A stretch of 64,000 bases of DNA from Methanomicrobiaceae archaeon. GTDB taxonomy: Archaea > Halobacteriota > Methanomicrobia > Methanomicrobiales > Methanomicrobiaceae. This document shows, piece after piece, positions 1 through 64,000 of this stretch. How positions within the stretch are numbered: the stretch's first letter is position 1; every line of letters begins with the position of its first letter. The position numbers were made by a program, and so were the translations under genes. Below the pieces are notes generated by a model, which ran no database searches, was not told the DNA's origin, and was given only the letters and a program-made list of their open reading frames with translations. Location of the stretch: NCBI GenBank assembly GCA_029762625.1, contig JARVGI010000001.1:62001-126000 (forward strand), read 5' to 3'.

Positions 1-1
1 T

Positions 2-439
2 CCCGGCGGGGGGGAGCTGCAGGTGTTCCACACGCCGGGCCACTCACCCGGATCGATCGCCCTGTTCATGCACGGCACGGGAGCGCTCTTTGCCGGTGAT
101 GCGGTGCCCGTGGCAGGCGACCTGCCGGTCTATGACGACGCCCCCGCCTCGATGCGGTCGGTACAGCGGCTCCGGCGGCTATCCGGCATCCGGGTGCTCC
201 TCTCGGCATGGGACGAGCCGCGCAGGGGTGAGGAGGCGTACCGGCAGATGGACCGGGCGGTTGCGTACCTCCGGAGGATCCACGCGACCGTGCTCGCCTG
301 TGCCGGTGCCGGGTCGCCTGACCCGATGACATTGACGCAGGATGCCGCTGCTGCGCTCGGTCTTCCTCCTGCGGCCGCGACCCCTCTGCTCGCCCGGACC
401 TTTGCCGCGAACCTGCGGGCCCGGGAGCAGGAATGGTAA
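2..439 (+). CDS. MBL-fold metallo-hydrolase, C-terminal part
   Basis: This is the 3' part of a gene that begins before the window; the frame is open from base 2 to the TAA at 437-439. The visible protein has FHTPGHSPGSIAL and LFAGD near its start, which match the later metal-binding motifs (TPGH and the GD aspartate) of the metallo-beta-lactamase fold. About 100 further residues follow, mostly helical in character, as in glyoxalase-II-like MBL hydrolases. The N-terminal HxHxDH motif lies outside the window, so the substrate cannot be judged. The family call is firm, the function open. Confidence 0.8.
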   Translation, partial: PGGGELQVFHTPGHSPGSIALFMHGTGALFAGDAVPVAGDLPVYDDAPASMRSVQRLRRLSGIRVLLSAWDEPRRGEEAYRQMDRAVAYLRRIHATVLACAGAGSPDPMTLTQDAAAALGLPPAAATPLLARTFAANLRAREQEW

Positions 440-615
440 CAGGTGTACGACGGGTGACGGGGGCCCGGGACCCCGGTATGCCCTGCCGTGGCCGCGTGGA
501 CCTGTGCGGACGGATACCGGTGTGGCATGCGCATCTGGTATCGGCCGGCAGGGCGATCGGAACACGCGGAGAATGGCCCTCGCTCCGGGAAAAAGGATGA
601 GATAATTGGTTTTTA

Positions 616-688
616 TGCTGCTATGGGGATTTGAACCCCAGTCGTCGGCGTGAAAGGCCGACATGATTGGCCCCTACACTATAGCAGC
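616..688 (-). tRNA. tRNA-Glu (anticodon TTC)
   Basis: Read on the minus strand, the 7-bp acceptor stem GCTGCTA/TAGCAGC closes the molecule, the anticodon stem TCGGC/GCCGA encloses the 7-base loop CTTTCAC with anticodon TTC, and the T arm has GGTTCAAATCC. The base at 616 is the discriminator A. CCA is not encoded. The motif TTGTATAGC about 25 bases upstream (near 712-720) is a plausible TATA box. Confidence 0.95.
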
Positions 689-853
689 AATTCGATTGCG
701 TGCACCGAGGTGCTATACAACTTGGGTGTGGGCGGATAAAAACGTTATGCCTGTAGATTGCGGTTCGCATCAATCGTGAACCGGCATTCCCCCGAATCCA
801 TGCGTGGAGCCGATGCCGCCGCGTGCCGGGCACCGCGCTGCGGGGCCTCGCAC

Positions 854-2053
854 CTACCCGGGATCCCCGCACCGGCGGCGCTGCTGTCTCGCCAGGAGGT
901 GCATGAGGTGGTCGGCGCCCTGGAAGCCGAGCGTCTTCTGGCTCCCGTGCATCATGTCGAGGTGCTCGATGTCGAGCGATGCGGCAATGGGCCTCTCGAG
1001 CATGCCGCCGATGAGGAGATCGACCCGGCGCTCCCTGAGTGCCTCGACAATCCGCTCCTGCTCCGGCTCGATGAGGACCTCACACCCCGGGCCGACAAGT
1101 TTCTCGAGCTTCGCCCCGGTGCCGGCATCGAAGTCGACGACGATCAGGGCCGGCTCGAGACCGAGCTCGTTGAAAAACCGGGCCATGGCGATGGCCCGCG
1201 TCGGCCCGCTCACGATCGCCACCCGGCGGCCGCGCAGGGCCTCGCCGCAGGTACGGGAAGTATCGGGGATCTCCCCTGCATACGGCGGCATGCCGAGCGA
1301 TCCGGCGACGCGGTCGAGGAAGCGCACCGCGGCGGCGTGGCCGATGGGCACCTCCTCGACGATGAACGGCGTTTTGCAGACCTCCTGCAGCTGTTCCGCA
1401 GCTTCCTTCCCGGCTGGTTCGCAGACGACGATGTTGAGCGCCGCAGCGCCCATCCGCTCGATCTCTCCGAGCGTGGCGTCTGCGGTGAGCGTCGCGTTGA
1501 CCCGGACGCCGATGCGATCGAGCATGCGCCGGAGCTCGCGAAGGTCGGGCCCGCCCCGGAGGAGGCCGATCAGGTTGACGCCCCTCTCATCGACGGCGTC
1601 CGGTGTGTGCACGAACTCTTCGACGAGCCTTCTCAGGGTTTCGCTGTACCCGGTCCGGAAGTCTCCCTCGAAGCCCCCCGCCTCGATCCCGATGACCCGC
1701 GAGGCAGTTTTCGCCGCCTTCACGGCGCTGGCGATGTCTTCGCCGATGATGCCCGAGACACAGCAGGAGAGGACCGCGATGAGCTCGGGCTCCAGCGCCG
1801 CATCGAGCTCTTCGATCGCGCGCGTGAGCCTGTCGCCGGCGCCGAAGATGACATCGTGCTCGTCCAGGCACGTGGAGTAGATCTCGGAGGGGGCATCGCC
1901 CCGCATGCCGAGGATATAGTTGATATGGTAGACGCAGCCCTTCGGCCCGTGCACGAGGATTGCGCTCTCTTTGATGGTGGCGAGCGCCTTGATCGCGCCG
2001 AAGAGCTTGCACGTCGCCCGCGGGATCTTCACTGCGTTGCCGGTCATCTGCAT
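854..2053 (-). CDS. nitrogenase-like component 1 protein (NifD/NifE/CfbD superfamily), function unassigned
   Basis: A 399-residue member of the nitrogenase component 1 family. The N-terminal segment ATCKLFGA, then HGPKGC, then LSCCVSGIIGED follows the pattern of cysteines that hold the P-cluster or a [4Fe-4S] cluster in NifD/NifE; with the start chosen here they are Cys15, Cys40 and Cys97/98, plus Cys62. The frame is open further upstream to 2128, but the ATG at 2053 gives the usual short N-terminus. The gene stands alone, separated from ilvE by about 130 bases, so it has its own promoter. It is clearly different from the CfbD at 4556-5623. A NifH-like reductase partner is not in the window. 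Known relatives reduce tetrapyrroles or N2 or act as cofactor scaffolds; which applies here cannot be told. Confidence 0.8.
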   Translation of the reverse strand: MQMTGNAVKIPRATCKLFGAIKALATIKESAILVHGPKGCVYHINYILGMRGDAPSEIYSTCLDEHDVIFGAGDRLTRAIEELDAALEPELIAVLSCCVSGIIGEDIASAVKAAKTASRVIGIEAGGFEGDFRTGYSETLRRLVEEFVHTPDAVDERGVNLIGLLRGGPDLRELRRMLDRIGVRVNATLTADATLGEIERMGAAALNIVVCEPAGKEAAEQLQEVCKTPFIVEEVPIGHAAAVRFLDRVAGSLGMPPYAGEIPDTSRTCGEALRGRRVAIVSGPTRAIAMARFFNELGLEPALIVVDFDAGTGAKLEKLVGPGCEVLIEPEQERIVEALRERRVDLLIGGMLERPIAASLDIEHLDMMHGSQKTLGFQGADHLMHLLARQQRRRCGDPG

Positions 2054-2186
2054 GCGTCCTGGTTCGCCGCCGGATTCAGGCGGGCTGTAGTGAAGATATG
2101 ATGTGCATGGCACTTGAATGCAGTGCACCGCGGCACGGCGGCATGCCGGGTCTGAAAATGGGGGCTATCGGGGGGACCGGGCGGGT

Positions 2187-3056
2187 TCAGTTATAGGTCG
2201 GGGTCCCCTCTTTTTCCGTCGCCGCCTTGAACGCCGCCATCAGCTGGCGGGTGATGGCGCCCGGCTTGCCGGTGCCGACGCTGCGCCCGTCGATGAGGGT
2301 GATCGGGGCGACCTCTGCGGCGGTGCCGGTGACGATGATCTCGTCCGCGGCGTAGAGATCGTAGTAGCCGAGGTTCTGTTCTTTGACCGGGATGCCCATG
2401 GATTCGGCGATCTCCAGCACCACCTGCCGGGTGATGCCCCGCAGGTTGTTGAGGGTGGGGGGCGTGATGAGGATGCCGTTTTTCACCACAAAGATGTTGT
2501 CGCCGGAGCCTTCCGAGACGTAGCCGTTGGTGTCGAAGAAGATGGCCTCGTCGCCGCCCTTGTAGTTGGCCTCGATCTTGGCCATGATGTTGTTGAGGTA
2601 GTTGAGGCTCTTGACGTTGGGGGGCATCGCCTCCGCGGGGTTCCTCCTGACCGAGACGGTGACGGCGGTCAGGCCTTTCTCGTAGAGGTCGCCGTACATC
2701 GCGCCCCACTCGATGGCGATGCAGATGATCGAAGGCTTGGGGCATTTCCGGGGGTCGAGGCCCATGGTGCCGATGCCGCGGGTGACGATCGGGCGGATGT
2801 AGGCGTCTGTCAGGTTATTCCTCCGCAAGGTCTCCAGGATGATCTCTGCAAACTCCTCTTTTTCCACCGGGACGGCGAGATCGATGACTTTCGCCGAGTC
2901 GTAGAGCCGGTCGACGTGATCCTCGAGGCGGAAGACCCTGCCGTTGTAGGCGCGTATTCCCTCGAACACACCGTCGCCGTAGAGCAATCCGTGGTCGAAC
3001 ACCGAGATTTTTGCCTCCTCTTCGGGGACAAACTCACCGTCAAGGTAGATGAACAT
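2187..3056 (-). CDS. ilvE: branched-chain amino acid aminotransferase
   Basis: A class IV PLP aminotransferase that makes valine, leucine and isoleucine from their 2-oxo acids. The 289-residue protein starts [10 protein letters not shown], the usual opening of Ilv[15 protein letters not shown], the PLP lysine in [10 protein letters not shown] (Lys149) and [12 protein letters not shown] are all present and well placed. An in-frame upstream start at 3080 is possible, but the ATG at 3056 fits family length. An A-rich stretch upstream (3085-3100, AAAATACTA on the minus strand) can serve as the promoter, and a T-tract separates it from cfbB. No other amino acid synthesis genes are near. Confidence 0.93.
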
Positions 3057-3104
3057 GGCATTACCTTGATCGTGTCCCATAGTATTTTTTTTGTTTTTTC
3101 ACGG

Positions 3105-3111
3105 AAAAAAA
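3105..3111 (-). terminator. T-tract terminator after cfbB
   Basis: Seven consecutive T on the minus strand, about 30 bases beyond the cfbB stop codon, followed by a second T-poor, A-rich stretch that looks like the ilvE promoter. Oligo-T runs are the usual archaeal termination signal. Confidence 0.5.
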
Positions 3112-3139
3112 GGGGAGAACAGTGCCGCCGGGCGGGGTA

Positions 3140-4519
3140 TCAGGAGCGGTTCCTGCATTCGCCGACGAAATGCGCCAGCATCGATCGGCTCGCCACGGGG
3201 TGCAGGTGCGTGTAGCTCGCCTGCGTGCGGCCGGCGATCGCCCCGTCGAGGGTATCATTGATCCCGATCCCCCGGGTGAGGCGGTAGGCGAACGGGGTGC
3301 CGTGTGCCAGCACCACGTCGGTGTGGTGGAACTCGTGGCCCCGGAAGGGGGCGCTGCCGAGGGGGCTCGCTGCCGAGGACTGCCCCTCGACGTAGCCGAC
3401 GACCCGTCGCCCGGGCATCCGCGCCTCGCCGGCAAACACCCCGCACATGGCATGGGAGGTATCGGCATCGCTGTCCTGCCACCCCTGCTTCAGGAGGATG
3501 CGGTCGGTCAGGTAGAGCAGCCCGCCGCATTCGGCGTAGATGGGGGTGCCGCTGCGCGAGACCTCGCGCACCGCCTCCCGCATGGCATCGTTTTCCTCGA
3601 GCCCCTCCGCATAGAGTTCGGGGTAGCCTCCCCCGAGGATGTAGCCGTCCGCGTCGGGCAGGCGGTCGTGGACCGGGCTGAAGGGGACGCACTCGGCGCC
3701 GAGGGAGGCGAGCAGGTCGAAGAGGTCGGCGTAGTAGAAGTTGAAGGCCTCGTCGAGGGCCACCCCGATCCGCACGTCCGCGGTCTCGGCGGGGGAGAAG
3801 GGCGGGGCGGCGGGCCTTGCGGGGGGCGCCACCTCGCCTGCGCAGTCCAGCAGGGCGTCGAGCGAGACGTGGTCTTCGATCATCCCGGTGATGGCGTCGA
3901 TGCGCGCAAGGAAATCGTCGGTGCCCCGTCCCTCGAGGTAGGGCACCAGCCCGAGGTGGCGCATGGTCAGGTGCATCTCCTCGGTACGGGGGATCGCCCC
4001 GACCACCGGGATCTCGCAGTGGTGCTCGATGGCGGTAACCGCCTTCTGCCGGTGGGTCTCGCCCCCGATGTTGTTGAGGATGACGCCCCGGATCCTGATG
4101 CCGGGGTCGAAGTCCATAAACCCCCTGACGATGGCGGCGGCGCTCCGGGTGATGCTGCGGGCGTTGACCACCAAAATGACGTTGAGGTCGAGCAGGGTGG
4201 CGATGCTGGCGGTGCTGCCTTCGTTGGAGAGCGCCTCCGACCCCTCGAAGAGCCCGCGGACGCCTTCCACGAGGGCGATATCGGCGCCGGTGCAGGCGTG
4301 CTCGAAGATCGCCCGGTTCTGGGCCGGCCCCATCACGTAGCTGTCGAGGTTCCGGCATGGCCTGCCGGTCACCCCCGTGTGGTAGGAGGGATCGATGTAG
4401 TCCATTCCCACCTTGAAGGTCTGGACCTCGTAGGCCCGGGAAAGGAGCGCGGAGAGGGCCAGCGTGATGCTGGTCTTGCCGCTCCCCGACCGGTCCCCGG
4501 TTATCAGCAGTCCTTTCAT
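3140..4519 (-). CDS. cfbB: Ni-sirohydrochlorin a,c-diamide synthase CfbB (CobB/CbiA family)
   Basis: Amidates the a and c acetate side chains of Ni-sirohydrochlorin with glutamine and ATP, the second step of coenzyme F430 synthesis. The 459 residues carry the P-loop GDRSGSGKTS at 8-17, the dethiobiotin-synthetase-like domain up to about residue 230, and a class I glutaminase domain with the nucleophile Cys331 in YAECGGLLYL and a later histidine in EFHHTD. It could formally be the cobyrinate diamide synthase of B12 synthesis, but its place behind cfbD, cfbE and cfbA makes the F430 role the better reading. It is the last gene of this operon, 36 bases after cfbD. Confidence 0.9.
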   Translation of the reverse strand: MKGLLITGDRSGSGKTSITLALSALLSRAYEVQTFKVGMDYIDPSYHTGVTGRPCRNLDSYVMGPAQNRAIFEHACTGADIALVEGVRGLFEGSEALSNEGSTASIATLLDLNVILVVNARSITRSAAAIVRGFMDFDPGIRIRGVILNNIGGETHRQKAVTAIEHHCEIPVVGAIPRTEEMHLTMRHLGLVPYLEGRGTDDFLARIDAITGMIEDHVSLDALLDCAGEVAPPARPAAPPFSPAETADVRIGVALDEAFNFYYADLFDLLASLGAECVPFSPVHDRLPDADGYILGGGYPELYAEGLEENDAMREAVREVSRSGTPIYAECGGLLYLTDRILLKQGWQDSDADTSHAMCGVFAGEARMPGRRVVGYVEGQSSAASPLGSAPFRGHEFHHTDVVLAHGTPFAYRLTRGIGINDTLDGAIAGRTQASYTHLHPVASRSMLAHFVGECRNRS

Positions 4520-4555
4520 CCCGTTTCACCTGCCTGGTGCATGCATGAACCCCGG

Positions 4556-5623
4556 TCACCTGACCAGTGAGCGCAGCACCGCGCCGAACTCGCTCTCCAC
4601 CACGGTGCGCACGCCGAGCGTCTTCGGGTGGAGGTCGACCTCCACTACCACGTGCCGGTGGCCGATGGCGCGCAGCGGCTCCACCTGCCGCGGGCCGTTG
4701 GTGATCGAGAAGACCTCCAGCCCTTCGGTGTACGCCGGCGGGATGGCGTGGGGGACGCCGGCGAGGAGGGCGAACTCGGGAGCGATCTCGGCGATCCGCT
4801 CCCCGAGGCGGTCGCCGTTCGCCCCGTATTCGTCCAGCGCCCCGATGCTCTCGTAAGGGACGCCCCGCTCTGCGAGCACCGCGGCGATGTTGGCCGCGTC
4901 CCGGCGCACCTTGGGAAGCCCCCGCGGCTCGAGGTTGGCGATGTACGTGATATCGGCGCCGGGCGCCGTCTCGTGCAGGGCGAGGAGGGCGTCGGCGAAC
5001 ATGTACGCGGTCTCTTTTTTGGCGTTGAGGACCGCGACCCCTTTCTTTCCTTCCGTGACGCATTCGAGCAGTCGCGCCGCAACAACGTGCTTGAGATCGC
5101 CGCGGGACGGCTCGACGTAGGGCCTGTAGGCGGCCCCCCTGAGACGCTCGACCTCGTTCGCTTTGGCGAGCAGCACGCGCTGGCGCTCCAGCTCGTCCGC
5201 GCTGACCCACCCGGCGTCGGCGGCCGCCTGCAGGGTTGCCATGACCCCGTCGATGTTCTCGCGGTACCCGGCGTGGATCTCGACGGCGATGGTGGGGGTG
5301 GTGATCCCGGCGTCGGCGACGGCCGATCCCATGTCCTCCCCGATGATCATGGCCACGCAGGTGCCCACCACGGCCATGCGCTCCGGCGCAAATTCCTCCT
5401 CCGCGTGGCGGAGGACCTTTTCAAGGGTGCTCTGGCCCCCGAAGATGAACTCGTTGTCGGCGAGCGAGGTGGTCAGCACCCGCATCCCGTCCTCCTCGAG
5501 GAGGCGGGCGTGCTTGAAGGAGCATCCGGAGGGGCCGTGGAGGACGGCGACGTCCACCTCGAGGTCCCTCGCCGTGTAGAGAGCGGCGACGATCGAACTC
5601 GGTCGCGGTTGAATGTACTGCAT
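4556..5623 (-). CDS. cfbD: CfbD, nitrogenase-like catalytic subunit of Ni-sirohydrochlorin a,c-diamide reductive cyclase (methanogenesis marker 13)
   Basis: With the NifH-like CfbC it reduces and cyclises Ni-sirohydrochlorin a,c-diamide to 15,17(3)-seco-F430. The 355-residue protein has LHGPSGCSF with Cys34, then GTCVAMIIGED with Cys89, the two hallmark cysteine regions of this family, and lacks the N-terminal cysteine found in NifD and in the protein at 854-2053. It lies three bases after the cfbE stop, in the order cfbA-cfbE-cfbD-cfbB. No cfbC is present in the window, so the reductase must be encoded elsewhere. Confidence 0.92.
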   Translation of the reverse strand: MQYIQPRPSSIVAALYTARDLEVDVAVLHGPSGCSFKHARLLEEDGMRVLTTSLADNEFIFGGQSTLEKVLRHAEEEFAPERMAVVGTCVAMIIGEDMGSAVADAGITTPTIAVEIHAGYRENIDGVMATLQAAADAGWVSADELERQRVLLAKANEVERLRGAAYRPYVEPSRGDLKHVVAARLLECVTEGKKGVAVLNAKKETAYMFADALLALHETAPGADITYIANLEPRGLPKVRRDAANIAAVLAERGVPYESIGALDEYGANGDRLGERIAEIAPEFALLAGVPHAIPPAYTEGLEVFSITNGPRQVEPLRAIGHRHVVVEVDLHPKTLGVRTVVESEFGAVLRSLVR

Positions 5624-5626
5624 ATG

Positions 5627-6832
5627 CTATCTCCATGTTTTCACTGAGAGCACAATACTCTCTCGCCCGGCACGGGCGCATGCACGGTCGCGGGCTTCCT
5701 GCAGCGTCCCGCAGTGCTCCCACGGGATGCCCGCGGCGGCGAGCCGCTCGCCCACCGCGCCCGTGACGCCGACGAGCACCACGGAGACGGGGCCGATCCG
5801 CCCGACCGCCTCCCGGATCGCCTCTTCGGGGAATCCCTCGCAGACCGTCGCCGCCTCGAGCCCGATGGCCAGCACGATGCCGCGGTCCGGGGCGAGGATG
5901 CGGGCGTAGCGCGCCGCGTCGATGGTGGTGGCGGCGTTCGTCCCGCTGTTTGCGTTATCCACGATGAGGGCTTCGCCGGTCCGGTGCGTCGACATCCTCC
6001 CTTCCAGCGCCCGGAACCCGGCGAGGGGCGCGGGGTCGATGCCGCAGCAGCAGGCGGCCGCGGCGGCGGTCACGAGGGGGGTGCGGTAGCCGTCGAGGTG
6101 CAGGAGCGGATTGGCAAACGATCCCTCGATGCCGTCCCCCGCGTAGCGGCAGGTGTCACCCGCACATGATGCCACCGTATCGGCGGAGACGACGTGGCCG
6201 GCCCACGGGGCGATGCCCGGCGCCGCCACCACGGCGTCGCATCGGGACAGCAGGCGCTTTTTCTCTGCGAGGGCGTGTCTTTTTCCGCCGGCGATGGGGT
6301 AGTCCTCGCCCGAGGTGAGCACCCCCACCGTGCCCGCGCCCGACACCCCGAGGGACTCCTCGGCGATCAGCCACCCGCCGAGGTCGTGCGCATGCGCCGC
6401 GGCGTCGATGACCGAGGCGGGGGTGATGCTGCGCTTCCAGAGCAGCGCCCGCCCGGGGTACGCCACGGTGCCCTGCGAGGTGTGCAGGACGCCCGCCCCT
6501 TCGAAGAGGGAGGCGAGGGCGGTGGCGGTCGTGGTCTTGCCCCGTGCGCCCGTGATCTCGACCATGGGCCGGGGGGCGTTTCGGCCCAGGATGCGCCCGA
6601 CCGCCTCGTGGTGGGTGATGCGGGGGATGCCGGGGCGCTGCAGCAGGGGGTGGTCGGGGTCCATATGCACGGGGGCGATGATGCAGTCGTAGGTTCGCAC
6701 GAGCGCCGCCGCTTCGTCGATGCCCTCCGCATGCCGGTAGATATCCACCGTATCGACGGTGTGGCCAGAAGAGATGAGGCGGCGGGCGATCTCCCCGCCG
6801 CCGTGGATGGTGTCGAGCACCAGGATATTCAT
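5627..6832 (-). CDS. cfbE: CfbE, Mur-ligase-like seco-F430 cyclase
   Basis: Closes the carbocyclic ring of F430 by activating the g-propionate with ATP, the last step of F430 synthesis. The 401-residue protein has an N-terminal nucleotide-binding-like domain, the Mur-ligase ATP loop GARGKTTTA at about 95-103, and a C-terminal domain with NANSGTNAATT, as expected of a MurE relative in a methanogen. It starts four bases after the stop of cfbA and ends three bases before cfbD, so the genes are surely co-transcribed. Confidence 0.9.
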   Translation of the reverse strand: MNILVLDTIHGGGEIARRLISSGHTVDTVDIYRHAEGIDEAAALVRTYDCIIAPVHMDPDHPLLQRPGIPRITHHEAVGRILGRNAPRPMVEITGARGKTTTATALASLFEGAGVLHTSQGTVAYPGRALLWKRSITPASVIDAAAHAHDLGGWLIAEESLGVSGAGTVGVLTSGEDYPIAGGKRHALAEKKRLLSRCDAVVAAPGIAPWAGHVVSADTVASCAGDTCRYAGDGIEGSFANPLLHLDGYRTPLVTAAAAACCCGIDPAPLAGFRALEGRMSTHRTGEALIVDNANSGTNAATTIDAARYARILAPDRGIVLAIGLEAATVCEGFPEEAIREAVGRIGPVSVVLVGVTGAVGERLAAAGIPWEHCGTLQEARDRACARAGRESIVLSVKTWR

Positions 6833-6836
6833 GGGG

Positions 6837-7241
6837 TCAGAGGTGTTCTTCGAGTGCCAGGTACGCGTTCTTGAGCATGAGTTCGGCGAGCAGGGGGTCG
6901 CTGCCGATGGGGTGGGCGTAGAGCAGGGGGATTTCGCCGCCGTTGGCCTTGAATGTCCCCTGGTAGCTGCCCTCCTCGAGCCCGAGGATGGCGGGGATGT
7001 CTTTTAAGATGTGGATGCCCTTGGCGAGGAAGAGCGGCACGACCACGAGGGCCTCGATCTCCTCGCTTCTGAAGGCCTCGAGCTGCTCTTCGACGGTCGG
7101 TTCGTTGATGCTCATGAATCCGGATTTTACAAGAAAGGAGTCGTCCTTCTGTGCGATTGTGCGTGCTGTCTCTTCGATGAGTTCTTTGTTGTAGGGCTTT
7201 TTGCTGCCATGGCCCACGAGTAATAATCCTTTCTTACCCAT
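6837..7241 (-). CDS. cfbA: sirohydrochlorin nickel chelatase CfbA (CbiX-short)
   Basis: Inserts Ni (and in vitro Co) into sirohydrochlorin. At 134 residues it is the short, single-domain CbiX type that works as a homodimer. The two metal-site histidines of the family are visible as His11 in LLVGHGSK and His77 in KGIHILKDIP. It is the first gene of the cfbA-cfbE-cfbD-cfbB operon, with a TATA element at 7265-7274 only about 25 bases upstream, so the transcript is probably almost leaderless. Confidence 0.93.
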   Translation of the reverse strand: MGKKGLLLVGHGSKKPYNKELIEETARTIAQKDDSFLVKSGFMSINEPTVEEQLEAFRSEEIEALVVVPLFLAKGIHILKDIPAILGLEEGSYQGTFKANGGEIPLLYAHPIGSDPLLAELMLKNAYLALEEHL

Positions 7242-7264
7242 ATTCCATCATGTACTACGATAAT

Positions 7265-7274
7265 CTATAAAATT
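7265..7274 (-). promoter_or_regulatory. TATA box of the cfb operon
   Basis: The minus strand reads AATTTTATAG here, 24-33 bases upstream of the cfbA ATG, the right distance for a TATA box. The same AT-rich stretch separates cfbA from the divergent gene at 7318 and may serve both. Confidence 0.5.
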
Positions 7275-7317
7275 CTTATCGATTATTTTTTCTTATCCCG
7301 GCAGAGATATGGTATAA

Positions 7318-7782
7318 ATGAGTGATTTTGAGCGAGATATCGTTCATTGTTTCAATACGTTTTTGAGCGGCGGGGCCATGCGCGGGTTCGCCTACCGTCT
7401 CAAACAGTCCAAATTCAATTCCCAGTACGTCGACGTGCTCGTGGACTCCCTCGACCCGCGGCTGTACCTGGCGGTCGAGTGCAAGTCCATCCGGGGAAAG
7501 AAGCTCTATTTTTCGCAGCACTTCCACGAGGACAAACACAGTGTCCACCAGGTCGACGCCATCTCCGTGTTTCTCGAGAAGACCGGGCGGCGGGGCTACC
7601 TCGCGGTGGAGTTCCGGTCGGGCCCGGGCAAGGCCAAGGAGGCGTACCTCCTGCCGTGGGCGGAGGTCAGGCGGCTGTACGGCGAGGCGCCCGGCATCTC
7701 GATCGAGGAGTTCCGGTGCGCGATTCCGCTGATCCGCACCGCCGACTGTTATATCCTCGAGGAGCTACCCAAAGACATTTGA
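7318..7782 (+). CDS. PD-(D/E)XK-type nuclease-like protein
   Basis: A 154-residue protein with the core YVDVLVDS-(x5)-LYLAVECKSI, i.e. Asp followed by a hydrophobic strand with Glu-Cys-Lys (ExK), the active-site pattern of the restriction-endonuclease fold seen in archaeal Holliday junction resolvases and RecU. A further hydrophobic strand (GYLAVEFRS) follows about 40 residues later. This is a family-level inference; I cannot tell a resolvase from a repair or modification-linked nuclease. It is transcribed divergently from cfbA and just ahead of the marker 9 gene. Confidence 0.6.
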   Translation: MSDFERDIVHCFNTFLSGGAMRGFAYRLKQSKFNSQYVDVLVDSLDPRLYLAVECKSIRGKKLYFSQHFHEDKHSVHQVDAISVFLEKTGRRGYLAVEFRSGPGKAKEAYLLPWAEVRRLYGEAPGISIEEFRCAIPLIRTADCYILEELPKDI

Positions 7783-7812
7783 TTTCTGGCAACCCATGTG
7801 AGAGGAATTATG

Positions 7813-8922
7813 ATGGACCCCTATGACCGCTTTGAACTGATCCTCAATGATGAGGTGGTGAAAACGCCCATCGCCATTGCATCGATGGCAGGATGGGTCG
7901 ATGCCGCATATGTGCTCGAGCGCGCCGCGCATGTCGGGGCGGCGTTCATGGGCGGGTACTCCATCGACGAGGCGACGCTGGAGGCGAGCGAGGCGCTCGT
8001 GAAGGCGGGGAGAAAGGAATTCGTCTACGATGACCCGGCCGAGGAGCTGCAAAAACAGACCGCCTTTCTCAAGGAGAGCGATGTGGTCTGCGGGGTGAAC
8101 CTGCGGGGGAGCGCGCCGGAATCGTTCCAGCGGATCGCCGAGGCGCTCGGCAGAGGGGTCATCTACGAGATCGACGCCCACTGCCGCCAGCAGCCGCTGA
8201 TCGATGCGGGGTGCGGGGAGTACCTGCTCCACCACCCGGACCGGCTCGCGGCGACCATCGGGGCGCTGAAGAGCGCCGGGGTGACGGTCTCGGTGAAGAT
8301 CCGGGCCGGGGTCGCCGGCGACGACCGGGAGCTCGCCCGGCAGATCTGGCGGGCGGGGGCGGATATCATCCACGCCGACCTGATGGACTTCGGGTACGCG
8401 AAGGCGCGCCAGCTGCGCAACAGCTGCCCGCTGACGCTTATCGCCAACAACTCCATCAATTCGTTTGGCGTCGCCAAGGAGATGTTCTCCCACGGCGCGG
8501 ACCTGGTGTCGCTGGCGCGGCAGTCGGACGCGAAGACGCTGGCCGCGCTGGACGCGGGCGTCACCGAGTTCGCGGACGAAGTCGGGTGGTACAACGCCCC
8601 GAAACAGCTCTGCCGGGGCGGCGATATGCGGGCGCTCACCTTCTGCTGCATGCCGGTCAAGGAATGCCCCCTGCTGCCGCTGCTGCAGCGCATCGGGATG
8701 GAACGCGGCGCGTTCATCGGCCTCAAGCAGAAGTGCGTGGAGACCACCCCCCTCGAGGAGGGGGAGCACACCTGTTTCGGGAGCCTCGCCTTCTGCTGCA
8801 AGAGTTCGACCCCCTGCATGTTCCGCGATATGCACCTGCGGGAGCTCGGGCTCTCTCACCAGGACTACATGCGCTACAAGCGGCGCATGGCGGAAAAAAT
8901 CATGACCAGTATTTTTGCATGA
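7813..8922 (+). CDS. methanogenesis marker 9 protein (Dus-like TIM barrel with Cys-rich C-terminal domain)
   Basis: A 369-residue protein. The first 260 residues resemble the FMN-binding barrel of tRNA-dihydrouridine synthases (VCGVNLRGS, VSVKIRAGV, GADIIHADLMDFG). The last 110 residues hold the marker 9 domain with FCCMPVKECP, KQKC and CFGSLAFCC-(x4)-CM, a cysteine set likely to bind an iron-sulfur cluster. The family is confined to methanogens; its reaction is not known to me. AGAGGA at 7801-7806 favours the second ATG of the pair at 7810/7813. Its stop overlaps the ATG of the next gene (ATGA). Confidence 0.85.
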   Translation: MDPYDRFELILNDEVVKTPIAIASMAGWVDAAYVLERAAHVGAAFMGGYSIDEATLEASEALVKAGRKEFVYDDPAEELQKQTAFLKESDVVCGVNLRGSAPESFQRIAEALGRGVIYEIDAHCRQQPLIDAGCGEYLLHHPDRLAATIGALKSAGVTVSVKIRAGVAGDDRELARQIWRAGADIIHADLMDFGYAKARQLRNSCPLTLIANNSINSFGVAKEMFSHGADLVSLARQSDAKTLAALDAGVTEFADEVGWYNAPKQLCRGGDMRALTFCCMPVKECPLLPLLQRIGMERGAFIGLKQKCVETTPLEEGEHTCFGSLAFCCKSSTPCMFRDMHLRELGLSHQDYMRYKRRMAEKIMTSIFA

Positions 8923-9743
8923 ACGACTGTCCCCCCCTCTCCCGGACCGCACGCGCCCAGCTCGCCATGATGCTCGAGGTGTGCGCCTCCCCGAAGCCCG
9001 GCAACGTGGACCGCTGCCACGACTACGCAGACACGCGCCTTGAGCACTTTCTCGCCTCGGCGATCCTCGCCCGGCCCGCGCTGGAACGCGCCGAGCGGGG
9101 CGAGGGGGGTATCGGGGCCCTGATCCGGCAGGCGGTGGCGCTCACCGCCTGCCACGCCGGGGGCAACACCCATTTCGGGGCCTACATCCTGCTCTTCCCA
9201 TTGATCCTGGGCGGCGATATCGCCGGGGCCTGCGCCGCCGTGCGGCAGACCACCGTTGCGGACTCGCTCGCCTTCTACGAGGCGTTCGGGGCAACAAAGG
9301 TGCGGATGCTGGAGGAGGACGCGGAGATCGACGTCAACGATCCGAAAGCTGTGGCCACCATCCGGGAGCGGGGGATGACCCTCGATGCTATCATGGCCTA
9401 CTCGGCGCCGCGGGACATGGTGGCCCGGGAGTGGACGAACGATTTTGCGCTCACCCGGAAGGCGGCGGACTACCTGTGCGAGGGGGCGGGCAGGCAGGCG
9501 ATCGTGGACGCGTTTGTGCGGCTGCTCGCCAAAGAGATCGACACCTTCGTCGCCAAAAAGCACGGCCCGGATGTGGCCGAGTGGACGCGGCGGGAGGCGG
9601 GCGCGGTGCTCGCGGGGGAGCGCAGCCTGGAGGGCTTCGACGAGGAGTGCCTGGCGCGCGGCATCAACCCGGGCTCGATCGCCGACCTCGTTATCGCCGG
9701 CATCTACGTGGCCCTCGGGGAGGGGTGGCAGTGGGACTGCTGA
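8919..9743 (+). CDS. CitG/MdcB-like triphosphoribosyl-dephospho-CoA synthase family protein
   Basis: A 274-residue protein with ASPKPGNVDRCHDY near the N-terminus and ACHAGGNTHFGAYILLFPL further on, the two conserved glycine/asparagine-rich signatures of the CitG family. In bacteria these enzymes join dephospho-CoA to the ribose of ATP to form a citrate lyase prosthetic group; methanogens lack that lyase, so the archaeal homologues must do something else, perhaps on a coenzyme. It begins with an ATGA overlap with the marker 9 gene and overlaps the start of the DUF447 gene, so the three are an operon. Confidence 0.8.
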   Translation: MNDCPPLSRTARAQLAMMLEVCASPKPGNVDRCHDYADTRLEHFLASAILARPALERAERGEGGIGALIRQAVALTACHAGGNTHFGAYILLFPLILGGDIAGACAAVRQTTVADSLAFYEAFGATKVRMLEEDAEIDVNDPKAVATIRERGMTLDAIMAYSAPRDMVAREWTNDFALTRKAADYLCEGAGRQAIVDAFVRLLAKEIDTFVAKKHGPDVAEWTRREAGAVLAGERSLEGFDEECLARGINPGSIADLVIAGIYVALGEGWQWDC

Positions 9744-10297
9744 GGGAGGGCATCAACGAGGTGATCGCCACCACGCGGTCCAACGCCGCCCCGATGGGGA
9801 TCATCTGCCGCGGCGAGGGGCCGCGGATGGTGCTCTTTTGCGGCAGCCACACCGCGGCCAATGTCGAGCGGGACGGCTGGGTGGTGGCGAACTTCGTCTT
9901 CGACCCGGTGGTCTTTGTGCAGACGGCGTTCGACGACCTGCCTGAGGAGGCCTTCGTCGAGGAGGAGGTGGCGGGGACGACCATGCACCGGCTCGCGGGG
10001 GCCGAGGCGTGGATCGCCTTCGCCGCAGCGGTCGAGCGCCGGGGCGCGGCGTCGATGGTCGTCCGGCTCGCGCCCCTGCACGAGGAGATTCTGGACCTTC
10101 GCCTCCACCCGCACAACCGCGGCTTCGCGAGCGTCGTGGAGGCGACGGTGCACGCCACCCGCTACGTGCGTACCGGCGACCCGTGGCTCGAGCAGCTCAT
10201 CGAGCACCACGGCGGCATCGTCAGGAAGTGCGGCGGGCCCCGGGAGCACGAGGCGCTGGCGCTCCTGTGGACGTATATCGACGCTGCACGCGCGTGA
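9731..10297 (+). CDS. DUF447-family protein
   Basis: A 188-residue protein that matches the archaeal DUF447 family (VIATTRS-AAPMGI, then DPVVFVQTAF, HNRGFASVVEATVHATR). The family has a split-barrel, flavin-reductase-like fold; no reaction is known to me. I chose the GTG at 9731 because GGGGAGGGG lies just upstream at a good distance and the protein opens like the family (LLREGINEV). It overlaps the CitG-like gene by 13 bases. The stop is followed by a T6 run at about 10302. Confidence 0.8.
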   Translation: MGLLREGINEVIATTRSNAAPMGIICRGEGPRMVLFCGSHTAANVERDGWVVANFVFDPVVFVQTAFDDLPEEAFVEEEVAGTTMHRLAGAEAWIAFAAAVERRGAASMVVRLAPLHEEILDLRLHPHNRGFASVVEATVHATRYVRTGDPWLEQLIEHHGGIVRKCGGPREHEALALLWTYIDAARA

Positions 10298-10305
10298 TCC
10301 TTTTT

Positions 10306-10740
10306 TCAGACGAAGGTGTCCAGCACCACCTGCTCGGTGCCGTCGTCGAGGCGTGCGGTGACGACGACGCGGTTTCTGTCGCCGGGTAAAAAGACCACGC
10401 CCGAGGTGGTCTGCGAGACCCCCACCTCCGGGTTGTTGATGGTGATGGTGAAGTTCGGGGTGGCGGCGCCCGGTTTGTAGATCCTCGCCATGATCTGGGT
10501 CACGTGCTCGTAGCCCGGGCCGCCCATGTAGGTGATGGTGATGTCCGTGCCCGCCTGCGCCGCGGTGACGCTGACCGGCTGCATGGCGATCGACAGTCCC
10601 GCGTCCATGTCCTGCACCATCCCGAAGGCGAAGACGGCGACGATGCCTGCGAGGATGACGGTGAGGGCCACCAGCAGGATGGCGCCGATGACGGGCGAGA
10701 TGGCTTCTTCGTGCGACCAGCAATTCATGGCGGTTCTCAT
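10306..10740 (-). CDS. archaeal type IV pilin-like protein
   Basis: A 144-residue protein starting with a short charged leader and then EEAISPVIGAILLVALTVIL, the DUF1628-type class III signal and hydrophobic helix of archaeal type IV pilins; cleavage by PibD/EppA-like peptidase would leave the helix at the mature N-terminus. The rest is a beta-rich head with YMGGPG and a closing EQVVLDTFV. That YMGGP pattern recurs in the pilin at 12254-12667. Starts at 10740 (MRTAMNC) or 10728 are both possible; AGGATAT upstream favours the first. Confidence 0.85.
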   Translation of the reverse strand: MRTAMNCWSHEEAISPVIGAILLVALTVILAGIVAVFAFGMVQDMDAGLSIAMQPVSVTAAQAGTDITITYMGGPGYEHVTQIMARIYKPGAATPNFTITINNPEVGVSQTTSGVVFLPGDRNRVVVTARLDDGTEQVVLDTFV

Positions 10741-10982
10741 CCGGGCATATCCTGTCACGCGTGGGGGCGGTGACGATTTATACTTTGATAGTTGTTGCAC
10801 GCCGGAACCTGGCGGCACACGGGGCCGGTTCGAGGGCGGGGGGTTCATCCGCGTGCGGCAGTTTTCCGTGCGGATGATGCGTCCCGGCCCCGGCGCAGGG
10901 CGGCATGACCGGTCGACGGCCCGCCGCACCGGCGAGAGCGATCCGGAAAAAAGGAGATATGGCTGGTGCTATGGTGCGCTCC

Positions 10983-11657
10983 TCAGATGCTCTTCGCCGT
11001 GCCGGAATGCTTCTTGTCGTCGGCATCGTAGTAGACGTAGGTCAGCTTCCCGGTGTAGTCGGAGCAGCTGGTGGCGTCCACCCAGATGTAGAACTCCCGC
11101 GTCTCGCCCGGGTTGAGGTAGCCGATCCGCTTCTCCGTCGATGCCTTATCGTAGGCAGTGTCCGTGGGCGTGAGCTCGAGGGTGAGCACCATATCCTTCG
11201 CCGTGCCCGCGCCGCTGTTGCTGACGGTCCCCGACACCTCCCAGTAGCACTTGGGCGCGTTGTAGCCGGTGCTGGTGGAGGTGACGGTGATGTAGATATC
11301 CGGTTTCGGGACGGTCAGGGTGCGCTTGACGCTGACCGATGCATCGGCCGTCACCGTGACCTCCTGCGTGGCGTCCGCGTAGCCGGACTTCGAAAGAATG
11401 ACCTCGTGCGTGCCGGCGGGCACGTTGCGGACGGTCACCGGCGTTTTGCCCTTGTAGAGGCCGTCGACGTACACCTCGGCCCCCCACGGGCTGGAGCTGA
11501 CATCGATCGACCCGTAGCCGGCGGGCGGCGCGGAACCGGGCCCGAACACCTCCTCCGCGGAAGCGCCGGACAGCCGCTCCCACGACTCCATGCACCCGGC
11601 CGAGCAGATCACGAGTGCGGCGGCGAGCAGAACCAGACAATGAATCCCCCGTTTCAT
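10983..11657 (-). CDS. PEGA-domain lipoprotein
   Basis: A 224-residue exported protein. The N-terminus has a hydrophobic segment ending in the lipobox-like VICSAGC, so the mature protein is probably lipid-anchored at Cys22. Residues about 50-115 form a PEGA domain (GSIDVSSSPWGAEVYVDGLYKG in part, TPVTV-NVPAGTHEV), a small beta domain found in surface proteins. The C-terminal half (YNAPKCYWEVSGTVSNSG...YLNPGETREFYIWVDATSC) looks like an Ig-like/FxLYD-type adhesion domain. It sits between pilin genes, which suggests a cell-surface role. Confidence 0.85.
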   Translation of the reverse strand: MKRGIHCLVLLAAALVICSAGCMESWERLSGASAEEVFGPGSAPPAGYGSIDVSSSPWGAEVYVDGLYKGKTPVTVRNVPAGTHEVILSKSGYADATQEVTVTADASVSVKRTLTVPKPDIYITVTSTSTGYNAPKCYWEVSGTVSNSGAGTAKDMVLTLELTPTDTAYDKASTEKRIGYLNPGETREFYIWVDATSCSDYTGKLTYVYYDADDKKHSGTAKSI

Positions 11658-11742
11658 ACGGTGAGGTTTTACACGGGGGAATTTATAGGTTGTTAAAAAA
11701 TGCGGGGTTTTATCAAATATGATACTGGACGGTAATAACTCA

Positions 11743-12162
11743 TCAATGTGTTATTGTCTTGTCCAGCACCACCTGTTTCGCCCCGTCCGCGAAGGTGCCG
11801 ACGACCACCACCCGGTAGGTATCCGGGGTAAATGGGCCACTGGTCGTTCCGGTGGTATCCCCGATCTCGGGATGGTCCAGCCACGTGTCGACGGATGTGT
11901 CATTGAATTTCGCGCCGGTACTGTTGTAGACGCTCCAATCGAGGCGCTCAAGTTTGTCCTGGTCCGTCCCGCCGTGGTAGGTGATCACGATGTCGTTGTC
12001 GACGAACTTCACCGAGGTGCTCACCACGTAGGTGTCCTGCACCTCGTGGGCCATGCCGAAGAACATGACCATTGCGATGCCCGCCAGTATCACCGTGATG
12101 GCCACGGCCAGGACGGTGCCGATGGACTCGGAGGCGGCGTCTTCGCTGTTAAATGTGCTCAT
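11743..12162 (-). CDS. archaeal type IV pilin-like protein
   Basis: A 139-residue pilin-like protein opening MSTFNSEDAASESIG followed by the helix [22 protein letters not shown]. The usual SPVIG is replaced here by SESIG, a small departure at the peptidase site. The head ends in QVVLDKTI like the neighbours. GAGGAGAAT lies directly upstream of the ATG at 12162 and decides the start; the frame is open to 12348 but without pilin features. Confidence 0.85.
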   Translation of the reverse strand: MSTFNSEDAASESIGTVLAVAITVILAGIAMVMFFGMAHEVQDTYVVSTSVKFVDNDIVITYHGGTDQDKLERLDWSVYNSTGAKFNDTSVDTWLDHPEIGDTTGTTSGPFTPDTYRVVVVGTFADGAKQVVLDKTITH

Positions 12163-12253
12163 GGTATATTCTCCTCGATAATTAGGGATGATATTCCTGT
12201 CGGTTTTGCGTGATGGTCCCGTCATTGTGAGAACATCGAAAAAAGAGGTTAGG

Positions 12254-12667
12254 TTAGACCTGGGTGTCAAGGATAACCTGGGATGAGCCGTCACTGAATA
12301 AAGCAACCACGACAACACGGTTTTGTTCGTCAGGGTTAGTAACATCAAAAATCCAAGAAGACCCGACGGCAGGAGAGGTAAAAGCCGGCGGATTGGTTTG
12401 TGCAGTACCGTTTATTGTAGCTGGTGCACCATCAATTGTAACATCAATTCTCTGAACACTTGCGTGATCCGGACCGCCCATGTAGGTGACAATAGCATTT
12501 GGTCCAGACTGCTTCGCGGTAACACCAACGCTCTTCGTGGACTGTACATCTCCGGCCATGCCGAAGACAAACACCGCAATGACTGCGGCGAGGATGACGG
12601 TGATTGCCACCATCAGGATGACACCGATAACCGGTGAAACTGCCTCTTCGTTTTCATGGAAATTCAT
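12254..12667 (-). CDS. archaeal type IV pilin-like protein
   Basis: A 137-residue pilin with the classic [20 protein letters not shown] leader and helix, a head with YMGGPDH and a closing SQVILDTQV. Its codon use is visibly more AT-rich than that of the two other pilins here. It is the first gene of the pilin group; AGGTGAAC lies just before the ATG, and a TATA element lies at 12741-12750. Confidence 0.9.
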
Positions 12668-13073
12668 GTGTGTTCACCTCAAACCGGCGTCCTCGCTGGG
12701 GCCCCGGCTGCAATGACTTGCATAGTAACGGTTTTATTCTTGGTATTTAAGGGTTGTGAAGCGGTGCGGGATGGAAATGTTGTTGATTGAATTCATAGTG
12801 TGCGGGAAATATTTTTTCCATTTTCTGGAATTTTAAAACAAATTTTCGTGTTTCTCCCTCTATTCCCAGATTTATATAAAACAAATGTGAGCGAACCTTT
12901 TTATACTCAATCTATGGATTATGCCCTGCGATAAACTGATATGATTATCGATAATGGTTAGCCGTGTTCCGCACCTTCATATGGGAGGTGGTCGCGGGAG
13001 CGGGATCCGGGGGGGTGGTAGGGAGGGCCCGCGGGACCGGCGGCGATCCTGCGGGAGGCCGCGGGCCGCCTGT
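12668..13073 (+). other. AT-rich intergenic region without a recognised gene
   Basis: About 400 bases. The part from 12720 to 12960 is far more AT-rich than its surroundings and holds the pilin promoter; a plus-strand TATA-like TTTTTATACTC occurs near 12898-12908 but no plausible plus-strand gene follows. The part from 12960 on is GC-rich and only contains shadow frames of the gene at 13074. Confidence 0.5.
12741..12750 (-). promoter_or_regulatory. TATA box of the pilin group
   Basis: The minus strand reads TTAAATACCA about 75-85 bases upstream of the pilin ATG at 12667. This leaves a leader of about 50 bases. Confidence 0.45.
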
Positions 13074-13523
13074 TTACCGGGCCTCGTCCTGCACCCGGAC
13101 CTCCAGCAGGTCGCCCGCCTCCCGCACCTGTGCGCCGGGGGCCACGGCCTCGATGACGCCGGAGAGGAAGGGGATGGCGATGGCCCGCTGCTGGGCGCCG
13201 CCCGCGAGGAAGGTGCCGGTCTCCTTTTTGATCCGCACGAGGGCCCCGCCGTCGCCGCGGCTCGCCTCGCACCATATCCCGCCCATCAGAAAGAGGCTCT
13301 CCAGCACGCTCACCGCGTCCATGCCCGCCGGCATCCGCTCCCGGAACTGCCGCCCCTCCTCGGCCCCCAGCGCCCGGGCGGCCTTGCCGATCTCGGCCAT
13401 CACCAGGGGGTTGCGCCGCTCGACCAGGTGCTCGAGGATCGCCCCCGCGAGGTCGTGGGGCTGCCACGTGCGGGCGAGCTTGATCAGCTGCCAGTCCCGT
13501 GCAAACGATCCGCCGGCACGCAT
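13074..13523 (-). CDS. conserved hypothetical protein in an Lrp operon
   Basis: A 149-residue soluble protein starting MRAGGSFARDW. The first half is helical with a basic AILEHLVERRNPL; the second half (LVRIKKETGTFL, AIAIPFLSGVIEAV, LLEVRVQDEA) looks like a small alpha/beta ligand domain of the V4R type, but this is only an impression. I do not recognise the family with confidence. It starts two bases after the stop of the membrane protein gene at 13526, so the two are translated together. Confidence 0.65.
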   Translation of the reverse strand: MRAGGSFARDWQLIKLARTWQPHDLAGAILEHLVERRNPLVMAEIGKAARALGAEEGRQFRERMPAGMDAVSVLESLFLMGGIWCEASRGDGGALVRIKKETGTFLAGGAQQRAIAIPFLSGVIEAVAPGAQVREAGDLLEVRVQDEAR

Positions 13524-13525
13524 CG

Positions 13526-13816
13526 CTACCCTCGCAATACTGCGAAGTTCATCACGCCGATACCGAGAATCGCCAGGATCCGGGAGATGACCGCCGACCA
13601 GTAGACAAGAACCTGCGACGGATCGGCGAGGGCGGCGATGTCCGGGATCACGATGCCCACCACCAGCAGAAACAGCCCCGCCGTGAAGTACAGCAGCGTG
13701 GGCTGCCGGACCACCCGGTAGGCGTCGTAGATGAAGATGATCAGCGCCCCCCCGAGAAAGAGGGTGATGAGGGCCAGCACCTGCTGGATGAGCGCGAAAT
13801 TCGTTTCCAGTACCAT
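13526..13816 (-). CDS. small membrane protein
   Basis: A 96-residue protein with three hydrophobic helices at about 10-30, 41-60 and 72-92 and no other recognisable motif. AGGGGAATA lies directly upstream of the ATG. It lies nine bases after the Lrp gene and two before the gene at 13074, in one operon. I do not recognise the family. Confidence 0.7.
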   Translation of the reverse strand: MVLETNFALIQQVLALITLFLGGALIIFIYDAYRVVRQPTLLYFTAGLFLLVVGIVIPDIAALADPSQVLVYWSAVISRILAILGIGVMNFAVLRG

Positions 13817-13825
13817 GATATTCCC

Positions 13826-14257
13826 CTAAAACTGCTCCTTGTAGCGTTTGACGGTGATGAAGGGCCGGATCTCGCGCACCCCGGCAAGCTCGCTCAGCGG
13901 GATCAGGATCTCCATCTTCAGCTGGGTGATCGTCTGCACCCGCGCCTTGGCGATGAAATCGCAGGGCTCCAGCGTCTCGTACACCTCCGAGATCAGGTAG
14001 AGCTCCGAGAGGAAGGCGGCGACCGCCTCCTTCTCCTCCGGGTCGGCCCGGATGGTGAGGAAGGTGACCAGGCTGTGCTCGAAATAGCTGGGGTTGATGG
14101 CGATGGTGAACTTCTCGATGATCCCCTGCTTCTTCAGCTTCTCGATGCGCTTGAACGCGGTGGAGGGGGCGACGCCGAGCTTCGTGCCCAGCTCCGCCAT
14201 GGACATCCTGCCGTCCCGCTGCAGTTCGTCCAGAATCGCCCCGTCGATCTCGTCCAT
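13826..14257 (-). CDS. Lrp/AsnC-family transcriptional regulator
   Basis: A 143-residue regulator. Residues 1-50 are the winged helix-turn-helix (MDEIDGAILDELQRDGRMSM, then LGVAPSTAFKRIEKLKKQGI) and the rest is an RAM-type ligand/assembly domain ending in VREIRPFITVKRYKEQF. GGTGGGG upstream supports the ATG at 14257. It is the first gene of a three-gene operon whose other two products are unassigned, so it may regulate them. Confidence 0.9.
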   Translation of the reverse strand: MDEIDGAILDELQRDGRMSMAELGTKLGVAPSTAFKRIEKLKKQGIIEKFTIAINPSYFEHSLVTFLTIRADPEEKEAVAAFLSELYLISEVYETLEPCDFIAKARVQTITQLKMEILIPLSELAGVREIRPFITVKRYKEQF

Positions 14258-14300
14258 GGCCCCACCGTGAGTAGACAGGGAGATTTCGGAGGAACAGCAC

Positions 14301-15137
14301 TTAAACCTGCCTTTTCGCTCCGCACGGGAGGCCCGACGCCGGACGGCGCTCCCGCCACGCCCCCGGGTGGGCCATCCGCACCCCGCTGCCGCTCACCGCC
14401 GCGCCCGCGAGGGCCGCCCCGATAAACTCCTTCGCCTCCCGCACCGCGGCGCCCGTATCCAGCCCCCGGGCGAGGAACGCGGCGATGGCCGAGGCGAACG
14501 AGCACCCCGACCCGTGCACGTCGAAGGGCAGCCGCTCGCCGACGAGGTAGAGGGGTTCGCCGTCCTGCACGAACACGTCGACGGCCTTTCCCTCGAGGTG
14601 CCCCCCCGTGACCACCACCGATTGCGCCCCGAGGGCGGCGATCGCCTCCGCCGCCGCGACCATCGCCCGGGTGTCGGCGAGAGGGGCGATCCCGCTCAAA
14701 ATCTCCGCCTCCCGCAGGTTGGGGGTGATGACCGCCGCCCGGGGGACGAGCACCTCGACGAGATCGGCGACCGCATCCTCCTCGAGCAGGGCGTGCCCGC
14801 TCGTCGAGACCATCACCGGGTCGAGCACCAGCGGCGCATCGCGGGGGAGGGTGTCGGCGACCGCCCGGATGATCGCCGCGTTCGCGAGCATCCCCGTCTT
14901 CCACGCGGCGATGGGGAAATCGTCGATCACCGCGTCCATCTGCGCCCGCACCGCCGCCGGGGACAGCGCCCAGCTCCCGGCCACCCCCTTCGTGTTCTGG
15001 GCGGTGACGGCGGTCACCGCCGAGCACCCCCAGACCCCGAGGGCGGCGAAGGTCTTCAGGTCCGCCTGGATCCCGGCGCCGCCGCCGGAATCCGATCCGG
15101 CGATGGTGCAGGCGACGGGCATCGCGGGGGCTTCCAT
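14301..15137 (-). CDS. thiD: hydroxymethylpyrimidine (phosphate) kinase ThiD
   Basis: Phosphorylates HMP and HMP-P in thiamine synthesis. The ribokinase-fold protein opens PVACTIAGSDSGGGAGIQAD, the signature substrate loop of ThiD, has VLDPVMVSTSG, and ends the active site with DVHGSGCSFASAIAAFLA (the GSGC anion hole). The 278-residue length is normal; there is no fused ThiN regulatory domain, which many archaeal ThiD proteins have. The ATG at 15122 (MPVAC) is an alternative start. Confidence 0.93.
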   Translation of the reverse strand: MEAPAMPVACTIAGSDSGGGAGIQADLKTFAALGVWGCSAVTAVTAQNTKGVAGSWALSPAAVRAQMDAVIDDFPIAAWKTGMLANAAIIRAVADTLPRDAPLVLDPVMVSTSGHALLEEDAVADLVEVLVPRAAVITPNLREAEILSGIAPLADTRAMVAAAEAIAALGAQSVVVTGGHLEGKAVDVFVQDGEPLYLVGERLPFDVHGSGCSFASAIAAFLARGLDTGAAVREAKEFIGAALAGAAVSGSGVRMAHPGAWRERRPASGLPCGAKRQV

Positions 15138-15229
15138 GCCTGAACTGTAGGCACTGCCCGGGTTTGAAAGTTTCCCGGACCGCCCGGGCGGGTGATTTAT
15201 GCCCGCCGCCGCCAAAGATTCCTGTACCT

Positions 15230-16555
15230 ATGGACGTAGAGGAATTTGCACGGCGGCACCGGGCGGCGGGGGCGACCGACGAGGAGATCGTCGACCGCCT
15301 CGAAGAGCGCATCCGCGAGTACAAGGACGTCTCCCGTGCGTATGCCCGTGCGTTTGCACGCGCCGTCGCGGAGGAGGTGCGCACCTCCTCCGGCCTGACG
15401 GGCGATCTCTTCACCTATGACCCGGCGGGCGTCTCCATGGGCGCGTTCGGCGTCGGCTCCCGCGGCGCGGGTGACTTCTTCGCCCACCGCCAGCTCATCC
15501 CCATCATCGGCAGCACGGGCGCCGACGTCGGGGTGGACGAGATGGACGACGCCGGCGCGGTCCGGGGCGACGGGCGGTTCATCATCTGCACCGTGGACGG
15601 CATGCACTCCCGGCTCTCGGACTTCCCCTTCCTCGCCGGCTTCCACGTCACGCGGGCGACGCTGCGCGACGTCTACGTCATGGGGGCGACGCCCGTCGCC
15701 CTCCTCTCCGACATCCACGTGGGCGACGACGGCGACGTGGCCAAGGTCTTCGACTACACCGCCGGGGTGGCCGCGGTCAGCGAGGCGATGGGCGTGCCCC
15801 TCGTCACCGGCTCGACCCTGCGCATCGGCGGCGACATGGTGCTCGGGGGCCGGATGACCGGGTGCGTGGGGGCCGTCGGCGTGGCCGACCACCTCACCGC
15901 GAGGAGATCGATCGCCCCCGGCGACGTCCTGCTCATGACCGAGGGGGCGGGCGGCGGCACCATCGCCACCGCGGCCATCTACTCGGGGTTCCCGGAGGTG
16001 GTGGAGCGGACCATCAACCTTGCGTTCCTGCGGGCGAGCGAGGCCCTGCTCGCAAGTGACGTGCTCAACCGTATCCACGCCATGACCGACGTCACCAACG
16101 GCGGGCTGCGGGGCGACGTCTACGAGATGGCCGAGACCGCCGGCTGCCGCATCGTGGTCGACGAGGCGCCTCTCCGCAGCCTCGTCCAGCCCGACGTGCT
16201 GGCGATGCTCGACGCGCTGGAGATCGACTACCTCGGGGTCTCCCTCGACGCCCTCCTCGTGGTGGCGCCCCCGGACGCCGCGGAGCGGGTGATCGCGGCG
16301 GTCGCCACGGCGGGCGTGGCGATGAAGGAGATCGGCTACGCGGAAGCGGGGCCCGCCGACTCCGTGCTGCTCGTGGACGGCGAAGCGCGCGACTTCCTCC
16401 CGAAATTCAGGGAATCCGCCTACACCCCGGTCAAGAAAGTCGTCGATACCGGGAAGGCCGACGTCGAGGCGATGAAGGAGCGGGTGGCCCGCGCCGCCCG
16501 GTCGGCGGCGGACAAGAAGGAACGCGTGCTGCAGCGGCTGGGCGGGCGGCGCTAG
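15230..16555 (+). CDS. PurM/HypE-like AIR-synthase-related protein (COG1973 type)
   Basis: A 441-residue protein of the PurM superfamily (AIR synthase, HypE, ThiL, SelD), which bind ATP and activate an oxygen atom. An N-terminal helical extension of about 75 residues (MDVEEFARRHRAAG...) precedes the fold. GSTGADVGVDEMDD, LRDVYVMGATPVALLSDIHV and TDVTNGGLRGDVYEMA mark the ATP domain and interface. The extension and length match an archaeal group often annotated hydrogenase expression protein HypE. No C-terminal PRxC motif of true HypE is visible, so the reaction is open. It overlaps the convergent methyltransferase gene by four bases. Confidence 0.8.
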   Translation: MDVEEFARRHRAAGATDEEIVDRLEERIREYKDVSRAYARAFARAVAEEVRTSSGLTGDLFTYDPAGVSMGAFGVGSRGAGDFFAHRQLIPIIGSTGADVGVDEMDDAGAVRGDGRFIICTVDGMHSRLSDFPFLAGFHVTRATLRDVYVMGATPVALLSDIHVGDDGDVAKVFDYTAGVAAVSEAMGVPLVTGSTLRIGGDMVLGGRMTGCVGAVGVADHLTARRSIAPGDVLLMTEGAGGGTIATAAIYSGFPEVVERTINLAFLRASEALLASDVLNRIHAMTDVTNGGLRGDVYEMAETAGCRIVVDEAPLRSLVQPDVLAMLDALEIDYLGVSLDALLVVAPPDAAERVIAAVATAGVAMKEIGYAEAGPADSVLLVDGEARDFLPKFRESAYTPVKKVVDTGKADVEAMKERVARAARSAADKKERVLQRLGGRR

Positions 16556-17265
16556 TCCGGCTTTTTCGCGCTGACGCAGATATTATAGGCGAGGCGGGGG
16601 AGGCGCTGCTCCACGAACGGCTCCACTTTTCTGGCGAGGGAAAACATGGCCTCGTGGAGGTCCTGGTGGGCGAAGGAGCACCGCCGCACCCTGATATCCT
16701 CGAAGCCGATGGAGGCGAAGAGGGCGGCGATCTCGTCGTCGCCGTAGTAGTGCTCCCCGAAATCCGCCATGCCGACGCGGCGGATGCGGACCTTCTCGCC
16801 GATCCGGTAGATGACCGGCACGAGGACGGTCAGCACATTCCTGCCCAGCGTGCAGACGGCGATGGTCCCCCCCGGCTTCAGCACCCGGAATGACTCCGCG
16901 AGCATGGCCTCCGGCCGCTGGAGGTAGCTGAAGGCGAGGATGCTGGCGACCGCATCGAAGGCCGCGTCCCGGAAGGGGATCTGCTCCGCGGTGCCGACCG
17001 AGACCGTGCACGCCGGGCAGCGCTGCCGGGCGCGGGCGATCATCCCCCTGCTGATATCGAGGCCCACGGCGTCGCCGCCGGAGGCGAGGTAGCGCACCAT
17101 AAACAGCCCGGTCCCGCACCCGAGGTCGAGGAGCATCCCGCCGGCGGGGAGATCCTCGAGCACCAGATCGCAGACATGGTCGTAGTACACCCTCCCGCGG
17201 TCGTTGGCGTAGTGGCGGTCGTAGACCTCCGCCACCTCATCGTAGTGGCGCTGCACCTTCTTCAT
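16552..17265 (-). CDS. class I SAM-dependent methyltransferase
   Basis: A 237-residue methyltransferase with the SAM loop LLDLGCGTG at about 45-53, VGLDIS at the end of the second strand and RVLKPGGTIAVCTLG after the fourth strand, the pattern of the UbiE/Methyltransf_11 group. The substrate is unknown; small molecules such as quinones or lipids are typical of the family. It shares an ATGA with the RFC-like gene upstream and is the last gene of the long operon. Confidence 0.85.
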   Translation of the reverse strand: MKKVQRHYDEVAEVYDRHYANDRGRVYYDHVCDLVLEDLPAGGMLLDLGCGTGLFMVRYLASGGDAVGLDISRGMIARARQRCPACTVSVGTAEQIPFRDAAFDAVASILAFSYLQRPEAMLAESFRVLKPGGTIAVCTLGRNVLTVLVPVIYRIGEKVRIRRVGMADFGEHYYGDDEIAALFASIGFEDIRVRRCSFAHQDLHEAMFSLARKVEPFVEQRLPRLAYNICVSAKKPD

Positions 17266-18251
17266 GCAAATACCTCCCGTACGATGCGTGCGAGCAGGGC
17301 GTCGATCTGCAGGAATTCGTTTCCTGCATGCCCGAGCAGGGCGTCGGTCTCGGCGAGAGCGACGGTGATGCGCTCGTCGTTGTACTCCCGCGTGGCGACC
17401 GTGCGCAGCTCCCGGATCACCTCGCGGCCGCTGAGCCCGTAGTCGACCATCAGGGACTGCACCAGCGCCGCCGCCTTCTCGAGCTGCTTCTCCCGGAGGG
17501 CGGCGAACGCCGCCGCGGAGACGGCGAGGGTCTCCGAGTCCGCGATATCCACCCCCCCGCCCCGCGTGGCGTGGAGCTGCAGGAGCATGATGGCCTTGCG
17601 CAGGTCGCCCTTCGCCGCGTGCTCGATCAGCTCGAGGTCGTCGGGAGTGACCCGGTCCCGCCCGACCCCCTCCTCACGCATGATGGCCTGCAGCCGGCCG
17701 TGGATCGCGTCGGCGGCGAGCGGTGCGAAAAAGAGGGGGAGGCAGCGGGAGGTGATGGCGGGGATGATGGCGCTCGGGTTCGTCGTGCAGAAGATGAACC
17801 GGCAGGTGGAGGAATACCGCTCCATGATCCTGCGCAGCGCCTGCTGGGCCTCGAAGGTGAGGCGGTCGGCGCTCTCGATCACCATCAGCTTGAAGTCGGC
17901 GTCGAGGGGGCGGATGGACGCGTACCACCGGATGATGTACTTGACGTTGTTGATCAGGGAGGCGTCCTTCTGGAAGATGTGGGAGAAGCGCTCGTCCTGT
18001 TCGAGGTAGGCCTTCCCCTGCGAAAAGAGGTCCTCGGCGGAGAGCACGGTGGTGTTCTCCTGCCAGGAGTCCCCGTAGAGTGCCCGCGCCATGCACTCGA
18101 TGCTCGCGCTCTTCCCCGTGCCGTGCGGCCCGAACACGATCATGTGGGGGACATTCTTCTGCGCGGCAAACGATGCCAGGTGGCGGACCACCGTCTCCTG
18201 GCCGACGATCGCATCGAAGGTCGTCGGGCGGTAGGTCTCAATCCAGAGCAC
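17262..18251 (-). CDS. second replication factor C small subunit
   Basis: A 329-residue AAA+ clamp-loader subunit that helps load PCNA. It has FGPHGTGKSAS at about 40-50, the SRC arginine-finger motif (TSRCLPL) and the C-terminal collar domain. The Walker B is IESAD instead of the LDEAD of the canonical small subunit at 26557, so ATP hydrolysis may be weakened and the subunit may have a mainly structural or sensing role. I chose GTG at 18251 (LWIETYRP follows, as usual) because GGAGAGG lies eight bases before it; ATG at 18275 is possible. Both starts overlap the phosphopantothenate synthetase gene. Confidence 0.85.
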   Translation of the reverse strand: MLWIETYRPTTFDAIVGQETVVRHLASFAAQKNVPHMIVFGPHGTGKSASIECMARALYGDSWQENTTVLSAEDLFSQGKAYLEQDERFSHIFQKDASLINNVKYIIRWYASIRPLDADFKLMVIESADRLTFEAQQALRRIMERYSSTCRFIFCTTNPSAIIPAITSRCLPLFFAPLAADAIHGRLQAIMREEGVGRDRVTPDDLELIEHAAKGDLRKAIMLLQLHATRGGGVDIADSETLAVSAAAFAALREKQLEKAAALVQSLMVDYGLSGREVIRELRTVATREYNDERITVALAETDALLGHAGNEFLQIDALLARIVREVFA

Positions 18252-18969
18252 GGCTGATCCTCTCCTGTATGGCATCGAGCGCCTCCCGCAGGAGGCGCCG
18301 GTTGTCGTGGCCCGCGATCAGCGCCCCCGCCCGGCCGTCGTCCATGGCGGCGCACGCCGCGGTGATGGCGGGGAGTGCCCGGGTGAGCTCGTCGACGACG
18401 GTCAGCGTCGCCGCCCGGGCGGTCCGGGAGAGGGGGTTGAGGTCGATGGCGATCACGGTCTTTCCCATCCCCACCAGCGCCTCGCAGCGGTCGCCGTCCT
18501 CGAGGGGCACGAGCACCACGTCCGCCGCAAAAATGCCCTCCCGCAGGCAGAGGGCCCGGTCGTGGGAGAGGGGCAGCAGGCGCTCGGTCTCGCCGTGCAG
18601 CACCGCCGCCCCCGCCGCCTCCAGAAGGGCGGTGATCGTCTGCACCCGCTCCTCGGTGCGGTGGAAGAGGTTGACCTCCACCAGCGCCCCGCTCGCCCGC
18701 TGCAGGTCGGCGACCGATCCGGCGGCGAGGGCCGCGGTGTTGCCGTTGACCGAGATCACCGGCCGCGCCGCGCGCATGAGCATCGCCGCAGCCGTCTCTT
18801 CGGCGCGACGGGCGCTCGCGGTGGTGGCCTCCCCGAGCAGGTAGTCGAACGCCTCGCCCCTGCCGTGGGCGCCCAGCCCCTCGAGGGCCACGATCCCGGC
18901 GCGGGCGCAGTCGGCGAGGCGCTCCCGCGCCACGAGCGAGCGGTAGCGGGGGTGGTCCGCGGGGATCAT
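18238..18969 (-). CDS. 4-phosphopantoate-beta-alanine ligase (archaeal phosphopantothenate synthetase)
   Basis: Joins 4-phosphopantoate and beta-alanine with ATP in the archaeal route to CoA. The 243-residue protein starts MIPADHPRYRSLVARERL and has PVISVNGNTAAL and VIAIDLNPLSRTAR, which match the DUF137 family. The start shares an ATGA with the pantoate kinase gene, whose product makes its substrate, so order in the operon follows the pathway. Confidence 0.92.
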   Translation of the reverse strand: MIPADHPRYRSLVARERLADCARAGIVALEGLGAHGRGEAFDYLLGEATTASARRAEETAAAMLMRAARPVISVNGNTAALAAGSVADLQRASGALVEVNLFHRTEERVQTITALLEAAGAAVLHGETERLLPLSHDRALCLREGIFAADVVLVPLEDGDRCEALVGMGKTVIAIDLNPLSRTARAATLTVVDELTRALPAITAACAAMDDGRAGALIAGHDNRRLLREALDAIQERISRALD

Positions 18970-19829
18970 CCGCGCCCCCCTGCAAACCGGACGCCGTGCG
19001 TCGCGCATTCCATCACGTACACCTCCCCGAAGGGGGCGAGCGCCGCCTCGGCACGCTCCCCGAAGGCGAACACCCCCCTGCCCAGCATGGTCATGCTCGC
19101 CGGGACATCCTCCCGCTCGCAGGCCCGCAGCACCTCCTCGACCTCGTCCGTCACCAGCCCCGAGTCCCGCGCGAAGGCGCGGGAGAGGGCAAAGAAGTCC
19201 TCGATCCCGTCCGGGCACCGACCCGGGTACGCGGCGTCGACGGCGCGCATCCGCAATGCCGAGCCGATCACCGTCGAGGTCTCCAGCGGCCCGAAACTCA
19301 CCGCCGCGATCGGACCGCCGATATCGAGCACCCGCGCGACCGGCGCATCGATGCCGGCGCCGGTCCTGCAGGCGACGCCCCCGCCGCGGCAGGCGGCGAC
19401 GTCCCCGAGCCCGGTGCGGTGGACGATCTCCGCCTCGTGGGCCAGCAGGGCGACCTCGCGCTCGTCCAGGTGCAGGTCGTAGACGGCGTCGAGGGCGGTG
19501 AGGGTGGCGAGCAGCGCCGCCGCGCTCAGCCCGAACCCGGCGCTGATGGGCAGGCGGCACTCGGTGACCACCGATGCCGGGCACCCCAATCGCTCCATCA
19601 CGAAGGCCAGCGGCGCGGCGTCACAGAACCGTTCCATGACCGATCCGTCGGCATCGACCCTTCGCGCCTCGATCGCCGGGCGGTCCGCGGCCGTCACCGC
19701 GGCGCACACCCCCTCGTCGATCACGATGCCCGCCCCGATGCTGCCGGTCGACGAGAGCGTTTCGCCCTCCACCTGCCTGAAATACCCGGAAATATGGCCG
19801 GGGCAGAACGCTACTGCAGTTCTGACCAT
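18966..19829 (-). CDS. pantoate kinase (GHMP kinase family)
   Basis: Phosphorylates pantoate at the first committed archaeal step to CoA. The 287 residues show the GHMP loop LPISAGFGLSAAALLATL, an N-terminal substrate motif CPGHISGYF and HRTGLGDVAACRGGGVACRT in the second domain, matching archaeal PoK. It overlaps coaBC by 19 bases and phosphopantothenate synthetase by four. Confidence 0.92.
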   Translation of the reverse strand: MVRTAVAFCPGHISGYFRQVEGETLSSTGSIGAGIVIDEGVCAAVTAADRPAIEARRVDADGSVMERFCDAAPLAFVMERLGCPASVVTECRLPISAGFGLSAAALLATLTALDAVYDLHLDEREVALLAHEAEIVHRTGLGDVAACRGGGVACRTGAGIDAPVARVLDIGGPIAAVSFGPLETSTVIGSALRMRAVDAAYPGRCPDGIEDFFALSRAFARDSGLVTDEVEEVLRACEREDVPASMTMLGRGVFAFGERAEAALAPFGEVYVMECATHGVRFAGGRG

Positions 19830-20953
19830 ACTGCGGCTGCAACCTCCTCCTTTGTTCCCGTCACATCGCGGCGCCCCGATGCGGAGAGGAGCGCGAACGC
19901 CCCTGCATCCGCCCCCATCGCGTCGGGGGTGTTGACGACCACCAGCGCGGCGCCCGCGTCCAGCATCGATTGCGCTCTCGCCTCCTCGTCCCATCCCAGC
20001 TTGAAGGCGACGGTGCGCAGCCCCTCGCGCCCCGCCACCACATCGATGATCTTGGGGAGGGGGGCGAGCCGGAGCGTGACCGCCTGCCCGCTCGGGATCT
20101 TGCCCTCGGAGCGCTCCGGGGCGAAGTCCGAGATCGCCGCGGCGCTGAGGTAGAAATCGAAGTGCTCCGCATCGAGGAGCCCCATGACCGCCTCCCGCAT
20201 CTCCGCCGCCGTCCGGGCGGCAACATTGCGGACGCAGGGGATGGACCCCGCGTGCACCACCGTGACCTCGGCGCCGAGCCGGAACGCCTGCAGGGCCAGT
20301 TCCCGGCCCATCATCCCCGTCGACCGGGTGGTCAGCACGCGGACGTCGTCCACCGGCTCCCGGCACGCCCCGCTGGTGACCAGCACCCGTCTGCTTGCGA
20401 GCGGCATGCCCGAGGCCGCCCGCTCCACGTGGAGCACGATCTCCTCGATTGCGGCGATCTTCGCCTTCTGCTCCTCGATCCGGGGGTCGATGACCGTGAC
20501 GCCCCACCGCCGGAGCGTCTCGATGCACGACGCAACGCCGGGGTGCCGGAACATCGAGTGGTGCATCGCCGGGACGACGATCACCGGCATGCCCCGCCCG
20601 AGAGCCGTGGTGGCGAAGGTGGTGACCGGGGTGTCGTCGATGCCGTGCGCCATCTTGCAGAGGGTGTTGGCCGTGCAGGGGGCGATGAGCAGGACGTCGC
20701 CCTCGCCGTCGATCCCGCACAGGGCGACGTGCTCCACCATCCCCGTGCACCGGGTGATGGCAGGGCGTCCCGTGGCGTAGGCGACCGCATCGGGGTGCAG
20801 TATCCCCGCGGCAGCGGTGCTCATGACGCCCTGCACCGCCGCCCCCCGCCGCCGCAGGGCGTGGGCGAGTTTGACGGTCTCGACGGCGGCGATGCTCCCG
20901 GTGATGCCGAGCACCACGGTGGTTCCCCTGAGCGGTCCTGCTGGTTCTGTCAC
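19811..20953 (-). CDS. coaBC: bifunctional phosphopantothenoylcysteine synthetase/decarboxylase CoaBC
   Basis: Adds cysteine to phosphopantothenate and decarboxylates the product. Residues 1-180 are the flavin-dependent CoaC domain (VLGITGSIAA, the catalytic His in GMVEHVAL, and APCTANTLCKMAHGI/PAMHHSMF); from about 190 follows the CoaB synthetase domain (RVLVTSGACREPVDDVRVLT, FDFYLSAAAISDFAPE, KIPS). The GTG start at 20953 makes a GTGA overlap with the gene upstream and is the only start that gives a proper N-terminus. With the next two genes this completes pantoate to phosphopantetheine. Confidence 0.94.
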   Translation of the reverse strand: MTEPAGPLRGTTVVLGITGSIAAVETVKLAHALRRRGAAVQGVMSTAAAGILHPDAVAYATGRPAITRCTGMVEHVALCGIDGEGDVLLIAPCTANTLCKMAHGIDDTPVTTFATTALGRGMPVIVVPAMHHSMFRHPGVASCIETLRRWGVTVIDPRIEEQKAKIAAIEEIVLHVERAASGMPLASRRVLVTSGACREPVDDVRVLTTRSTGMMGRELALQAFRLGAEVTVVHAGSIPCVRNVAARTAAEMREAVMGLLDAEHFDFYLSAAAISDFAPERSEGKIPSGQAVTLRLAPLPKIIDVVAGREGLRTVAFKLGWDEEARAQSMLDAGAALVVVNTPDAMGADAGAFALLSASGRRDVTGTKEEVAAAVWSELQ

Positions 20954-21828
20954 GAGAGGATCACGTCCTGCACCATGTGCCACCGGCGCGGCGCATATTT
21001 CTTGATCGTATATGCGCGAATATCCCATGAATACCCCGCATTCTCGATAAGGGTTTGGATACGATCGCCCGCCGGCCCGATGCTGTGCACGTGGAGCACG
21101 GTCCCGGGTTCGGCGTGGGCGATTGCGTCTTCCAGCATCCCCGGCGCGTCGAAATGGCCCATGATGATACGGTCGTAGGGCCCGTCGAGGAGGTCGCGGC
21201 AATCGCCGCATTCGGCTCGCACCCGCTCCGCAAGGCCGTTTTCCCGGACGTTTTCCTCGAGATAGCCGAAGGCCGCGGGGTTCAGCTCCATCGCGTGCAC
21301 CCGGGCCCCGGCGCGGGCCGCGGGCAGGGTGAAATAGCCGATACCCGCGAACATATCCGCCACGCGCTCGGAAGGCCGGACCAGCGTCGCGATGCGCATC
21401 TTCTCCTCGCGGTTGCCCTGCGCAAACATCACCGTTGCCGGGTCGAGCCGGTAGCGGATCCCCGCCTCGCGGTGGACGACCTCCCCGCACTCGCCCCAGA
21501 GCAGACGGGTGCGCGGGGTGCGGAGCGCCCCCTCGAACCCCTCGACCAGCAGCACGCCCCGGGGCCGCCGCCACGCAACGAGCGCCTCCAGCTCCGCCGC
21601 GGACGGGGCGCCGCCGTGGACGAGGGCGATATCCCCGACCATCTGGTAGCCCCGGCCCCGGTAGGGCCTGCGTTCGGGGAGGTCGGCGTCCGCGGCGAAT
21701 CCCTCCCTGACGGGGACATGACATACATCACCCTCGACATAGGGCCGCCGCGCCCGGTCGGCCCACGCCTCTTCGAGCGCCGCTTCCAGCATATCGAGAG
21801 GGACGGAGCGCGTGCGCACGGCAATCAC
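20950..21828 (-). CDS. Trm5/Taw2-family tRNA modification enzyme, probably Taw2 (wybutosine pathway)
   Basis: A 292-residue SAM-dependent enzyme of the Trm5/Taw2 family. It has RGYQMVGDIALVHG, FAQGNREEKMRIA, the SAM loop VADMFAGIGYFTLPAA, AMELNP and DRIIMGHFDA. Trm5 methyltransferases normally show NLP after the fourth strand; the MGH here fits the aminocarboxypropyl transferase Taw2 that modifies 4-demethylwyosine in tRNA-Phe. The GTG at 21828 gives a GTGA overlap with the NMD3 gene. The Taw2 rather than Trm5 assignment is an inference. Confidence 0.8.
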   Translation of the reverse strand: MIAVRTRSVPLDMLEAALEEAWADRARRPYVEGDVCHVPVREGFAADADLPERRPYRGRGYQMVGDIALVHGGAPSAAELEALVAWRRPRGVLLVEGFEGALRTPRTRLLWGECGEVVHREAGIRYRLDPATVMFAQGNREEKMRIATLVRPSERVADMFAGIGYFTLPAARAGARVHAMELNPAAFGYLEENVRENGLAERVRAECGDCRDLLDGPYDRIIMGHFDAPGMLEDAIAHAEPGTVLHVHSIGPAGDRIQTLIENAGYSWDIRAYTIKKYAPRRWHMVQDVILS

Positions 21829-22862
21829 CCGACCGGCACCAGGCGGTCGCGCTCGGCGTCCTTGAGCACCCTGACGTACGAGCCCTCGGCGAGGTGCAGC
21901 CACGGATAGGCGGCGACCTCGCGGGTGGAGAAGGTCTCCGGGTCGAGGATGCCGGCGACCGGGCCGTCGATGTAGGCGCAGAGGCAGTTCGCGGCGTCCC
22001 TGACGTTGCCGATGGGTCGGTTGCCGCAGTCCTCCCTGACCGTCCGCATCGTCCCGTCCTTGAGGTCGAAGATCCGCATCTGGTTCTTCTCCATATCCCG
22101 GATCTCGCAGTAGCGCTTGCCCATCAGGACGACATCGCCCTTCTGGTAGCAGGGCAGGCGGATGGCGTAGGTGACGCGGTAGAGCTTCCTGCCGTCCCGC
22201 TCCCCCACCAGCTTGGGGTGGGTGGAGTACTTCCCGCCCAGCTCCTGCACGATCCCGCGGGACACGAGATCGGCGAGGTGCTGGCTTCCCACGAAGATAT
22301 CGAGACCGTCCCGGTGCTCGTCCACCTTCAAAACGAACGCGAAGCGGTCCCCCGACGCCTGCAGCTCCGCCTCCGACGCTTCCGCAATGCCTGCGGCCTT
22401 TTCCAGTTCATAGATATCGGGCTTCCGATCCGCCGCCCGCACCTGCAGGACGGCCTCGTAGTAGCCCCCGCTGTACCTGCTACAGCGGTCGCACTGCTCC
22501 TTCTTCCAGGCGATCTCGACCCTGCAGGTATCCTCCACCGAAAGCCCGTAGAGCGTGCCCCGGACGGAGACCGCCGCCACGGTGCGGTTGGGGCTCGGCT
22601 CGCGGGTCTCGATGGCGATGGCGAGATCGGTGACGTCCTCGTGAACGTGGACGGCGCTCATGGCGAGCGCCGCCGAGAGGTCGGCGGGGTCCTGCTCGAC
22701 ATCGGTCCACGCCCCCGCCTGTTTGACGGAGCCGCAGCTCGGGCAGACCACCTGCGTGACCCGCGACTCGCAGACAAGCCATTCCGTCGCATCCACCATG
22801 CACCGGGGGCAGAGCCCCTCCTCGGAGGGTGCACCGCATTTCGGGCAGAAACTCTCTCTCAT
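21825..22862 (-). CDS. NMD3-family protein
   Basis: A 345-residue relative of eukaryotic NMD3, which binds the large ribosomal subunit. Four pairs of cysteines are visible: FCPKCG and LCPRC at the N-terminus, VVCPSCG, and QCDRCSRYSGGYYEA, as in archaeal NMD3. The ATG at 22862 starts directly before the first zinc motif; ten further upstream residues are open but not typical. The next gene upstream is DUF424, a common neighbour. Confidence 0.88.
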   Translation of the reverse strand: MRESFCPKCGAPSEEGLCPRCMVDATEWLVCESRVTQVVCPSCGSVKQAGAWTDVEQDPADLSAALAMSAVHVHEDVTDLAIAIETREPSPNRTVAAVSVRGTLYGLSVEDTCRVEIAWKKEQCDRCSRYSGGYYEAVLQVRAADRKPDIYELEKAAGIAEASEAELQASGDRFAFVLKVDEHRDGLDIFVGSQHLADLVSRGIVQELGGKYSTHPKLVGERDGRKLYRVTYAIRLPCYQKGDVVLMGKRYCEIRDMEKNQMRIFDLKDGTMRTVREDCGNRPIGNVRDAANCLCAYIDGPVAGILDPETFSTREVAAYPWLHLAEGSYVRVLKDAERDRLVPVG

Positions 22863-22869
22863 ACAAACT

Positions 22870-23163
22870 CTAGATCCGGAAAATCTGTGCATGGGGTACG
22901 TCGCCGATCATGATACAGGCATCGCAGGCCACCAGCCCCATATCGACGGCGATTGCGATGGTCCGTGCACCGATGAGATTGGCGTTTTCTGCGTGGTGCA
23001 GCGCGTCCCGCACCTCCTCCTCCGTGGCGGGGGTGGAGCCGTAGAACTTCTCCGAGATGCATACCTCGAGGTCGCCCTCCGCGAGCGTCGTGTTGAGCAG
23101 CTCGCGGTCGCAGACTGCCACCACCTCGCCCGTGCCGGGGGCACGGTGAATCTTCAAAAACAT
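22870..23163 (-). CDS. DUF424-family protein
   Basis: A 97-residue protein of the archaeal DUF424 family (MFLKIHR, VAVCDRELLNTTLAEGDLEVCISEKFYG, ANLIGARTIAIA), found beside NMD3 and translation genes. Its function is not known to me; a role in translation is suggested only by context. Seven bases separate it from the NMD3 gene. Confidence 0.85.
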   Translation of the reverse strand: MFLKIHRAPGTGEVVAVCDRELLNTTLAEGDLEVCISEKFYGSTPATEEEVRDALHHAENANLIGARTIAIAVDMGLVACDACIMIGDVPHAQIFRI

Positions 23164-23211
23164 TGTACCAGTATGCGACCTGCCTGATAAAAAAAGTGAA
23201 CCCGGAGGCAG

Positions 23212-24039
23212 TCAGAGCGAAATATCGACCCCGTAGACGCGGGAGGGGGTTTCGGCGTGGATGCGGAACACATCGTCTTCGGAGAGCTCGCCCGCCTCGA
23301 AGAGCCTGCGGGTGAACCGGGGCACCGATTTGGGGCCGATGACCGCGCCGGGGCGGCTGCTCTCGTCCATATAGTCGCTCTCCATCGTAAAGGCGCGCAT
23401 CTCCCGCGCGAGGGCGGGGATGGCCTCGTGCTTCGCGATGAGCGAGGGGACGAGCGGCGTGTCCGGCGTGGCGAAGTGCTTGACCACCCGGCCGCGATCG
23501 ATCCCCGCGGCGTCGGCCATCTCCGCCACATCGGCGCAGGGCCCGCTCTCGGCGTGGATCTGGACCGCACACCCTGTCTCGGCCCCCAGCACCAGCGCGT
23601 GGGCGAGCACCCCGTTCGAGGCCTCCCAGATCGCGTCGTCCACCGGGTAGTGTGGCCTGCCGCTCTTGATGGCGACGGCACGCCCCTCCGCCACATACCC
23701 CGCGGCGAGAGCGAGGGCGCCTCGCATCAGCCCGGATGCGGCCGCAAGCCCCAGCCGCGCCGAAAGCCGGGTAATCTCGGCCGGGTGCACCCCGAGGATG
23801 ACGAAGACGGAAAGGCCCGCCGCGCGCACCTGCTCGGCGATGGCGATCGTCCGGTCGAACACCTGCCGGAAATCTCCGGCCTGCGAGGGCTCGACCCCGC
23901 ACGACCACGAGGGCTTGGTCACCAGAAAGAGGTGGGTGCCGCCTGCACGCCGGAACTCCTTCGCCGCCTCGATCCCCCTCCCGTTGACCGGGTCGATATG
24001 GATATGGTCGTCGGTGATGGGGCTTTCAGGAAGGGTCAT
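23212..24039 (-). CDS. TatD-related metal-dependent hydrolase
   Basis: A 275-residue amidohydrolase-fold protein. DDHIHID near the N-terminus supplies the HxH metal ligands, GVHPAEI and VQIHAESG the next ones, VVKHFATP another histidine, and TMESDYMD the late Asp, the order seen in the archaeal TatD-related COG1831 group. TatD proteins are nucleases or small hydrolases; the substrate here is unknown. It overlaps the mptD gene by 14 bases. Confidence 0.82.
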   Translation of the reverse strand: MTLPESPITDDHIHIDPVNGRGIEAAKEFRRAGGTHLFLVTKPSWSCGVEPSQAGDFRQVFDRTIAIAEQVRAAGLSVFVILGVHPAEITRLSARLGLAAASGLMRGALALAAGYVAEGRAVAIKSGRPHYPVDDAIWEASNGVLAHALVLGAETGCAVQIHAESGPCADVAEMADAAGIDRGRVVKHFATPDTPLVPSLIAKHEAIPALAREMRAFTMESDYMDESSRPGAVIGPKSVPRFTRRLFEAGELSEDDVFRIHAETPSRVYGVDISL

Positions 24040-24364
24040 CGCACTCGAGGATACGCATCATCGGGTAGTCGCCGTCCAGTTTCAACGCCGCCCGGCAGGT
24101 GGCTTCCTGCACCTTCGTCACGATCTCCACATTGAACATCCGGCCGGCAAGCTCGCTGTACCCGAAGGTATTGGGGATCATCTGGTCGACATCGATCCGC
24201 ACCACCACCTCCTCCACGAAGGGCTGGAGCGCGACCGCCTTTGCAATTGCTGTTTCCACGAACGGGGCGGTGCGGGGGGATATCGGGGTGCCCACCCACT
24301 GGTGGTAGAGGGCGCCGAGCTTGATACCCGCCTCGAATGCCGCCTCGATGGCATCCCTGCTCAT
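24026..24364 (-). CDS. mptD: archaeal dihydroneopterin aldolase MptD (DUF372)
   Basis: Converts 7,8-dihydroneopterin to 6-hydroxymethyl-dihydropterin on the way to tetrahydromethanopterin. The 112-residue protein opens with AFEAGIKLGALYHQWVGTPI and has RIDVDQMIPNTFGYSELAGR, the patterns of the MptD family, which is unrelated to bacterial FolB. Length is normal. It lies 47 bases after mcm and overlaps the TatD-like gene. Confidence 0.9.
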   Translation of the reverse strand: MSRDAIEAAFEAGIKLGALYHQWVGTPISPRTAPFVETAIAKAVALQPFVEEVVVRIDVDQMIPNTFGYSELAGRMFNVEIVTKVQEATCRAALKLDGDYPMMRILECDDPS

Positions 24365-24411
24365 GCACACCCGTTGGATGCGCGGGGGAATCAATGCACT
24401 GGTCGGCGCCG

Positions 24412-26538
24412 TCAGCGGACGAGCAGCTTGATCAGCCCGCGGCGGGGCTCGAAGGCGATCCCCTCCCGCAGGAGATCGTCGATCCGCTTCTTCACGTCGT
24501 CGCGGGCATGGCCCTCGTTGACCAGCGCCTCCATGACGTTCTCCACCTGTGCGGTGCCGCTCTCGTCGCCCACCTCGCGGATCACCTCCTTGATGGCCCG
24601 GATCAGATCCCTGCTGCGCTTGGTGGTGCCCGAGACCCACTTGTCGATATCGAAGCTCCCCGTCTCGGCGTCGTAGGCGACCTGCCGGAGGCAGGTATCC
24701 ACGATGCGGATCACCCGCTCGGCGTCGCTCTGCTCGATGGTCTTCGCAAGGCGGATGCGGGCGCTCCCCTCGGCGAGGCGGACGAGCGCCTCCAGCTGGC
24801 GGGCGGTGACCGGCACGGGCTTGTTGGAGTCGGCGAGGTTGCGCAGGTTGAGGTAGTACTCGATGAGCGTCTCCTTGGCCTCGTCGGAGAGCATGGGGAA
24901 GCTGTTGCGCTTGGCGTAGGCGATGTACTTGCGGAAGAGCTTCGGTTCGATCTTCGGCTGGACCGGGCTGAGCTCCCGCTGGATATACTCGTCGTCGACG
25001 CCCTCGATGGGGTGCTTCCTGTGGTGCTGGATGAGCTCGCCCACGCGGTGCGACTTCAGGATATGCTCGCCGATAGCCCGGTCAAGCGTCTGGTCCGGCT
25101 TGTCGGTGAGAATGAAGACGAGGTCGAAGCGTGAGAGCAGCGACGGCGGCATGTTGATCTGCTCGGCGATGGGGGCGTACTCGTCGAACCTGCCAAGTTT
25201 CGGGTTGGCGGCGCCGAGGAGGGCGCAGCGGGACCGGAGGGTCGCCGTGATCCCGGCCTTGGCGACGGAGATGGACTGCTGCTCCATCGCCTCGTGGAGG
25301 GCGCTGCGGTCCTCCTTGGCCATCTTGTCCATCTCGTCCACCGCGGCGATGCCCATGTCGGCGAGCACCAGCGCCCCCGCCTCGAGCGTCCACCGGCCGT
25401 CGCCGAACTCGTCCTTGACCGCCGTGGCCGTCAGCCCCGCGGAGGTGGAGGACTTCCCGCTCGTGTAGATCCCGCGGGGGGAGAGCTTGATCACGTACCG
25501 CAGGATCTGGCTCTTGGCGATACCGGGGTCACCCACCAGCAGCATGTGGATGTCGCCCCTGAGATGGCTGCCGTCCGGCATCTCCTTCGGGATGCCGCCG
25601 AAGAGCATGAGGGCGATCGCCTCTTTCACGTCGTCGTTGCCGTAGATGGTCGGGGCGATGGAGTGGCAGATCTTGTAGTAGAGCTCGGGGTCGCCCGCGA
25701 GCTCGAGGATGGATTTCTCCTCCTCCTCGTCGATGGAGACCTCCTCGAACTCCTTCTCCGCGATCTCGATGGAGTTGCACTCGAGGTAGATGTCGAAGAG
25801 CGTGCTCTTGTTCCCCTGGTTGACCCGCTGGATGGAGCGCAGGATGCCGTTGACCACCACGCGGTCGCCCGGCGCCACCATCCCGGTGAGGTCGTCGGTC
25901 ACGTCCACGTCGAGCGTCTGGGGCTGCTCCCCGCCCCGCAGCCCTTCCGGGGACTCCTGGATGCGCAGCTTCTGCGTGTCGACGAAGGTGGAGAGCTTGG
26001 GTACCAGCTCCATCTTCGTCTGGCGCTCGCACTGGGTGCAGGGCCGGTAGGGCTCCTGGAACTTCCCGTAGTGCTGCGCGTAGGTGGGGGTGAGCGTCCC
26101 GCACTGGAGGCACCGGAACACGGCGCTGGTCAGGCGGGGGCGCACCTCGGTGGTCTTTCTCAGGATGCCCTCCACGGTGACGAAGGAATTGATATGGTGC
26201 GCCCGGATATCCCGTGCGGCGATCTTTTTCGGGAGGTTGTTGAAGCGGATATTGATCGTTTCCGCCTTCTCCTCCTCGTCCTTGGTGAAGATCAGGTTGT
26301 TCTGCTTGATGGCTTCCTTTATGTCGTCGATGGTCTTTCCGGGCGTCCTGAGCAGTTCGTCGGCGAGGGCGAGCCCCTGTTTGCCCCACTTCTCCAGCTG
26401 CTTGTAGTCGATATAGAGCGAACGCTTGTGGGGGTATTCGCGGGCGATCTCGCCCATCTGCTTGCGGGAAAACTTTTTGAGGAACTTCACCCAGTCCCCC
26501 ACGCGGTCGGTTATCTCGACGTCTGCTGCCTCTGCCAC
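24412..26538 (-). CDS. mcm: replicative DNA helicase MCM
   Basis: The 3'-5' hexameric replicative helicase. The 708 residues comprise the N-terminal domain, a zinc site with Cys143, Cys146, Cys167 and Cys170, the AAA+ core with Walker A GDPGIAKSQ (336-344), Walker B AAVDEMDK (398-405) and SRFD (469-472), and a C-terminal winged helix. No intein is present. The start is the GTG at 26538, with GGTGA seven bases before it; an ATG nearby is out of frame. It is 18 bases after rfcS, so helicase and clamp loader are co-transcribed. Confidence 0.96.
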   Translation of the reverse strand: MAEAADVEITDRVGDWVKFLKKFSRKQMGEIAREYPHKRSLYIDYKQLEKWGKQGLALADELLRTPGKTIDDIKEAIKQNNLIFTKDEEEKAETINIRFNNLPKKIAARDIRAHHINSFVTVEGILRKTTEVRPRLTSAVFRCLQCGTLTPTYAQHYGKFQEPYRPCTQCERQTKMELVPKLSTFVDTQKLRIQESPEGLRGGEQPQTLDVDVTDDLTGMVAPGDRVVVNGILRSIQRVNQGNKSTLFDIYLECNSIEIAEKEFEEVSIDEEEEKSILELAGDPELYYKICHSIAPTIYGNDDVKEAIALMLFGGIPKEMPDGSHLRGDIHMLLVGDPGIAKSQILRYVIKLSPRGIYTSGKSSTSAGLTATAVKDEFGDGRWTLEAGALVLADMGIAAVDEMDKMAKEDRSALHEAMEQQSISVAKAGITATLRSRCALLGAANPKLGRFDEYAPIAEQINMPPSLLSRFDLVFILTDKPDQTLDRAIGEHILKSHRVGELIQHHRKHPIEGVDDEYIQRELSPVQPKIEPKLFRKYIAYAKRNSFPMLSDEAKETLIEYYLNLRNLADSNKPVPVTARQLEALVRLAEGSARIRLAKTIEQSDAERVIRIVDTCLRQVAYDAETGSFDIDKWVSGTTKRSRDLIRAIKEVIREVGDESGTAQVENVMEALVNEGHARDDVKKRIDDLLREGIAFEPRRGLIKLLVR

Positions 26539-26556
26539 GCGTTCTTCACCATTGAT

Positions 26557-27534
26557 TTATTGATTATTGCGGTGCGCATGCGCGCTCAGCACGCACTGTG
26601 CGAGCATGGCCTCCATCTGGATATCGCTCGACGCCCCCTCGCTGAGGCGGAAATCGGCCTCCCCGAGGTGGCTGATGATGGCCACCTTGACCTTCCGGTC
26701 CATGGGGTGGTTGACCGCGGCACGGTAGATCTGGTTGATCAGCTCGTTGGGGGCGAGCCCCCGCTCGCGGGTGAGCCGGTGGAGAACGCCTTCGGCCCCC
26801 TCGAAGTCCCCTTCAAGGATGATGTCCACGAGCTCGGCGATCTCCTCGGGGCGTGCGGTGGAGGTGATCTCGTAGATCATGGGCCCGGTGATTGCGCGGC
26901 TGATGATCGCCGCACCCTGCAGGGCGTTGATGGCCTTGCGCATATCCCCCTGCGCGATGTAGACGATGGCCCGCATCGCCTCATCGCTCACCTCGAGGCC
27001 TTCCTTGCCGGCGATGCGGCGTACCTCCTCGGCGACGGCCTCGTCGTCGAGGGGCTTGAAGCGGTAGATGGCACACCTGCTCTGGATCGGGTCGATGATC
27101 TTCGACGAATAGTTGCAGGAGAGGATGAACCGGCAGTTCTGGGCGAAGTTCTCCATGGTGCGGCGCAGCGCCGCCTGCGCGTCCGGGGTGAGCGCATCGG
27201 CCTCGTCGAGGAAGAGGATCTTGAACTCCGCCCCGCCGAGCGCCGACGTCCTCGCGAACTGCTTGATCTGGTTGCGCACCACGTCGATCCCCCGCTCGTC
27301 GGATGCGTTCAGTTCCCGGAAATTCATCTGCCACGTATCCCCGAAAAATTCCCGGGCGAGGGCGACCGCCGCGGTGGTCTTGCCGATCCCGGCGGGCCCG
27401 GTGAAGAGCAGGTGGGGCAGGCTCCCGCTCCTCACGTAACTCTGCAGGCGACGGACGATCTCCTTCTGTCCCACCATATCTGCCAGTTGAACCGGGCGGT
27501 ACTTCTCGATCCAGATGGTGTGGGTATCATCCAT
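26557..27534 (-). CDS. rfcS: replication factor C small subunit
   Basis: The canonical clamp-loader small subunit. The 325 residues contain the RFC box WIEKYRP, Walker [10 protein letters not shown] (46-54), Walker B LDEAD (about 109-113) and the SRC motif in [10 protein letters not shown]. The ATG at 27534 is chosen; a GTG at 27552 would add six residues. It is the first gene of the minus-strand run that continues through mcm to the methyltransferase at 16552. A paralogue with altered Walker B ends the same run. Confidence 0.95.
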
Positions 27535-27699
27535 GTACTCAACCTTTGGCACCTACATCAATAAGTGTATCAATAGGCTTGCCGCGCGGGGGGTGAATGT
27601 GTGCGGGCATCGCTGCCCCTTCACCTACCCTTTTTGGGTGGCACGACGAATAGAAGCGCATATCTTCAGAGCCGGTGCTCCGGCACGGGAGAACAGTAC

Positions 27700-28419
27700 A
27701 TGCAGGCGGCGACGCGGGTATTTGCGGGCGAACTCATGCATCAGGAGTCGGCGGTCGTAGGAGACGGTGCCGGAGCGATGGTGCGCACCCCCTCCGGGGC
27801 CCGGTGCGAGCGGGTGTTCGTCGTGGGGGCGTGCACGGAGGTGCGCGAGCAGTCCGGCCGCATCGAGGCCCGGATCGCCGATCCCACGGGTGCGTTCGTG
27901 ATCACCGCGTACCAGGACCAGCCTGCGGTCTACGACCGGCTGCGCGGCATCGCCCCGCCCGCCTTCGTGGCGGCGACCTGCGCGGTCAGAGCCCGCACCG
28001 CGCCCGCGCAGCCGCCGTTCTCCCTCGTCCCCGAGAGCGTCGCCCCGGCGACACGGGCGTCACGGGATCTCTGGGTGCTGGTGACGGCGGAGCACACGCT
28101 CGATCGCCTCGAAGCGGTCCCCCGCCGGGGCCCCGCACCGCCGGAAACCGTCCCGGAGATCGCGGCGATGGTCCGGTCGGCGCTCGAGACCGTGCAGCCG
28201 GCAGGCGAGGGGGAGGCCCCGGCAGCCGTCGACCCCCGGCAGGCCATCCTCGACATTCTCGGAACGGCGAGCGGCCCGCGGGGGATGCCGGTGGACACCC
28301 TCGTCGAAGCGGCCCTCACCCACGGGCTTGCGGAGGAGACCGTCCGCCGGATCGTCGACGAGCTGCGTGCCGAGGGTGACTGCTACGCGCCCACGACCGG
28401 ATACCTGAAACTGCTGTAG
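27700..28419 (+). CDS. RPA-associated OB-fold protein (COG3390 type)
   Basis: A 239-residue protein. Residues about 30-125 look like an OB fold (RVFVVGACTEVREQSGRIEARIADPTGAFVI in part, YQDQPAVYDRL) and the last 65 residues like a winged helix (MPVDTLVEAALTHGLAEETVRRIVDEL), the layout of RPA32 and of the archaeal RPA-associated proteins. GGGAGA upstream supports the ATG at 27700. It is followed by the COG1407 phosphoesterase and a helicase, a neighbourhood that points to single-strand DNA repair. Confidence 0.75.
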   Translation: MQAATRVFAGELMHQESAVVGDGAGAMVRTPSGARCERVFVVGACTEVREQSGRIEARIADPTGAFVITAYQDQPAVYDRLRGIAPPAFVAATCAVRARTAPAQPPFSLVPESVAPATRASRDLWVLVTAEHTLDRLEAVPRRGPAPPETVPEIAAMVRSALETVQPAGEGEAPAAVDPRQAILDILGTASGPRGMPVDTLVEAALTHGLAEETVRRIVDELRAEGDCYAPTTGYLKLL

Positions 28420-28426
28420 CCGTGCC

Positions 28427-29191
28427 ATGAACCCCGTATTTCTCCCCGAAGGCCCCGCGCTTCTGGTGGAAGGGCGGCTGCGCGTCCTCGTCGTCGCCGA
28501 CCTCCATTTCGGCGCCGAAGCCGAGTTCGCCCGCAGGGGGGTGCACATCCCCAGCAACAGCGCCGACCGCATGGAGCGGGTGCGCTCCTGCGTCGAGGCC
28601 GCGGACCCCGACCTCCTCCTCCTGCTCGGCGACGTCAAGCACAGCATCCCCTTCACCAACCGGCAGGAACTGCGGGAACTGCCCGCCATCCTCGCCGCGT
28701 TCCGGCGCCTCGCCGAACTCCGGGTGGCGCCGGGCAACCATGATGCGGGGCTGGAGCGGTTTGTAGCCGACGACGAGCTGCTGCCGAAAGACGGGGCGGT
28801 CATCGACGGCACCGGCTACCTGCACGGGCATACCGCCCCGGCAGCCTCCCTCACGGGCCGCCTGATCGTCGTGGGCCACCACCACCCGGTCGTCCACCTC
28901 CACGACGACGTGGGGTGCGCCCTGCGTGCGCAACCCGCGTACCTGCTCGCCGAGATCGACGGCGCCTGCTTTCCGGACGGTGCGGGCTCCGCTTCGACGC
29001 GGGCCCTCTTCGTGCCGGCATTTTTCGAACTGGCCGGGGGCCTCGACGTCACCCGGATCCGGGCGAGCAGGTTGAGCCCTCTCTCCCGGTGCATCAGGGA
29101 GGAGGGTGCAGAGGTATTTCTCAACGATGGAACCTATATCGACAGCCTCGAAGGACTCAGGCGGGCAGCCGGTGAGAGCCCGGCTCGATGA
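28427..29191 (+). CDS. COG1407 calcineurin-like phosphoesterase
   Basis: A 254-residue metallophosphoesterase with the five motifs in order: VVADLHFG, LLLLGDVKHS, GNHDAG, VVGHHHPVV. It lacks the Mre11 capping domain. This COG is regularly encoded beside Lhr-type helicases in archaea and some bacteria, and here it overlaps the helicase gene by at least 20 and probably 65 bases. A nuclease or nucleotide phosphatase role in repair is inferred from context. Confidence 0.85.
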   Translation: MNPVFLPEGPALLVEGRLRVLVVADLHFGAEAEFARRGVHIPSNSADRMERVRSCVEAADPDLLLLLGDVKHSIPFTNRQELRELPAILAAFRRLAELRVAPGNHDAGLERFVADDELLPKDGAVIDGTGYLHGHTAPAASLTGRLIVVGHHHPVVHLHDDVGCALRAQPAYLLAEIDGACFPDGAGSASTRALFVPAFFELAGGLDVTRIRASRLSPLSRCIREEGAEVFLNDGTYIDSLEGLRRAAGESPAR

Positions 29192-31859
29192 GCGGGTGCG
29201 CGAGGTCATCGCCCGCCGGGGGTTTGTAGACCTCTCCGACGCGCAGGAGCAGGCCATCCCCCCCATCCTCGAAGGCAACCACCTGCTGCTCATCGCCCCG
29301 ACGGGCACCGGCAAGACCGAGAGCGCCATGATCCCGGTCTTCAACGCCCTGCTCTCCGCCGATGGGCCGGGGATCAAGGCGCTCTACATCACCCCGCTGC
29401 GCGCCCTCAACCGGGACATCCTCGCGCGCCTGCAGTGGTGGTGCGGCGAGCTCGGGATCCGCGTCGGCGTCCGGCACGGCGACACCCCCCAGAACGAGCG
29501 GAGGAAACAGGCGCTCAACCCGCCCGATCTGCTCATCACCACGCCCGAGACCCTGCAGGCGATGTTCATGGGCAGGCGGCTGCGGGAGCACCTGCGCACC
29601 GTGCGCCACGTGGTCGTCGACGAGGTCCACGAACTGGCGGGGAGCAAACGCGGCGCCCAGCTCTCGGTGGCCCTCGAGCGCCTCGCCGTGCACGCCGGGG
29701 AGTTCCAGCGGATCGCCCTCTCCGCCACCGTGGGCAACCCCGACACCGTCGCCCGGTTTCTCTGCGGCGACCGGCCGCATGCACTGGTGCACATCCCGGT
29801 CGCCCCGCACCTCGAGATCGCCGTCGGGTTTGCCGGCGAGGAGTTCGCCGGGCAGGTGAAAACCGTCGCGACCAGCCTCGACCGCCACCCCTCGACGCTG
29901 CTCTTCGTCAACACCCGCGTCACCGCCGAGGCGCTCGGCCACCAGCTCTACGGGCGGGGCGACGTGGAGGTGCACCACGGCTCGCTCTCCAGGGAGGTGC
30001 GCATCGAGGCCGAGGAGAAGTTCAAGCGGGGCGACCTCTCCACCCTCATCTGCACCTCGTCAATGGAGCTCGGGATCGATATCGGCCACGTGGAACACGT
30101 CCTGCAGTTCGGCTCGCCCCGAGAGGTCGCCCGGCTCGTGCAGCGGGTGGGGCGCGCCGGGCACCGGATCGACACGGCGTCGAGGGGCACCATCCTCTGC
30201 ACCGGGTTCGACGACCTCGCCGAATCCCTCGTCATCGCCCGCAAAGCGAAGGCGAACGAGTGCGAGGAGGTCGTCCTCCAGCACAATGCCGCGGACGTCC
30301 TCGCCAACCAGGTGGCGGCCATGGCGGTGGAGTACGGCGAACTCCCCCTCGCGGCCGCGCGGGACATCGTCGAGCGGTCCGCCTGTTTCGCGGCATGTGG
30401 CGACCTGCTCGACGAGGTGTGCCGGCAGATGGCGGTGCACCGCCTGATCCGCTTCGACGGGGACCGGATCGTGCGCACGGGGCGCAGCCGCGTCTACCTC
30501 GCCGCCAACCTCTCGATGATCCACGACGAGCGGAAAATGACCGTCTTCGACATCGTATCGAGGCGCACGGTGGGGACGCTCGACGAATCGTTCGTCGTCG
30601 CGTGGATCCACACCGGGGCGGTCTTCATCACCAAGGGCCAGCAGTGGCGGGTGCTGGACATCGAGGAGGGCGGCAGGATCATGGTGGAGCAGGCGAAGCA
30701 TGCCCGCGGCGAGCTGCCCTCGTGGGAGGGCGAGCAGATCCCGGTCCCCCGCTCCGTGGCCGAGGAGGTCGGGGCCCTGCGCCGGACGCGCGATCCCGGC
30801 CCCTACCCGGCGGATGCCGCCACCCGCACCTACCTCGCGGGCATGTTCAGGCGGATCGACGGCGAGGGCCTCCCCCTCCCCACCGACCGGCAGATCACCG
30901 TCGAGCAGTCCGACGAGGGGGTGGTGGTCAACCTCTGCGCCGGGCACAAGGCCAACGAAGCGCTCGCGCGGGTGGTCTCCAGTTTGATCTCGGCGAGGTC
31001 CGGCTCCTCGGTGGGCATCGAGGTCGGGGCCTACCGCATCTTCTTCCGGCTGCCCCCCACCCTCGGCGCCCACGACGTCACCGAGGTGATCGCGTCGCTC
31101 GAACCCGGGTACCTCGGACCGCTGCTCACCCTCTCCCTCAAGCGCACGGCACTGCTCAAGTGGAAGCTCGTGCAGGTCGCCAAGAAGTTCGGGGCGATCG
31201 ATGCGGATGCGGACTACACCCACATCAGCATGCACCGCCTCATCGATCTCTTCGAGGATACGGTCATCCAGCGCGAGGCCTTCCGGGAGCTCTTCTGCGA
31301 CCACATGGACGTCGCCGGGGCGGCGGCGATCGTCCGCGACCTCCGGGAGGGCAGGCGCACGGTTGTCACGGGCAGGCTCAGCATTCTCGGCAGGGAAGGG
31401 CTTTTTTCCTCAAAAGACCTCGTCCCGCCCCCGGCATACGACCAGGCGGTCATCGGGACCCTGAAGCGCCGCCTTGCCCGCGACCACGTCGTCCTCGTCT
31501 GCATGCACTGCCGGGCATGGAAACTCAAGACTCCCGTCGAGCGGGTTCCCGACGTGCCCGAGTGCCCTGTCTGCGGGGCGCGGCTGATCGCCGCCGTCAA
31601 GCCGTGGGAGGAGGGGGATGTCGCCGCCGTCAGGAAGAAGACGAAAAACGACGAGGAGCGCGCCGCCGAGCAGCGGATGCTCAGGAACGCCAATATCGTG
31701 CTCTCGAGCGGGAAGAAGGCGGTCATTGCGCTTGCGGCACGCGGGGTCGGCCCCGAGATCGCCTCACGCATCCTCGGCACCTTCGCCGAGGGGGACGCAT
31801 TCTACACGGAAATCCTGAAGGCCGAGCGCAATTACGTCCGCACCCACCGGTTCTGGTAG
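29127..31859 (+). CDS. Lhr-type superfamily 2 DNA helicase
   Basis: A 910-residue ATP-dependent helicase. Walker A is IAPTGTGKTE (about 57-66), the DEVH box at 165-168, SAT follows, and QRVGRAGHR is motif VI. After the two RecA-like domains come the winged-helix and Lhr beta-barrel regions, and near the C-terminus a zinc-ribbon pair CMHC and CPVC, followed by a coiled region. Lhr enzymes unwind or anneal nucleic acids in repair. Possible starts are GTG 29106, ATG 29127 and GTG 29172; the last would reduce the overlap with the phosphoesterase gene to 20 bases. Confidence 0.9.
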   Translation: MEPISTASKDSGGQPVRARLDERVREVIARRGFVDLSDAQEQAIPPILEGNHLLLIAPTGTGKTESAMIPVFNALLSADGPGIKALYITPLRALNRDILARLQWWCGELGIRVGVRHGDTPQNERRKQALNPPDLLITTPETLQAMFMGRRLREHLRTVRHVVVDEVHELAGSKRGAQLSVALERLAVHAGEFQRIALSATVGNPDTVARFLCGDRPHALVHIPVAPHLEIAVGFAGEEFAGQVKTVATSLDRHPSTLLFVNTRVTAEALGHQLYGRGDVEVHHGSLSREVRIEAEEKFKRGDLSTLICTSSMELGIDIGHVEHVLQFGSPREVARLVQRVGRAGHRIDTASRGTILCTGFDDLAESLVIARKAKANECEEVVLQHNAADVLANQVAAMAVEYGELPLAAARDIVERSACFAACGDLLDEVCRQMAVHRLIRFDGDRIVRTGRSRVYLAANLSMIHDERKMTVFDIVSRRTVGTLDESFVVAWIHTGAVFITKGQQWRVLDIEEGGRIMVEQAKHARGELPSWEGEQIPVPRSVAEEVGALRRTRDPGPYPADAATRTYLAGMFRRIDGEGLPLPTDRQITVEQSDEGVVVNLCAGHKANEALARVVSSLISARSGSSVGIEVGAYRIFFRLPPTLGAHDVTEVIASLEPGYLGPLLTLSLKRTALLKWKLVQVAKKFGAIDADADYTHISMHRLIDLFEDTVIQREAFRELFCDHMDVAGAAAIVRDLREGRRTVVTGRLSILGREGLFSSKDLVPPPAYDQAVIGTLKRRLARDHVVLVCMHCRAWKLKTPVERVPDVPECPVCGARLIAAVKPWEEGDVAAVRKKTKNDEERAAEQRMLRNANIVLSSGKKAVIALAARGVGPEIASRILGTFAEGDAFYTEILKAERNYVRTHRFW

Positions 31860-31883
31860 GGAAACAGAGGGTGCGGATCCGCC

Positions 31884-32438
31884 CTACATGATGTGTTCGA
31901 GCCGGTCCTCGAGGACATCGAGGCCGCGCCTTATATCCTCCATGTTTTTTCCGCCGGTGAGAATGATCTTGCCGGATGAGAAGAGCAGTGCCACGATCTT
32001 GGGGTCGTCGAGGCGGTAGACCAGCCCGGGGAACTGTTCGGGTTCGTACTCGATGTTTTCCAGGTTGAGGGTCATGACCACCTTGTTGAGGTTGATATAT
32101 TTGCCGATATCGTACGAGCAGACAATATTGGTGATTTTCACCTGCGGGACATCGTAGGTGTCCATGCCCGACTCTTTGAGCGCCTGGACCACAATATTCA
32201 GGCCCTTCTGCAGGTCGTCACGGTTCCGCAGGCCGGTGAGGACGATCTTTCCCGAAGAAAAGATGAGCGACGCCATTTTCGGGTTCTCGATCCGGAACAC
32301 CGCGCCCGGAAACCGCTTGGTATTGAGTTCACAGTTTTCGATTTTCTGGGAAACCTCTTCGAGGTTGATGGCATCCGCAATGACCCCGGAAGCTACGATA
32401 TTTTCAATTTTCAATGAGGCATAGCTCTTTTCAACCAT
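31884..32438 (-). CDS. tbp: TATA-box-binding protein
   Basis: The basal transcription factor TBP. The 184-residue protein is the usual two-fold repeat: KRFPGAVFRIENPKMASLIF with FSSGKIVLTG in the first half and EQFPGLVYRLDDPKIVALLF with FSSGKIILTG in the second. The ATG at 32438 (MVEKSYASLKIENIVASG) is preferred to the upstream frame extension. It is divergent from the acyl-CoA synthetase gene at 32571, with about 130 bases between them. Confidence 0.97.
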   Translation of the reverse strand: MVEKSYASLKIENIVASGVIADAINLEEVSQKIENCELNTKRFPGAVFRIENPKMASLIFSSGKIVLTGLRNRDDLQKGLNIVVQALKESGMDTYDVPQVKITNIVCSYDIGKYINLNKVVMTLNLENIEYEPEQFPGLVYRLDDPKIVALLFSSGKIILTGGKNMEDIRRGLDVLEDRLEHIM

Positions 32439-32570
32439 CGAAGTATGTGTTCTGCGTTGCAAACGATAATACTAACTGCGAACCTTTATGATGCCGGAAA
32501 AACCCTTGAATTCTCAATTTTCCCTGCCATGATCTTTTATGGTTTCCCTCCCGTACGTAGGAAGGGAACT

Positions 32571-34238
32571 ATGGTGGACATCGAGCACAACCTGCTGGAT
32601 TATGAAGAGGCAAATGCCCACTTTTCAATCGAAATCCCTGAGTATTACAACTTCGGCTACGACGTCATCGATGCGTGGGCAAAAAAAGACCGCAACAAGC
32701 TGGCCATGATCTGGGTCAACCAGGAGGGGGCGGAGAAGAAATATTCCTTCCGCGATATGATGAACCTCTCAAATTCCGCGGCGAACATCCTGCTCAAGTA
32801 CGGGATCAAGAAAGGCGACCGCGTCCTGATCATGCTCCCCCGGATCCCCGAGTGGTGGATCTTCGTCATCGCCCTGATCAAGCTGGGTGCGGTCTTCTGC
32901 CCCTGCCCGACGATGCTGACCCCCCACGACATCAAGTACCGGGTCAACGCGGGCAAATTCAGGATGATCATCACCGATCTGGCAAATGCGGACAAGGTCG
33001 AGGAGATCTGCAGTGCATGCCCCTCCCTGACCGCGCGGTTCCTCGCCGACGGGGAGCTGCCGGGGTGGGCCAGTTTCCCGTGGGAGCTCCTCTATCCCGC
33101 ACCGGTTTCGCACCGCTCGGTGAGCATGCCGGTGGAGAAGAAGACGAAATCGACCGACCCCATGCTCATCTACTTCACCTCCGGCACCACCGGCGAGGCC
33201 AAGATGGTGCTCCACGACCAGAGCTACCCGCTGGGCCATATCATCACCGCCCGGTTCTGGCAGGACGTGCGCAGCACCGATCTGCACTTCACCTTCTCGG
33301 ATACGGGCTGGGCGAAGTGCGCGTGGGGCAAGATCTTCGGGCAGTGGATCGAGGGCGCCTGCCTGTTCGTCTACGATGTGCAGGGCAAGTTCAAGGCGAC
33401 CGAGATCCTGCCGCTCCTTGACCGGTACGAGGTGACCACGTTCTGTGCGCCTCCCACGGTCTACCGCATGCTCATCCTCGCCGACCTCTCCCGGTTCGAC
33501 CTCGCCGAGCTCCGGCACTGCTGCAGCGCGGGCGAACCCCTCAACCCCGAGGTCATCCGCGTCTGGAAGGAGGGGACCGGCCTTCCCATCTACGAGGGCT
33601 ATGGGCAGACCGAAACGGCCTGCGCCATCGCCGCCTTCCCCTGCATGCCGACAAAACCCGGCTCGATGGGCAAACCCTCGCCCGGGTGGCGCGTGGAGCT
33701 CCACGACGAGGAGGGTACCCCGGTCGGGAACCACGAGGAGGGGAGGATCGCCATCAACCTCACCCCCCGGCCCCCCGGCCTGTTCGTCAAATACCTCGAC
33801 AACGAGGCGGCGAACGCGGAGTCGTTCGTGAACGGCTACTACTACACCGGCGACAAGGCCTACCGTGACGAGGACGGCTATTACTGGTTCGTGGGACGGG
33901 ACGACGACGTGATCAAGGCAAGCGGCTACCGCATCGGCCCGTTCGAGGTGGAGAGCGCCCTGCTCGAGCACCCCGCGGTGCAGGAGTCCGCGGTGGTGGG
34001 CTCCCCCGACCTGATCCGGGGGATGATCGTCAAGGCCTTCGTGGTGCTCAACGAAGGCTACGAGCCGGACGAGGACCTTGTCAAGGAGCTGCAGAACCAC
34101 GTCAAGCGGATCACCGCCCCCTACAAGTACCCCCGGACGATCGAGTTCGTCGACGAGCTGCCGAAAACCCTCTCCGGCAAGATCAAGCGCAACGTCCTGC
34201 GGGAAATGGAGCTGAATAAGAGCGAAAACATGGAGTGA
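32571..34238 (+). CDS. AMP-forming acyl-CoA synthetase
   Basis: A 555-residue adenylate-forming enzyme that activates an organic acid with ATP and CoA. Visible core motifs are YFTSGTTGEAKMV (A3), YEGYGQTE (A5), YYTGDKA and GRDDDVIKASGYRIGPFE (A7-A8) and the catalytic lysine in LSGKIKR (A10). It is closer in pattern to the medium-chain/branched acyl-CoA synthetases of methanogens than to bacterial acetyl-CoA synthetase. GGAAGGGA lies before the ATG at 32571. Its paralogue at 34444 is about 200 bases downstream and very similar in all core motifs but carries an extra N-terminal domain. Confidence 0.92.
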   Translation: MVDIEHNLLDYEEANAHFSIEIPEYYNFGYDVIDAWAKKDRNKLAMIWVNQEGAEKKYSFRDMMNLSNSAANILLKYGIKKGDRVLIMLPRIPEWWIFVIALIKLGAVFCPCPTMLTPHDIKYRVNAGKFRMIITDLANADKVEEICSACPSLTARFLADGELPGWASFPWELLYPAPVSHRSVSMPVEKKTKSTDPMLIYFTSGTTGEAKMVLHDQSYPLGHIITARFWQDVRSTDLHFTFSDTGWAKCAWGKIFGQWIEGACLFVYDVQGKFKATEILPLLDRYEVTTFCAPPTVYRMLILADLSRFDLAELRHCCSAGEPLNPEVIRVWKEGTGLPIYEGYGQTETACAIAAFPCMPTKPGSMGKPSPGWRVELHDEEGTPVGNHEEGRIAINLTPRPPGLFVKYLDNEAANAESFVNGYYYTGDKAYRDEDGYYWFVGRDDDVIKASGYRIGPFEVESALLEHPAVQESAVVGSPDLIRGMIVKAFVVLNEGYEPDEDLVKELQNHVKRITAPYKYPRTIEFVDELPKTLSGKIKRNVLREMELNKSENME

Positions 34239-34281
34239 TCCCGCCCGCACCGCCGTCCGCCCGGGCCGGCCGCGCGGATCG

Positions 34282-34288
34282 TTTTTTT
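34282..34288 (+). terminator. T-tract terminator after the first acyl-CoA synthetase
   Basis: Seven T, 43 bases after the stop codon. It suggests that the two synthetase genes are separate transcription units. Confidence 0.45.
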
Positions 34289-34327
34289 GCACCGGCATGT
34301 CCCCCTCCTCATCGCCCGCGCCGCCCC

Positions 34328-34450
34328 TGGTGCACCGTGGACGCACCCCCGCCACGGGGCAACGGCATACGCTCCAGCGACCCGCATTCGTGGTGCGGTG
34401 ACGGATCCAAACCCTAATGAGATGCACCACGTAATCCTATGGTATGGTGC
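34328..34450. promoter_or_regulatory. cluster of TGGTGC/GCACCA half-sites around the start of the RHH-synthetase gene
   Basis: TGGTGC occurs at 34328-34333 (inside TGGTGCACC), 34391-34396 and 34445-34450, and the complement GCACCA at 34424-34429. The last two form an inverted pair with a 15-base spacer that covers the start codon at 34444. Four copies in 123 bases are more than expected by chance. Because the product begins with a ribbon-helix-helix domain, these are candidate autoregulatory operators. This is an inference from sequence only. Confidence 0.35.
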
Positions 34451-36312
34451 GATACTCCGTCACGATGGACGAAGAATTGACCCGGCAGATCGACAGCCTG
34501 TGCAGCACGAAGGGAATATCACGCTCCGAGTGGATCGGCGACGTCTGTTCCCGGTACCTGGACAACGGGGCCAACTCGGGAGCGAAACCGGAAATCTATC
34601 GTGACAAATCCATTTTTGAACAGGATGAAATGACCATTCACAATATGCTCGATTACGACGAAACCTACAGGAATTTTTCCATAAAAGTGCCCGAATATTT
34701 CAATTTCGGGTTCGACGTGATCGACGCCTGGGCGAAAAAGGACCGCAACAAGCTGGCCATGATCTGGGTGAACCAGAAGGGCGAGGAGAAGAAGTTCACC
34801 TTCCGCGAACTCTCGCTGCTCTCGAACCAGATCGTGAACATGTTCATCAAGTACAACATCAACAAGGGCGACCGTGTCCTGATCATGCTCCCGAGGGTCC
34901 CGGAATGGTGGACCTTCACCATTGCCATGATCAAGATCGGAGCGGTGTACTGCCCCGCGCCGACCATGCTCACCCCGAAAGACCTCAAGTACCGCATCGA
35001 CACCGCAGATATCAAGATGGTGATCACCGACGCCGAAAACGCCCCCAAGGTGGACGCGATCTTCGACGAGTGCCCGTCGCTGGTGAGCAGGATGGTCATC
35101 GACGACCGCCTCGACAACTGGATCAGCTATCCGGTCGAACTCGACTACCCCGCCCCGGTCTCCTCGAAGATCGCCAACCTCCCCGGCCTGAAGCACACCA
35201 AGGCGACCGACCCGCTGGTCATCTTCTTCACCTCCGGCACCACCGGCGAGGCCAAGATGGTGCTCCACGACCAGGGCTATCCGCTGGGCCACATCATCAC
35301 CGCCCGGTTCTGGCACGACGTGCGCAGCACCGATTTGCATTTCACCCTTTCCGACACCGGGTGGGCCAAGAGCGCCTGGGGCAAGCTCTACGGTCAGTGG
35401 ATCGAGGGCGCCTGCATCTTCGTCTACGACATCCGGGGCAAGTTCAATGCAACCGAGATCCTGCCACTCATCGAGAAATACGGCATCTCCACCTTCTGCG
35501 CCCCGCCGACCATCTACCGGATGCTCATTTTAGCCGACCTGGACAAGTTCGACTTCAATGCACTGCGCCACTGCGTCTCCGCGGGCGAGCCGCTCAACCC
35601 CGAGGTCATCCACGCGTGGAAAGAGGCGACGGGGCTGACGATCTACGAGGGCTACGGGCAGACCGAGACCGTGCTCTGCCTGGGCACCTTCCCCTGCATG
35701 GAGGCGAGGCACGGCTCGATGGGCAAACCCTCGCCGGGCTGGAAGGTGGAGCTCCTCGACGAGAACGCCAACCCGGTGGGCCCCCACGAGGAAGGGGTCA
35801 TTGCCATCGCCCTCGACCCGCGCCCGGTCGGGCTCATGAAGGAATACCTGGACAACGATGAGGAGAACCGCCATGTCTTCGTGGGCGACTGGTACTACAC
35901 CGGCGACAAGGCCTACAAGGACGAAGACGGCTACTACTGGTTCGTGGGACGCGACGACGACGTGATCAAGGCAAGCGGCTACCGCATCGGCCCGTTCGAG
36001 GTGGAGAGCGCCCTCATCGAGCACCCCGCGGTGCAGGAGGCGGCGGTGGTGGGCTCCCCCGACGTCATCCGCGGCCTGATCGTCAAGGCATACGTGATCC
36101 TCGCACCCGGGTACACACCATCCGACGGCCTCGTCAAGGAGCTGCAGCACCATGTCAAGAAGGTGACCGCACCATACAAGTACCCCCGGGCCATCGAGTA
36201 CGTCGACGAGCTGCCCAAGACCATCTCCGGCAAGATCCGGAGAAATGTACTGCGGGAGCGGGAGCTGGAAAAATTCCAGAACGAAAAGGAGTCCGGCCCC
36301 GCAGCCCAATAA
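34444..36312 (+). CDS. acyl-CoA synthetase with an N-terminal ribbon-helix-helix DNA-binding domain
   Basis: A 622-residue fusion. Residues 1-41 form a CopG/MetJ-type ribbon-helix-helix domain: strand MVRYSVTMDEEL, helix TRQIDSLCSTKG, then ISRSEWIGDVCSRYLD. Residues 42-62 are a polar linker, and from Met63 on the protein is a complete AMP-forming acyl-CoA synthetase (FFTSGTTGEAKMV, YEGYGQTE, YYTGDKA, GRDDDVIKASGYRIGPFE, catalytic Lys in ISGKIRR). The frame runs without a break through both parts. Met63 at 34630, with AGGATGA just before it, could be an internal start for a stand-alone enzyme. The domain pairing recalls PutA, an enzyme that represses its own gene. Substrate acid unknown. Confidence 0.88.
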   Translation: MVRYSVTMDEELTRQIDSLCSTKGISRSEWIGDVCSRYLDNGANSGAKPEIYRDKSIFEQDEMTIHNMLDYDETYRNFSIKVPEYFNFGFDVIDAWAKKDRNKLAMIWVNQKGEEKKFTFRELSLLSNQIVNMFIKYNINKGDRVLIMLPRVPEWWTFTIAMIKIGAVYCPAPTMLTPKDLKYRIDTADIKMVITDAENAPKVDAIFDECPSLVSRMVIDDRLDNWISYPVELDYPAPVSSKIANLPGLKHTKATDPLVIFFTSGTTGEAKMVLHDQGYPLGHIITARFWHDVRSTDLHFTLSDTGWAKSAWGKLYGQWIEGACIFVYDIRGKFNATEILPLIEKYGISTFCAPPTIYRMLILADLDKFDFNALRHCVSAGEPLNPEVIHAWKEATGLTIYEGYGQTETVLCLGTFPCMEARHGSMGKPSPGWKVELLDENANPVGPHEEGVIAIALDPRPVGLMKEYLDNDEENRHVFVGDWYYTGDKAYKDEDGYYWFVGRDDDVIKASGYRIGPFEVESALIEHPAVQEAAVVGSPDVIRGLIVKAYVILAPGYTPSDGLVKELQHHVKKVTAPYKYPRAIEYVDELPKTISGKIRRNVLRERELEKFQNEKESGPAAQ

Positions 36313-36349
36313 GTACTTTTATTGTATTGTAGAGAAAACTAGGTAAGGC

Positions 36350-36434
36350 GCGAGGGTTGCCGAGCCAGGTCAAAGGCGCTGGGTTCAGGGCCCAGTCTCG
36401 CAGGAGTTCGAGCGTTCGAATCGCTCCCCTCGCA
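36350..36434 (+). tRNA. tRNA-Leu (anticodon CAG)
   Basis: An 85-base class II tRNA with the acceptor stem GCGAGGG/CCCTCGC, anticodon stem CTGGG/CCCAG around loop TTCAGGG, a long variable arm and GTTCGAATC in the T loop. Discriminator A at 36434; CCA not encoded. It differs from the tRNA-Leu at 57370 in almost only the anticodon arm. Confidence 0.96.
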
Positions 36435-36681
36435 TGTTCTGTTTTTCGGACGTGGATGAAAAAAGTAATTTTCCTCGTCTGCCAGTCTTCGATACGATAT
36501 ACCGACTGAATCGTTTGTGGTGTATGATGCAGGAAGATCAGTGCATTTCCCTCACCTGTTCCGTCACCAGGAGCTACCTCCGTATCCTATAGCCACCCTC
36601 CGGTCGCTATGGCAACGACGGTCCGGCTTCGACCGGAGACAAAGGCCCGCCCGGGTGGTATGTACCGTGCCGCCCCCGGTT

Positions 36682-37785
36682 TCAGGGCGATTCCGGGACG
36701 GGCAGCCTGCACGCGCACCGCCCGATGGTGAGCGCAATGCCGGCAGTGACCGCGGCGTTCACCGCGAATGCCGCCCAGAATCCTGCGAATTGGGCGATCA
36801 GGCCGGCGAAGAAGGGCATCAGGGCGAGCCCCGCGTAGCTGGAGGTGTTGAAGAGCCCCATGGCCGCACCCTGCGGGAGGCGTGTCTCGGCGAGAAATAC
36901 GAGCTGGGCATTGATCGCAAAGCCCGAAAGCCCCCCTATCGCGGCAAACATCAGAAAGACGGCGATGGTACTCGTGGATGGGGCGAAAAAACTCCCCATG
37001 ACCGCTGTACCCATCACGATCGCTGCGATGCGGATGGTGGGAACCGGCCTGTTCACCAGCGACGGGGCGATGAGCGAGGTAACGATGGTCGCCGTATGCA
37101 TGGTGCCGATCTGGACGCTGAGCACCGCCGCGCTCTCCCCGGTGAACTCGGGGTAGAGTGCCGTAACCACGCCGGTCACCCCCACCAGCACCACTGTCGA
37201 AAGATACAGCCAGAAATAGTCCTTCACGATGTGGGGGACATTCGCGTGCAGCTGCGGGGCAACGTGGTTCCCATTGAGCACCAGGCTCATAAGAAACGCC
37301 ACAAGGGAGACCGCGGTGAAAAGCACCACGCCGCCGGTGATCCCGATGGAATGCTCGAGCCATCCGGTGCCGAGCAGTCCGACGACAAGCCCGAGATTGA
37401 GCGCACCGATGAAATAGCCGGAGAGGCGTTTGTGGTCGGGGCGTGAGTTCACCCACGAGAGCGCGGACGCCACGAAGAGCCCTCCGCCGAATCCCTCGAG
37501 TAAACGGGCGAGAAATACGGGGATGGCGGTGGGGAAGAGAATGATGAGCACTCCGCTCACAAACGTGCAGAGCAGCCCGGTCTTGATCAGCGGCATCCTG
37601 CCGATGCGATCGGAGAGCACCCCTGCGGGGAGTACGGTGACAAATGCGCCGAAAAAGTAGGCTGAATAGATAGCCGACTGCAGCCACACCTCCGCTTCGG
37701 CAAATGCGGGGAGGACCGGGACGATGGCGTTTGATAACGCCATGACCGAAAACACCCCGAGCAGGAGGGTGAGGCGCTGCTTCAT
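36682..37785 (-). CDS. MFS-family transporter
   Basis: A 367-residue membrane protein with about eleven to twelve hydrophobic helices. The loop after the second helix reads LSDRIGRMPLI, the conserved D-R-x-G-R motif of the major facilitator superfamily. The substrate cannot be told; drug or metabolite export is typical. The ATG at 37785 is directly next to the stop codon of the aCPSF1 gene, so it is probably co-transcribed with psmB and aCPSF1, an unusual companion. Confidence 0.88.
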   Translation of the reverse strand: MKQRLTLLLGVFSVMALSNAIVPVLPAFAEAEVWLQSAIYSAYFFGAFVTVLPAGVLSDRIGRMPLIKTGLLCTFVSGVLIILFPTAIPVFLARLLEGFGGGLFVASALSWVNSRPDHKRLSGYFIGALNLGLVVGLLGTGWLEHSIGITGGVVLFTAVSLVAFLMSLVLNGNHVAPQLHANVPHIVKDYFWLYLSTVVLVGVTGVVTALYPEFTGESAAVLSVQIGTMHTATIVTSLIAPSLVNRPVPTIRIAAIVMGTAVMGSFFAPSTSTIAVFLMFAAIGGLSGFAINAQLVFLAETRLPQGAAMGLFNTSSYAGLALMPFFAGLIAQFAGFWAAFAVNAAVTAGIALTIGRCACRLPVPESP

Positions 37786-39675
37786 CTAGACCATTCTGTA
37801 TGTTTCGAGGTTCATGGGGGAATGGGTCTCGATATGGTATTTCTTGTAGAGCGAACTGGCAAGGTCGATGGCCTTGTTCTCGTCCCCGTGAATGGTGAAG
37901 ATCTTCTCGGGCCGCGGCTGGATATGGGCGATGTAGTTCATCAGCTGGCGGCGGTCCGAATGCCCGGAGAACCCGTCCACGGTCACGATATCGAGGTTGA
38001 CGACGATGGTCTCCCGGCGCCCCGTCGGTATCTCACGCCACCCCTTCTGGATGCGCCGCCCCATGGTCCCGTCCGCCTGGTAGCCGACGAAGACCAGCGT
38101 GTTGCGTTCGTCGGGGGCGAGCGCCCGCAGGTACTCCATCACCGGGCCGCCGTTGAGCATACCGCTGGTGGTGATGATGACGCAGGGATCGCCGCCGATG
38201 ACGTTCTCCCGCACCGAGGGCGAATCGACCTGCACGAAGCAGTCGGCGAGGAACGGGTTCATCCCCTCACGGAAGATCTGCGTCCGCAGGTCGCTGTTCA
38301 GGTACTCGGGGTAGGTAGTGTGGATGGCGGTCGCCTCGCGGATCATCCCGTCGAGGTAGATCTTCACCTTCGGGATCTTCTCGAGGCGCATGCCCTCTTC
38401 GATCGCGAGCATCGTCTCCTGCGACCGGCCCACGGCGAATGCGGGGATGATTATCTTGCCGCCCCGCTTGATCGTCGTGGAGATGACGTTGTAGAGCTTC
38501 TCTTCGGCGTCCTTGCGTGCGGGCTGGAAGTCGTGCGACCCCCCGTAGGTGCTCTCCATGAAGAGCGCCTCGAGCCGCGGGAACTGGACGGTTGCCGGCC
38601 CGAAGAGGCGGGTCTTGCCGTAGTTGAAGTCCCCGGTGAACGCGATATTGTAGAGCCCCTCGCCGATGTGGAAGTGGGCGATGGCCGAACCGAGGATATG
38701 TCCCGCATTGTGCAGCGTCAGCTTCATGTCGGGGGCGATGTCGGTGACGCTCCCGTAATTGAGGGTGATCGAGTGCTTGATAAACGTCCTGACCTCGTTC
38801 GAGGAATACGGCACCTGCCCCGTCTCTTTGTTGACAACGTCGAGGTAATCGAGCTGGAGCATCGAGGCGAGGTCCCGCGTCGCCGGGGTGCTGTAGATCG
38901 GGCCTTCATACCCGTACTTGAACAGCAGGGGCACGAGCGCGCAGTGATCGAGGTGGGCGTGGGTGATCACCACGGCGTCCAGCGTAGTGAGCGGGTAGAT
39001 CTCGGGGACGTACAGGTAGGGGTAGCCGTTGTTGTTGCTCGGCTTCTCCCCACAGTCGATGAGCACCTTGCTCTCCGGGGTGCTGAGCAGGAACGCCGCC
39101 CTGCCGACTTCGCGGCAGCAGCCGAGGGTCGTCACCCTGATCCACTGGTCCTTGGCGGTGGTATCCCGGTGAATACGCCTTCCGATCTGGCGCAGAAATG
39201 TTTTTCTCTCGTCTTTGACGGAGCGGAGGAACTGGCGCACCTGTTTGACGGTGCCGCTCTCGATGGGCGGGGTGCGCACCACCTTGGGCGTCCACCCGAT
39301 CTCCTTGGTGATATCGCGGAGCGTGACGCCGTTTTTCCCGATGACCACGCCGGGCTTTTCCGCTTCGATGAGCACCTCGCCCGTTTCCGGGTCGAAGAAC
39401 ATGTCGCTGATCCCGGCGTTGTCGGGCACCACGGCCCTGATCTTGCCCGCGGCCTGTTCAGGGTCTTCGAGAATATTCGGGCGCACCACTATGCGTTTTC
39501 TCAGGTCACGTGCGAGCACCCGGATCAGGTCCGCCTGATCGGCGAATTTTTTCGTATCGTCCGTATAGATGACCAGTTCGGGCCCCTCGAATTCCACTTC
39601 GGAGACCGTAATGCCGGCGGGGACCTTTTTATTGATCTTTTCTTTCAGCTCTTCAAGCCGTTCTTCTATCAGCAT
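37786..39675 (-). CDS. beta-CASP ribonuclease aCPSF1/FttA (KH - MBL - beta-CASP)
   Basis: A 629-residue archaeal homologue of the CPSF73 nuclease that cleaves transcripts and ends transcription. Residues 1-180 hold two KH-type RNA-binding domains with VIGKNGVTLR; then the metallo-beta-lactamase core with VVITHAHLDHCA (HxHxDH) and LHNAGHILGSA; then the beta-CASP domain with IIPAFAVGRSQE, and the final GFSGHSDRRQ and IHGDENKA motifs. Length and domain order are exactly those of the archaeal family. It starts 22 bases after psmB, a conserved neighbourhood. Confidence 0.95.
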   Translation of the reverse strand: MLIEERLEELKEKINKKVPAGITVSEVEFEGPELVIYTDDTKKFADQADLIRVLARDLRKRIVVRPNILEDPEQAAGKIRAVVPDNAGISDMFFDPETGEVLIEAEKPGVVIGKNGVTLRDITKEIGWTPKVVRTPPIESGTVKQVRQFLRSVKDERKTFLRQIGRRIHRDTTAKDQWIRVTTLGCCREVGRAAFLLSTPESKVLIDCGEKPSNNNGYPYLYVPEIYPLTTLDAVVITHAHLDHCALVPLLFKYGYEGPIYSTPATRDLASMLQLDYLDVVNKETGQVPYSSNEVRTFIKHSITLNYGSVTDIAPDMKLTLHNAGHILGSAIAHFHIGEGLYNIAFTGDFNYGKTRLFGPATVQFPRLEALFMESTYGGSHDFQPARKDAEEKLYNVISTTIKRGGKIIIPAFAVGRSQETMLAIEEGMRLEKIPKVKIYLDGMIREATAIHTTYPEYLNSDLRTQIFREGMNPFLADCFVQVDSPSVRENVIGGDPCVIITTSGMLNGGPVMEYLRALAPDERNTLVFVGYQADGTMGRRIQKGWREIPTGRRETIVVNLDIVTVDGFSGHSDRRQLMNYIAHIQPRPEKIFTIHGDENKAIDLASSLYKKYHIETHSPMNLETYRMV

Positions 39676-39697
39676 TAAAATCGTCCTAAAAAAAAAG

Positions 39698-40339
39698 TTA
39701 ATTTGCAGCTTCCGGGGAGACCCTGTGTAACCCGGGAACCTTTTTCTCTTCGTATTTTTCCTGCGTGATCACCACAACGTTGATATCTTCTCCCGACCCC
39801 ACGTCGCGGCGTATCGCGGAGCGCAATGACCTGACCGCAAGATCGATCGCTTCCTCCTCGCTCATCCCCCTGCGATAGCCGTCCTCGAGCAGCCCGTAGG
39901 CGATCGGCGATCCCGATCCGGTGGCAACGATATCGTCCTCGCGGGACGCGCCGCCCAGGGCATCGACCGAGTAGACGCTCGGCCCCCTCTCGTCGACACC
40001 GCCCACCAGGAGCTGCACGTAGTAGGGATAGTAGCGGTTCTGGTTCAGATAGTTGCTCAGGAGCGTGGAGACCGCGCCCACCGACATCAGTTTGGCCCGC
40101 CGGATCTCGTAGAGGCTTGCCTCCACCTGGATGATCCGAGCGAGCTGCTGGGCATCACCGACGCCGCCTGCAATGGTCATGCCGATACGGGGAGCAATCT
40201 TATAGACCTTTTTGGCCGTTTTGCTAGCCACGAGATTTCCCATGGTTGCCCGTTTCTCGGTGGCGAGGACGACACCGCCATTGAACACGATCCCAATAGT
40301 GGTCGTCCCCTTCATAATTTCATGAGGGAGTTCAGGCAT
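39698..40339 (-). CDS. psmB: proteasome subunit beta
   Basis: The catalytic subunit of the archaeal 20S proteasome, 213 residues. A ten-residue propeptide ([11 protein letters not shown] up to Gly10) is followed by TTTIGIVF, so the nucleophile is Thr11; the later lysine in EKRATMGN and [15 protein letters not shown] fit the family. It heads the psmB - aCPSF1 - MFS transcription unit. A TATA-like GATAAAATC lies about 70 bases upstream on the minus strand. Confidence 0.96.
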
Positions 40340-40431
40340 TCAAAAAACCTCCTACCGTTAATTACGCCATGAAAGGTGACAAAAGCGTTTCAGACTATAC
40401 AATGATTTTATCCGCCATAAATGTATGGTTG

Positions 40432-40446
40432 CCCCCCAAAAGGGGG
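40432..40446 (-). terminator. GC hairpin just after the CBS gene
   Basis: CCCCC-TTTT-GGGGGG on the minus strand, beginning nine bases after the stop codon of the gene at 40455. It can fold into a tight stem-loop, but no T-run follows, so it may be an RNA-stabilising or processing element rather than a terminator. Confidence 0.35.
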
Positions 40447-40454
40447 AATTCCGG

Positions 40455-41330
40455 TCAATGGTTCCGGATCAGGTGGCTGGAGGCATCGAGGACACCGCCC
40501 ACCATGACCGATTCCGGAATGAGCACTTTGATCAGTTCACGGTCAAAGAGCATGGCAACCAGCCGCTTGTCACCGTTGACGACCGGCAGCTGGTCGACCC
40601 GTGACCGCTTCATTTTCAGTGCGCAGACGCTGATCTCCGCGTTGAGCGGCACGGAGATGACATCGCTCACCATGACCATCTTCACCGGTTTGTCCGGCAG
40701 CTGGATCCGTGAGATCCCGTAGGATATGCTGTGCATGTCCCTGATGCTCTCCCACGTCCACTCGTCATCGTCCGTCCCGTTGGAAAAATCGGAAACCTGC
40801 ACCGAGTCCTCGATGCACGACGCCCGGATAAGGTCACGTTCGGAGATGATGCCCACCAGCTGCCCCTCGTCATTGAGGATGGGGATGGCATCGAACCCCG
40901 AGGTCTCCATGATCCTCCCCACGAGCGGCAGCGGCGTCTCCTCCCAGAGCGCGAACGTCGGCCGGATATACCTGGTTTTGATCTCTTCCCTGATCTTCAT
41001 CTGCGAGATGGCGTTGACGAGATCGGCGGTGCTGATGATTCCCACCAGTTTCCCTTCGGAAACCACCGGAAGGCGCCTGACATTGTGTTTCGTCATCAGA
41101 ATTGCCGCATCGTTGATATGCGCATTCGGCGTGACCGAGATCGGGTCGGGAGTCATCAGCAGGCCGAGCTGCGTCTCCTCGGCCTTGGCGAGGAGATCCT
41201 TTCGGGTAATGATACCCACCAGCTTTTCCTCTTTGAGCACCGGGACACCGCTGATGCCGGTTCGCTTCAGTATTCTCAGGACATCCTCGCGGTTTCCCGG
41301 TATTTCGACGCAGACGACGTCGTTGGTCAT
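40455..41330 (-). CDS. four-CBS-domain protein
   Basis: A 291-residue protein made of four CBS repeats: GVPVLKEEKLVGIITRKDL, VRRLPVVSEGKLVGIISTADL, AIPILNDEGQLVGIISERDL and a more divergent DQLPVVNGDKRLVAMLF. Such modules bind adenine nucleotides or SAM and act as sensors; no catalytic domain is attached. It lies 23 bases after the universal stress protein gene, so an energy- or stress-sensing unit is likely. Confidence 0.9.
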   Translation of the reverse strand: MTNDVVCVEIPGNREDVLRILKRTGISGVPVLKEEKLVGIITRKDLLAKAEETQLGLLMTPDPISVTPNAHINDAAILMTKHNVRRLPVVSEGKLVGIISTADLVNAISQMKIREEIKTRYIRPTFALWEETPLPLVGRIMETSGFDAIPILNDEGQLVGIISERDLIRASCIEDSVQVSDFSNGTDDDEWTWESIRDMHSISYGISRIQLPDKPVKMVMVSDVISVPLNAEISVCALKMKRSRVDQLPVVNGDKRLVAMLFDRELIKVLIPESVMVGGVLDASSHLIRNH

Positions 41331-41353
41331 ATAGTCGCGAACAAGTTTTGTTT

Positions 41354-41782
41354 CTATGATCTCACCACCAGTGTCGTTATGGAACTATGGCGCACCACGT
41401 ACGTGGTCACGCTGCCTATCAGGAGGCGGTCAATATTGCTCTTCCCGTGCGAGCCGAGTACGATAACGTCGGCATTCATGCCTTCGGCCTGTTTCAGTAT
41501 CTCGTTGCCCGCATGACCATGCGTGATATGCGTGTGCAGGTCGATGCCTGCCTCCGAGGCGGTGGTCCGGCATTCCTCAAGCGTGTCCGTCCCCTCGTTT
41601 TCAAGGAGGCTGTAGATGACCTCGAGGGTATTATCGACCGGGATTGAGGACAGCATACCGGTTTCGATGACATATATCGCGTGGAGCTCGGCGCTCCATT
41701 TGGTAGCTTCATCGATCGCCACCCCGAGTGCCTTTTTGCTCACTTCCGAGCCATCAACGGCGACAAGGATCTTATTGAACAT
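41354..41782 (-). CDS. universal stress protein (UspA family)
   Basis: A 142-residue USP-fold protein with KILVAVDGSEVSKKAL at the start and the ATP-binding pattern VLGSHGKSNIDRLLIGSVTTYVVRHS at the end (Gly-x-Gly...Gly-Ser). It is probably an ATP-binding member. GGAGC just before the ATG supports the start. It is in one group with the amidohydrolase upstream and the CBS protein downstream. Confidence 0.92.
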   Translation of the reverse strand: MFNKILVAVDGSEVSKKALGVAIDEATKWSAELHAIYVIETGMLSSIPVDNTLEVIYSLLENEGTDTLEECRTTASEAGIDLHTHITHGHAGNEILKQAEGMNADVIVLGSHGKSNIDRLLIGSVTTYVVRHSSITTLVVRS

Positions 41783-41811
41783 CGGTTAGCTCCAAAAATA
41801 AGTCTTCATTA

Positions 41812-42858
41812 TCATTTCGTTGTCGGGTTTAAAATAGTTCTTATAATATTGCAGGGATTTACTCGTTTTACCACCGTTGTGCATACGTCATGACTGAAAT
41901 GATAATTGTTGCGCATCGGATCGATAAGGAAAAAATTGGCCGTACAATCTTCCTCAATGAAGAACGGTGCGGGGAACAGGTCTGATCCCGATACAGCCAT
42001 TTTCAGGGTTTCTTTTACTGAAATTCGGTAGACCAGTGAGGTAAACGCCATTTCCCGGAACATATCGGGCTGCACGAACATGGCGTTGTCGGTGCCCAGA
42101 AGCACCCTGCACCCGCGCGCGAGCATGCGCGCCAGCGGGGGCTGGTCGGCGCCGGCGGCGACCCCGAGCGTCCAGTTCGACCGGGGGCAGACGGCGATGG
42201 GGATATCCATCTCCGCAATCCGGCGCAGCTGCCGGTCGTCTGCGTGGGTGCAGTGGATGATCAGGTCGGGTTCGAGGGCGATGGCGGCATCGATGTCATG
42301 CGGGTCTTTTTCGCCGGCATGGATGGCGACGGGCAGTCCCTGCGCCCGCGCCCGCTCCACCGCCGCCTCGACGTGCGCCCCCTCCCGGACGCTGCTGATC
42401 CCGAGCCCGTCGGCGACCGTCTCGCCCCCCTCTCTCCCGAAGATGACCGCCCGGCAGGGTGCGCCCTCCAGCGCCTGCCGGAGTGCATGCACCCCCTCGA
42501 CCCCCCCTTCCCGGAAATCCGCAAACCCCGCCGTGCCGGCCTGCACCATGGTGGCAACGGTGCTCTGCATCGCACGCACGAGGTTGTCGTGTGATGCGGC
42601 GCGAAGGAGGCGGTGTTTCAACCCGTCCGGCGGTGCGACCAGTTCAGCGAGCGATCCCGTCACCGGCATGTCCATGGCGATGGTATCGGCAATATGCGTG
42701 TGCGCATTGAAAAAGCAGGGCAGGATCCAGCAATCGTTCCGTGGTGCAACCTCCTCGATCGCCCGGACGGTGCCCGCCTCGACGGTGATCTCGACGCACC
42801 GCTCCTCGAGCTCCCTTCCCACCAGCGCCCTGCCGCGGAACGAAACGGCGTCCGACAT
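41812..42858 (-). CDS. amidohydrolase family protein (deaminase-like)
   Basis: A 348-residue metal-dependent hydrolase of the cytosine-deaminase/MTA-SAH-deaminase superfamily. NAHTHIAD supplies the HxH, VAIHAGEKD and IIHCTHADD the middle histidines, and VLLGTDNAM the final Asp. It is shorter than typical MtaD deaminases (about 420 residues), lacking part of the C-terminal beta domain. Aminofutalosine, guanine or MTA could be substrates; the sequence does not decide. Divergent from the Sec61 beta gene across a shared TATA-rich spacer. Confidence 0.85.
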   Translation of the reverse strand: MSDAVSFRGRALVGRELEERCVEITVEAGTVRAIEEVAPRNDCWILPCFFNAHTHIADTIAMDMPVTGSLAELVAPPDGLKHRLLRAASHDNLVRAMQSTVATMVQAGTAGFADFREGGVEGVHALRQALEGAPCRAVIFGREGGETVADGLGISSVREGAHVEAAVERARAQGLPVAIHAGEKDPHDIDAAIALEPDLIIHCTHADDRQLRRIAEMDIPIAVCPRSNWTLGVAAGADQPPLARMLARGCRVLLGTDNAMFVQPDMFREMAFTSLVYRISVKETLKMAVSGSDLFPAPFFIEEDCTANFFLIDPMRNNYHFSHDVCTTVVKRVNPCNIIRTILNPTTK

Positions 42859-42876
42859 GGTCGTCTCTGCCTTTGA

Positions 42877-42884
42877 TTTATATA
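42877..42884 (+). promoter_or_regulatory. TATA box of the Sec61 beta gene
   Basis: TTTATATA, 23-30 bases upstream of the ATG at 42907, implies an almost leaderless transcript. The stretch is nearly symmetric and could also serve the divergent amidohydrolase gene. Confidence 0.5.
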
Positions 42885-42906
42885 TGCAGAATGCAAATAG
42901 TTAATC

Positions 42907-43065
42907 ATGGCGAAAAAGAGTGGCGGAAGGCTGGTTTCCTCCGCAGGTCTTGTGACCTATTATGATAGCGAGGACAAGCGCTCGTTTCACATATCACCGA
43001 TATCGGTGCTTGTCGCAGGCGCAATTATCGGCGTCATCACCATCGCGCTGAACTTCATCTACTGA
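42907..43065 (+). CDS. preprotein translocase subunit Sec61 beta (SecG)
   Basis: A 52-residue tail-anchored subunit of the Sec translocon. It opens with MAKKSGGRLVSSAGLVTYYD, the highly conserved archaeal Sec61 beta head, followed by one C-terminal transmembrane helix (SVLVAGAIIGVITIALNF). Its stop overlaps the stop of the convergent cofE gene by seven bases. Confidence 0.95.
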   Translation: MAKKSGGRLVSSAGLVTYYDSEDKRSFHISPISVLVAGAIIGVITIALNFIY

Positions 43066-43805
43066 ATCCTTTTTTTGAGTGCGGCACGGGTAATGTCCTC
43101 GTCCGCGGTAAAATACAGTTCATCGTGCCCGGTCCACGCAGGACAGTTTCGAAAGACCACCGCGGGCACGCCGCGGCTGCTCTCGCCCATGACGAAGTTC
43201 GCAAACCCGGCGATTTCATCGACGACCGCTTCTTCGGTGATCCTGAGCACATGGCCGAAGAGGTCGGTATCGCCGCGGTAATCCCGGATCGCCGGCGTCC
43301 CGCTCCACCCGATCGCGGTGCCGGTCTGTCCCCGCCGGAAGGAGCGGCCGCAGGTGTCCGTAAGGATGACCCGCACATCGGCTCCCGTGATGCCGAAAAT
43401 CCCTTCGCGGATCTCCTGCGCGGCAGCCATGGGGTCCGACGGGAGGAGGATGAGCACCCCGTCCTCCACGTTGCTCTGGTCGACCCCCGCACGCACGCCG
43501 ACGTGGCCGCAGGCGAGCGCGGAGAGAACGAACGGCGCTTCCAGCAGGATATCCTCGGATTCGTCGAGCACCGCCTGGATGAACCGGGGGTCTTCACCGC
43601 ACATCGCCCCGATGCGCTCTGCCCGCTCGCCGGGCTCGATGGACGCGAGGGTGCGCGTATAGCCCTTCGCCTTGGAAAGGACCGACGAGGCGACGCAGAG
43701 GATATCGCCATCCCCGAACGCAACGCGGTCGCAGATGAGGGCCGGCAGGTCGTCGCCCTCTCTGATGAGGGGCAGTCCTTCCACCGGCGCTATTTCGATA
43801 TGCAT
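43059..43805 (-). CDS. cofE: coenzyme F420-0:L-glutamate ligase CofE
   Basis: Adds the glutamates to F420-0 with GTP. The 248-residue protein matches the family: ICVASSVLSKAKG-like LCVASSVLSKAKG near residue 36, GVRAGVDQSNVEDGVL, ILTDTCGRSFRRGQTGTAIG and GWSGTPAIRDYRG. There is no fused FMN domain as in bacterial FbiB. F420 is the main hydride carrier of this kind of methanogen. The upstream spacer to 44010 holds no gene. Confidence 0.95.
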   Translation of the reverse strand: MHIEIAPVEGLPLIREGDDLPALICDRVAFGDGDILCVASSVLSKAKGYTRTLASIEPGERAERIGAMCGEDPRFIQAVLDESEDILLEAPFVLSALACGHVGVRAGVDQSNVEDGVLILLPSDPMAAAQEIREGIFGITGADVRVILTDTCGRSFRRGQTGTAIGWSGTPAIRDYRGDTDLFGHVLRITEEAVVDEIAGFANFVMGESSRGVPAVVFRNCPAWTGHDELYFTADEDITRAALKKRIQ

Positions 43806-44010
43806 ACTGCTATGGTCGGTGGTTGACTACAAAAAAGGCTGCGTCCCGTCCCCGCGATGAGGCGGCGCATTCGGGAAAAGGCGGGTGCGGCGCGGCCGCG
43901 CGGTGGACGGGGGCGCCCCCTGTTCCTGCCGTCGCGCCGCACCCGCGTTCCATTGTTTTATGGGATCCCTCACAGATACTGATAAGGAATTCATACAAGG
44001 TGATAGCGCA

Positions 44011-44340
44011 ATGAAAATTGGAGTTGCAAGGGAAGGGAATATGGTCTCTGCGCATTTCGGCCACTGCGAGGGATTCGTGCTATTCGACGTGGAAGACGGC
44101 AGGATCATCGCACGGGAGGAGATCCAGAACCCCGGTCACGCTCCCGGCGTGCTGCCCCAGCTGATGGCCGACAACAACGTGGACGTGATGCTCGCCGGCG
44201 GCATGGGCCCGAAAGCCGTGGACAACTTCTGTATGCACGGGATCGAGGTCTACATCGGCGTTTCCGGCGAGATCGACCAGGTCGTCCGTGACTTCCTCGA
44301 CGGCAACCTCGAGCAGGGAAGCAACGTCTGCCACCATTAG
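44011..44340 (+). CDS. NifX/NifB-C-terminal-like (dinitrogenase FeMo-cofactor-binding domain) protein
   Basis: A 109-residue protein with MKIGVAREGNMVSAHFGHCEGF, VMLAGGMGPKA and a Cys-His-His C-terminus, the fold that binds iron-molybdenum cofactor precursors in NifX and NafY. Methanogens carry several stand-alone copies and most are not tied to nitrogen fixation; metal-cluster delivery is a guess. GGTGAT lies 8-13 bases before the ATG. A TATA-like TGTTTTATGG lies near 43953. Confidence 0.88.
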   Translation: MKIGVAREGNMVSAHFGHCEGFVLFDVEDGRIIAREEIQNPGHAPGVLPQLMADNNVDVMLAGGMGPKAVDNFCMHGIEVYIGVSGEIDQVVRDFLDGNLEQGSNVCHH

Positions 44341-44365
44341 GCAGGCCGCGCCGCACCAGCCACCC

Positions 44366-44372
44366 TTTTTTT
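44366..44372 (+). terminator. T-tract terminator after the NifX-like gene
   Basis: Seven T, 25 bases after the stop codon at 44340. Confidence 0.45.
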
Positions 44373-44513
44373 CCGCCGCCGGCCCCCGCACCATGCTCCG
44401 GCAGTGCATGCGGGACCCGGCGCCGCCGGGAGAATCGCGACGGCATCCCTGCCGCCGCCGGCCCCGGTATCCGCCGTATACAAACATTATTTATCTTCGG
44501 CGGTGATGATCGC

Positions 44514-44786
44514 ATGACGATGTATACGGTAATCCGGTGCCCGGGATGCCATACCTTTACCTACATCGACCGGTACCAGCACTGGAAACTCTGCCATACC
44601 TGCGGAGAAGCGATCGACGTCTCGAAGGCGCCGGTGTATGTCGAGGTGGAGAGCCACCGCGATGCGGAGGAGATCGCCGATGAACTGGAGACCTACCTCC
44701 ACACAAGCGGGAAGGACGATCTCACGCGGGAGGAAAAAGAGCGGTTGCGCGCCGGGTATGCACGCCTGGTACGAAGCCGGATGTAA
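44514..44786 (+). CDS. DUF1922-family rubredoxin-like protein
   Basis: A 90-residue protein. IRCPGCHTFTYID and LCHTCGEAID form a rubredoxin-like metal knuckle pair (CPGC...CHTC) typical of DUF1922, followed by a charged helical tail. GGTGAT lies just before the ATG at 44514, and ATTATTTATC about 30 bases upstream is a plausible TATA box. The function of the family is not known to me. It converges with the zinc-ribbon gene at 44787. Confidence 0.85.
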   Translation: MTMYTVIRCPGCHTFTYIDRYQHWKLCHTCGEAIDVSKAPVYVEVESHRDAEEIADELETYLHTSGKDDLTREEKERLRAGYARLVRSRM

Positions 44787-44936
44787 CTACCAGAGTTTGC
44801 CGCATCCCGGGCAGACCATGGATATTTTTCTCCCACAATGAGGGCACCAGATCTGGCCCTTCTGTGTCTGTGCCATGGGCCGCCCGCACTTTTTGCAGTA
44901 CAGCGACGCCTCGTAACCGCAAGAATGTCGGATCAT
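44787..44936 (-). CDS. 49-residue double zinc-ribbon protein at the end of the eha-fwd operon
   Basis: A very small gene. The translation has CGYEA at the start, then CKKCGRP, IWCPHCGRK and MVCPGCGKLW: three CxxC knuckles and one extra Cys at residue 6, enough for one or two zinc or iron sites. The ATG at 44936 shares its first base with the TGA of fwdC (TGATG), so its translation is coupled to formylmethanofuran dehydrogenase. The three CxxC motifs make chance unlikely. A role in assembly or regulation of the complex is only a suggestion. Confidence 0.75.
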   Translation of the reverse strand: MIRHSCGYEASLYCKKCGRPMAQTQKGQIWCPHCGRKISMVCPGCGKLW

Positions 44937-45706
44937 CAATCCATATATTTATAGTTTCTGATAAAAAGGGTTCCTTTTCCCCTGTTTGCGATATCGCCGG
45001 CAAACCGGGTGAAGACATCGCCGCCCACCGTTTCCCGGCCGATGTTCCTGAACGTGGGGATCATGTCGTACACGGTCCCGTGGACGTACGCCCTCCCGCC
45101 GCTCATGTTGGCGCAGGCCATCGACGTATCGCCCATGATGGTCAGCACGCCGTCCTTCATGTCGACGCCGGCGAGGTCCCCTGCGTTGCCGTGGACGATC
45201 ACGGTGCCGCCTGCCAGCGTTTCGGCGGTAAAGTCTCCCGCATCGCCGAATACCTCAACGGTGCCCCCGCGCATCCCCCGCTTTTCCCCGCGGTAACCGG
45301 CGGCACAGAAGTCGCCCGCGCTGCCGTGGCAGCGGATCGTCCCGCCCCGCATCTCGCGGCCCAGCCATGCATCGGCGTTGCCGTCGATGACGATCTCCCC
45401 CGCGCTCATGAAATTGCCGCAGTGCATGCCGATGTCGCCCATGACATGGATGCGGCCCCCGTCCATGTACTCTCCCACGCGCTTTATCCGGGAACTGTCG
45501 CCGAGGATGGTGATCTCCACCCCGTCGACCGAGGCTGCCTCTCCCTCGATGGCGACGGAAAAGATCTCCTCCAGCGCAAGCTCCTTGTTACCTCGAAAGA
45601 CGCTCAGGCCGTCGGTTTCCTCGAAGAAGGTGCGGGGCACGATCTTCTCGGCCTCGATGGGAAGGTGGGGCTTTCGCCGCGGCCTGACCTCCAGCGTCAC
45701 CTTCAT
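44936..45706 (-). CDS. fwdC: formylmethanofuran dehydrogenase subunit C
   Basis: A 256-residue subunit with the glutamate-synthase-alpha-like beta-helix: repeated G-x-x-G-x-x-x-G turns such as GGRIHVMGDIG, AGEIVIDGNAD, RGGTIRCHGSAG and GGTVIVHGNAG. In the Fwd complex it helps to place FwdA against FwdB. The start shares an ATGA with fwdA. Length is normal for the subunit. Confidence 0.95.
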   Translation of the reverse strand: MKVTLEVRPRRKPHLPIEAEKIVPRTFFEETDGLSVFRGNKELALEEIFSVAIEGEAASVDGVEITILGDSSRIKRVGEYMDGGRIHVMGDIGMHCGNFMSAGEIVIDGNADAWLGREMRGGTIRCHGSAGDFCAAGYRGEKRGMRGGTVEVFGDAGDFTAETLAGGTVIVHGNAGDLAGVDMKDGVLTIMGDTSMACANMSGGRAYVHGTVYDMIPTFRNIGRETVGGDVFTRFAGDIANRGKGTLFIRNYKYMD

Positions 45707-47403
45707 AGCCGCGCCTCCGTCTCGATGCAGAGGTTGCGCTGGAGGTACTCCTCCTGCACGGGGTAGTTGCGCATCCGGATGGTGTAGTTCTTGTCGAAGT
45801 TCCTGGCGAACTCGGGGTCGTGGTCCATGCTGTGGTTCTCGGAGATGCGAGGGTTCACCCAGATGGTGGTGTTCTCGCCGTCGACCATGCACGTGCCCCG
45901 GCAGCAGACCACCCGGCCGCGCTTGATGGTGTAGTCCGTCTGGCCAAAAGCCCTGATCACCTCTTCCGGTGCTTTCGCAGGATCGATCTCATTGATATTG
46001 AGGGGATAGATGGCGATATCCGCATCGGCGCCCTCGCCGAGGTGGCCTTTGCCGATATCCACGATTCCCAGGGCCTTTGCCGGCGCAGCGCGGGTCATGA
46101 TGGCGATCTCCTTCCATGTCAGCTCCCGGTCGAGGGCGGCGAGGGGCACGTTGTGCTCGGTATCGGGGTGGACCGTCTGAAACACCCCATTGCGGTAGCG
46201 TTTGCTCATCAGGAGCGCGATGATCTCGGGATACTTCACGAAGGGGGCTCCGTTCGGGTTGTCGGTAGCGAGGATGCACTGCCATGGATTGTCGGTGAGC
46301 AGGGCCAGCTCGAGGCCGATGGCCCACATGATGGAGTTGACGAGATTTTTTCGGTTGTAGTAGACCGGGATGATCCCCGATCCCGTCTCCAGCTCCACGT
46401 CGTGGTTGCTCCACTTGTTATGGTAGAGGCGGTAGAGGTTGAACTCCATGGGGCCGTCGGCGGTCATGGTGGTGGTCTTGCCGAACATCACCTGCCCCAT
46501 GTCCATCACGATCTGGGGCTTTTGGTTGATCGCCCGGCAGATCTCCTCGGATCGGGAGCAGATGTCCCTCCAGCTCGACCCGCCGTAGGCGTGGAACTGG
46601 ACGTGGGTGGCGTAGAGGCTCTGCCGTTTGTCATTTGTGTTCGGGACGAGGTCGAAGGTCTCCAGCGTGGTCTCGTAGTTGCCGGGCTTGCCAAGGCAGT
46701 TGCAGTGCAGGTGGACCGAGTGGGGGAGGTTGAGCATCTCGTTCGCCTCGATCATCGCCCGGATGATCTCGGCGGGCGTCACCTCAAAATGGGGGACGAC
46801 GTCGCGTATGGATGAGACGTCTTTTCCCCATCCCCACGCCTCGGTCCCCCCGGGGTTGGTCAGCTTGATGGCAAAGCCCTTCACCGCGGAGAGCGTCCAA
46901 CCGACGATCGCCGCCACACGCTTGATATCGCCGTCGTGGATCGCCTGCATGACCGGCCAGTTCCCGTCGAAGAGGGTGTTGGCCATCATATCCTGCAGGG
47001 GGGTATAGGCGAACTCTTCGTGCGTGTGGCGCGCCTCGAGCGGCGCCATTGCCCCTTCGAGGGCGGTCGTGTAGCCCATCGCGCTGTAGCGGTAGCTCGT
47101 GCCGTAGGTGGTGGGCACGCTGTAGCCGGAGGTGGCGTGCATGTGACCGCGGCGTGCCGTCCGTCCCGCACGCATGTCCTCCGGGCTCATGTACCGCCCG
47201 AAGTTCACCTTCGTGCCGCAGACATGGGTGTGCGCGTCGATCCCCCCCGGCATGGTGAGGCTGCCGCCCGCATCGATGACCTCCGCGCCGCTGCCCACGC
47301 TCTCCACGATCTTGCCGTCCCGGACGGCGATGTCCATGATCTCCCCGCAGATATCATTGATGGGATCGATCACGCAGGCGTTGCGAATAAGCAGTTCCGT
47401 CAT
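45703..47403 (-). CDS. fwdA: formylmethanofuran dehydrogenase subunit A
   Basis: The amidohydrolase-like subunit that condenses formate with methanofuran at a binuclear metal centre. The 566 residues have GGIDAHTHVCG (His58, His60), SVHLHCNCLG, and TDNPNGAPF in the C-terminal half. Adjacent order fwdD-B-A-C and ATGA overlaps on both sides show co-translation. Confidence 0.96.
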   Translation of the reverse strand: MTELLIRNACVIDPINDICGEIMDIAVRDGKIVESVGSGAEVIDAGGSLTMPGGIDAHTHVCGTKVNFGRYMSPEDMRAGRTARRGHMHATSGYSVPTTYGTSYRYSAMGYTTALEGAMAPLEARHTHEEFAYTPLQDMMANTLFDGNWPVMQAIHDGDIKRVAAIVGWTLSAVKGFAIKLTNPGGTEAWGWGKDVSSIRDVVPHFEVTPAEIIRAMIEANEMLNLPHSVHLHCNCLGKPGNYETTLETFDLVPNTNDKRQSLYATHVQFHAYGGSSWRDICSRSEEICRAINQKPQIVMDMGQVMFGKTTTMTADGPMEFNLYRLYHNKWSNHDVELETGSGIIPVYYNRKNLVNSIMWAIGLELALLTDNPWQCILATDNPNGAPFVKYPEIIALLMSKRYRNGVFQTVHPDTEHNVPLAALDRELTWKEIAIMTRAAPAKALGIVDIGKGHLGEGADADIAIYPLNINEIDPAKAPEEVIRAFGQTDYTIKRGRVVCCRGTCMVDGENTTIWVNPRISENHSMDHDPEFARNFDKNYTIRMRNYPVQEEYLQRNLCIETEARL

Positions 47404-48689
47404 AGTCCCTTGGCCTCCTTCATCCTCGCAAACATATCACCCAGCACCTCGGTATCACTGGGAAGGGTCGGCTCGATGACCTTCTTGACCCTGAAGGGGA
47501 CGCCGTCCATACGATACGCGGTTCCCTCGGCGTCGATGCCGGATACGGCCACCGGAATCTGCACGTTCGCCATGGCGGTGGTCATGGTAGGCACCGGATC
47601 GATGACCACGGTGGGGATGTCCGCGAGGTGCTCGACACACTTCCGGGGGAAGTGCGCACCGGGATCGCTGCCGATGATCATGCAGGCATCGCACTCCTTG
47701 CGGGCCAGGATGTCGATCGCGGACGTCTCTCCCGGGTTGTAGAAGGCGATTCCCCGGCAGAAGTCGATGGCGTAGGGGTAGCCGGTCATCCAGGTGAATA
47801 CCTCGTTGGAGCCGTACACGTTCCAGTGGCCCCGCATGGGAGTGATGGTGAATTTCGTGTGCCGGGAAAGTTCGTCGACCAGTTCGATGGCGTTGCGGAT
47901 ATTTTTGTATTTCCCTTTCGTCATGGTCAGCCCGAGACCAAAGAAGACGGCTCCGAATTTGGCGTCCTTGCACATCCTCACGATCCGCTCGAGCTGGGAT
48001 CGGGGGACGCCGGCGACCGACGGGGGTATCATATCGCCCTTCCCCCGGACGATCGCCCGCAGCGCGGAGAGGACGGCGTAGTCTCCGCCCTGCTTGATCC
48101 TGACGAACTCATCGGCAACCCGCGCGGTCTCGGTCTCCCGGACATCGACCACGACGACCGTTCGATCCCGAAACGCGTTGTCGAGGAAGTAGCCGTCGGC
48201 ATAGGTAGTGTACCGGCTCATGTGGCGGGGGTGCGCTTCGAGGGGATTGCATCCCCAGTAGATGACCACATCGGCACGGTTTTTCACCTGCCCCAGCGTG
48301 CACCCGGGGTGGCCGACCTCCTGGATGGCGAGAATGGAGGGGCCGTGGCAGACGGAGGTGGTGCTGTCGATGATGCCACCCACGAGCTCGCACATGTGCA
48401 CCCCGATGCACTGGGCCTCGCCGTGCGTCCCGCTCCACCCATAGAGGAGGGGGCGGTCGGCATCGAGGAGCATATCCACCGTATACCGGATGGCCTCGTC
48501 ATAGTTGATATCCTCCCAGCCGCCGTCGGTTCTCCGGATCGGGGAGGTGAGCCGTTCTTTGCCCATGAACTTGGCATTCGCGAGGGTGCAGCCGTTGTCG
48601 ACCCCCAAGATCCGGTTGTCCTCCACGGTGATCTCGAGGTCGTCGCACAGGCAGCCGCAGAACGGGCATATGACATCACATTTTTTCAT
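47400..48689 (-). CDS. fwdB: formylmethanofuran dehydrogenase subunit B (tungsto/molybdopterin catalytic subunit)
   Basis: Reduces CO2 to formate at a bis-pterin W or Mo site. The 429 residues begin with a [4Fe-4S] motif CPFCGCLCDD; the metal ligand is Cys114 in STTSVCHGP, so this is the cysteine and not the selenocysteine form. The pterin-binding domain continues in FwdD, as in the split FwdB/FwdD type. It overlaps fwdD by 14 bases. Confidence 0.95.
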   Translation of the reverse strand: MKKCDVICPFCGCLCDDLEITVEDNRILGVDNGCTLANAKFMGKERLTSPIRRTDGGWEDINYDEAIRYTVDMLLDADRPLLYGWSGTHGEAQCIGVHMCELVGGIIDSTTSVCHGPSILAIQEVGHPGCTLGQVKNRADVVIYWGCNPLEAHPRHMSRYTTYADGYFLDNAFRDRTVVVVDVRETETARVADEFVRIKQGGDYAVLSALRAIVRGKGDMIPPSVAGVPRSQLERIVRMCKDAKFGAVFFGLGLTMTKGKYKNIRNAIELVDELSRHTKFTITPMRGHWNVYGSNEVFTWMTGYPYAIDFCRGIAFYNPGETSAIDILARKECDACMIIGSDPGAHFPRKCVEHLADIPTVVIDPVPTMTTAMANVQIPVAVSGIDAEGTAYRMDGVPFRVKKVIEPTLPSDTEVLGDMFARMKEAKGL

Positions 48690-49068
48690 AGCGCTGGCCT
48701 CCGATCTTCTCCATGAGGTCCCACTGGGTCGACCGCTCAGCGTCGGTGTATTCCAGTTCCACCGGGATGCTCTTGAAGTCCGGCATGCCGGTGGAGTGGG
48801 TATGGGAAGGGATGATATGGTTGGCGAAGGGGCCCATGGGCACGAAGATCATGCCTCTCCGCAGGTCTTCACAGTTCACCGTCCTGAGCACCACTGATCC
48901 GCATTCGCTGGTCACTTCGACGTGCTCCCCCTCCTCCATGTCCAGATCCAGGAGATCGAGCGGATGGATAAAGCAGGTGGAGGTCTCCTCGGAATAGCCG
49001 CGGTGGAATTTATGCTCGACATGGCGGCCCTGGGTGATGCTCCTGCCGGTGTTGAGAATGAATTTCAC
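48676..49068 (-). CDS. fwdD: formylmethanofuran dehydrogenase subunit D
   Basis: A 130-residue molybdopterin dinucleotide-binding beta-barrel domain (FILNTGRSITQG, GEHVEVTSECGSVVL, MGPFANHIIP) that completes the catalytic site of FwdB. The GTG at 49068 makes a GTGA overlap with the ferredoxin gene and is the only start that fits the family. Confidence 0.93.
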   Translation of the reverse strand: MKFILNTGRSITQGRHVEHKFHRGYSEETSTCFIHPLDLLDLDMEEGEHVEVTSECGSVVLRTVNCEDLRRGMIFVPMGPFANHIIPSHTHSTGMPDFKSIPVELEYTDAERSTQWDLMEKIGGQRYEKM

Positions 49069-49676
49069 CCTCCCTCCTCCGCAGTATGGATCGCCTCGAT
49101 GACCCGCGCCACCCGGATGGCACTGTTCGGGCACGCCTCCTCGCATGTCTTGCACCCGGTGCACTTCTCCTCGTGGAGGATGCGCAGCTCGCCGCCCTTG
49201 ACCCGCATGATCACCTCGTCGTTCTCGCCGGTCCCCGTGGCGGCGAGCTGGGGGTCCTCCTCCTTGTTGACGGGGCAGGCGACCGAACAGTTCCCGCAGC
49301 GCATGCAGAGGGTGGAGTCGACGGTGAGGTGGAAGGTCCACGTGTAGCCGGTGTTCTCGAAGAACTGGGATTCAAGGATCCTGCCGCTCATCAGCACGCC
49401 CTCCGGGCACGCCTCCACGCAGAGGCCGCACCGGATGCAGTGGCCCGGGTAGATGACGGGATTCCACCCCTCGTCCTCTTTGAGCACCTCGATGGCGCCC
49501 GGCGTGGGGCAGATCATCATGCAGGCAAGGCAGTGGGTGCACTCCTTGCCGGTGAGCCGCGGGTAGTCCCGGAAATGGGGCGGGGTTTCATAGGGCGCGG
49601 TCTTCACGAACAAAAAGTTCCGCAGCCATTCGCCCCGGGCCATCTCCCGCAGGTAGTAGGACAACGACGTGGCCAT
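49065..49676 (-). CDS. four-cluster ferredoxin subunit linking Eha and Fwd (EhaP/FwdF-like)
   Basis: A 203-residue iron-sulfur protein with four CxxCxxCxxxCP motifs: CTHCLACMMICP, CIRCGLCVEACP, CMRCGNCSVACP and CTGCKTCEEACP, hence up to four [4Fe-4S] clusters. It starts one base after the stop of the hydrogenase large subunit gene and overlaps fwdD. The position suggests that it carries electrons between the hydrogenase module and formylmethanofuran dehydrogenase. Whether it belongs to Eha (as EhaP) or substitutes for FwdF is not decidable from sequence. Confidence 0.88.
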   Translation of the reverse strand: MATSLSYYLREMARGEWLRNFLFVKTAPYETPPHFRDYPRLTGKECTHCLACMMICPTPGAIEVLKEDEGWNPVIYPGHCIRCGLCVEACPEGVLMSGRILESQFFENTGYTWTFHLTVDSTLCMRCGNCSVACPVNKEEDPQLAATGTGENDEVIMRVKGGELRILHEEKCTGCKTCEEACPNSAIRVARVIEAIHTAEEGG

Positions 49677-49677
49677 G

Positions 49678-50766
49678 TTAGCGCTCCGTGCAGGCGATGC
49701 AGGGGTCCGCGCTGATGAAAGTGGAGGTGACATCGGCGGCGGACGATACCCCCTCCAGCATGTAGTGCGCACACGATTCGATGTTCATGATGGAAGGCGT
49801 CCTGACGGCGATATCGACAATCCTGCCGTATTCGTCGGTCTTTACGTAGTAGGTGAGTTCCCCCCGCGGGGCTTCCCCCGCGTGCGTGGCCTCGCCCGCT
49901 TGTATCGTGCCGCCGCCCCGGATCGGGCCCGGCACCATGTTCGCAAGGCAGCGCCGGATGAGGTCGATGCTCTGGAACACCTCATCGAACCGTAGCATGA
50001 CGCGCGCGTAGTTGTCGCCGTCCTCGTAGGAGAGGGGTGTGAACCCGAGCTTCTGGTAGGTCGGGTGCTCGCACCGGCGGTCGCTCTCGGGAATCCCCGA
50101 AGCGCGGGCCACCGGGCCCACCCCGTGCGCCTCGATCACGTCCTCCCGCGAGATGATCCCGACGCCTTTGCTCCGCTGGGCGACGAGCGGGCCGTGTTCG
50201 AACATCCCCACGTACCGACGGAGCTCGTGTTCCACGTGGTCGAGCGCCGCCTCGAGCGTGGGCCGGTCCTCGTCCCGCAGGTCGAAGCGGACGCCGCCGG
50301 GCACCATGTAGGCGCAGGTCACCCGGGCGCCGGTGATGAGCTCGAGCATGTCCATCGCCGTCTCCCGCAGGTTGAGCAGGTACATCCCGAGCGTCTCGTG
50401 CTCGATGGTATAGCAGTAGGAGAAGTTGGCGAGGATGTGGCTCTGGATGCGGTCGAGTTCGTTGACGATCACGCGCAGGTATGCCGCCCGCTCGGGCACC
50501 TCGATATCGCTGATCTTCTCGAGGGTCTCGATGCACACCATATTGTGGATCACCGAACAGATCCCGCAGATCCGCTCGGCGAGGAACATCACCTCCTGCC
50601 ACGGGCGCCCCCGCATGATCCGTTCGATGCCTTTCTTGACGTAGCCAAGGTCCATCTCCGCAGAAATCACCCGCTCCCCTTTCGTCTCGCACCGGATGCG
50701 GGCGGGTTCCTTGAAGCACGGGTGCAGCGGCCCTATGGGAAGTGAAACGTCGACGGTCTTTTTCAT
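49678..50766 (-). CDS. ehaO: energy-converting hydrogenase large (catalytic) subunit EhaO
   Basis: The NiFe subunit of a group 4 membrane hydrogenase. The 362 residues hold both nickel motifs, RICGICS (about residues 67-73) and DPCIACTER at the very C-terminus. Nothing follows the DPCxxC by more than three residues, so no peptide is removed on maturation, as usual in group 4. Overlaps the small subunit gene by an ATGA. Confidence 0.94.
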
Positions 50767-51218
50767 GATTGCTTCTCCTCGTAATCTTTGAACACCAGCG
50801 GCGCGAGGGAGAGCACCGCATTGAGGATCTCGGTGGGGCGGGGCGGGCACCCCGGCACTTCGGCGGCGATGGGGATGTGCTTGGCGACCGGCGGGTCGAC
50901 GTACGCGCCCCGCCGGTTGAAGACGCACCCCGAGATCGGACAGTTGCCGATGGCGATGGCGACTTTGGGCTCCGGGATCTTGTCCCAGATGCTCTTGAGC
51001 TTGTCCTCCCACTGGGGGGTGAACGCACCGGTCACGAGCAGGACATCCGCCTCCCGGGGGTTGTTGTGCACGTAGATCCCGTACTGCTCGATGTCGTAGC
51101 GGGGGGCCAGCATGGCGAGCACCTCGATATCGCACCCGTTGCAGGACCCCACATTCACGTAGGAGACGTGAATGGACTTTGACCGGACGGTATTCTTGAT
51201 CGACTGCAAAAAACTCAT
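50763..51218 (-). CDS. ehaN: energy-converting hydrogenase small subunit EhaN
   Basis: A 151-residue small subunit with [24 protein letters not shown] and [11 protein letters not shown], the four cysteines that bind the proximal [4Fe-4S] cluster, as in EchC and NuoB. No signal peptide. Overlaps the genes on both sides by four bases. Confidence 0.94.
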
Positions 51219-51604
51219 GAACGGATCAACTCCCGTATCTGCGCCAGCGCGTGTGCGATTGATTCGTCGTGTGCATCGTCCGTTGCGATGCGTTCCCGTG
51301 TGTATTCTGCGATATCCTGCATCCGGGTGTCCTCGGCCAGGGGGATGTAGACCGTGAGCAGCTCGACGCCAAGCGCCCGGTCGACATCGTCGCCGGCATC
51401 GCCCCGCGCAAGCCAGCCCTCGTAGCGGGCGGGGAGGTTTTCGAGCAGGATCATGTCGAGGCGCTCGATCAGGCGTCTCCTGATCTCGGGCTTTCTCATC
51501 CCGTAGCGGGCGGAGAGCTCGGCGACAACCCATTCGTGCCGCGTGCTGGCGAGGATATTGAACTGCATGCCCCGGAGATCCTTCTCGTAGAGGTACTCTA
51601 CCAT
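51215..51604 (-). CDS. ehaM: Eha subunit M (DUF1959)
   Basis: A 129-residue soluble protein matching DUF1959 ([47 protein letters not shown]), a subunit known only from the Eha hydrogenase of methanogens. It is this protein together with DUF2104-2109 type membrane genes that identifies the complex as Eha rather than Ech or Mbh. Confidence 0.88.
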
Positions 51605-51849
51605 GCCCCACCCCCGTAGCCCGCGATTGCGTAGGCCCCGAAGAGGAGCACGCATATCCACAGGAGGGCCATTTCGTATCTCTTCAGGGCTATTTCGTCC
51701 CGTATCAACGTAAGGGCGATGGTCGCGGCAAGGAAGATCCCCGCCACGATCGCCTGCATTGCGATCGATGCGGTCGCCGTCAGTTCCAGCAGCGCCACGG
51801 CGATGTAGGCGAGCGCACCGGTAAACAGCACCCCCCGGATGAGGCTCAT
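51598..51849 (-). CDS. ehaL: Eha membrane subunit L-like
   Basis: An 83-residue protein with three hydrophobic helices at about 5-22, 28-47 and 59-79. Its place between the NuoH-like subunit and EhaM, and its size, fit EhaL (DUF2104). ehaK, which lies here in Methanothermobacter, is not seen. The letter is assigned by position. Confidence 0.7.
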
Positions 51850-52691
51850 GCGAAGAGCACCCCCACGATGACGATATAGACCGCAACGATCCCCATGGTG
51901 AGGCTCTGCACGGTCACGGTGTCGTAGGGGGAGAGCATGGGGGAGAACGCGCAGATAAAGGAGAGCGAGAGCAGCAGCAGGAGCATGAGGGCGAGCACCA
52001 GCAGAAACGGCAGCGGGCCGAGGAACAGGAGGACGAACGCGTAGAGGAGCACGTAGGTCTTCAGCCCGAACGCCACCTCGAGGCCGGCCCGCCACACGCC
52101 GAAATGCTCGGTCATGTTGCCGCTCACGATCTCCTTGCTCTCGATGATGGCGAAGGGCGAGTAGTGCATCTTCGAGAGGATGACCACGTACAGGGCGACG
52201 GCTGCGGGGAAGGCGAATACGAGGAGCGGGCCATGCTCCGTCTGCCAGGCGAGGATGTCGGTGAGCATCATGGAGCCGGTGAACAGGTAGATCGCCCCGA
52301 CGGTGGCAAAGAGCGGGAGCTCGGAGGCAGCCGACATGACCGACCGGATCGCCCCGAACTTGCCGTAGGGCGAGCCCGAGGAGAGGCCCATGCCGTGCTC
52401 GACGATCTTGTGGAGCAGGTAGATGCCGAAGAGGAGCAGGAGGCTCCCCCGGGTCACCAGCACGATGAGCGCCGCACTCCAGATACCGATGGCGACGAGC
52501 ACCACCCAGACGAAGAGTGTCTGGCTCGCCGTTTTCGGGATCCACGTCTGCTTGAAGGAGAACTTCAGGGTATGCAGGATCTCCTGCCAGATGGGGGGGC
52601 CGGGGCGTCCCTGGATGCGGGCGATGACCTTGCGGTGGATGCCGTGGAAGAGCAGGCCGACGAAGGTCCCGAAGATGAGATAGTCGAACAT
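51846..52691 (-). CDS. ehaJ: Eha membrane subunit J (NuoH-like)
   Basis: A 281-residue integral membrane protein homologous to complex I NuoH and EchB. It opens with HGIHRKVIARIQGRPGPPIWQE, the conserved cytoplasmic loop, and has FAIIESKEIVSGNMTEH, the glutamate-rich loop that contacts the hydrogenase module. About eight helices. It anchors the catalytic subunits to the proton/sodium channel. Confidence 0.92.
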   Translation of the reverse strand: MFDYLIFGTFVGLLFHGIHRKVIARIQGRPGPPIWQEILHTLKFSFKQTWIPKTASQTLFVWVVLVAIGIWSAALIVLVTRGSLLLLFGIYLLHKIVEHGMGLSSGSPYGKFGAIRSVMSAASELPLFATVGAIYLFTGSMMLTDILAWQTEHGPLLVFAFPAAVALYVVILSKMHYSPFAIIESKEIVSGNMTEHFGVWRAGLEVAFGLKTYVLLYAFVLLFLGPLPFLLVLALMLLLLLSLSFICAFSPMLSPYDTVTVQSLTMGIVAVYIVIVGVLFA

Positions 52692-52692
52692 G

Positions 52693-52896
52693 TCAGTACC
52701 CCAGGAACGGGATGTCCTCCTCCCCTTCGGACGCGTTCCACCACAGGCCCAAAAAGAGCACGAACACGGGGAACGCGGCGATGAGCAGTAGTTCGGCGAG
52801 CCAGGGCACGAGGTACCCGGTTCTCCATCCGGCTCCGGCGGCGAGGCAGACGGCCCCCGCCGCGATGGTGATGAGCAATGCGTTCTCTCGTTTCAT
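52693..52896 (-). CDS. ehaI: Eha small membrane subunit I-like
   Basis: A 67-residue protein with two hydrophobic helices (about 6-22 and 27-52) and an acidic end (EGEEDIPFLGY). It lies one base before ehaJ and six after ehaH. The assignment to EhaI is by position and size only. Confidence 0.65.
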   Translation of the reverse strand: MKRENALLITIAAGAVCLAAGAGWRTGYLVPWLAELLLIAAFPVFVLFLGLWWNASEGEEDIPFLGY

Positions 52897-52902
52897 GGGA
52901 CA

Positions 52903-53571
52903 TCACATCGATATGACGATTTCCACCACTCGCAGGAAGAGGAGCAGCGAGCTGACGTGGATCATGAGCACGTACGGTGCGCCCGGCGCACGCGTGATCT
53001 CCGCTTTTGCCACATAGAACGGGGCCATGCCCTCGCCCATCACCCCGAGCACCAGGAATATCTTGGCAACGAGCGGCACGGCGATTGCAGGCCCGAAGAG
53101 CTCCCACATGCTGAGCGTGCCGGTGGTGGCGAGGATGATGGCGGCGCTGCCGAACAGGGGCACGGTGGCGATCATGGCCACGATGCCGTACTGGAAGGCC
53201 GCATTGAGCACGTGCCGGTTCCGGTAGGCGGCGACGATGCCGATGTTGGTAATACCCACCATCGAGCAAAAGAGGGTGAAATTGAACACGTCCCCGCTCA
53301 TCATCGCCCCGAGCGTCGCCATGCCGCAGGCAAGGGCCATGAACCGCTGGAACCTGAACTGGCCGGGCGTGATGTCCTTGGTGTAGAAGGCGTCGCCGCC
53401 GAAGGCGAAGTCCACCTGCCGCTCGGGCCTGCTGATGATCGCCAGGATGGTGAAGAGCAGGGCGAAGGTGAAGAGCACCGCGGTATAGACGGTGAAATAG
53501 TTGACGATGTCGCCGAACTCGAGCACGAAGAGCTCAGGTCCCTCGATGGTGGTCACGGGCAGCTCAAACAT
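52903..53571 (-). CDS. ehaH: Eha membrane subunit H (antiporter-like)
   Basis: A 222-residue membrane protein resembling the central part of NuoL/M/N antiporter subunits, with GDVFNFTLFCSMVGITNIG, a lysine in PLVAKIFLVLGVMGEGMAPFYVAKAE-type segments (LVAKIFLV and MAPFYVAKAE), typical of the proton path. Shorter than full antiporter subunits, as is EhaH. The ATG at 53571 overlaps ehaG by eight bases. Confidence 0.88.
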   Translation of the reverse strand: MFELPVTTIEGPELFVLEFGDIVNYFTVYTAVLFTFALLFTILAIISRPERQVDFAFGGDAFYTKDITPGQFRFQRFMALACGMATLGAMMSGDVFNFTLFCSMVGITNIGIVAAYRNRHVLNAAFQYGIVAMIATVPLFGSAAIILATTGTLSMWELFGPAIAVPLVAKIFLVLGVMGEGMAPFYVAKAEITRAPGAPYVLMIHVSSLLLFLRVVEIVISM

Positions 53572-54172
53572 TCGCACCACCCCGCATGGTCCCCACCAAT
53601 GACATCTTCCCCGCCACCTTGAGCAGGATCGCAGCACCGGCGATGAGCACGCCGAAGAACCAGTACTGGGGGAGGAGCATGAAGATGAAGAAGGCCACGA
53701 TCCACATGGCCCATGCGTACCCGCTCAATGTCTCGAGGAGGGCGAACCGCTCGTCGTGGCCCTTGCAGACGAAATAGAAGATCACGCCGATCCCGGCGAC
53801 GGCCCCTCCTGAAAAGCCGGAGAGGAGGATGCCATAGCCGACGAGGGCGAGGGCGAGCAGGCCCGGGGCGCTGTCCATCACCTCGATCTGCAGCATCCGA
53901 TCCGGCTGGCGTACGAGCCCCTCGCGGACCAGAAATACCTCCGAGATCGCCATCAGCTCGGAGATCCCCACCACCAGCCCCGGGAGGATCAGCGCTTCGG
54001 CGAGATCGGTTGCCACCAGGGCGATGAGGGCGAGGGCGAGGATCTCGGCAAGATCGGTGAGCAGGATACGGTGAAGGTCGTCGTTCTCCCGCACCAGCGC
54101 CCAGAACCCGATGACGATCGATGCGAAGACCGCCAGCAGCCCGAAGGCGTAGATCCCTTCCATGCTACTCAT
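53564..54172 (-). CDS. ehaG: Eha membrane subunit G (DUF2105)
   Basis: A 202-residue protein with six hydrophobic helices. Acidic residues sit inside the helices (LLTDLAEILALALIALVATD, LAEALILPG, GISELMAISEVFL), a pattern of ion-translocating subunits; EhaG (DUF2105) is the match by position, size and pattern. Overlaps ehaF and ehaH by eight bases each. Confidence 0.85.
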   Translation of the reverse strand: MSSMEGIYAFGLLAVFASIVIGFWALVRENDDLHRILLTDLAEILALALIALVATDLAEALILPGLVVGISELMAISEVFLVREGLVRQPDRMLQIEVMDSAPGLLALALVGYGILLSGFSGGAVAGIGVIFYFVCKGHDERFALLETLSGYAWAMWIVAFFIFMLLPQYWFFGVLIAGAAILLKVAGKMSLVGTMRGGANV

Positions 54173-54638
54173 CCCTCCTGAACAGGTGGGCGGCGATGGC
54201 GAAGGCCACGAAGAGGATGCTGGTCTCCGCCACGGTGTCGAGGCCGCGCGTGTTATACAGGATCTCGTCGATGATCCCGCCCGGGTGGGCGACGATGGTC
54301 GTGCCCATGTAGGGTGTGTGGTCGGCGATGAACCGGGTGACCGGCGTCAGGTACGCAGTGACGTACCCGAGGTACGGCGAGTTGTCCGGGTACTGGGCCT
54401 GCACGTCGGTGGTGTTGAACGGCGTGCCGCCCCGCTGGTAGGGGTTGAGGGGGTCCGCCGCATCAATGGTCTTCGGGTAGAGCTGGTCGTCGTGGTAGAG
54501 CAGGGAGGGGAGCGTGAATGCGCCGAGCACGGTCACGGCGATGAAGAGGGCGGCATAGAGCCCCGCAAGGTTCTCCAGTTCCGATATGGTACGGGAGATC
54601 CTGCTGATCCATGTCCCGCGTCCTTCGCGGCGTTTCAT
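54165..54638 (-). CDS. ehaF: Eha membrane subunit F (DUF2106)
   Basis: A 157-residue protein with one helix near residues 26-48, a hydrophilic loop with DPLNPYQRGGTPFNTTDVQA, and a second helix region near the C-terminus (TRGLDTVAETSILFVAFAIA) that resembles the MrpB/MbhF DUF4040-type motif D-T-x-x-E. EhaF fits by position and size. Confidence 0.85.
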   Translation of the reverse strand: MKRREGRGTWISRISRTISELENLAGLYAALFIAVTVLGAFTLPSLLYHDDQLYPKTIDAADPLNPYQRGGTPFNTTDVQAQYPDNSPYLGYVTAYLTPVTRFIADHTPYMGTTIVAHPGGIIDEILYNTRGLDTVAETSILFVAFAIAAHLFRRDE

Positions 54639-54871
54639 GCGGCATTCCTCCTCTCGACGACGCGGACGATCACGAAGGTGGAGATGGCGGTGACCGCAAC
54701 AAAAGTGAGCAGCGCAAGGGTCTCATCGAAGGAGAGCATGATGAGGAGCAGACCCCATGCCGGGATCTCGAGGTTGATGAGGCGGGTGAGGTAGGTCCTG
54801 GGGCGGGGGAAGGCTGCCGCCGCCGTGCCGATCACCAGGATGGCAATCCCGAGGAAGAACTCCACGCTCAT
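54635..54871 (-). CDS. ehaE: Eha membrane subunit E (DUF2107)
   Basis: A 78-residue protein with two helices (about 5-22 and 37-70), including EIPAWGLLLIMLSFDETLAL with buried acidic residues. Position and size fit EhaE. ATGA overlap with ehaD, four-base overlap with ehaF. Confidence 0.82.
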   Translation of the reverse strand: MSVEFFLGIAILVIGTAAAAFPRPRTYLTRLINLEIPAWGLLLIMLSFDETLALLTFVAVTAISTFVIVRVVERRNAA

Positions 54872-55098
54872 GGACCATCCCTCCTGCAGACGAGCAGCAC
54901 GATGATGGTCGTGACCGGGACGATGAGGGCGACGGCGACCGCCACATCGAGGTAGCCCCGCACCACCACGAAAGGAAGCACGCCGGCGGCAAGCACGCCG
55001 ATCCCGATCAGCTTGTCGAACGGGTCTCGCTTGAAGGCGGCGCTCACCGTGCCGATGAGGGCGATGGCGGCGAACACGTAGAGGACCGCCTCAATCAT
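54868..55098 (-). CDS. ehaD: Eha membrane subunit D (DUF2108)
   Basis: A 76-residue protein with three short helices and the middle motif FDKLIGIGVLAAGVLPFVV, reminiscent of the small NuoK/MnhC-like antiporter subunits. The ATG at 55098 overlaps ehaC by eight bases. Assigned to EhaD by position and size. Confidence 0.82.
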   Translation of the reverse strand: MIEAVLYVFAAIALIGTVSAAFKRDPFDKLIGIGVLAAGVLPFVVVRGYLDVAVAVALIVPVTTIIVLLVCRRDGP

Positions 55099-55357
55099 CC
55101 TCGGTGCTCCCTCCTGCAAATGTGCTCGCGATGGCATTGGACTCCAGCGTCGACCCCACGAAAAATGCCGCGGCCGCCAGCAGTGCCAGCGGGTGGCGAA
55201 TGAGCAGGGCGATGGCCGCAGCGATGGCAAAGCTGAGGACGTTGAGGTAGGGGAGTTTGCGGAGCGTATTGTTCTCGACCGCCACCCTGAGTGCGGCGAA
55301 CAGCCCGACCAGCACCACGATGATGAGTGCGATCTCCTCACCGGTTATGCCCGCCAC
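55091..55357 (-). CDS. ehaC: Eha membrane subunit C (DUF2109)
   Basis: An 88-residue protein with three helices (about 8-26, 38-55, 58-72) and RKLPYLNVLSFAIAAAIAL, similar to MnhG/EhaC-type subunits. Overlaps ehaB by 13 and ehaD by eight bases. Confidence 0.82.
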   Translation of the reverse strand: MAGITGEEIALIIVVLVGLFAALRVAVENNTLRKLPYLNVLSFAIAAAIALLIRHPLALLAAAAFFVGSTLESNAIASTFAGGSTEDD

Positions 55358-55830
55358 CCCCAGAGGGTGGCGAGAAGCCTGCTCGCGCCGGTGTGGGAGA
55401 GGCCCTGGATGGTGAGGATGGCGAGCACCATACCGGCGATGAACTCCTCCGCGCCGAAACCCACCTGGGTGAACCCGAATACGACGAACGTGGCAAGTAT
55501 CGCCCCGGTCGTACCTGCGTAGCCGGGGTCATGGCATATCCTGTTGCCGAGGTAGACGAGGAGGGCGGCCGCGAGCCCTCCGGGAATCCCTGCGATGTAC
55601 ACGCCGCAGGCCGCAAGGAGCGTACCTGCGGAGGCGTCCGGAGAGCAGACGATGTTGCCCATCATGTACCCGCCATGCAGCGCCCCGCCCTCCTCCTCGA
55701 TCGATCTCCCGATCGCGGTGGCACCACTCACGCCTCCCTTTTCGGGCAGTTTGAACAGTACATCGATGGTAATGAACAGAAGCCAGCTCACGAGCGATGC
55801 GGCCAAAATGCGTGCTATCACATCGAGCAT
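55345..55830 (-). CDS. ehaB: Eha membrane subunit B
   Basis: A 161-residue membrane protein with helices at about 5-27, 70-92, 105-125 and 130-150. A cytoplasmic segment holds GGYMMGNIVCSPDASAGT. It is the first gene of the operon: no ehaA is seen upstream. ATGGA directly follows a GGAGAAATGGA leader segment, and a TATA element lies at 55886-55895. Confidence 0.8.
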   Translation of the reverse strand: MLDVIARILAASLVSWLLFITIDVLFKLPEKGGVSGATAIGRSIEEEGGALHGGYMMGNIVCSPDASAGTLLAACGVYIAGIPGGLAAALLVYLGNRICHDPGYAGTTGAILATFVVFGFTQVGFGAEEFIAGMVLAILTIQGLSHTGASRLLATLWGWRA

Positions 55831-55885
55831 TCCATTTCTCCGGACTTAAAAGGTGGGATTTTCTCAATCAACCTCTGGTGGTCAA

Positions 55886-55895
55886 TAGAATAAAT
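55886..55895 (-). promoter_or_regulatory. TATA box of the eha-fwd operon
   Basis: The minus strand reads ATTTATTCTA about 55-65 bases upstream of the ehaB ATG, giving a leader of roughly 30-35 bases. This seems to be the only promoter for the following 11 kb, since no later intergenic gap is longer than six bases. Confidence 0.55.
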
Positions 55896-55910
55896 GTTTT
55901 CATGCTAACA

Positions 55911-55932
55911 AATCCCCGTTTTACGGGGGATT
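55911..55932. promoter_or_regulatory. dyad directly upstream of the eha-fwd promoter
   Basis: The nearly perfect inverted repeat AATCCCCGT - TTT - ACGGGGGATT lies about 20-35 bases upstream of the TATA box, the place where archaeal activators bind. On the plus strand it is followed by six T and so looks like an intrinsic terminator, but no plus-strand gene leads into it. A binding site for a regulator of the operon is the better guess. Confidence 0.4.
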
Positions 55933-56179
55933 TTTTGGCTATTGAGGATAATGGGTAACCCATGTATGTTGACTGTGCGCATATGTCAGCGTCTCTTTTT
56001 TTCATGCAGCCCCCCGCCTCCGGGGATGCCGGCGACCGGTACCCCGCCGGGCGTGCGTTCGCGCAACGGCGCAGTGCGGGCGGAGGAGAGCGCCCGGCGC
56101 GGCCCTGCCGGGTGATCCCTGCGGGAATTGAACGGAATACGAGTGTTTATTATTCCCACCGCCGACGCTATTGCAAGGC

Positions 56180-57238
56180 ATGACACCCGACCTCACACGG
56201 CTCGACATCCTCACCATCGCACTTGTGGCCGGCATCGTTATCGCCGCCACCCTCTCGTTCTGGCCCCTTATCGGCGTGCTCATCCTCAGCTCTTCGCTCG
56301 CCGTCGTGGTCCTCCCCCTGCAGAGGCGCCTGCGGGCGAAGATGAGCGAGGAGCTCGCGGCGGCGGTGACAACGGCGCTGGTGCTCGTGGCCCTTGTCTC
56401 AACCGTGCTCTTCACCGTCTCGGTGATCTATTCCAACATCGACTACCTCGCGGAGATCGTCTCCCTGATCATCGGGTGGATCCGCGCCGCCTATGCGGAT
56501 CTCATCTACTCCGAGATGGCGATCCCGCCGGATATGGTCACGGACTGGATCAACGACCAGATACACCAGTTCAGCCAGTACGTCGGATCCATCGTCCGGA
56601 GCCTGCCGTTCCTTATCGTCGAGTTCATCGTCTTTTTCCTCAGCCTGTTCATGTTCATCCTGCGCGGGGACGCCATCCGCGACGAGTTCGTCGGGCTCCT
56701 CCCGGACCGCATCGTGGGTTCTATCGAACGGATGTCGGTCATGGTCGTCGACACGCTCTACGCCATCTACGTGGTGCATATTGCCACTTCGGTGCTCACA
56801 TTCCTCCTTGCCCTGCCGTTCTTTTACCTGATCGGCTTCGACCACGTGGTCTTCTACTCGCTATTAGCTGCGCTCTTCCAGCTCGTCCCCATTCTCGGCC
56901 CCTCGTTTTTGATGATCTTTCTGGGCATCTACGCCCTCTCGATTGGTGACATGCGCAGCCTCGTCCTCATCGCAGTGGTCGGCTATCCGGTTGTCTGCGC
57001 CCTCCCCGATATCTACCTCCGCCCCCTGATGATGGGCATGCGGGCCTCCATCCACCCGGTGCTCATGTGGATCGGGTTCTTCGGCGGCCTCGCGGTCATG
57101 GGCCTCGTCGGCTTCATCCTCGGCCCGCTCTTCGTGGCCCTCGTCGTCTCGGGCTACCACATCATCATCGACGAGCTGAAAGGGGCCCGTGATGACGTGG
57201 GCGGCGCCGGGGGCGGGGTCGGCGGGACGGGCCCGTGA
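56180..57238 (+). CDS. AI-2E/PerM-family permease
   Basis: A 352-residue membrane protein with the helices and the conserved late motifs of the AI-2E exporter/PerM family (FQLVPILGPSFLMI, PDIYLRPLMMG, GPLFVALV). Members transport small molecules or act as Na+/H+ antiporters; the substrate here is unknown. The glycine-rich tail after residue 335 is low in complexity. TTTATTATT about 30 bases upstream of the ATG is a plausible TATA box. It is divergent from the eha operon; the 350-base spacer holds the dyad at 55911. Confidence 0.9.
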   Translation: MTPDLTRLDILTIALVAGIVIAATLSFWPLIGVLILSSSLAVVVLPLQRRLRAKMSEELAAAVTTALVLVALVSTVLFTVSVIYSNIDYLAEIVSLIIGWIRAAYADLIYSEMAIPPDMVTDWINDQIHQFSQYVGSIVRSLPFLIVEFIVFFLSLFMFILRGDAIRDEFVGLLPDRIVGSIERMSVMVVDTLYAIYVVHIATSVLTFLLALPFFYLIGFDHVVFYSLLAALFQLVPILGPSFLMIFLGIYALSIGDMRSLVLIAVVGYPVVCALPDIYLRPLMMGMRASIHPVLMWIGFFGGLAVMGLVGFILGPLFVALVVSGYHIIIDELKGARDDVGGAGGGVGGTGP

Positions 57239-57369
57239 TGGTCCGGCAGAAGGCCGGGCCATGTTCCGCTGCGAGACGCCGGGCCCTTGCACGCTCCGGG
57301 CCGGGGCATGTTCCCTCCCCGAAAAGAAACGCATTATACATTGCAGAAACAATGCTAGAGGCAGCGCAC

Positions 57370-57454
57370 GCGAGGGTTGCCGAGCCTGGTCAAAGGCGCA
57401 GGGCTTAGGACCCTGTCTCGCAGGAGTTCGAGCGTTCGAATCGCTCCCCTCGCA
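57370..57454 (+). tRNA. tRNA-Leu (anticodon TAG)
   Basis: An 85-base class II tRNA with acceptor GCGAGGG/CCCTCGC, anticodon stem CAGGG/CCCTG around loop CTTAGGA, and a variable arm identical to that of the tRNA-Leu(CAG) at 36350. Discriminator A at 57454; CCA not encoded. Confidence 0.96.
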
Positions 57455-57652
57455 TCTTGAATGTGATGATGTATGCATATGATAGTCTTTTATGAGTATG
57501 GATCATGCGTGTGAATAAAATATACAAAATATTATTAGCAATAATATGACCAATAATATTTATTATGCAATACGTAGTAGTGCCACTGTCAGGGTAGGAC
57601 GGAAACCATCCCCCTTCCTTTTGGCGATGAAGTAACAAAATGAGGATAGAAA

Positions 57653-57970
57653 ATGAAGAAAAAACTGTTTACCGCTACGTTCCTGCTGCTCGTGGCAGGC
57701 ATGGTCGGAACCGCTGCTGCGGCCCCGGGTGGTTTACCCGCAGCACATGGTGTTGACGGCCCTACATTCGGATCTCTGGTCGCAGGACTCGCACAGACAG
57801 ATCCCGGTTTCCTGGCTGAACATGCGAGTTCTTGTAATCAAGTCGAAAATTCCCATACAGGAGGCCTACCCGCAGCACATGGTGTTGACGGCCGTACATT
57901 TGGATCGCTGGTCGCAGGACTCGCACAGGAAGATCCCGCTGCTCTGGTCGCACATGTTACCGGTTGTTAA
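57653..57970 (+). CDS. secreted peptide with two 36-residue repeats
   Basis: A 105-residue protein. Residues 1-24 are a classical signal peptide (KKK, hydrophobic core, GTAAAA before the cleavage site). The rest is two copies of a 36-residue unit, 26-61 and 70-105, joined by NQVENSHT. Both start GGLPAAHGVDG, contain TFGSLVAGLAQ, and end in a single Cys; 27 of 36 positions are identical and the second copy ends exactly at the C-terminus. GAGGATAG precedes the ATG, and the 200 bases upstream are very AT-rich. I do not recognise the family. A surface-bound or secreted signalling or antimicrobial peptide is a speculation. Confidence 0.75.
   Translation: MKKKLFTATFLLLVAGMVGTAAAAPGGLPAAHGVDGPTFGSLVAGLAQTDPGFLAEHASSCNQVENSHTGGLPAAHGVDGRTFGSLVAGLAQEDPAALVAHVTGC
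57728..57967 (+). repeat. direct repeat within the secreted peptide gene
   Basis: Two copies of 108 bases, 57728-57835 and 57860-57967, separated by 24 bases. Long identical runs such as GCAGCACATGGTGTTGACGG occur in both, so the duplication is recent or is kept uniform. Confidence 0.85.
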
Positions 57971-57978
57971 AATTTCAC

Positions 57979-57985
57979 TTTTTTT
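57979..57985 (+). terminator. T-tract terminator after the secreted peptide gene
   Basis: Seven T, eight bases after the stop codon. Confidence 0.5.
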
Positions 57986-58378
57986 GGGTGGCGATGTTCA
58001 ACTCACCGATATTCTTTAGAATACATTTCGGGCCATAATGAACGATTCCGCAGGCAGCATTGATCCTCCTTGTGATGCAGCGCGTTTTCCCACATCCGCC
58101 TCGACATTGCTGATGATAGTGTGATTCGACCCGTCGTCCTATGAATGGATGCGGCTCATGGCTGTTCGCCGCCCGCCGAACGTGTACCTGGGATCGGCAG
58201 GGCGCGGGTGCAGGAGAACGGGGCGGCTTGAGAGGGAGTGCGCAGCTCTTTTGCTGATCCGGTGGGGTGGCGTGCGAACACTATCGTTCCCGCTTCCTTG
58301 GGCGGCGGTGAGTGTGGAAATGAACCCCAGTGCAGCAGTCCTTGAATCACCATCGATGAAAATGAAATCGAGGGGCCC
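57986..58378. other. intergenic region without a recognised gene
   Basis: About 390 bases. Short frames exist on both strands (for example 58149-58412 plus), but they have no start signal, no recognisable motif and untypical composition. I see no RNA structure or repeat. Confidence 0.5.
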
Positions 58379-58917
58379 TCATTTCCACCGCTCCAGCAGG
58401 CCTGCGACCTGATCGTACTTTTCGTGGATCATCTCCCGGTCGAACTCGTAAAACTCCCGGAGCATCGCATCCTCCTCTTCTTCCGAGAAATACTCCATTG
58501 CTGGAAAGAAGAAGTTCTTATCCTCCTTCTCGATGTGCTGCGGGTAAAAATCTGCGATGGTGCCGAGCAGGGATATGAGCTCTTCGGGGAAGCACTCCCG
58601 CCGATCACGTACCGGTCCCTTGCCGCCACGAGCTTTCTGGTCGTGGCCCTGGCAAATGTATGCTCTTCGATCAGTTCGGCCATGATCCGTGCATGCTCTT
58701 CGGAGAGATCCTTTCCGGCGAGGTCCCGGAACAGGATATCCTCCTCTTTCCCGTGGTAGGTCCGGTCAGCATAGGTACGGATGAAATCGACGGCGGTGTC
58801 GATGAAGGGAATATCTATCGCGTGTCCCTGCCGCATGCGCAGGATCTGGCTGTCGAATATTCCTATCACCCGTTCGATGGTCCGGTGCTCCCACATCAGC
58901 GGTCCTATCGGTTCCAT
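58379..58917 (-). pseudogene. hemerythrin-like protein with a frameshift
   Basis: The first 107 or so residues read as a hemerythrin: MWEHRTIERVIG, YHGKEEDILF, EEHARIMAELIEEH supply the expected His/Glu ligands. At about 58598 the frame breaks; one base too few in a GGG run (minus strand CGGGAGTGC) shifts it. If one G is added the reading continues with FPEELISLLG, FYPQHIEKEDKNFFFP (the missing ligand pair) and ends LLERWK at the TGA at 58379-58381. So this is a recently broken gene, a phase-variable run, or a sequencing error. GGAGATATG precedes the ATG at 58917. Confidence 0.8.
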
Positions 58918-58970
58918 TCACATATCTCCTGTCATCGTATCCATCATTCATAGCCGGCATTCTCCCGGCA

Positions 58971-59180
58971 TCACGATTTCCTTCCCTTTACCTTCCTCGG
59001 CCACCGCTTCAGCACAAACGCCCCTCGACGGCGGCGAAGAGGCCGTTGAAGAGGGTGGAGATGACCGGATCCAATAAATCCGTGCCGATCAGATTGCCGT
59101 GGACATTGTCGCCGGGCTGGAAGAAGATGCACATCAGGCAGGGACGGACCGCCCGACGACCGGAAAGCATCGGCGCAGGA
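58971..59180 (-). pseudogene. remnant of a ferric-reductase-like membrane protein gene
   Basis: The minus strand reads CLMCIFF-(x5)-VHGNLIGTDLLDPVIS and TLFNGLFAAVEG and, after a one-base shift near 59020, GAFVLKRWPRKVKG. These match the C-terminus of the intact gene at 60528-61130 (GIIHGNLIGTDFQDPVIF, VLFNGLFVAVVGAFLLKRW) closely at the DNA level. The match ends near 59180 and the N-terminal helices are absent. It is a decayed duplicate. Confidence 0.75.
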
Positions 59181-59383
59181 AAAACCTTGAGAGCTATTTC
59201 GGGCCTTCGAAGTCGCATATTTCTTGGATCGGCCACTTTCGGCACAAAGTTTAAGTACATGCCTTGCTACCCCCCTACACACCTTCCATGCGGCATGCGG
59301 CAGAATGGGGGAACCATTGATTATTGCGCGATGCGCTCATGCCGGCCCATGCGGAGGTAGATGAGACACGGGGAGAATGAACC

Positions 59384-59848
59384 ATGGCACAGGATATCCT
59401 TGAAATAATCAAATCGGATCATGAGAAGACAATTTCGGACCTCAGGCAGATCGTGAGCCGCGCTGGCGAGGTCAGCAAAGGGAAGAGGAACGAGGAATTC
59501 GACCGGATGCATCTCGATCTGACGGGGCACATGACCGCGGAAGAGACGATCTTCTACCCTGCGCTGGAGAGCGAGATACGGGAGCAGATCAGCCATGCGC
59601 GGGAAGAGCATGAAGACATTCGCAGCCACCTCAAAGATATCGGCAGATCCTGGTCGGAAACATCCGAGTTCACGCAGAAACTCCAAAAACTTGAGGAGAC
59701 AATCAACCACCATGTAGAGGAGGAGGAAGAAAAGATCTTCAGCACGGCCCGTGAGAGCCTGGGACAGGACCGGCTCGAAGAGATGGGCCGGCAGTTCGAA
59801 CAGGAGAAGCAGAAGACGGTCCGGCAGGGACTGGCACCGGCCCGGTAA
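59384..59848 (+). CDS. hemerythrin HHE-domain protein
   Basis: A 154-residue protein with the hemerythrin ligands in order: SDHEKTISDL, LTGHMTAEETIFYPAL, HAREEHEDI and HHVEEEEEKIF. It should bind a di-iron site for O2 or NO sensing or scavenging. The C-terminal 30 residues are a charged helix. A TATA-like TTTAAGTAC lies at about 59246, giving a long leader. It is a different subfamily from the broken hemerythrin at 58379. Confidence 0.9.
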   Translation: MAQDILEIIKSDHEKTISDLRQIVSRAGEVSKGKRNEEFDRMHLDLTGHMTAEETIFYPALESEIREQISHAREEHEDIRSHLKDIGRSWSETSEFTQKLQKLEETINHHVEEEEEKIFSTARESLGQDRLEEMGRQFEQEKQKTVRQGLAPAR

Positions 59849-60042
59849 GCCGGACCTTCACCCCCCGGGACCGCACACGTCGCGCGAAAAAGGTGCGCGA
59901 TGCGGGCAACCGGGGTCTGCGATCGCGGGTGGCGGCAGGTCGGGGCTGAAAACGCGGTCCCCTTTTTTTGAGTGGAGCGGAACGGGGAGAAAAAGGGCCG
60001 GAAAATTCCCTCGAACGTGAATGATGGCAGGAGACGGTTTTC

Positions 60043-60513
60043 CTATTCCCCGATTTCCTGTCCGCCCTTCACCGTTGCCCGGAGGATTGCTCCTATCAGT
60101 GCCCCCCCGATCAGCCCGGCACCCGCACCCATAAAAAACCCGCTCAGGGGGGAAAACGACCAGCTCCATGCAGCGAGCAGCCCTGCGGGGATCCCGACAA
60201 GAGTTCCGGCTCCCATGCCGAAAACGACGAGCATACCTGTGCTGCCCCGGACCCGATCCCTGACATAGGCCTGCGCCGTCAATAGCCCGGTGATTATCCC
60301 TGTACCGGCGCCGTATGTCATGCCGACAATGATATCGAGGCCGGAAAGGATTGCCGCCATGCTCCAGATCCCCGTTCCCATTATCAGGCCGATGCTGAAT
60401 CCGAGCCCGAGAATCCCTCTCATCTTCTCATTGCTCATGGGTACATGAGAATGTTGCAACGGCTCATCAATTTTTGCCGGCGCATTCTCCCGGAGCCGTT
60501 TCTGACCTTCCAT
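60043..60513 (-). CDS. glycine-rich membrane protein
   Basis: A 156-residue protein with four to five hydrophobic, glycine-rich helices (ILGLGFSIGLIMGTGIW, GMTYGAGTGIITGLL, LVVFGMGAGTLVGIPAGLL, GFFMGAGAGLIGGALIGAI). These look like glycine-zipper segments. The N-terminal 25 residues are hydrophilic; ATG 60438 (MSNEKMRG) is an alternative start. It lies 14 bases after the ferric-reductase-like gene and is probably co-transcribed with it. Family not recognised. Confidence 0.65.
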   Translation of the reverse strand: MEGQKRLRENAPAKIDEPLQHSHVPMSNEKMRGILGLGFSIGLIMGTGIWSMAAILSGLDIIVGMTYGAGTGIITGLLTAQAYVRDRVRGSTGMLVVFGMGAGTLVGIPAGLLAAWSWSFSPLSGFFMGAGAGLIGGALIGAILRATVKGGQEIGE

Positions 60514-60527
60514 TGTCCCTTCGCACC

Positions 60528-61130
60528 TTATGTTCCCTTTTTCGGCCGCCGCTGCCACCGCTTCAGCAGGAAGGCCCCGACGACGGCAACGAAGAGGCCA
60601 TTGAAGAGCACGAAGATGACGGGATCCTGGAAATCGGTGCCGATCAGGTTGCCGTGGATGATGCCGAGGGCGATGACGGCGTACATCAGGCCGTGGAGAG
60701 GCCGCCACACCCGCTGGGGGAGGCGCCGGCGCAGGAGGATGGCGGCGAGGGCGATGTACAGGAGGATGAGGGCCATGCGCCCGCCGAGGGCGAAGAAGAG
60801 GTACGGGGAGGCAAACGAGGGGAGGAAGACGGCCGGGTTGAGGGTCTCGGTGGCGAGGATGACGGGGTGGAGGGTGGCGAGGACGAGGCCGAACGCCGCG
60901 AAAACGTGGTGCACCCGCAGGAAGGGTGCCCCGAAGAGGGCGCAGATCCGTGCGAGGAAGGGGGTCATCAGCGCCGCGATGCTCAGCGAGAGCAGGCCAA
61001 TGAGACCACTGATACGAAGCAGCCACGAGACGGGATCGGAGTAGCTGACGGTGAACGACCAGAGCACCACACCGGAGTAGAGAGCGGCAATCCCGATCAG
61101 GAGGTACCTGCCCCTGCGCTCCGCCTGCAT
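60528..61130 (-). CDS. ferric-reductase-like transmembrane haem protein
   Basis: A 200-residue membrane protein of the ferric reductase/YedZ (MsrQ) type with six helices. Histidine pairs in VHHVFAAFG and ATLHPVIL, and in RPLHGLMY and GIIHGNLIG, can bind haem. There is no FAD/NAD domain, so it needs a partner. ATG 61130 is chosen; the frame opens 18 residues earlier. A decayed copy lies at 58971. Confidence 0.85.
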   Translation of the reverse strand: MQAERRGRYLLIGIAALYSGVVLWSFTVSYSDPVSWLLRISGLIGLLSLSIAALMTPFLARICALFGAPFLRVHHVFAAFGLVLATLHPVILATETLNPAVFLPSFASPYLFFALGGRMALILLYIALAAILLRRRLPQRVWRPLHGLMYAVIALGIIHGNLIGTDFQDPVIFVLFNGLFVAVVGAFLLKRWQRRPKKGT

Positions 61131-61276
61131 GGGGAGGGAGTGCACCGCCGCAGGGATAATGGTTGTTGCGGGGCGCGGGTGCACCGTCCCTCCCCCTGCC
61201 AGTAGGACGTACAGGAGCTGGTTGGTACTGTACGAGGTGCTATTAGGAAATATGGCGCAATCATGTGTACCTCAGC

Positions 61277-64000
61277 ATGAAGTACATCACCATCAAGGGT
61301 GCGCGTGAGCACAATCTCCAGAATATCACCGTACAACTCCCGCGGGACAAATTTATCGTCGTCACCGGGGTTTCTGGCTCGGGCAAATCCACGCTGGCAT
61401 TCGACACCATCTACGCGGAAGGCCAGCGGCGGTACGTGGAATCGCTCTCCGCCTACGCCCGCCAGTTCCTCGGGCTGATGAACAAGCCCGACGTGGAGAG
61501 CATCGAGGGCCTCTCCCCGGCGATCTCCATCGAGCAGAAGACGACCTCCAAGAACCCCCGCTCCACCGTCGGCACGGTGACAGAGATCTACGACTACCTG
61601 CGCCTGCTCTTCGCCCGCATCGGCGTCCCCTACTGCCCGGTGCACAATATACGGATCGAATCGCGGTCCCCGGAGGCCATCGCCGACGCCATCGACAGGG
61701 AACTCACCGGCATGGTCACCATCCTCTCCCCCGTGATCCGGCAGAAGAAAGGGACCTACCAGCAGCTCTTCAAAGACGTCAACGCCGAGGGGTTCGCGAG
61801 GGTCCGCGTCAACGGGGAGATCCACCGGACGGATGATGATATCGTCCTCGAGCGCTACAAAAAGCACGACATCGAGATCGTCGTCGACCGGCTCGCGACC
61901 GACGAGCGGTCGAGGCTGGTCGAGGCCGTGGAGAACGCCCTGCAGCGGTCCGAAGGCGGGCTGGTCATCCTCGCGGACGAGGAGGGACGCGATCACCTGT
62001 ATTCGTCCATGATGGCCTGCCCCGTCTGCGGGATCTCTTTCGAGGAGCTCCAGCCGCGGATGTTCTCCTTCAACAGCCCCTTCGGGGCGTGCGAGGAGTG
62101 CAACGGCCTCGGGATCCGGATGGAGTTCGACCCCGACCTCATCATCCCCGACAAGCGCACGAACCTGGCGGACGGCGCAATTGCCCTCTATCGCAACTTC
62201 CTCGACGGCTACCGCGTCCAGTATGTCGGCGCCGTGGCAAAGCACCACGGCTTCGATATCTTCACACCGATCAAAGACCTCACCGACACGCAGTACACCG
62301 CCCTGATGTTCGGCTCGCCGGACCGCATCCGGTTCGACATGCGGATGAAAAACGGCGACGCACGCTGGTCCCACTCAGGTGTCTGGGAGGGCCTGCTCCC
62401 CCAGGCCGAACGCCTCTACCGGCAGACCAAATCCGAGTACCGGCGGCGCGAGCTGGAGAAGTTCATGCGCATCTCGCCGTGCCCGAAGTGCAGGGGCCGG
62501 CGGCTCCGGGAGAAGGTGCTCGCCGTCAAAATCGCCGGCAAATCCATCGCGGACGTCGCCGACCTCTCCATCGCCGGGTGCATCGCGTTTTTCGAGACCC
62601 TCGCCCTCTCCCACAAAGAGGAGGAGATCGCCCGGCAGGTGCTCAAGGAGATCAAATCGCGGCTTGCCTTCCTCGAACAGGTGGGGTTGAACTACCTCAC
62701 CCTCTCCCGCAGCGCCGGGACCCTCTCCGGCGGCGAGGCCCAGCGGATCCGGCTCGCCACCCAGATCGGCTCCAACCTGACCGGGGTGCTCTACGTGCTC
62801 GACGAACCCTCTATCGGCCTGCACCAGCGGGACAACCACAGGCTCATCGACACCCTGCACAAACTGCGGGACCTCGGCAACACCCTCATCGTGGTGGAGC
62901 ACGACGAGGACACCATCCGGCAGGCCGACTACGTGGTGGACATGGGCCCCGGCGCCGGGCTCCACGGCGGGTGGGTGGTGGCGGAGGGTACGCCCTCGGC
63001 GATCGAGGCCGACCCGCAGTCGCTGACCGGGAAGTACCTCAGCGGCAAGATGACCATTCCTCTCCCCGCAACACGCAGGAAGAGCGACCGGTTTGTCCGG
63101 CTCACCGGGTGCCGGGAGAACAACCTCAAGAATATCACCGCGGCGATCCCCATCGGGGTTTTCTCCGTGGTGACCGGCGTCTCCGGGAGCGGAAAATCGA
63201 CGCTCATTTACGACACCCTCTACCGGGCGCTGATGCAGCAACTGCATGCATCGCGCACCGACCCCGGCACCTTCGACGACATAACCTTCGATGCGGAGAT
63301 CGACAAGGTCATCGTTATCGACCAGAGCCCCATCGGCAGGACGCCCCGGTCGAACCCGGCCACCTACACCAAGGTCTTCGACGAGATCAGGAAGGTCTTC
63401 GCGGAAACGAGAGAGGCCAAGATGCGGGGCTACAAGCCGGGCCGCTTCTCCTTCAACGTGAAGGGAGGCCGCTGCGAGGCCTGCAGGGGGGACGGGCTCA
63501 TCAAAATCGAGATGAACTTCCTGCCCGACGTCTACATCGAGTGCGAGGAGTGCAAGGGCACCCGCTACAACCGCGAGACACGCGAGGTGAAGTACCGGGG
63601 CAAATCCATCGCGGACGTGCTCGACATGAGCGTGGAGGAGGCGATGGAGCTCTTCGAGCACCACCCGTCGATCCGGGCGAAGCTCGAGACGCTGGTCCGG
63701 GTGGGCCTCGGCTACATCAAGCTCGGCCAGAGCTCGACGACGCTCTCCGGCGGCGAGGCCCAGCGGATCAAGCTGACCCGCGAGCTCGCCCGGCGGGCAA
63801 CCGGCAGAACGGTCTACCTCCTCGATGAGCCGACCACCGGGCTGCACTTCCACGACGTCAAGAAGCTGATCGCCGTCCTCGACGACCTCGTCGAGAAGGG
63901 CAATACGGTGGTGGTGATCGAGCACAACCTCGACATCATCAAGTCTGCCGACTACATTATCGATATCGGGCCGGAAGGCGGCGACGCCGGAGGGGAGATC
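61277..64000 (+). CDS. uvrA: excinuclease ABC subunit A, 3' end outside the window
   Basis: The damage-recognition ATPase of bacterial-type nucleotide excision repair. 908 residues are present without a stop; the family has about 940. The first ATP loop is [12 protein letters not shown] (30-41), with zinc motif CPVC...CEECNG, a signature LSGGEAQRI, and Walker [10 protein letters not shown]; the second ATPase half repeats [14 protein letters not shown]...[13 protein letters not shown] and LDEPTTGLH. Many mesophilic methanogens have acquired uvrABC from bacteria. uvrB and uvrC presumably follow outside the window. Confidence 0.96.

Follow-up and report, generated by a model that had tools for sequence, protein, structure and literature searches.

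Only a few enzymes are known to carry a fused DNA-binding domain with which they control the genes that encode them, and PutA is the standard case in which that domain is of the ribbon–helix–helix (RHH) type. BirA, the biotin ligase–repressor, is an acyl-adenylate-forming enzyme in which an N-terminal winged helix–turn–helix is combined with a biotin-ligase fold, and in the RHH regulator NikR particular strand residues have contact roles. PutA is an RHH–enzyme fusion that exerts autogenous repression (PMC5293562). The pocket residues of the acyl-CoA synthetase MacsMa of Methanosarcina acetivorans, including Trp259, have been detailed; this enzyme prefers 2-methylbutyrate, and with its preferred acid the acyl-adenylate stays held in place until CoA arrives (PMC10455477).

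The gene described here lies in a window (the whole stretch of archaeal DNA that was analysed, 64,000 nucleotides) and encodes an acyl-CoA synthetase (ACS) that opens with a predicted RHH domain. By membership, this RHH-ACS is an RHH domain plus a Macs-like ACS, and by inference it extends the class of self-regulating enzymes. It resembles PutA in being a catabolic enzyme that is headed by an RHH domain and in autogenous control of its own regulon, the latter inferred from operator-like sites at its own gene and at that of the acid transporter AceTr. It differs from PutA in being archaeal and of an unrelated, adenylate-forming class, in having no flavin or redox switch, and in an operator-like element that runs into the start codon of a gene whose transcript is probably leaderless. 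The domains of the PutA family (proline dehydrogenase and P5C dehydrogenase) are not in the window protein, which has only the AMP-binding domains and the RHH domain; it is inferred to work like PutA, but it is not a PutA. The likeness to BirA is that both are adenylate-forming enzymes with an N-terminal DNA-binding domain, such that the adenylate is a plausible effector, yet the winged helix–turn–helix and biotin-ligase fold of BirA are here replaced by RHH and an ANL-superfamily ACS, and an adenylate signal has not been shown in RHH-ACS. No description of the fusion was found in the open literature searched, with subscription journals mostly outside that search. What is new here is a conserved operator-like element on the promoter and start codon of the RHH-ACS gene itself.

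Architecture of the protein

34444–36312, + strand: RHH–acyl-CoA synthetase fusion gene, 622 amino acids, a single unbroken frame
34444–34566, + strand: RHH DNA-binding domain (predicted), residues 1–41, with strand residues R3, S5 and T7 and helices at 10–23 and 27–41
34567–34629, + strand: linker, residues 42–62, variable, poorly conserved and probably flexible (AlphaFold2 pLDDT <50 at 42–61)
34723–35850, + strand: AMP-binding domain, residues 94–469 (Pfam, 217.9 bits), with a Macs-type pocket
35998–36234, + strand: AMP-binding_C domain, residues 519–597 (Pfam, 83.5 bits), with the catalytic lysine motif SGKI (K597)

An earlier note on this DNA had proposed one unbroken frame in which a CopG-like RHH domain at residues 1–41 precedes an AMP-forming ACS, and both parts of that proposal hold: the frame spans 34444–36312 and contains both AMP-binding Pfam domains, and the RHH assignment is backed by profiles, orthologues and predicted structure. 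The match of the window protein to RHH_1 (residues 5–31; 16.2–20.1 bits) falls slightly under the Pfam cut-off of 20.5, and RHH_1 matches 36 of 39 orthologous N-termini, some of them above the cut-off. A profile of the N-terminus has NikR as its top solved structure (E 3.6e-4), in an alignment that begins at Met1, while the NCBIfam matches are to NikR and to the RHH regulator aCcr1. Foldseek aligned the predicted domain with StnY, CopG–DNA, MazE6, AmrZ and Arc, all of which are RHH proteins, at weak E-values that are expected because the domain is so small. AlphaFold2 models place the two helices as listed and have low confidence in the linker. The strand with alternate polar residues and the two helices are those of a CopG/NikR-type fold, and residues 1–41 are accordingly assigned as an RHH domain of this type; sequence-specific binding to DNA as a dimer is inferred only indirectly, from the conserved inverted half-sites that occur with it.

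The conserved N-terminal block of the orthologues, MVR[YF]S[VI][TS]MDD.L...ID........SRS[ED]WI, begins exactly at Met1. NikR is the nearest RHH protein by profile, and its contact residues R3/T5/T7 correspond to R3/S5/T7 in RHH-ACS, where R3 and S5 are invariant across orthologues and T7 is Thr or Ser. Paired inverted half-sites about two helical turns apart are a further likeness to NikR; RHH-ACS differs in having no nickel-binding domain and in the half-site itself.

The C-terminal 550 residues are an AMP-forming ACS that is 47 per cent identical to MacsMa (PDB 3ETC) and shares its pocket tryptophan (W312 aligns with MacsMa W259), although MacsMa and MbcS synthetases carry no DNA-binding domain. 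AMP-binding and C-terminal domains with conserved motifs place it among the Macs/MbcS-type members of the ANL superfamily; the NCBIfam MbcS equivalog cut-off is missed by the window protein (510 vs 850 bits). All catalytic motifs (P-loop, YTGD and the SGKI lysine) are invariant in an alignment of 45 relatives, and the enzyme is therefore probably active, an activity that is inferred from sequence. A glycine stands in EGYGQTET where Acs has Trp416. Given this Macs-type pocket, acetate is a less likely substrate than acids in the range from propionate to branched C5 chains; with the MbcS cut-off missed, no substrate is assigned.

Distribution and ancestry

Across the order Methanomicrobiales, the N-terminus profile (E below 1e-14) found the RHH domain in 115 of 232 genomes, nearly always opening an ACS frame and with the first codons retained from Met1. 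The fusion occurs in families f1, f4 and f6 and in a single f5 genome, and named relatives include Methanoregula (L031) and Methanoculleus (L035). No RHH-ACS was found outside Methanomicrobiales among 394 genomes drawn across the whole phylum, none was found in viral contigs, and the ACS relatives in Methanosarcina and bacteria have no RHH domain. Recurrence in 115 genomes and purifying selection on codons 1–41, with dN/dS about 0.2 or less in five pairs, show that the fusion did not arise as a chance open frame.

The fusion genes do not fall into one clean clade: on a quick tree, the RHH label has to change at least 4 times. The RHH lineages branch first, and the fusion is therefore likely to be ancestral and to have been lost several times, although gene conversion between the tandem paralogues is not excluded. 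In genome G111 (L164, genus g22), a stop-broken RHH pseudogene at about 798–902 lies ahead of an intact ACS, which reads as a natural loss of the regulatory domain caught midway.

The promoter and start codon

34391–34396, + strand: half-site 1, TGGTGC, at −53, 5′ of the TATA region
34405–34420, + strand: probable BRE/TATA region, relatives' consensus CGAAActtTtATtaa; a weak match in the window, where it is inferred
34424–34429, − strand: half-site 2, GCACCA, at −20, 3′ of the TATA region and 5′ of the start codon
34445–34450, + strand: half-site 3, TGGTGC, at +2, shared with the start codon, the Val2 codon and the first base of that for Arg3

The layout common to RHH-ACS genes is TGGTGC-N27-[TATA region]-GCACCA-N15 (about 15 bp)-TGGTGC, in which the last half-site is formed by the start codon and the Val2 and Arg3 codons (ATGGTGCGN) and, in relatives, the BRE/TATA-like consensus sits between half-sites 1 and 2. 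The half-site centres are 21 and 33 bp apart, or about two and three helical turns. Since the TATA region lies only about 28 bp from the ATG, a leaderless transcript is suggested, and the promoter is inferred to be probably of that kind.

At least two half-sites are present in the region −100 to +9 of 59/61 RHH-ACS genes, compared with 2/106 ACS genes without an added domain and 0/11 ACS genes with an HTH_17 domain; shuffled sequence gives a mean of 0.036 sites per region. The starts of the plain ACS genes were set by rule and may be some codons off, and these counts, like those for the transporter below, treat related genomes as independent, so that P values are too small and only indicative. 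GCACCA occurs at −26 to −12 in 58 of the 61 RHH-ACS genes, and in most genes a half-site upstream of the BRE keeps a fixed distance of 32–35 bp from this GCACCA. Codon choice at the start of the gene is skewed as well: GTG encodes Val2 in 54/61 genes, where their remaining codons would predict about 18, and CGA encodes Arg3 in 35/61, although it makes up 3.6 per cent of Arg codons elsewhere in those genes. This skew indicates that a constraint at the level of DNA overlaps the coding start, and in six genomes of the family (G006, G014–G017 and G025) GCACCA-N13-16-TGGTGC is unique in the genome, at the RHH-ACS start codon. The start-codon half-site has degenerated in genera g36 and g26.

TGGTGC is missing altogether from two RHH-ACS genes, both from genus g31 (L179 and L180). 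Here the upstream element reads TGGTTC-N27-GAACCA, such that the 27-bp spacing is kept and the same base is changed in both upstream half-sites, and the protein starts MGRFS instead of MVR[YF]S (V2 to G). This covariation of the half-sites with the start of the RHH domain is a single evolutionary event, yet a telling one.

Exact operator-like matches also occur at 33184–33210 and 35237–35263, where the P-loop is encoded in each of the window's two ACS genes, and were set aside as a codon-usage coincidence. These GCACCA-N15-TGGTGC matches reflect codon choice for GTTGEAKMV in G+C-rich genomes, being present also in plain ACS genes (5/19 scorable G+C-rich) and missing from A+T-rich RHH-ACS genes. 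A second site in the window's own genome was likewise not accepted, as the only exact match of the narrow pattern outside ACS genes falls inside a long open reading frame.

Other candidate targets

A further exact match pointed to AceTr/SatP, a transporter for acetate uptake (PF01184; above the NCBIfam cut-off for AceTr_1). Among genomes with the RHH domain, TGGTGC/GCACCA half-sites precede 25/26 AceTr genes of the subtype NPAPLGLC[AS]FG and 1/26 of other subtypes, and at least two half-sites occur at genes of the NPAPLGLC[AS]FG subtype in 22/26 cases in RHH genomes vs 1/10 in genomes lacking RHH; the division into subtypes was post hoc. In several AceTr genes a TATA-like box is followed directly by GCACCA, with GGTGC about 21 bp beyond, an arrangement like that at the ACS gene. 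AceTr is absent from the window's own genome, and the regulon there may thus be the RHH-ACS gene alone, in which case self-regulation may be the whole regulon. The g31 AceTr was considered as a test of altered specificity and is uninformative because it belongs to another subtype, without sites.

A PaaI-like hotdog thioesterase gene (L155, 2596–3018; G019) lies directly upstream of an AceTr gene that bears the operator-like sites. In genus g8 (L159 and L160, around 2300–2550) a cluster of TGGTGC/GCACCA lies between two divergent 2-isopropylmalate synthase genes, and a link between acid activation and leucine synthesis is possible there.

The tandem paralogue

32571–34238, + strand: tandem plain acyl-CoA synthetase paralogue, without RHH; its orthologues in genera g4, g6, g7 and g8 carry HTH_17

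That the paralogue at 32571 lacks the RHH domain, as had been noted earlier, was borne out for the window's genome. In genera g4, g6, g7 and g8 its orthologues (L025, L138 and L143–L151) carry an N-terminal HTH_17 domain, excisionase/MerR-like, at 48–54 bits against a cut-off of 27. The HTH_17-ACS genes form one clade, and 10 of the 11 have no TGGTGC sites; in this sister lineage, by domain assignment, each of the two tandem acid-activating enzymes bears a DNA-binding domain, and the two domains differ in fold. GCACCA sites are also present upstream of the plain tandem paralogue in genus g9.

Upstream of the HTH_17-ACS genes are ACAT/ATACAT-like repeats that may be a second type of operator. 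Divergent to the plain paralogue of the window, a probable TATA-binding protein gene was identified by eye only at 31884–32462 (− strand), and similar sequence precedes the plain ACS genes of several further families of Methanomicrobiales.

Discussion

A PutA-like enzyme would join a DNA-binding domain to an intact metabolic enzyme, which is the arrangement found here, and would have an operator at its own promoter, for which there is a conserved operator-like element tied to the RHH domain and no binding data. The comparisons make it very probable that RHH-ACS binds DNA at its own promoter. That the gene encodes a PutA-like self-regulating enzyme, as the earlier note had proposed, gains support from a conserved inverted-repeat element that covers the gene's promoter and start codon, is present where the RHH domain is, and is found again ahead of an acid-transporter gene; we regard it as probable in the absence of binding, expression or ligand data. 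Repression as the net effect is inferred with somewhat less assurance, and control by the substrate or by the acyl-AMP/CoA state is an inference only slightly favoured over its absence.

In the mechanism proposed, RHH-ACS dimerised through the RHH domain, and perhaps further assembled through the ACS domain, would occupy the half-sites and block TFB or RNA polymerase at the probably leaderless promoter, thereby repressing the RHH-ACS gene and, in genomes that have one, an acid importer of the AceTr type. The ACS domain would serve as the sensor of acid availability: as a short or branched-chain acid is bound or turned over, the affinity for DNA would change, whether through the acyl-AMP state or through rotation of the C-terminal domain with CoA, and repression would be released when acid is available, as in PutA with proline. 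A held acyl-adenylate, as in MacsMa, could be a stable signalling state, as in BirA, although this link is inferred.

It is conceivable that the protein is simply an enzyme, with an RHH domain that is a decaying remnant, and the degraded domain ahead of an intact ACS in G111 demonstrates that loss does occur; the purifying selection on codons 1–41 and the conservation of both domain and operator-like element across the order leave very little room for this. No more credible is the internal start at 34630 suggested in the earlier note, from which a plain enzyme beginning at Met63 would be made beside the regulator–enzyme beginning at Met1, for although the ATG is present, Met63 is missing in the closely related congener L003 and just 7 of 61 relatives have any Met nearby.

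The DNA element itself admits other readings. The half-sites might be bound by another transcription factor, with the RHH domain serving in oligomerisation, in tethering to the locus or at other sites; operators and binders have not been matched by experiment, and the same genomes hold further RHH proteins, with weaker matches. This is nevertheless unlikely, given that half-sites are nearly always missing where the ACS has no RHH domain, that the half-site change in g31 accompanies an altered RHH N-terminus, and that the positions aligned with NikR contacts, R3/S5/T7, are invariant or Thr/Ser. A little less improbable is that RHH-ACS is an activator, in which the TGGTGC at −53 recruits TFB/TBP when acid is present, a reading favoured by the half-site that most genes have upstream of the BRE at a fixed spacing. 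The best conserved half-sites, however, lie downstream of the TATA region and at the start codon, positions at which a bound protein should obstruct the polymerase, and autogenous repression remains the preferred reading.

Methanomicrobium mobile, a member of the Methanomicrobiales, requires acetate, isovalerate, 2-methylbutyrate and isobutyrate (PMC10658910), a requirement with which acid scavenging by RHH-ACS fits. It is possible, although we hold it only tentatively, that acid-activating enzymes are themselves the transcriptional acid sensors in Methanomicrobiales, with the RHH lineage acting at its own promoter and that of the importer, as well as at the leucine-pathway synthases in one genus, and the HTH_17 paralogue acting on sites of its own. 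If true, the acyl-adenylate cycle of the ANL fold would be a transcriptional signal, and BirA-like logic would have been reached independently at least twice. RHH-ACS would offer archaeal genetics a compact regulator that responds to acid, apparently as a single component and through a defined site, and g31 a natural case of changed binding specificity, for which there are no binding data. Methanomicrobiales depend on acids from their environment, and the sensing of these acids now has a named candidate protein, a putative operator and a short list of targets, and is thus testable at once.

Follow-up and report, generated by a model that had tools for sequence, protein, structure and literature searches.

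In methanogenesis, the initial reduction of CO2 requires electrons of about -500 mV. An operon of a Methanomicrobiaceae archaeon, in which the genes of an energy-converting hydrogenase run directly into those of a formylmethanofuran dehydrogenase (Fwd), raises the question of whether the hydrogenase supplies this Fwd, and through which protein. The operon was analysed in a window of 64,000 nucleotides, the whole stretch of DNA under study, and all its features lie on the minus strand. Nineteen ORFs, from ehaB to a zinc ribbon gene, were confirmed between 55830 and 44787. Fifteen of the 18 junctions overlap (1-14 bp) and three are gapped (ehaH/ehaI, 6 bp; ehaI/ehaJ and ehaO/ferredoxin, 1 bp each), so the same-strand packing with overlaps of 1-14 bases and a largest gap of six bases, described in the original prediction, agrees with all ORFs and junctions. 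The final stop of the operon (44787) abuts the stop of a convergent plus-strand gene (44514-44786). A BRE/TATA-like block, ATGAAAACATTTATTCTATTG (55883..55903), positioned 53-73 nt upstream of ehaB, is the probable promoter, and the transcript is predicted to start near 55865. The block is conserved in L008, L009 and a relative, L010 (EhaO 77%), and a GGAG ribosome-binding site is found ahead of the ehaB start.

The upstream part of the operon encodes the hydrogenase. Small membrane subunits of Eha were found in the expected order, represented by ehaC (55091..55357; PF09882, DUF2109), ehaD (54868..55098; PF09881, DUF2108), ehaE (54635..54871; PF09880, DUF2107), ehaF (54165..54638; PF09879, DUF2106), ehaG (53564..54172; PF09878, DUF2105), ehaH, a membrane subunit related to NADH dehydrogenase subunit N (52903..53571; PF10125, NADHdeh_related), and ehaJ, a NuoH-like ion-channel subunit (51846..52691; PF00146, NADHdh). 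Two genes showed no Pfam match: ehaB (55345..55830) was assigned by gene order and tblastn conservation in relatives, and ehaI (52693..52896) by its position, which is kept in most relatives. Position and conservation in relatives also placed a small membrane gene at the site of ehaK/L (51598..51849) and a 129-aa soluble gene at that of ehaM (51215..51604). The small [NiFe] hydrogenase subunit EhaN (50763..51218; PF01058, Oxidored_q6) possesses the cluster-ligand motifs CNGC, GNCP and GCPP. The large subunit EhaO (49678..50766; Complex1_49kDa/NiFeSe) aligns over its full length with Pyrococcus furiosus MbhL (6cfw), and alignment with 6cfw and the FHL structure 7z0s revealed both Ni-binding cysteine pairs, in RICGIC and the C-terminal DPCIACTER. 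Judged by its sequence, the hydrogenase is an Eha-type (group 4h) energy-converting [NiFe] hydrogenase, a variant with a different ferredoxin. No ehaA was seen at the operon, and none was seen in Methanomicrobiales by Anderson 2009 (PMC2686161). The polyferredoxins known from Methanothermobacter Eha, EhaP with 6x[4Fe-4S] and EhaQ with 10x[4Fe-4S] (PMC3087415), are absent from the operon, and one four-cluster protein takes their place. Since different ferredoxins within Eha have been reported by lineage (PMC9635834), this absence gives no ground for exclusion from Eha.

The downstream part encodes Fwd, as fwdD (48676..49068, GTG start), fwdB (47400..48689, the W/Mo-pterin subunit, Cys type), fwdA (45703..47403, the amidohydrolase subunit) and fwdC (44936..45706), followed by a 49-aa zinc ribbon (44787..44936) recognised by weak DZR matches and by its place in unlinked genomes. 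FwdA, FwdB and FwdC score above curated cut-offs (TIGR03121, 779 bits; TIGR03129, 608 bits; TIGR03122, 221 bits), while FwdD (PF01568) reaches 105.9 bits with NF042908, under the model cut-off of 175. Alignments to chains of 5t5i (5t5i_B for FwdB), 8rja and 9sw6 showed conservation of the CHGP (Cys-His) motif and the cluster cysteines in FwdB and of the HxH, Lys, HLHCN and TD motifs in FwdA, residues which we take to be catalytic. The catalytic motifs are intact in the Eha and Fwd genes alike. Neither FwdF nor FwdG is encoded among the 19 genes, as had been claimed.

Two more fwd sets were found in the genome. One of them is accompanied by FwdF/G and HdrABC-MvhD, so the Fwd of the operon is a second isozyme lacking FwdF/G. 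A recent copying from the Hdr-linked Fwd was considered and rejected, because FwdA is only 41-48% identical to its paralogues. The eha-linked FwdA clade is set apart with 100/100 support and is inherited vertically. Among solved structures FwdA matches 8rja best; chains from Methanothermobacter come second and Fmd of M. hungatei ranks lower, which also speaks against a recent copy. The chains of 8rja, presumably the Ca. Ethanoperedens Fwd coupled to F420 reductase, are the closest to both FwdA and FwdB by score. The two further sets and the vertical inheritance of the clade would be expected if the operon were a relic, its clustering inherited from the ancestor of the order and its Fwd redundant. 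This explanation is disfavoured and considered highly improbable, as all tested operon genes are under purifying selection (dN/dS of 0.05-0.34 for fd4, fwd and zinc ribbon genes), the motifs are preserved, the loss of this Fwd is coordinated with that of Eha, and expression of eha and fwd is reported for related Methanoculleus (PMC11201294, PMC12008871). The original prediction was said to fail if fwd genes were duplicated elsewhere with the usual fwdF/G while this copy was silent; the duplication does exist, and purifying selection and the expression in relatives argue against silence.

Occurrence of eha beside fwd or fmd in Methanomicrobiales was published in 2009 (PMC2686161) and 2017 (PMC5563889), so the arrangement is not new. 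The operon fits the eha-fmd clusters described in Methanoculleus marisnigri, Methanocorpusculum labreanum and Methanospirillum hungatei (Anderson 2009, PMC2686161), which are likewise Methanomicrobiales with the Eha operon adjoining fmd. The present genome is a different one, and for it the gene junctions were worked out, along with the two parts of the ferredoxin and the fact that ferredoxin and fwd differ in their allegiance. For Methanocorpusculum parvum, which has one Fwd with Eha and another with HdrABC, the same division into an anaplerotic and a bifurcating Fwd was proposed (Gilmore 2017, PMC5563889). In 'Ca. Methanoculleus ammoniitolerans' (PMC11201294; related, PMC12008871), one of several fwd loci likewise adjoins Eha, and papers of 2024-25 describe the arrangement, with methanogenesis genes and Eha, as expressed in Methanoculleus; the texts of these two reports were found to contain no analysis of the ferredoxin or of joint loss. 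Gene numbers in PMC3087415 agree with the claim that eha and fwd are apart in Methanothermobacter.

To follow the two complexes across the order, 135 Methanomicrobiales genomes were searched for EhaO and the eha-linked FwdA clade. Both were found in 106 genomes and neither in 27, while two had EhaO only and none had FwdA only. The four-cluster ferredoxin, here called fd4, is missing from exactly those 27 genomes without EhaO. Genera g16, g20, g23 and g25 each mix species having both genes with species having neither, which indicates repeated loss. Eha and the eha-linked Fwd were thus lost together across the order, a pattern that is new here. In 94 of the 106 genomes with both genes, including the source genome, ehaO is followed by fwdA on the same strand, in most of them at the same spacing. 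For about 20 of these the complete gene order was examined; an adjacency repeated so often is not chance. This linkage and the co-loss bear out the functional coupling of Eha with the operon Fwd that had been suggested. Three genomes were set aside as only apparent separations: fd4 of G132 is split by contig ends, the fwd genes of G009 take up a 3.3-kb contig, and G039 yielded just a partial FwdA, in a contig end region. In nine genomes of family f1 the fwd block has moved away from eha, hundreds of kb off or on other contigs. These nine evidently cope with the parting, so strict co-translation is not needed.

In all eight unlinked pairs of loci examined, fd4 and the zinc ribbon remained beside ehaO, and the zinc ribbon thus travels with ehaO-fd4 and not with fwd. 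As fd4 (49065..49676) stayed with ehaO in every case, it can be regarded as an Eha subunit; on the same ground we dismissed the notion of a bridge that is free-standing or sits on the Fwd side. Its two halves resemble different systems. Residues 1-104 are MbhN/NuoI-like, and the best non-self match of this half in the source genome is MbhN of an Mbh operon. Residues 105-203 are FwdG-like with 2x[4Fe-4S], the two best matches in the source genome being both FwdG genes (E 1.8e-9 and 3e-8; next 6e-5), and a fold search aligned this half with FwdG 5t5i_G (TM 0.86 by target length, 1.7 A, 40% identity). The scores behind the FwdG-like label are modest, and 2x[4Fe-4S] domains are short and alike. 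The predicted model of fd4 (pTM 0.54) leaves the mutual placing of the halves unfixed. FwdG immediately precedes FwdD at the C25 locus, as fd4 precedes fwdD in the operon, and the same is seen in fwdHFGDACB of M. marburgensis (PMC3087415). By these resemblances, which are likewise new here, fd4 looks like a two-ended electron plug, with one end like a hydrogenase exit and the other like a Fwd inlet. The idea of a ferredoxin bridging both complexes therefore stays plausible, but genetically the protein belongs to Eha and does not stand midway.

The best explanation, to which we give a probability of about 0.55, is that Eha works with a dedicated second Fwd and that fd4, a fixed Eha subunit, passes electrons into it in an anaplerotic role. 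The N-terminal half would take electrons from EhaN, as MbhN and NuoI do in related complexes, and the C-terminal half would replace the absent FwdG and pass them to FwdB, at least transiently. Eha would spend the ion gradient, raising H2 electrons to about -500 mV; these may then reduce CO2 to formylmethanofuran, refilling the cycle whenever too little comes from the electron-bifurcating Fwd set that is linked to Hdr elsewhere in the genome. Flow in the opposite direction, in which formylmethanofuran oxidation feeds Eha to release H2 and export ions, is very unlikely in vivo: both enzymes are reversible in principle and the Fwd of an ethane oxidiser works backwards (PMC11656701), but Methanomicrobiales are hydrogenotrophic, net formylmethanofuran oxidation would drain the methanogenic route, and in Methanococcus Eha plays its anaplerotic part in the forward direction (Lie 2012, cited in PMC5563889). 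A closer form of the preferred reading, held tentatively, is that fd4 acts as a physical plug between Eha and its Fwd, forming a membrane-anchored complex which draws on the ion gradient to turn H2 and CO2 directly into formylmethanofuran. A stable supercomplex of Eha and Fwd is a plausible hypothesis.

Eha may instead reduce free ferredoxin, or fd4 may be a loosely bound shuttle, with Fwd drawing on the pool and the operon providing joint expression without a hard-wired path. The nine genomes with distant fwd agree with such coupling, Gilmore 2017 proposed separate ferredoxin pools and not a complex (PMC5563889), and in genus g81 a two-domain fd4 is found with no fwd beside it. We consider this alternative less likely than the preferred reading, given the fused exit and FwdG-like architecture of fd4, the absence of a FwdG for the eha-linked Fwd in the operon (no complete one was seen near the relocated blocks of the unlinked genomes), and the finding that no eha locus among the genomes read was without fd4. 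Genus g81 lies outside the order; two of its genomes contain Eha, fd4 with both domains and fwdDBAC, and no FwdG was seen next to fwdDBAC, which speaks for the preferred reading. On the other hand, the g81 loci show the two-domain ferredoxin without neighbouring fwd, so the C-terminal half may serve any acceptor, and the idea that the FwdG-like half arose within Methanomicrobiales when fwd became its neighbour is unsupported.

The FwdABCD core is shared with the Hdr-linked Fwd/Fmd megacomplexes (M. hungatei 7bkb; Methanothermobacter 5t5i and 9sw6). Their inlet is formed by FwdG and the polyferredoxin FwdF, whereas the operon Fwd lacks both and has a hydrogenase-linked ferredoxin instead. The Fwd of Ca. 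Ethanoperedens is a precedent for a different electron module, though its partner is an F420 reductase and its direction formylmethanofuran oxidation (PMC11656701). If the plug reading is true, a hydrogenase subunit has taken over the part of FwdG, and Fwd can be fed by another route in addition to bifurcation by Hdr and the module with F420 reductase. A hydrogenase exit subunit with a Fwd-type inlet domain, inherited and lost with one Fwd isozyme, is a concrete candidate for a direct Eha path, and offers a rule for telling anaplerotic from bifurcating Fwd in any Methanomicrobiales genome.

The layout varies in some genomes. G157 has only the N-terminal half of fd4, and no FwdG is seen beside its Hdr-linked Fwd either, which counts against the preferred reading. 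M. parvum differs from the present operon in having only two Fwd genes beside Eha (PMC5563889), and genus g13 shows the same pattern, in which the ferredoxin is followed by fwdA and fwdC only and fwdD-fwdB is separate and can be fused.

The original prediction placed 19 genes in one operon, and all of them were present on the minus strand of the window, from the start of ehaB (55830) to the stop of the zinc ribbon gene (44787). Fifteen of the 18 junctions overlap by 1-14 bp, the other three are gaps of 6, 1 and 1 bp, and the end of a convergent gene directly abuts the final base of the operon. Family searches recognised the Eha membrane subunits, the [NiFe] hydrogenase pair, the four-cluster ferredoxin fd4 (49065..49676, minus strand), FwdDBAC and a zinc ribbon protein of 49 aa. 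Alignment with solved relatives showed that the hydrogenase active-site motifs and the catalytic motifs of FwdA and FwdB are intact. The block ATGAAAACATTTATTCTATTG, situated 53-73 nt 5' of ehaB and conserved in three relatives, looks like an archaeal promoter. Near the operon, 43885-44340 and 43059-43805 resemble by eye a dinitrogenase iron-molybdenum cofactor-type protein and an F420 gamma-glutamyl ligase, respectively.

The eha-fwd arrangement itself is one more instance of a known arrangement, since such adjacency was already described in all three Methanomicrobiales sequenced by 2009, along with a proposed role for Eha in reducing its ferredoxin (Anderson et al. 2009, PMC2686161), in Methanocorpusculum parvum, and in Methanoculleus, where one of several fwd loci lies beside Eha, with transcripts (PMC11201294, PMC12008871). 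M. parvum has two Fwd clusters, one with Eha and the other with HdrABC, for which an anaplerotic versus bifurcating division of labour was proposed (Gilmore et al. 2017, PMC5563889). Gene numbers bear out the stated separation of eha (MTBMA_c07840-08030) and fwd (c01390-01450) in Methanothermobacter (PMC3087415). A dedicated anaplerotic module is the best-supported account of the operon: Eha would lift H2 electrons at the expense of the ion gradient, fd4 would carry them out of Eha, and an Fwd devoid of FwdF/G would use the electrons so delivered.

Four C-x2-C-x2-C-x3-C motifs are present in fd4, which consists of two distinct halves. Residues 1-104 match MbhN/NuoI subunits in PDB, and within the same genome they match best, self excluded, the MbhN encoded in an Mbh-type hydrogenase operon. 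For residues 105-203, the genome's two FwdG genes are the top matches in it (1.8e-9 and 3e-8; next 6e-5) and FwdG/FwdF the best in PDB. The AlphaFold model (mean pLDDT 80.5, pTM 0.54) matches FwdG 5t5i_G across 78 columns at 1.7 A. We reason that electrons would be transferred by direct docking of this FwdG-like half on FwdB. In the first cluster motif, Cys49 is replaced (E, A, H, S) in many genera and His48 is almost invariant, which suggests an unusual or incomplete cluster. Genus g25 possesses a second full-length paralogue (~52% identity; L075:10270-10968, also L076) away from eha. The paralogue is divergent from a small gene that resembles sulfite reductases, and neither hydrogenase nor fwd genes were found beside it at these loci.

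Three FwdA copies occur in the window's genome. The C3 locus carries a long methanogenesis cluster (L012:2834-14189) in the order FwdG, FwdF, HdrCBA, MvhD, FwdDBAC and a methyl-CoM reductase gene, and the C25 locus carries FwdG-FwdDBAC; therefore the window set is the one without FwdF/G. In C25 and M. marburgensis FwdG lies immediately 5' of FwdD, as fd4 does in the window. A duplicate fwd set with FwdF/G, together with a silent window copy, had been named as evidence against the original prediction. The duplicate exists, but the window copy is not decaying: compared with G060, a genome of its own genus, fd4, the zinc ribbon and the fwd genes have dN/dS values of 0.05-0.34. Synonymous divergence from this same-genus genome (locus L020) is ~0.08-0.10 from ehaG to ehaN, 0.5 in fwdB and 1.3 in fwdD, a spread that might point to recombination inside the operon.

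EhaO, the window FwdA and fd4 were used as queries in 135 Methanomicrobiales genomes, including the window's own. An EhaO orthologue was found in 108, and 106 of these also carry an orthologue of the window FwdA. Both are missing from 27, and this FwdA without EhaO occurs in none of the 135. The Fisher p-value for these counts takes no account of how closely the genomes are related. The absences of fd4 coincide exactly with the 27 EhaO-less genomes. Of the two EhaO-only genomes, G079 has an eha-fd4-fwdD-fwdB-fwdC cluster (L056) with fwdA missing and only a paralogous FwdA found in the genome, and in G121 the contig ends just past fd4. Loss of Eha with FwdA appears to have been repeated, since genera g16, g20, g23 and g25 each hold both states. 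That Eha and the window Fwd are partner complexes is well supported.

In 94 of the 106 genomes fwdA follows ehaO on the same strand at a distance of no more than 6 kb. The other 12 comprise three broken or incomplete contigs and nine truly unlinked genomes, all of family f1 (genera g2, g4, g5 and g6). Both loci were read in eight of the nine. In all eight, fd4 follows ehaO and the zinc ribbon remains by the cluster (right after fd4 in seven, ~2 kb further in G068); fd4 and the zinc ribbon are thus assigned to Eha, as they stay when fwd moves. In five of the eight, the relocated fwd block and another fwd set lie back to back, and no complete FwdG was found in the ~13 kb read around each relocated block. 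A single relocation would explain the unlinked blocks, because their FwdA sequences form one clade nested in the eha-linked clade (support 100/100).

Two genomes from genus g81, which lies outside the order, combine Eha and a two-domain fd4 with a fwdDBAC beside which no FwdG was seen; these loci show that the two-domain form is independent of fwd adjacency. In G157, likewise outside the order and with an Hdr-linked Fwd, a 103-aa ferredoxin with the N-terminal half only (L087:9218-9529) follows ehaO, and no fwd genes lie beside this Eha locus. These few genomes fit the idea that the C-terminal half stands in for FwdG, short of proof. Within Methanomicrobiales, the eha locus of genus g13 retains only fwdA and fwdC, and a 574-aa fwdD-fwdB fusion (L072:7513-9237 in G013; similar in L071 and L073), closest to the window clade, is located away from eha. 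G030 has an extra fwdDB similar to this g13 fwdD-fwdB.
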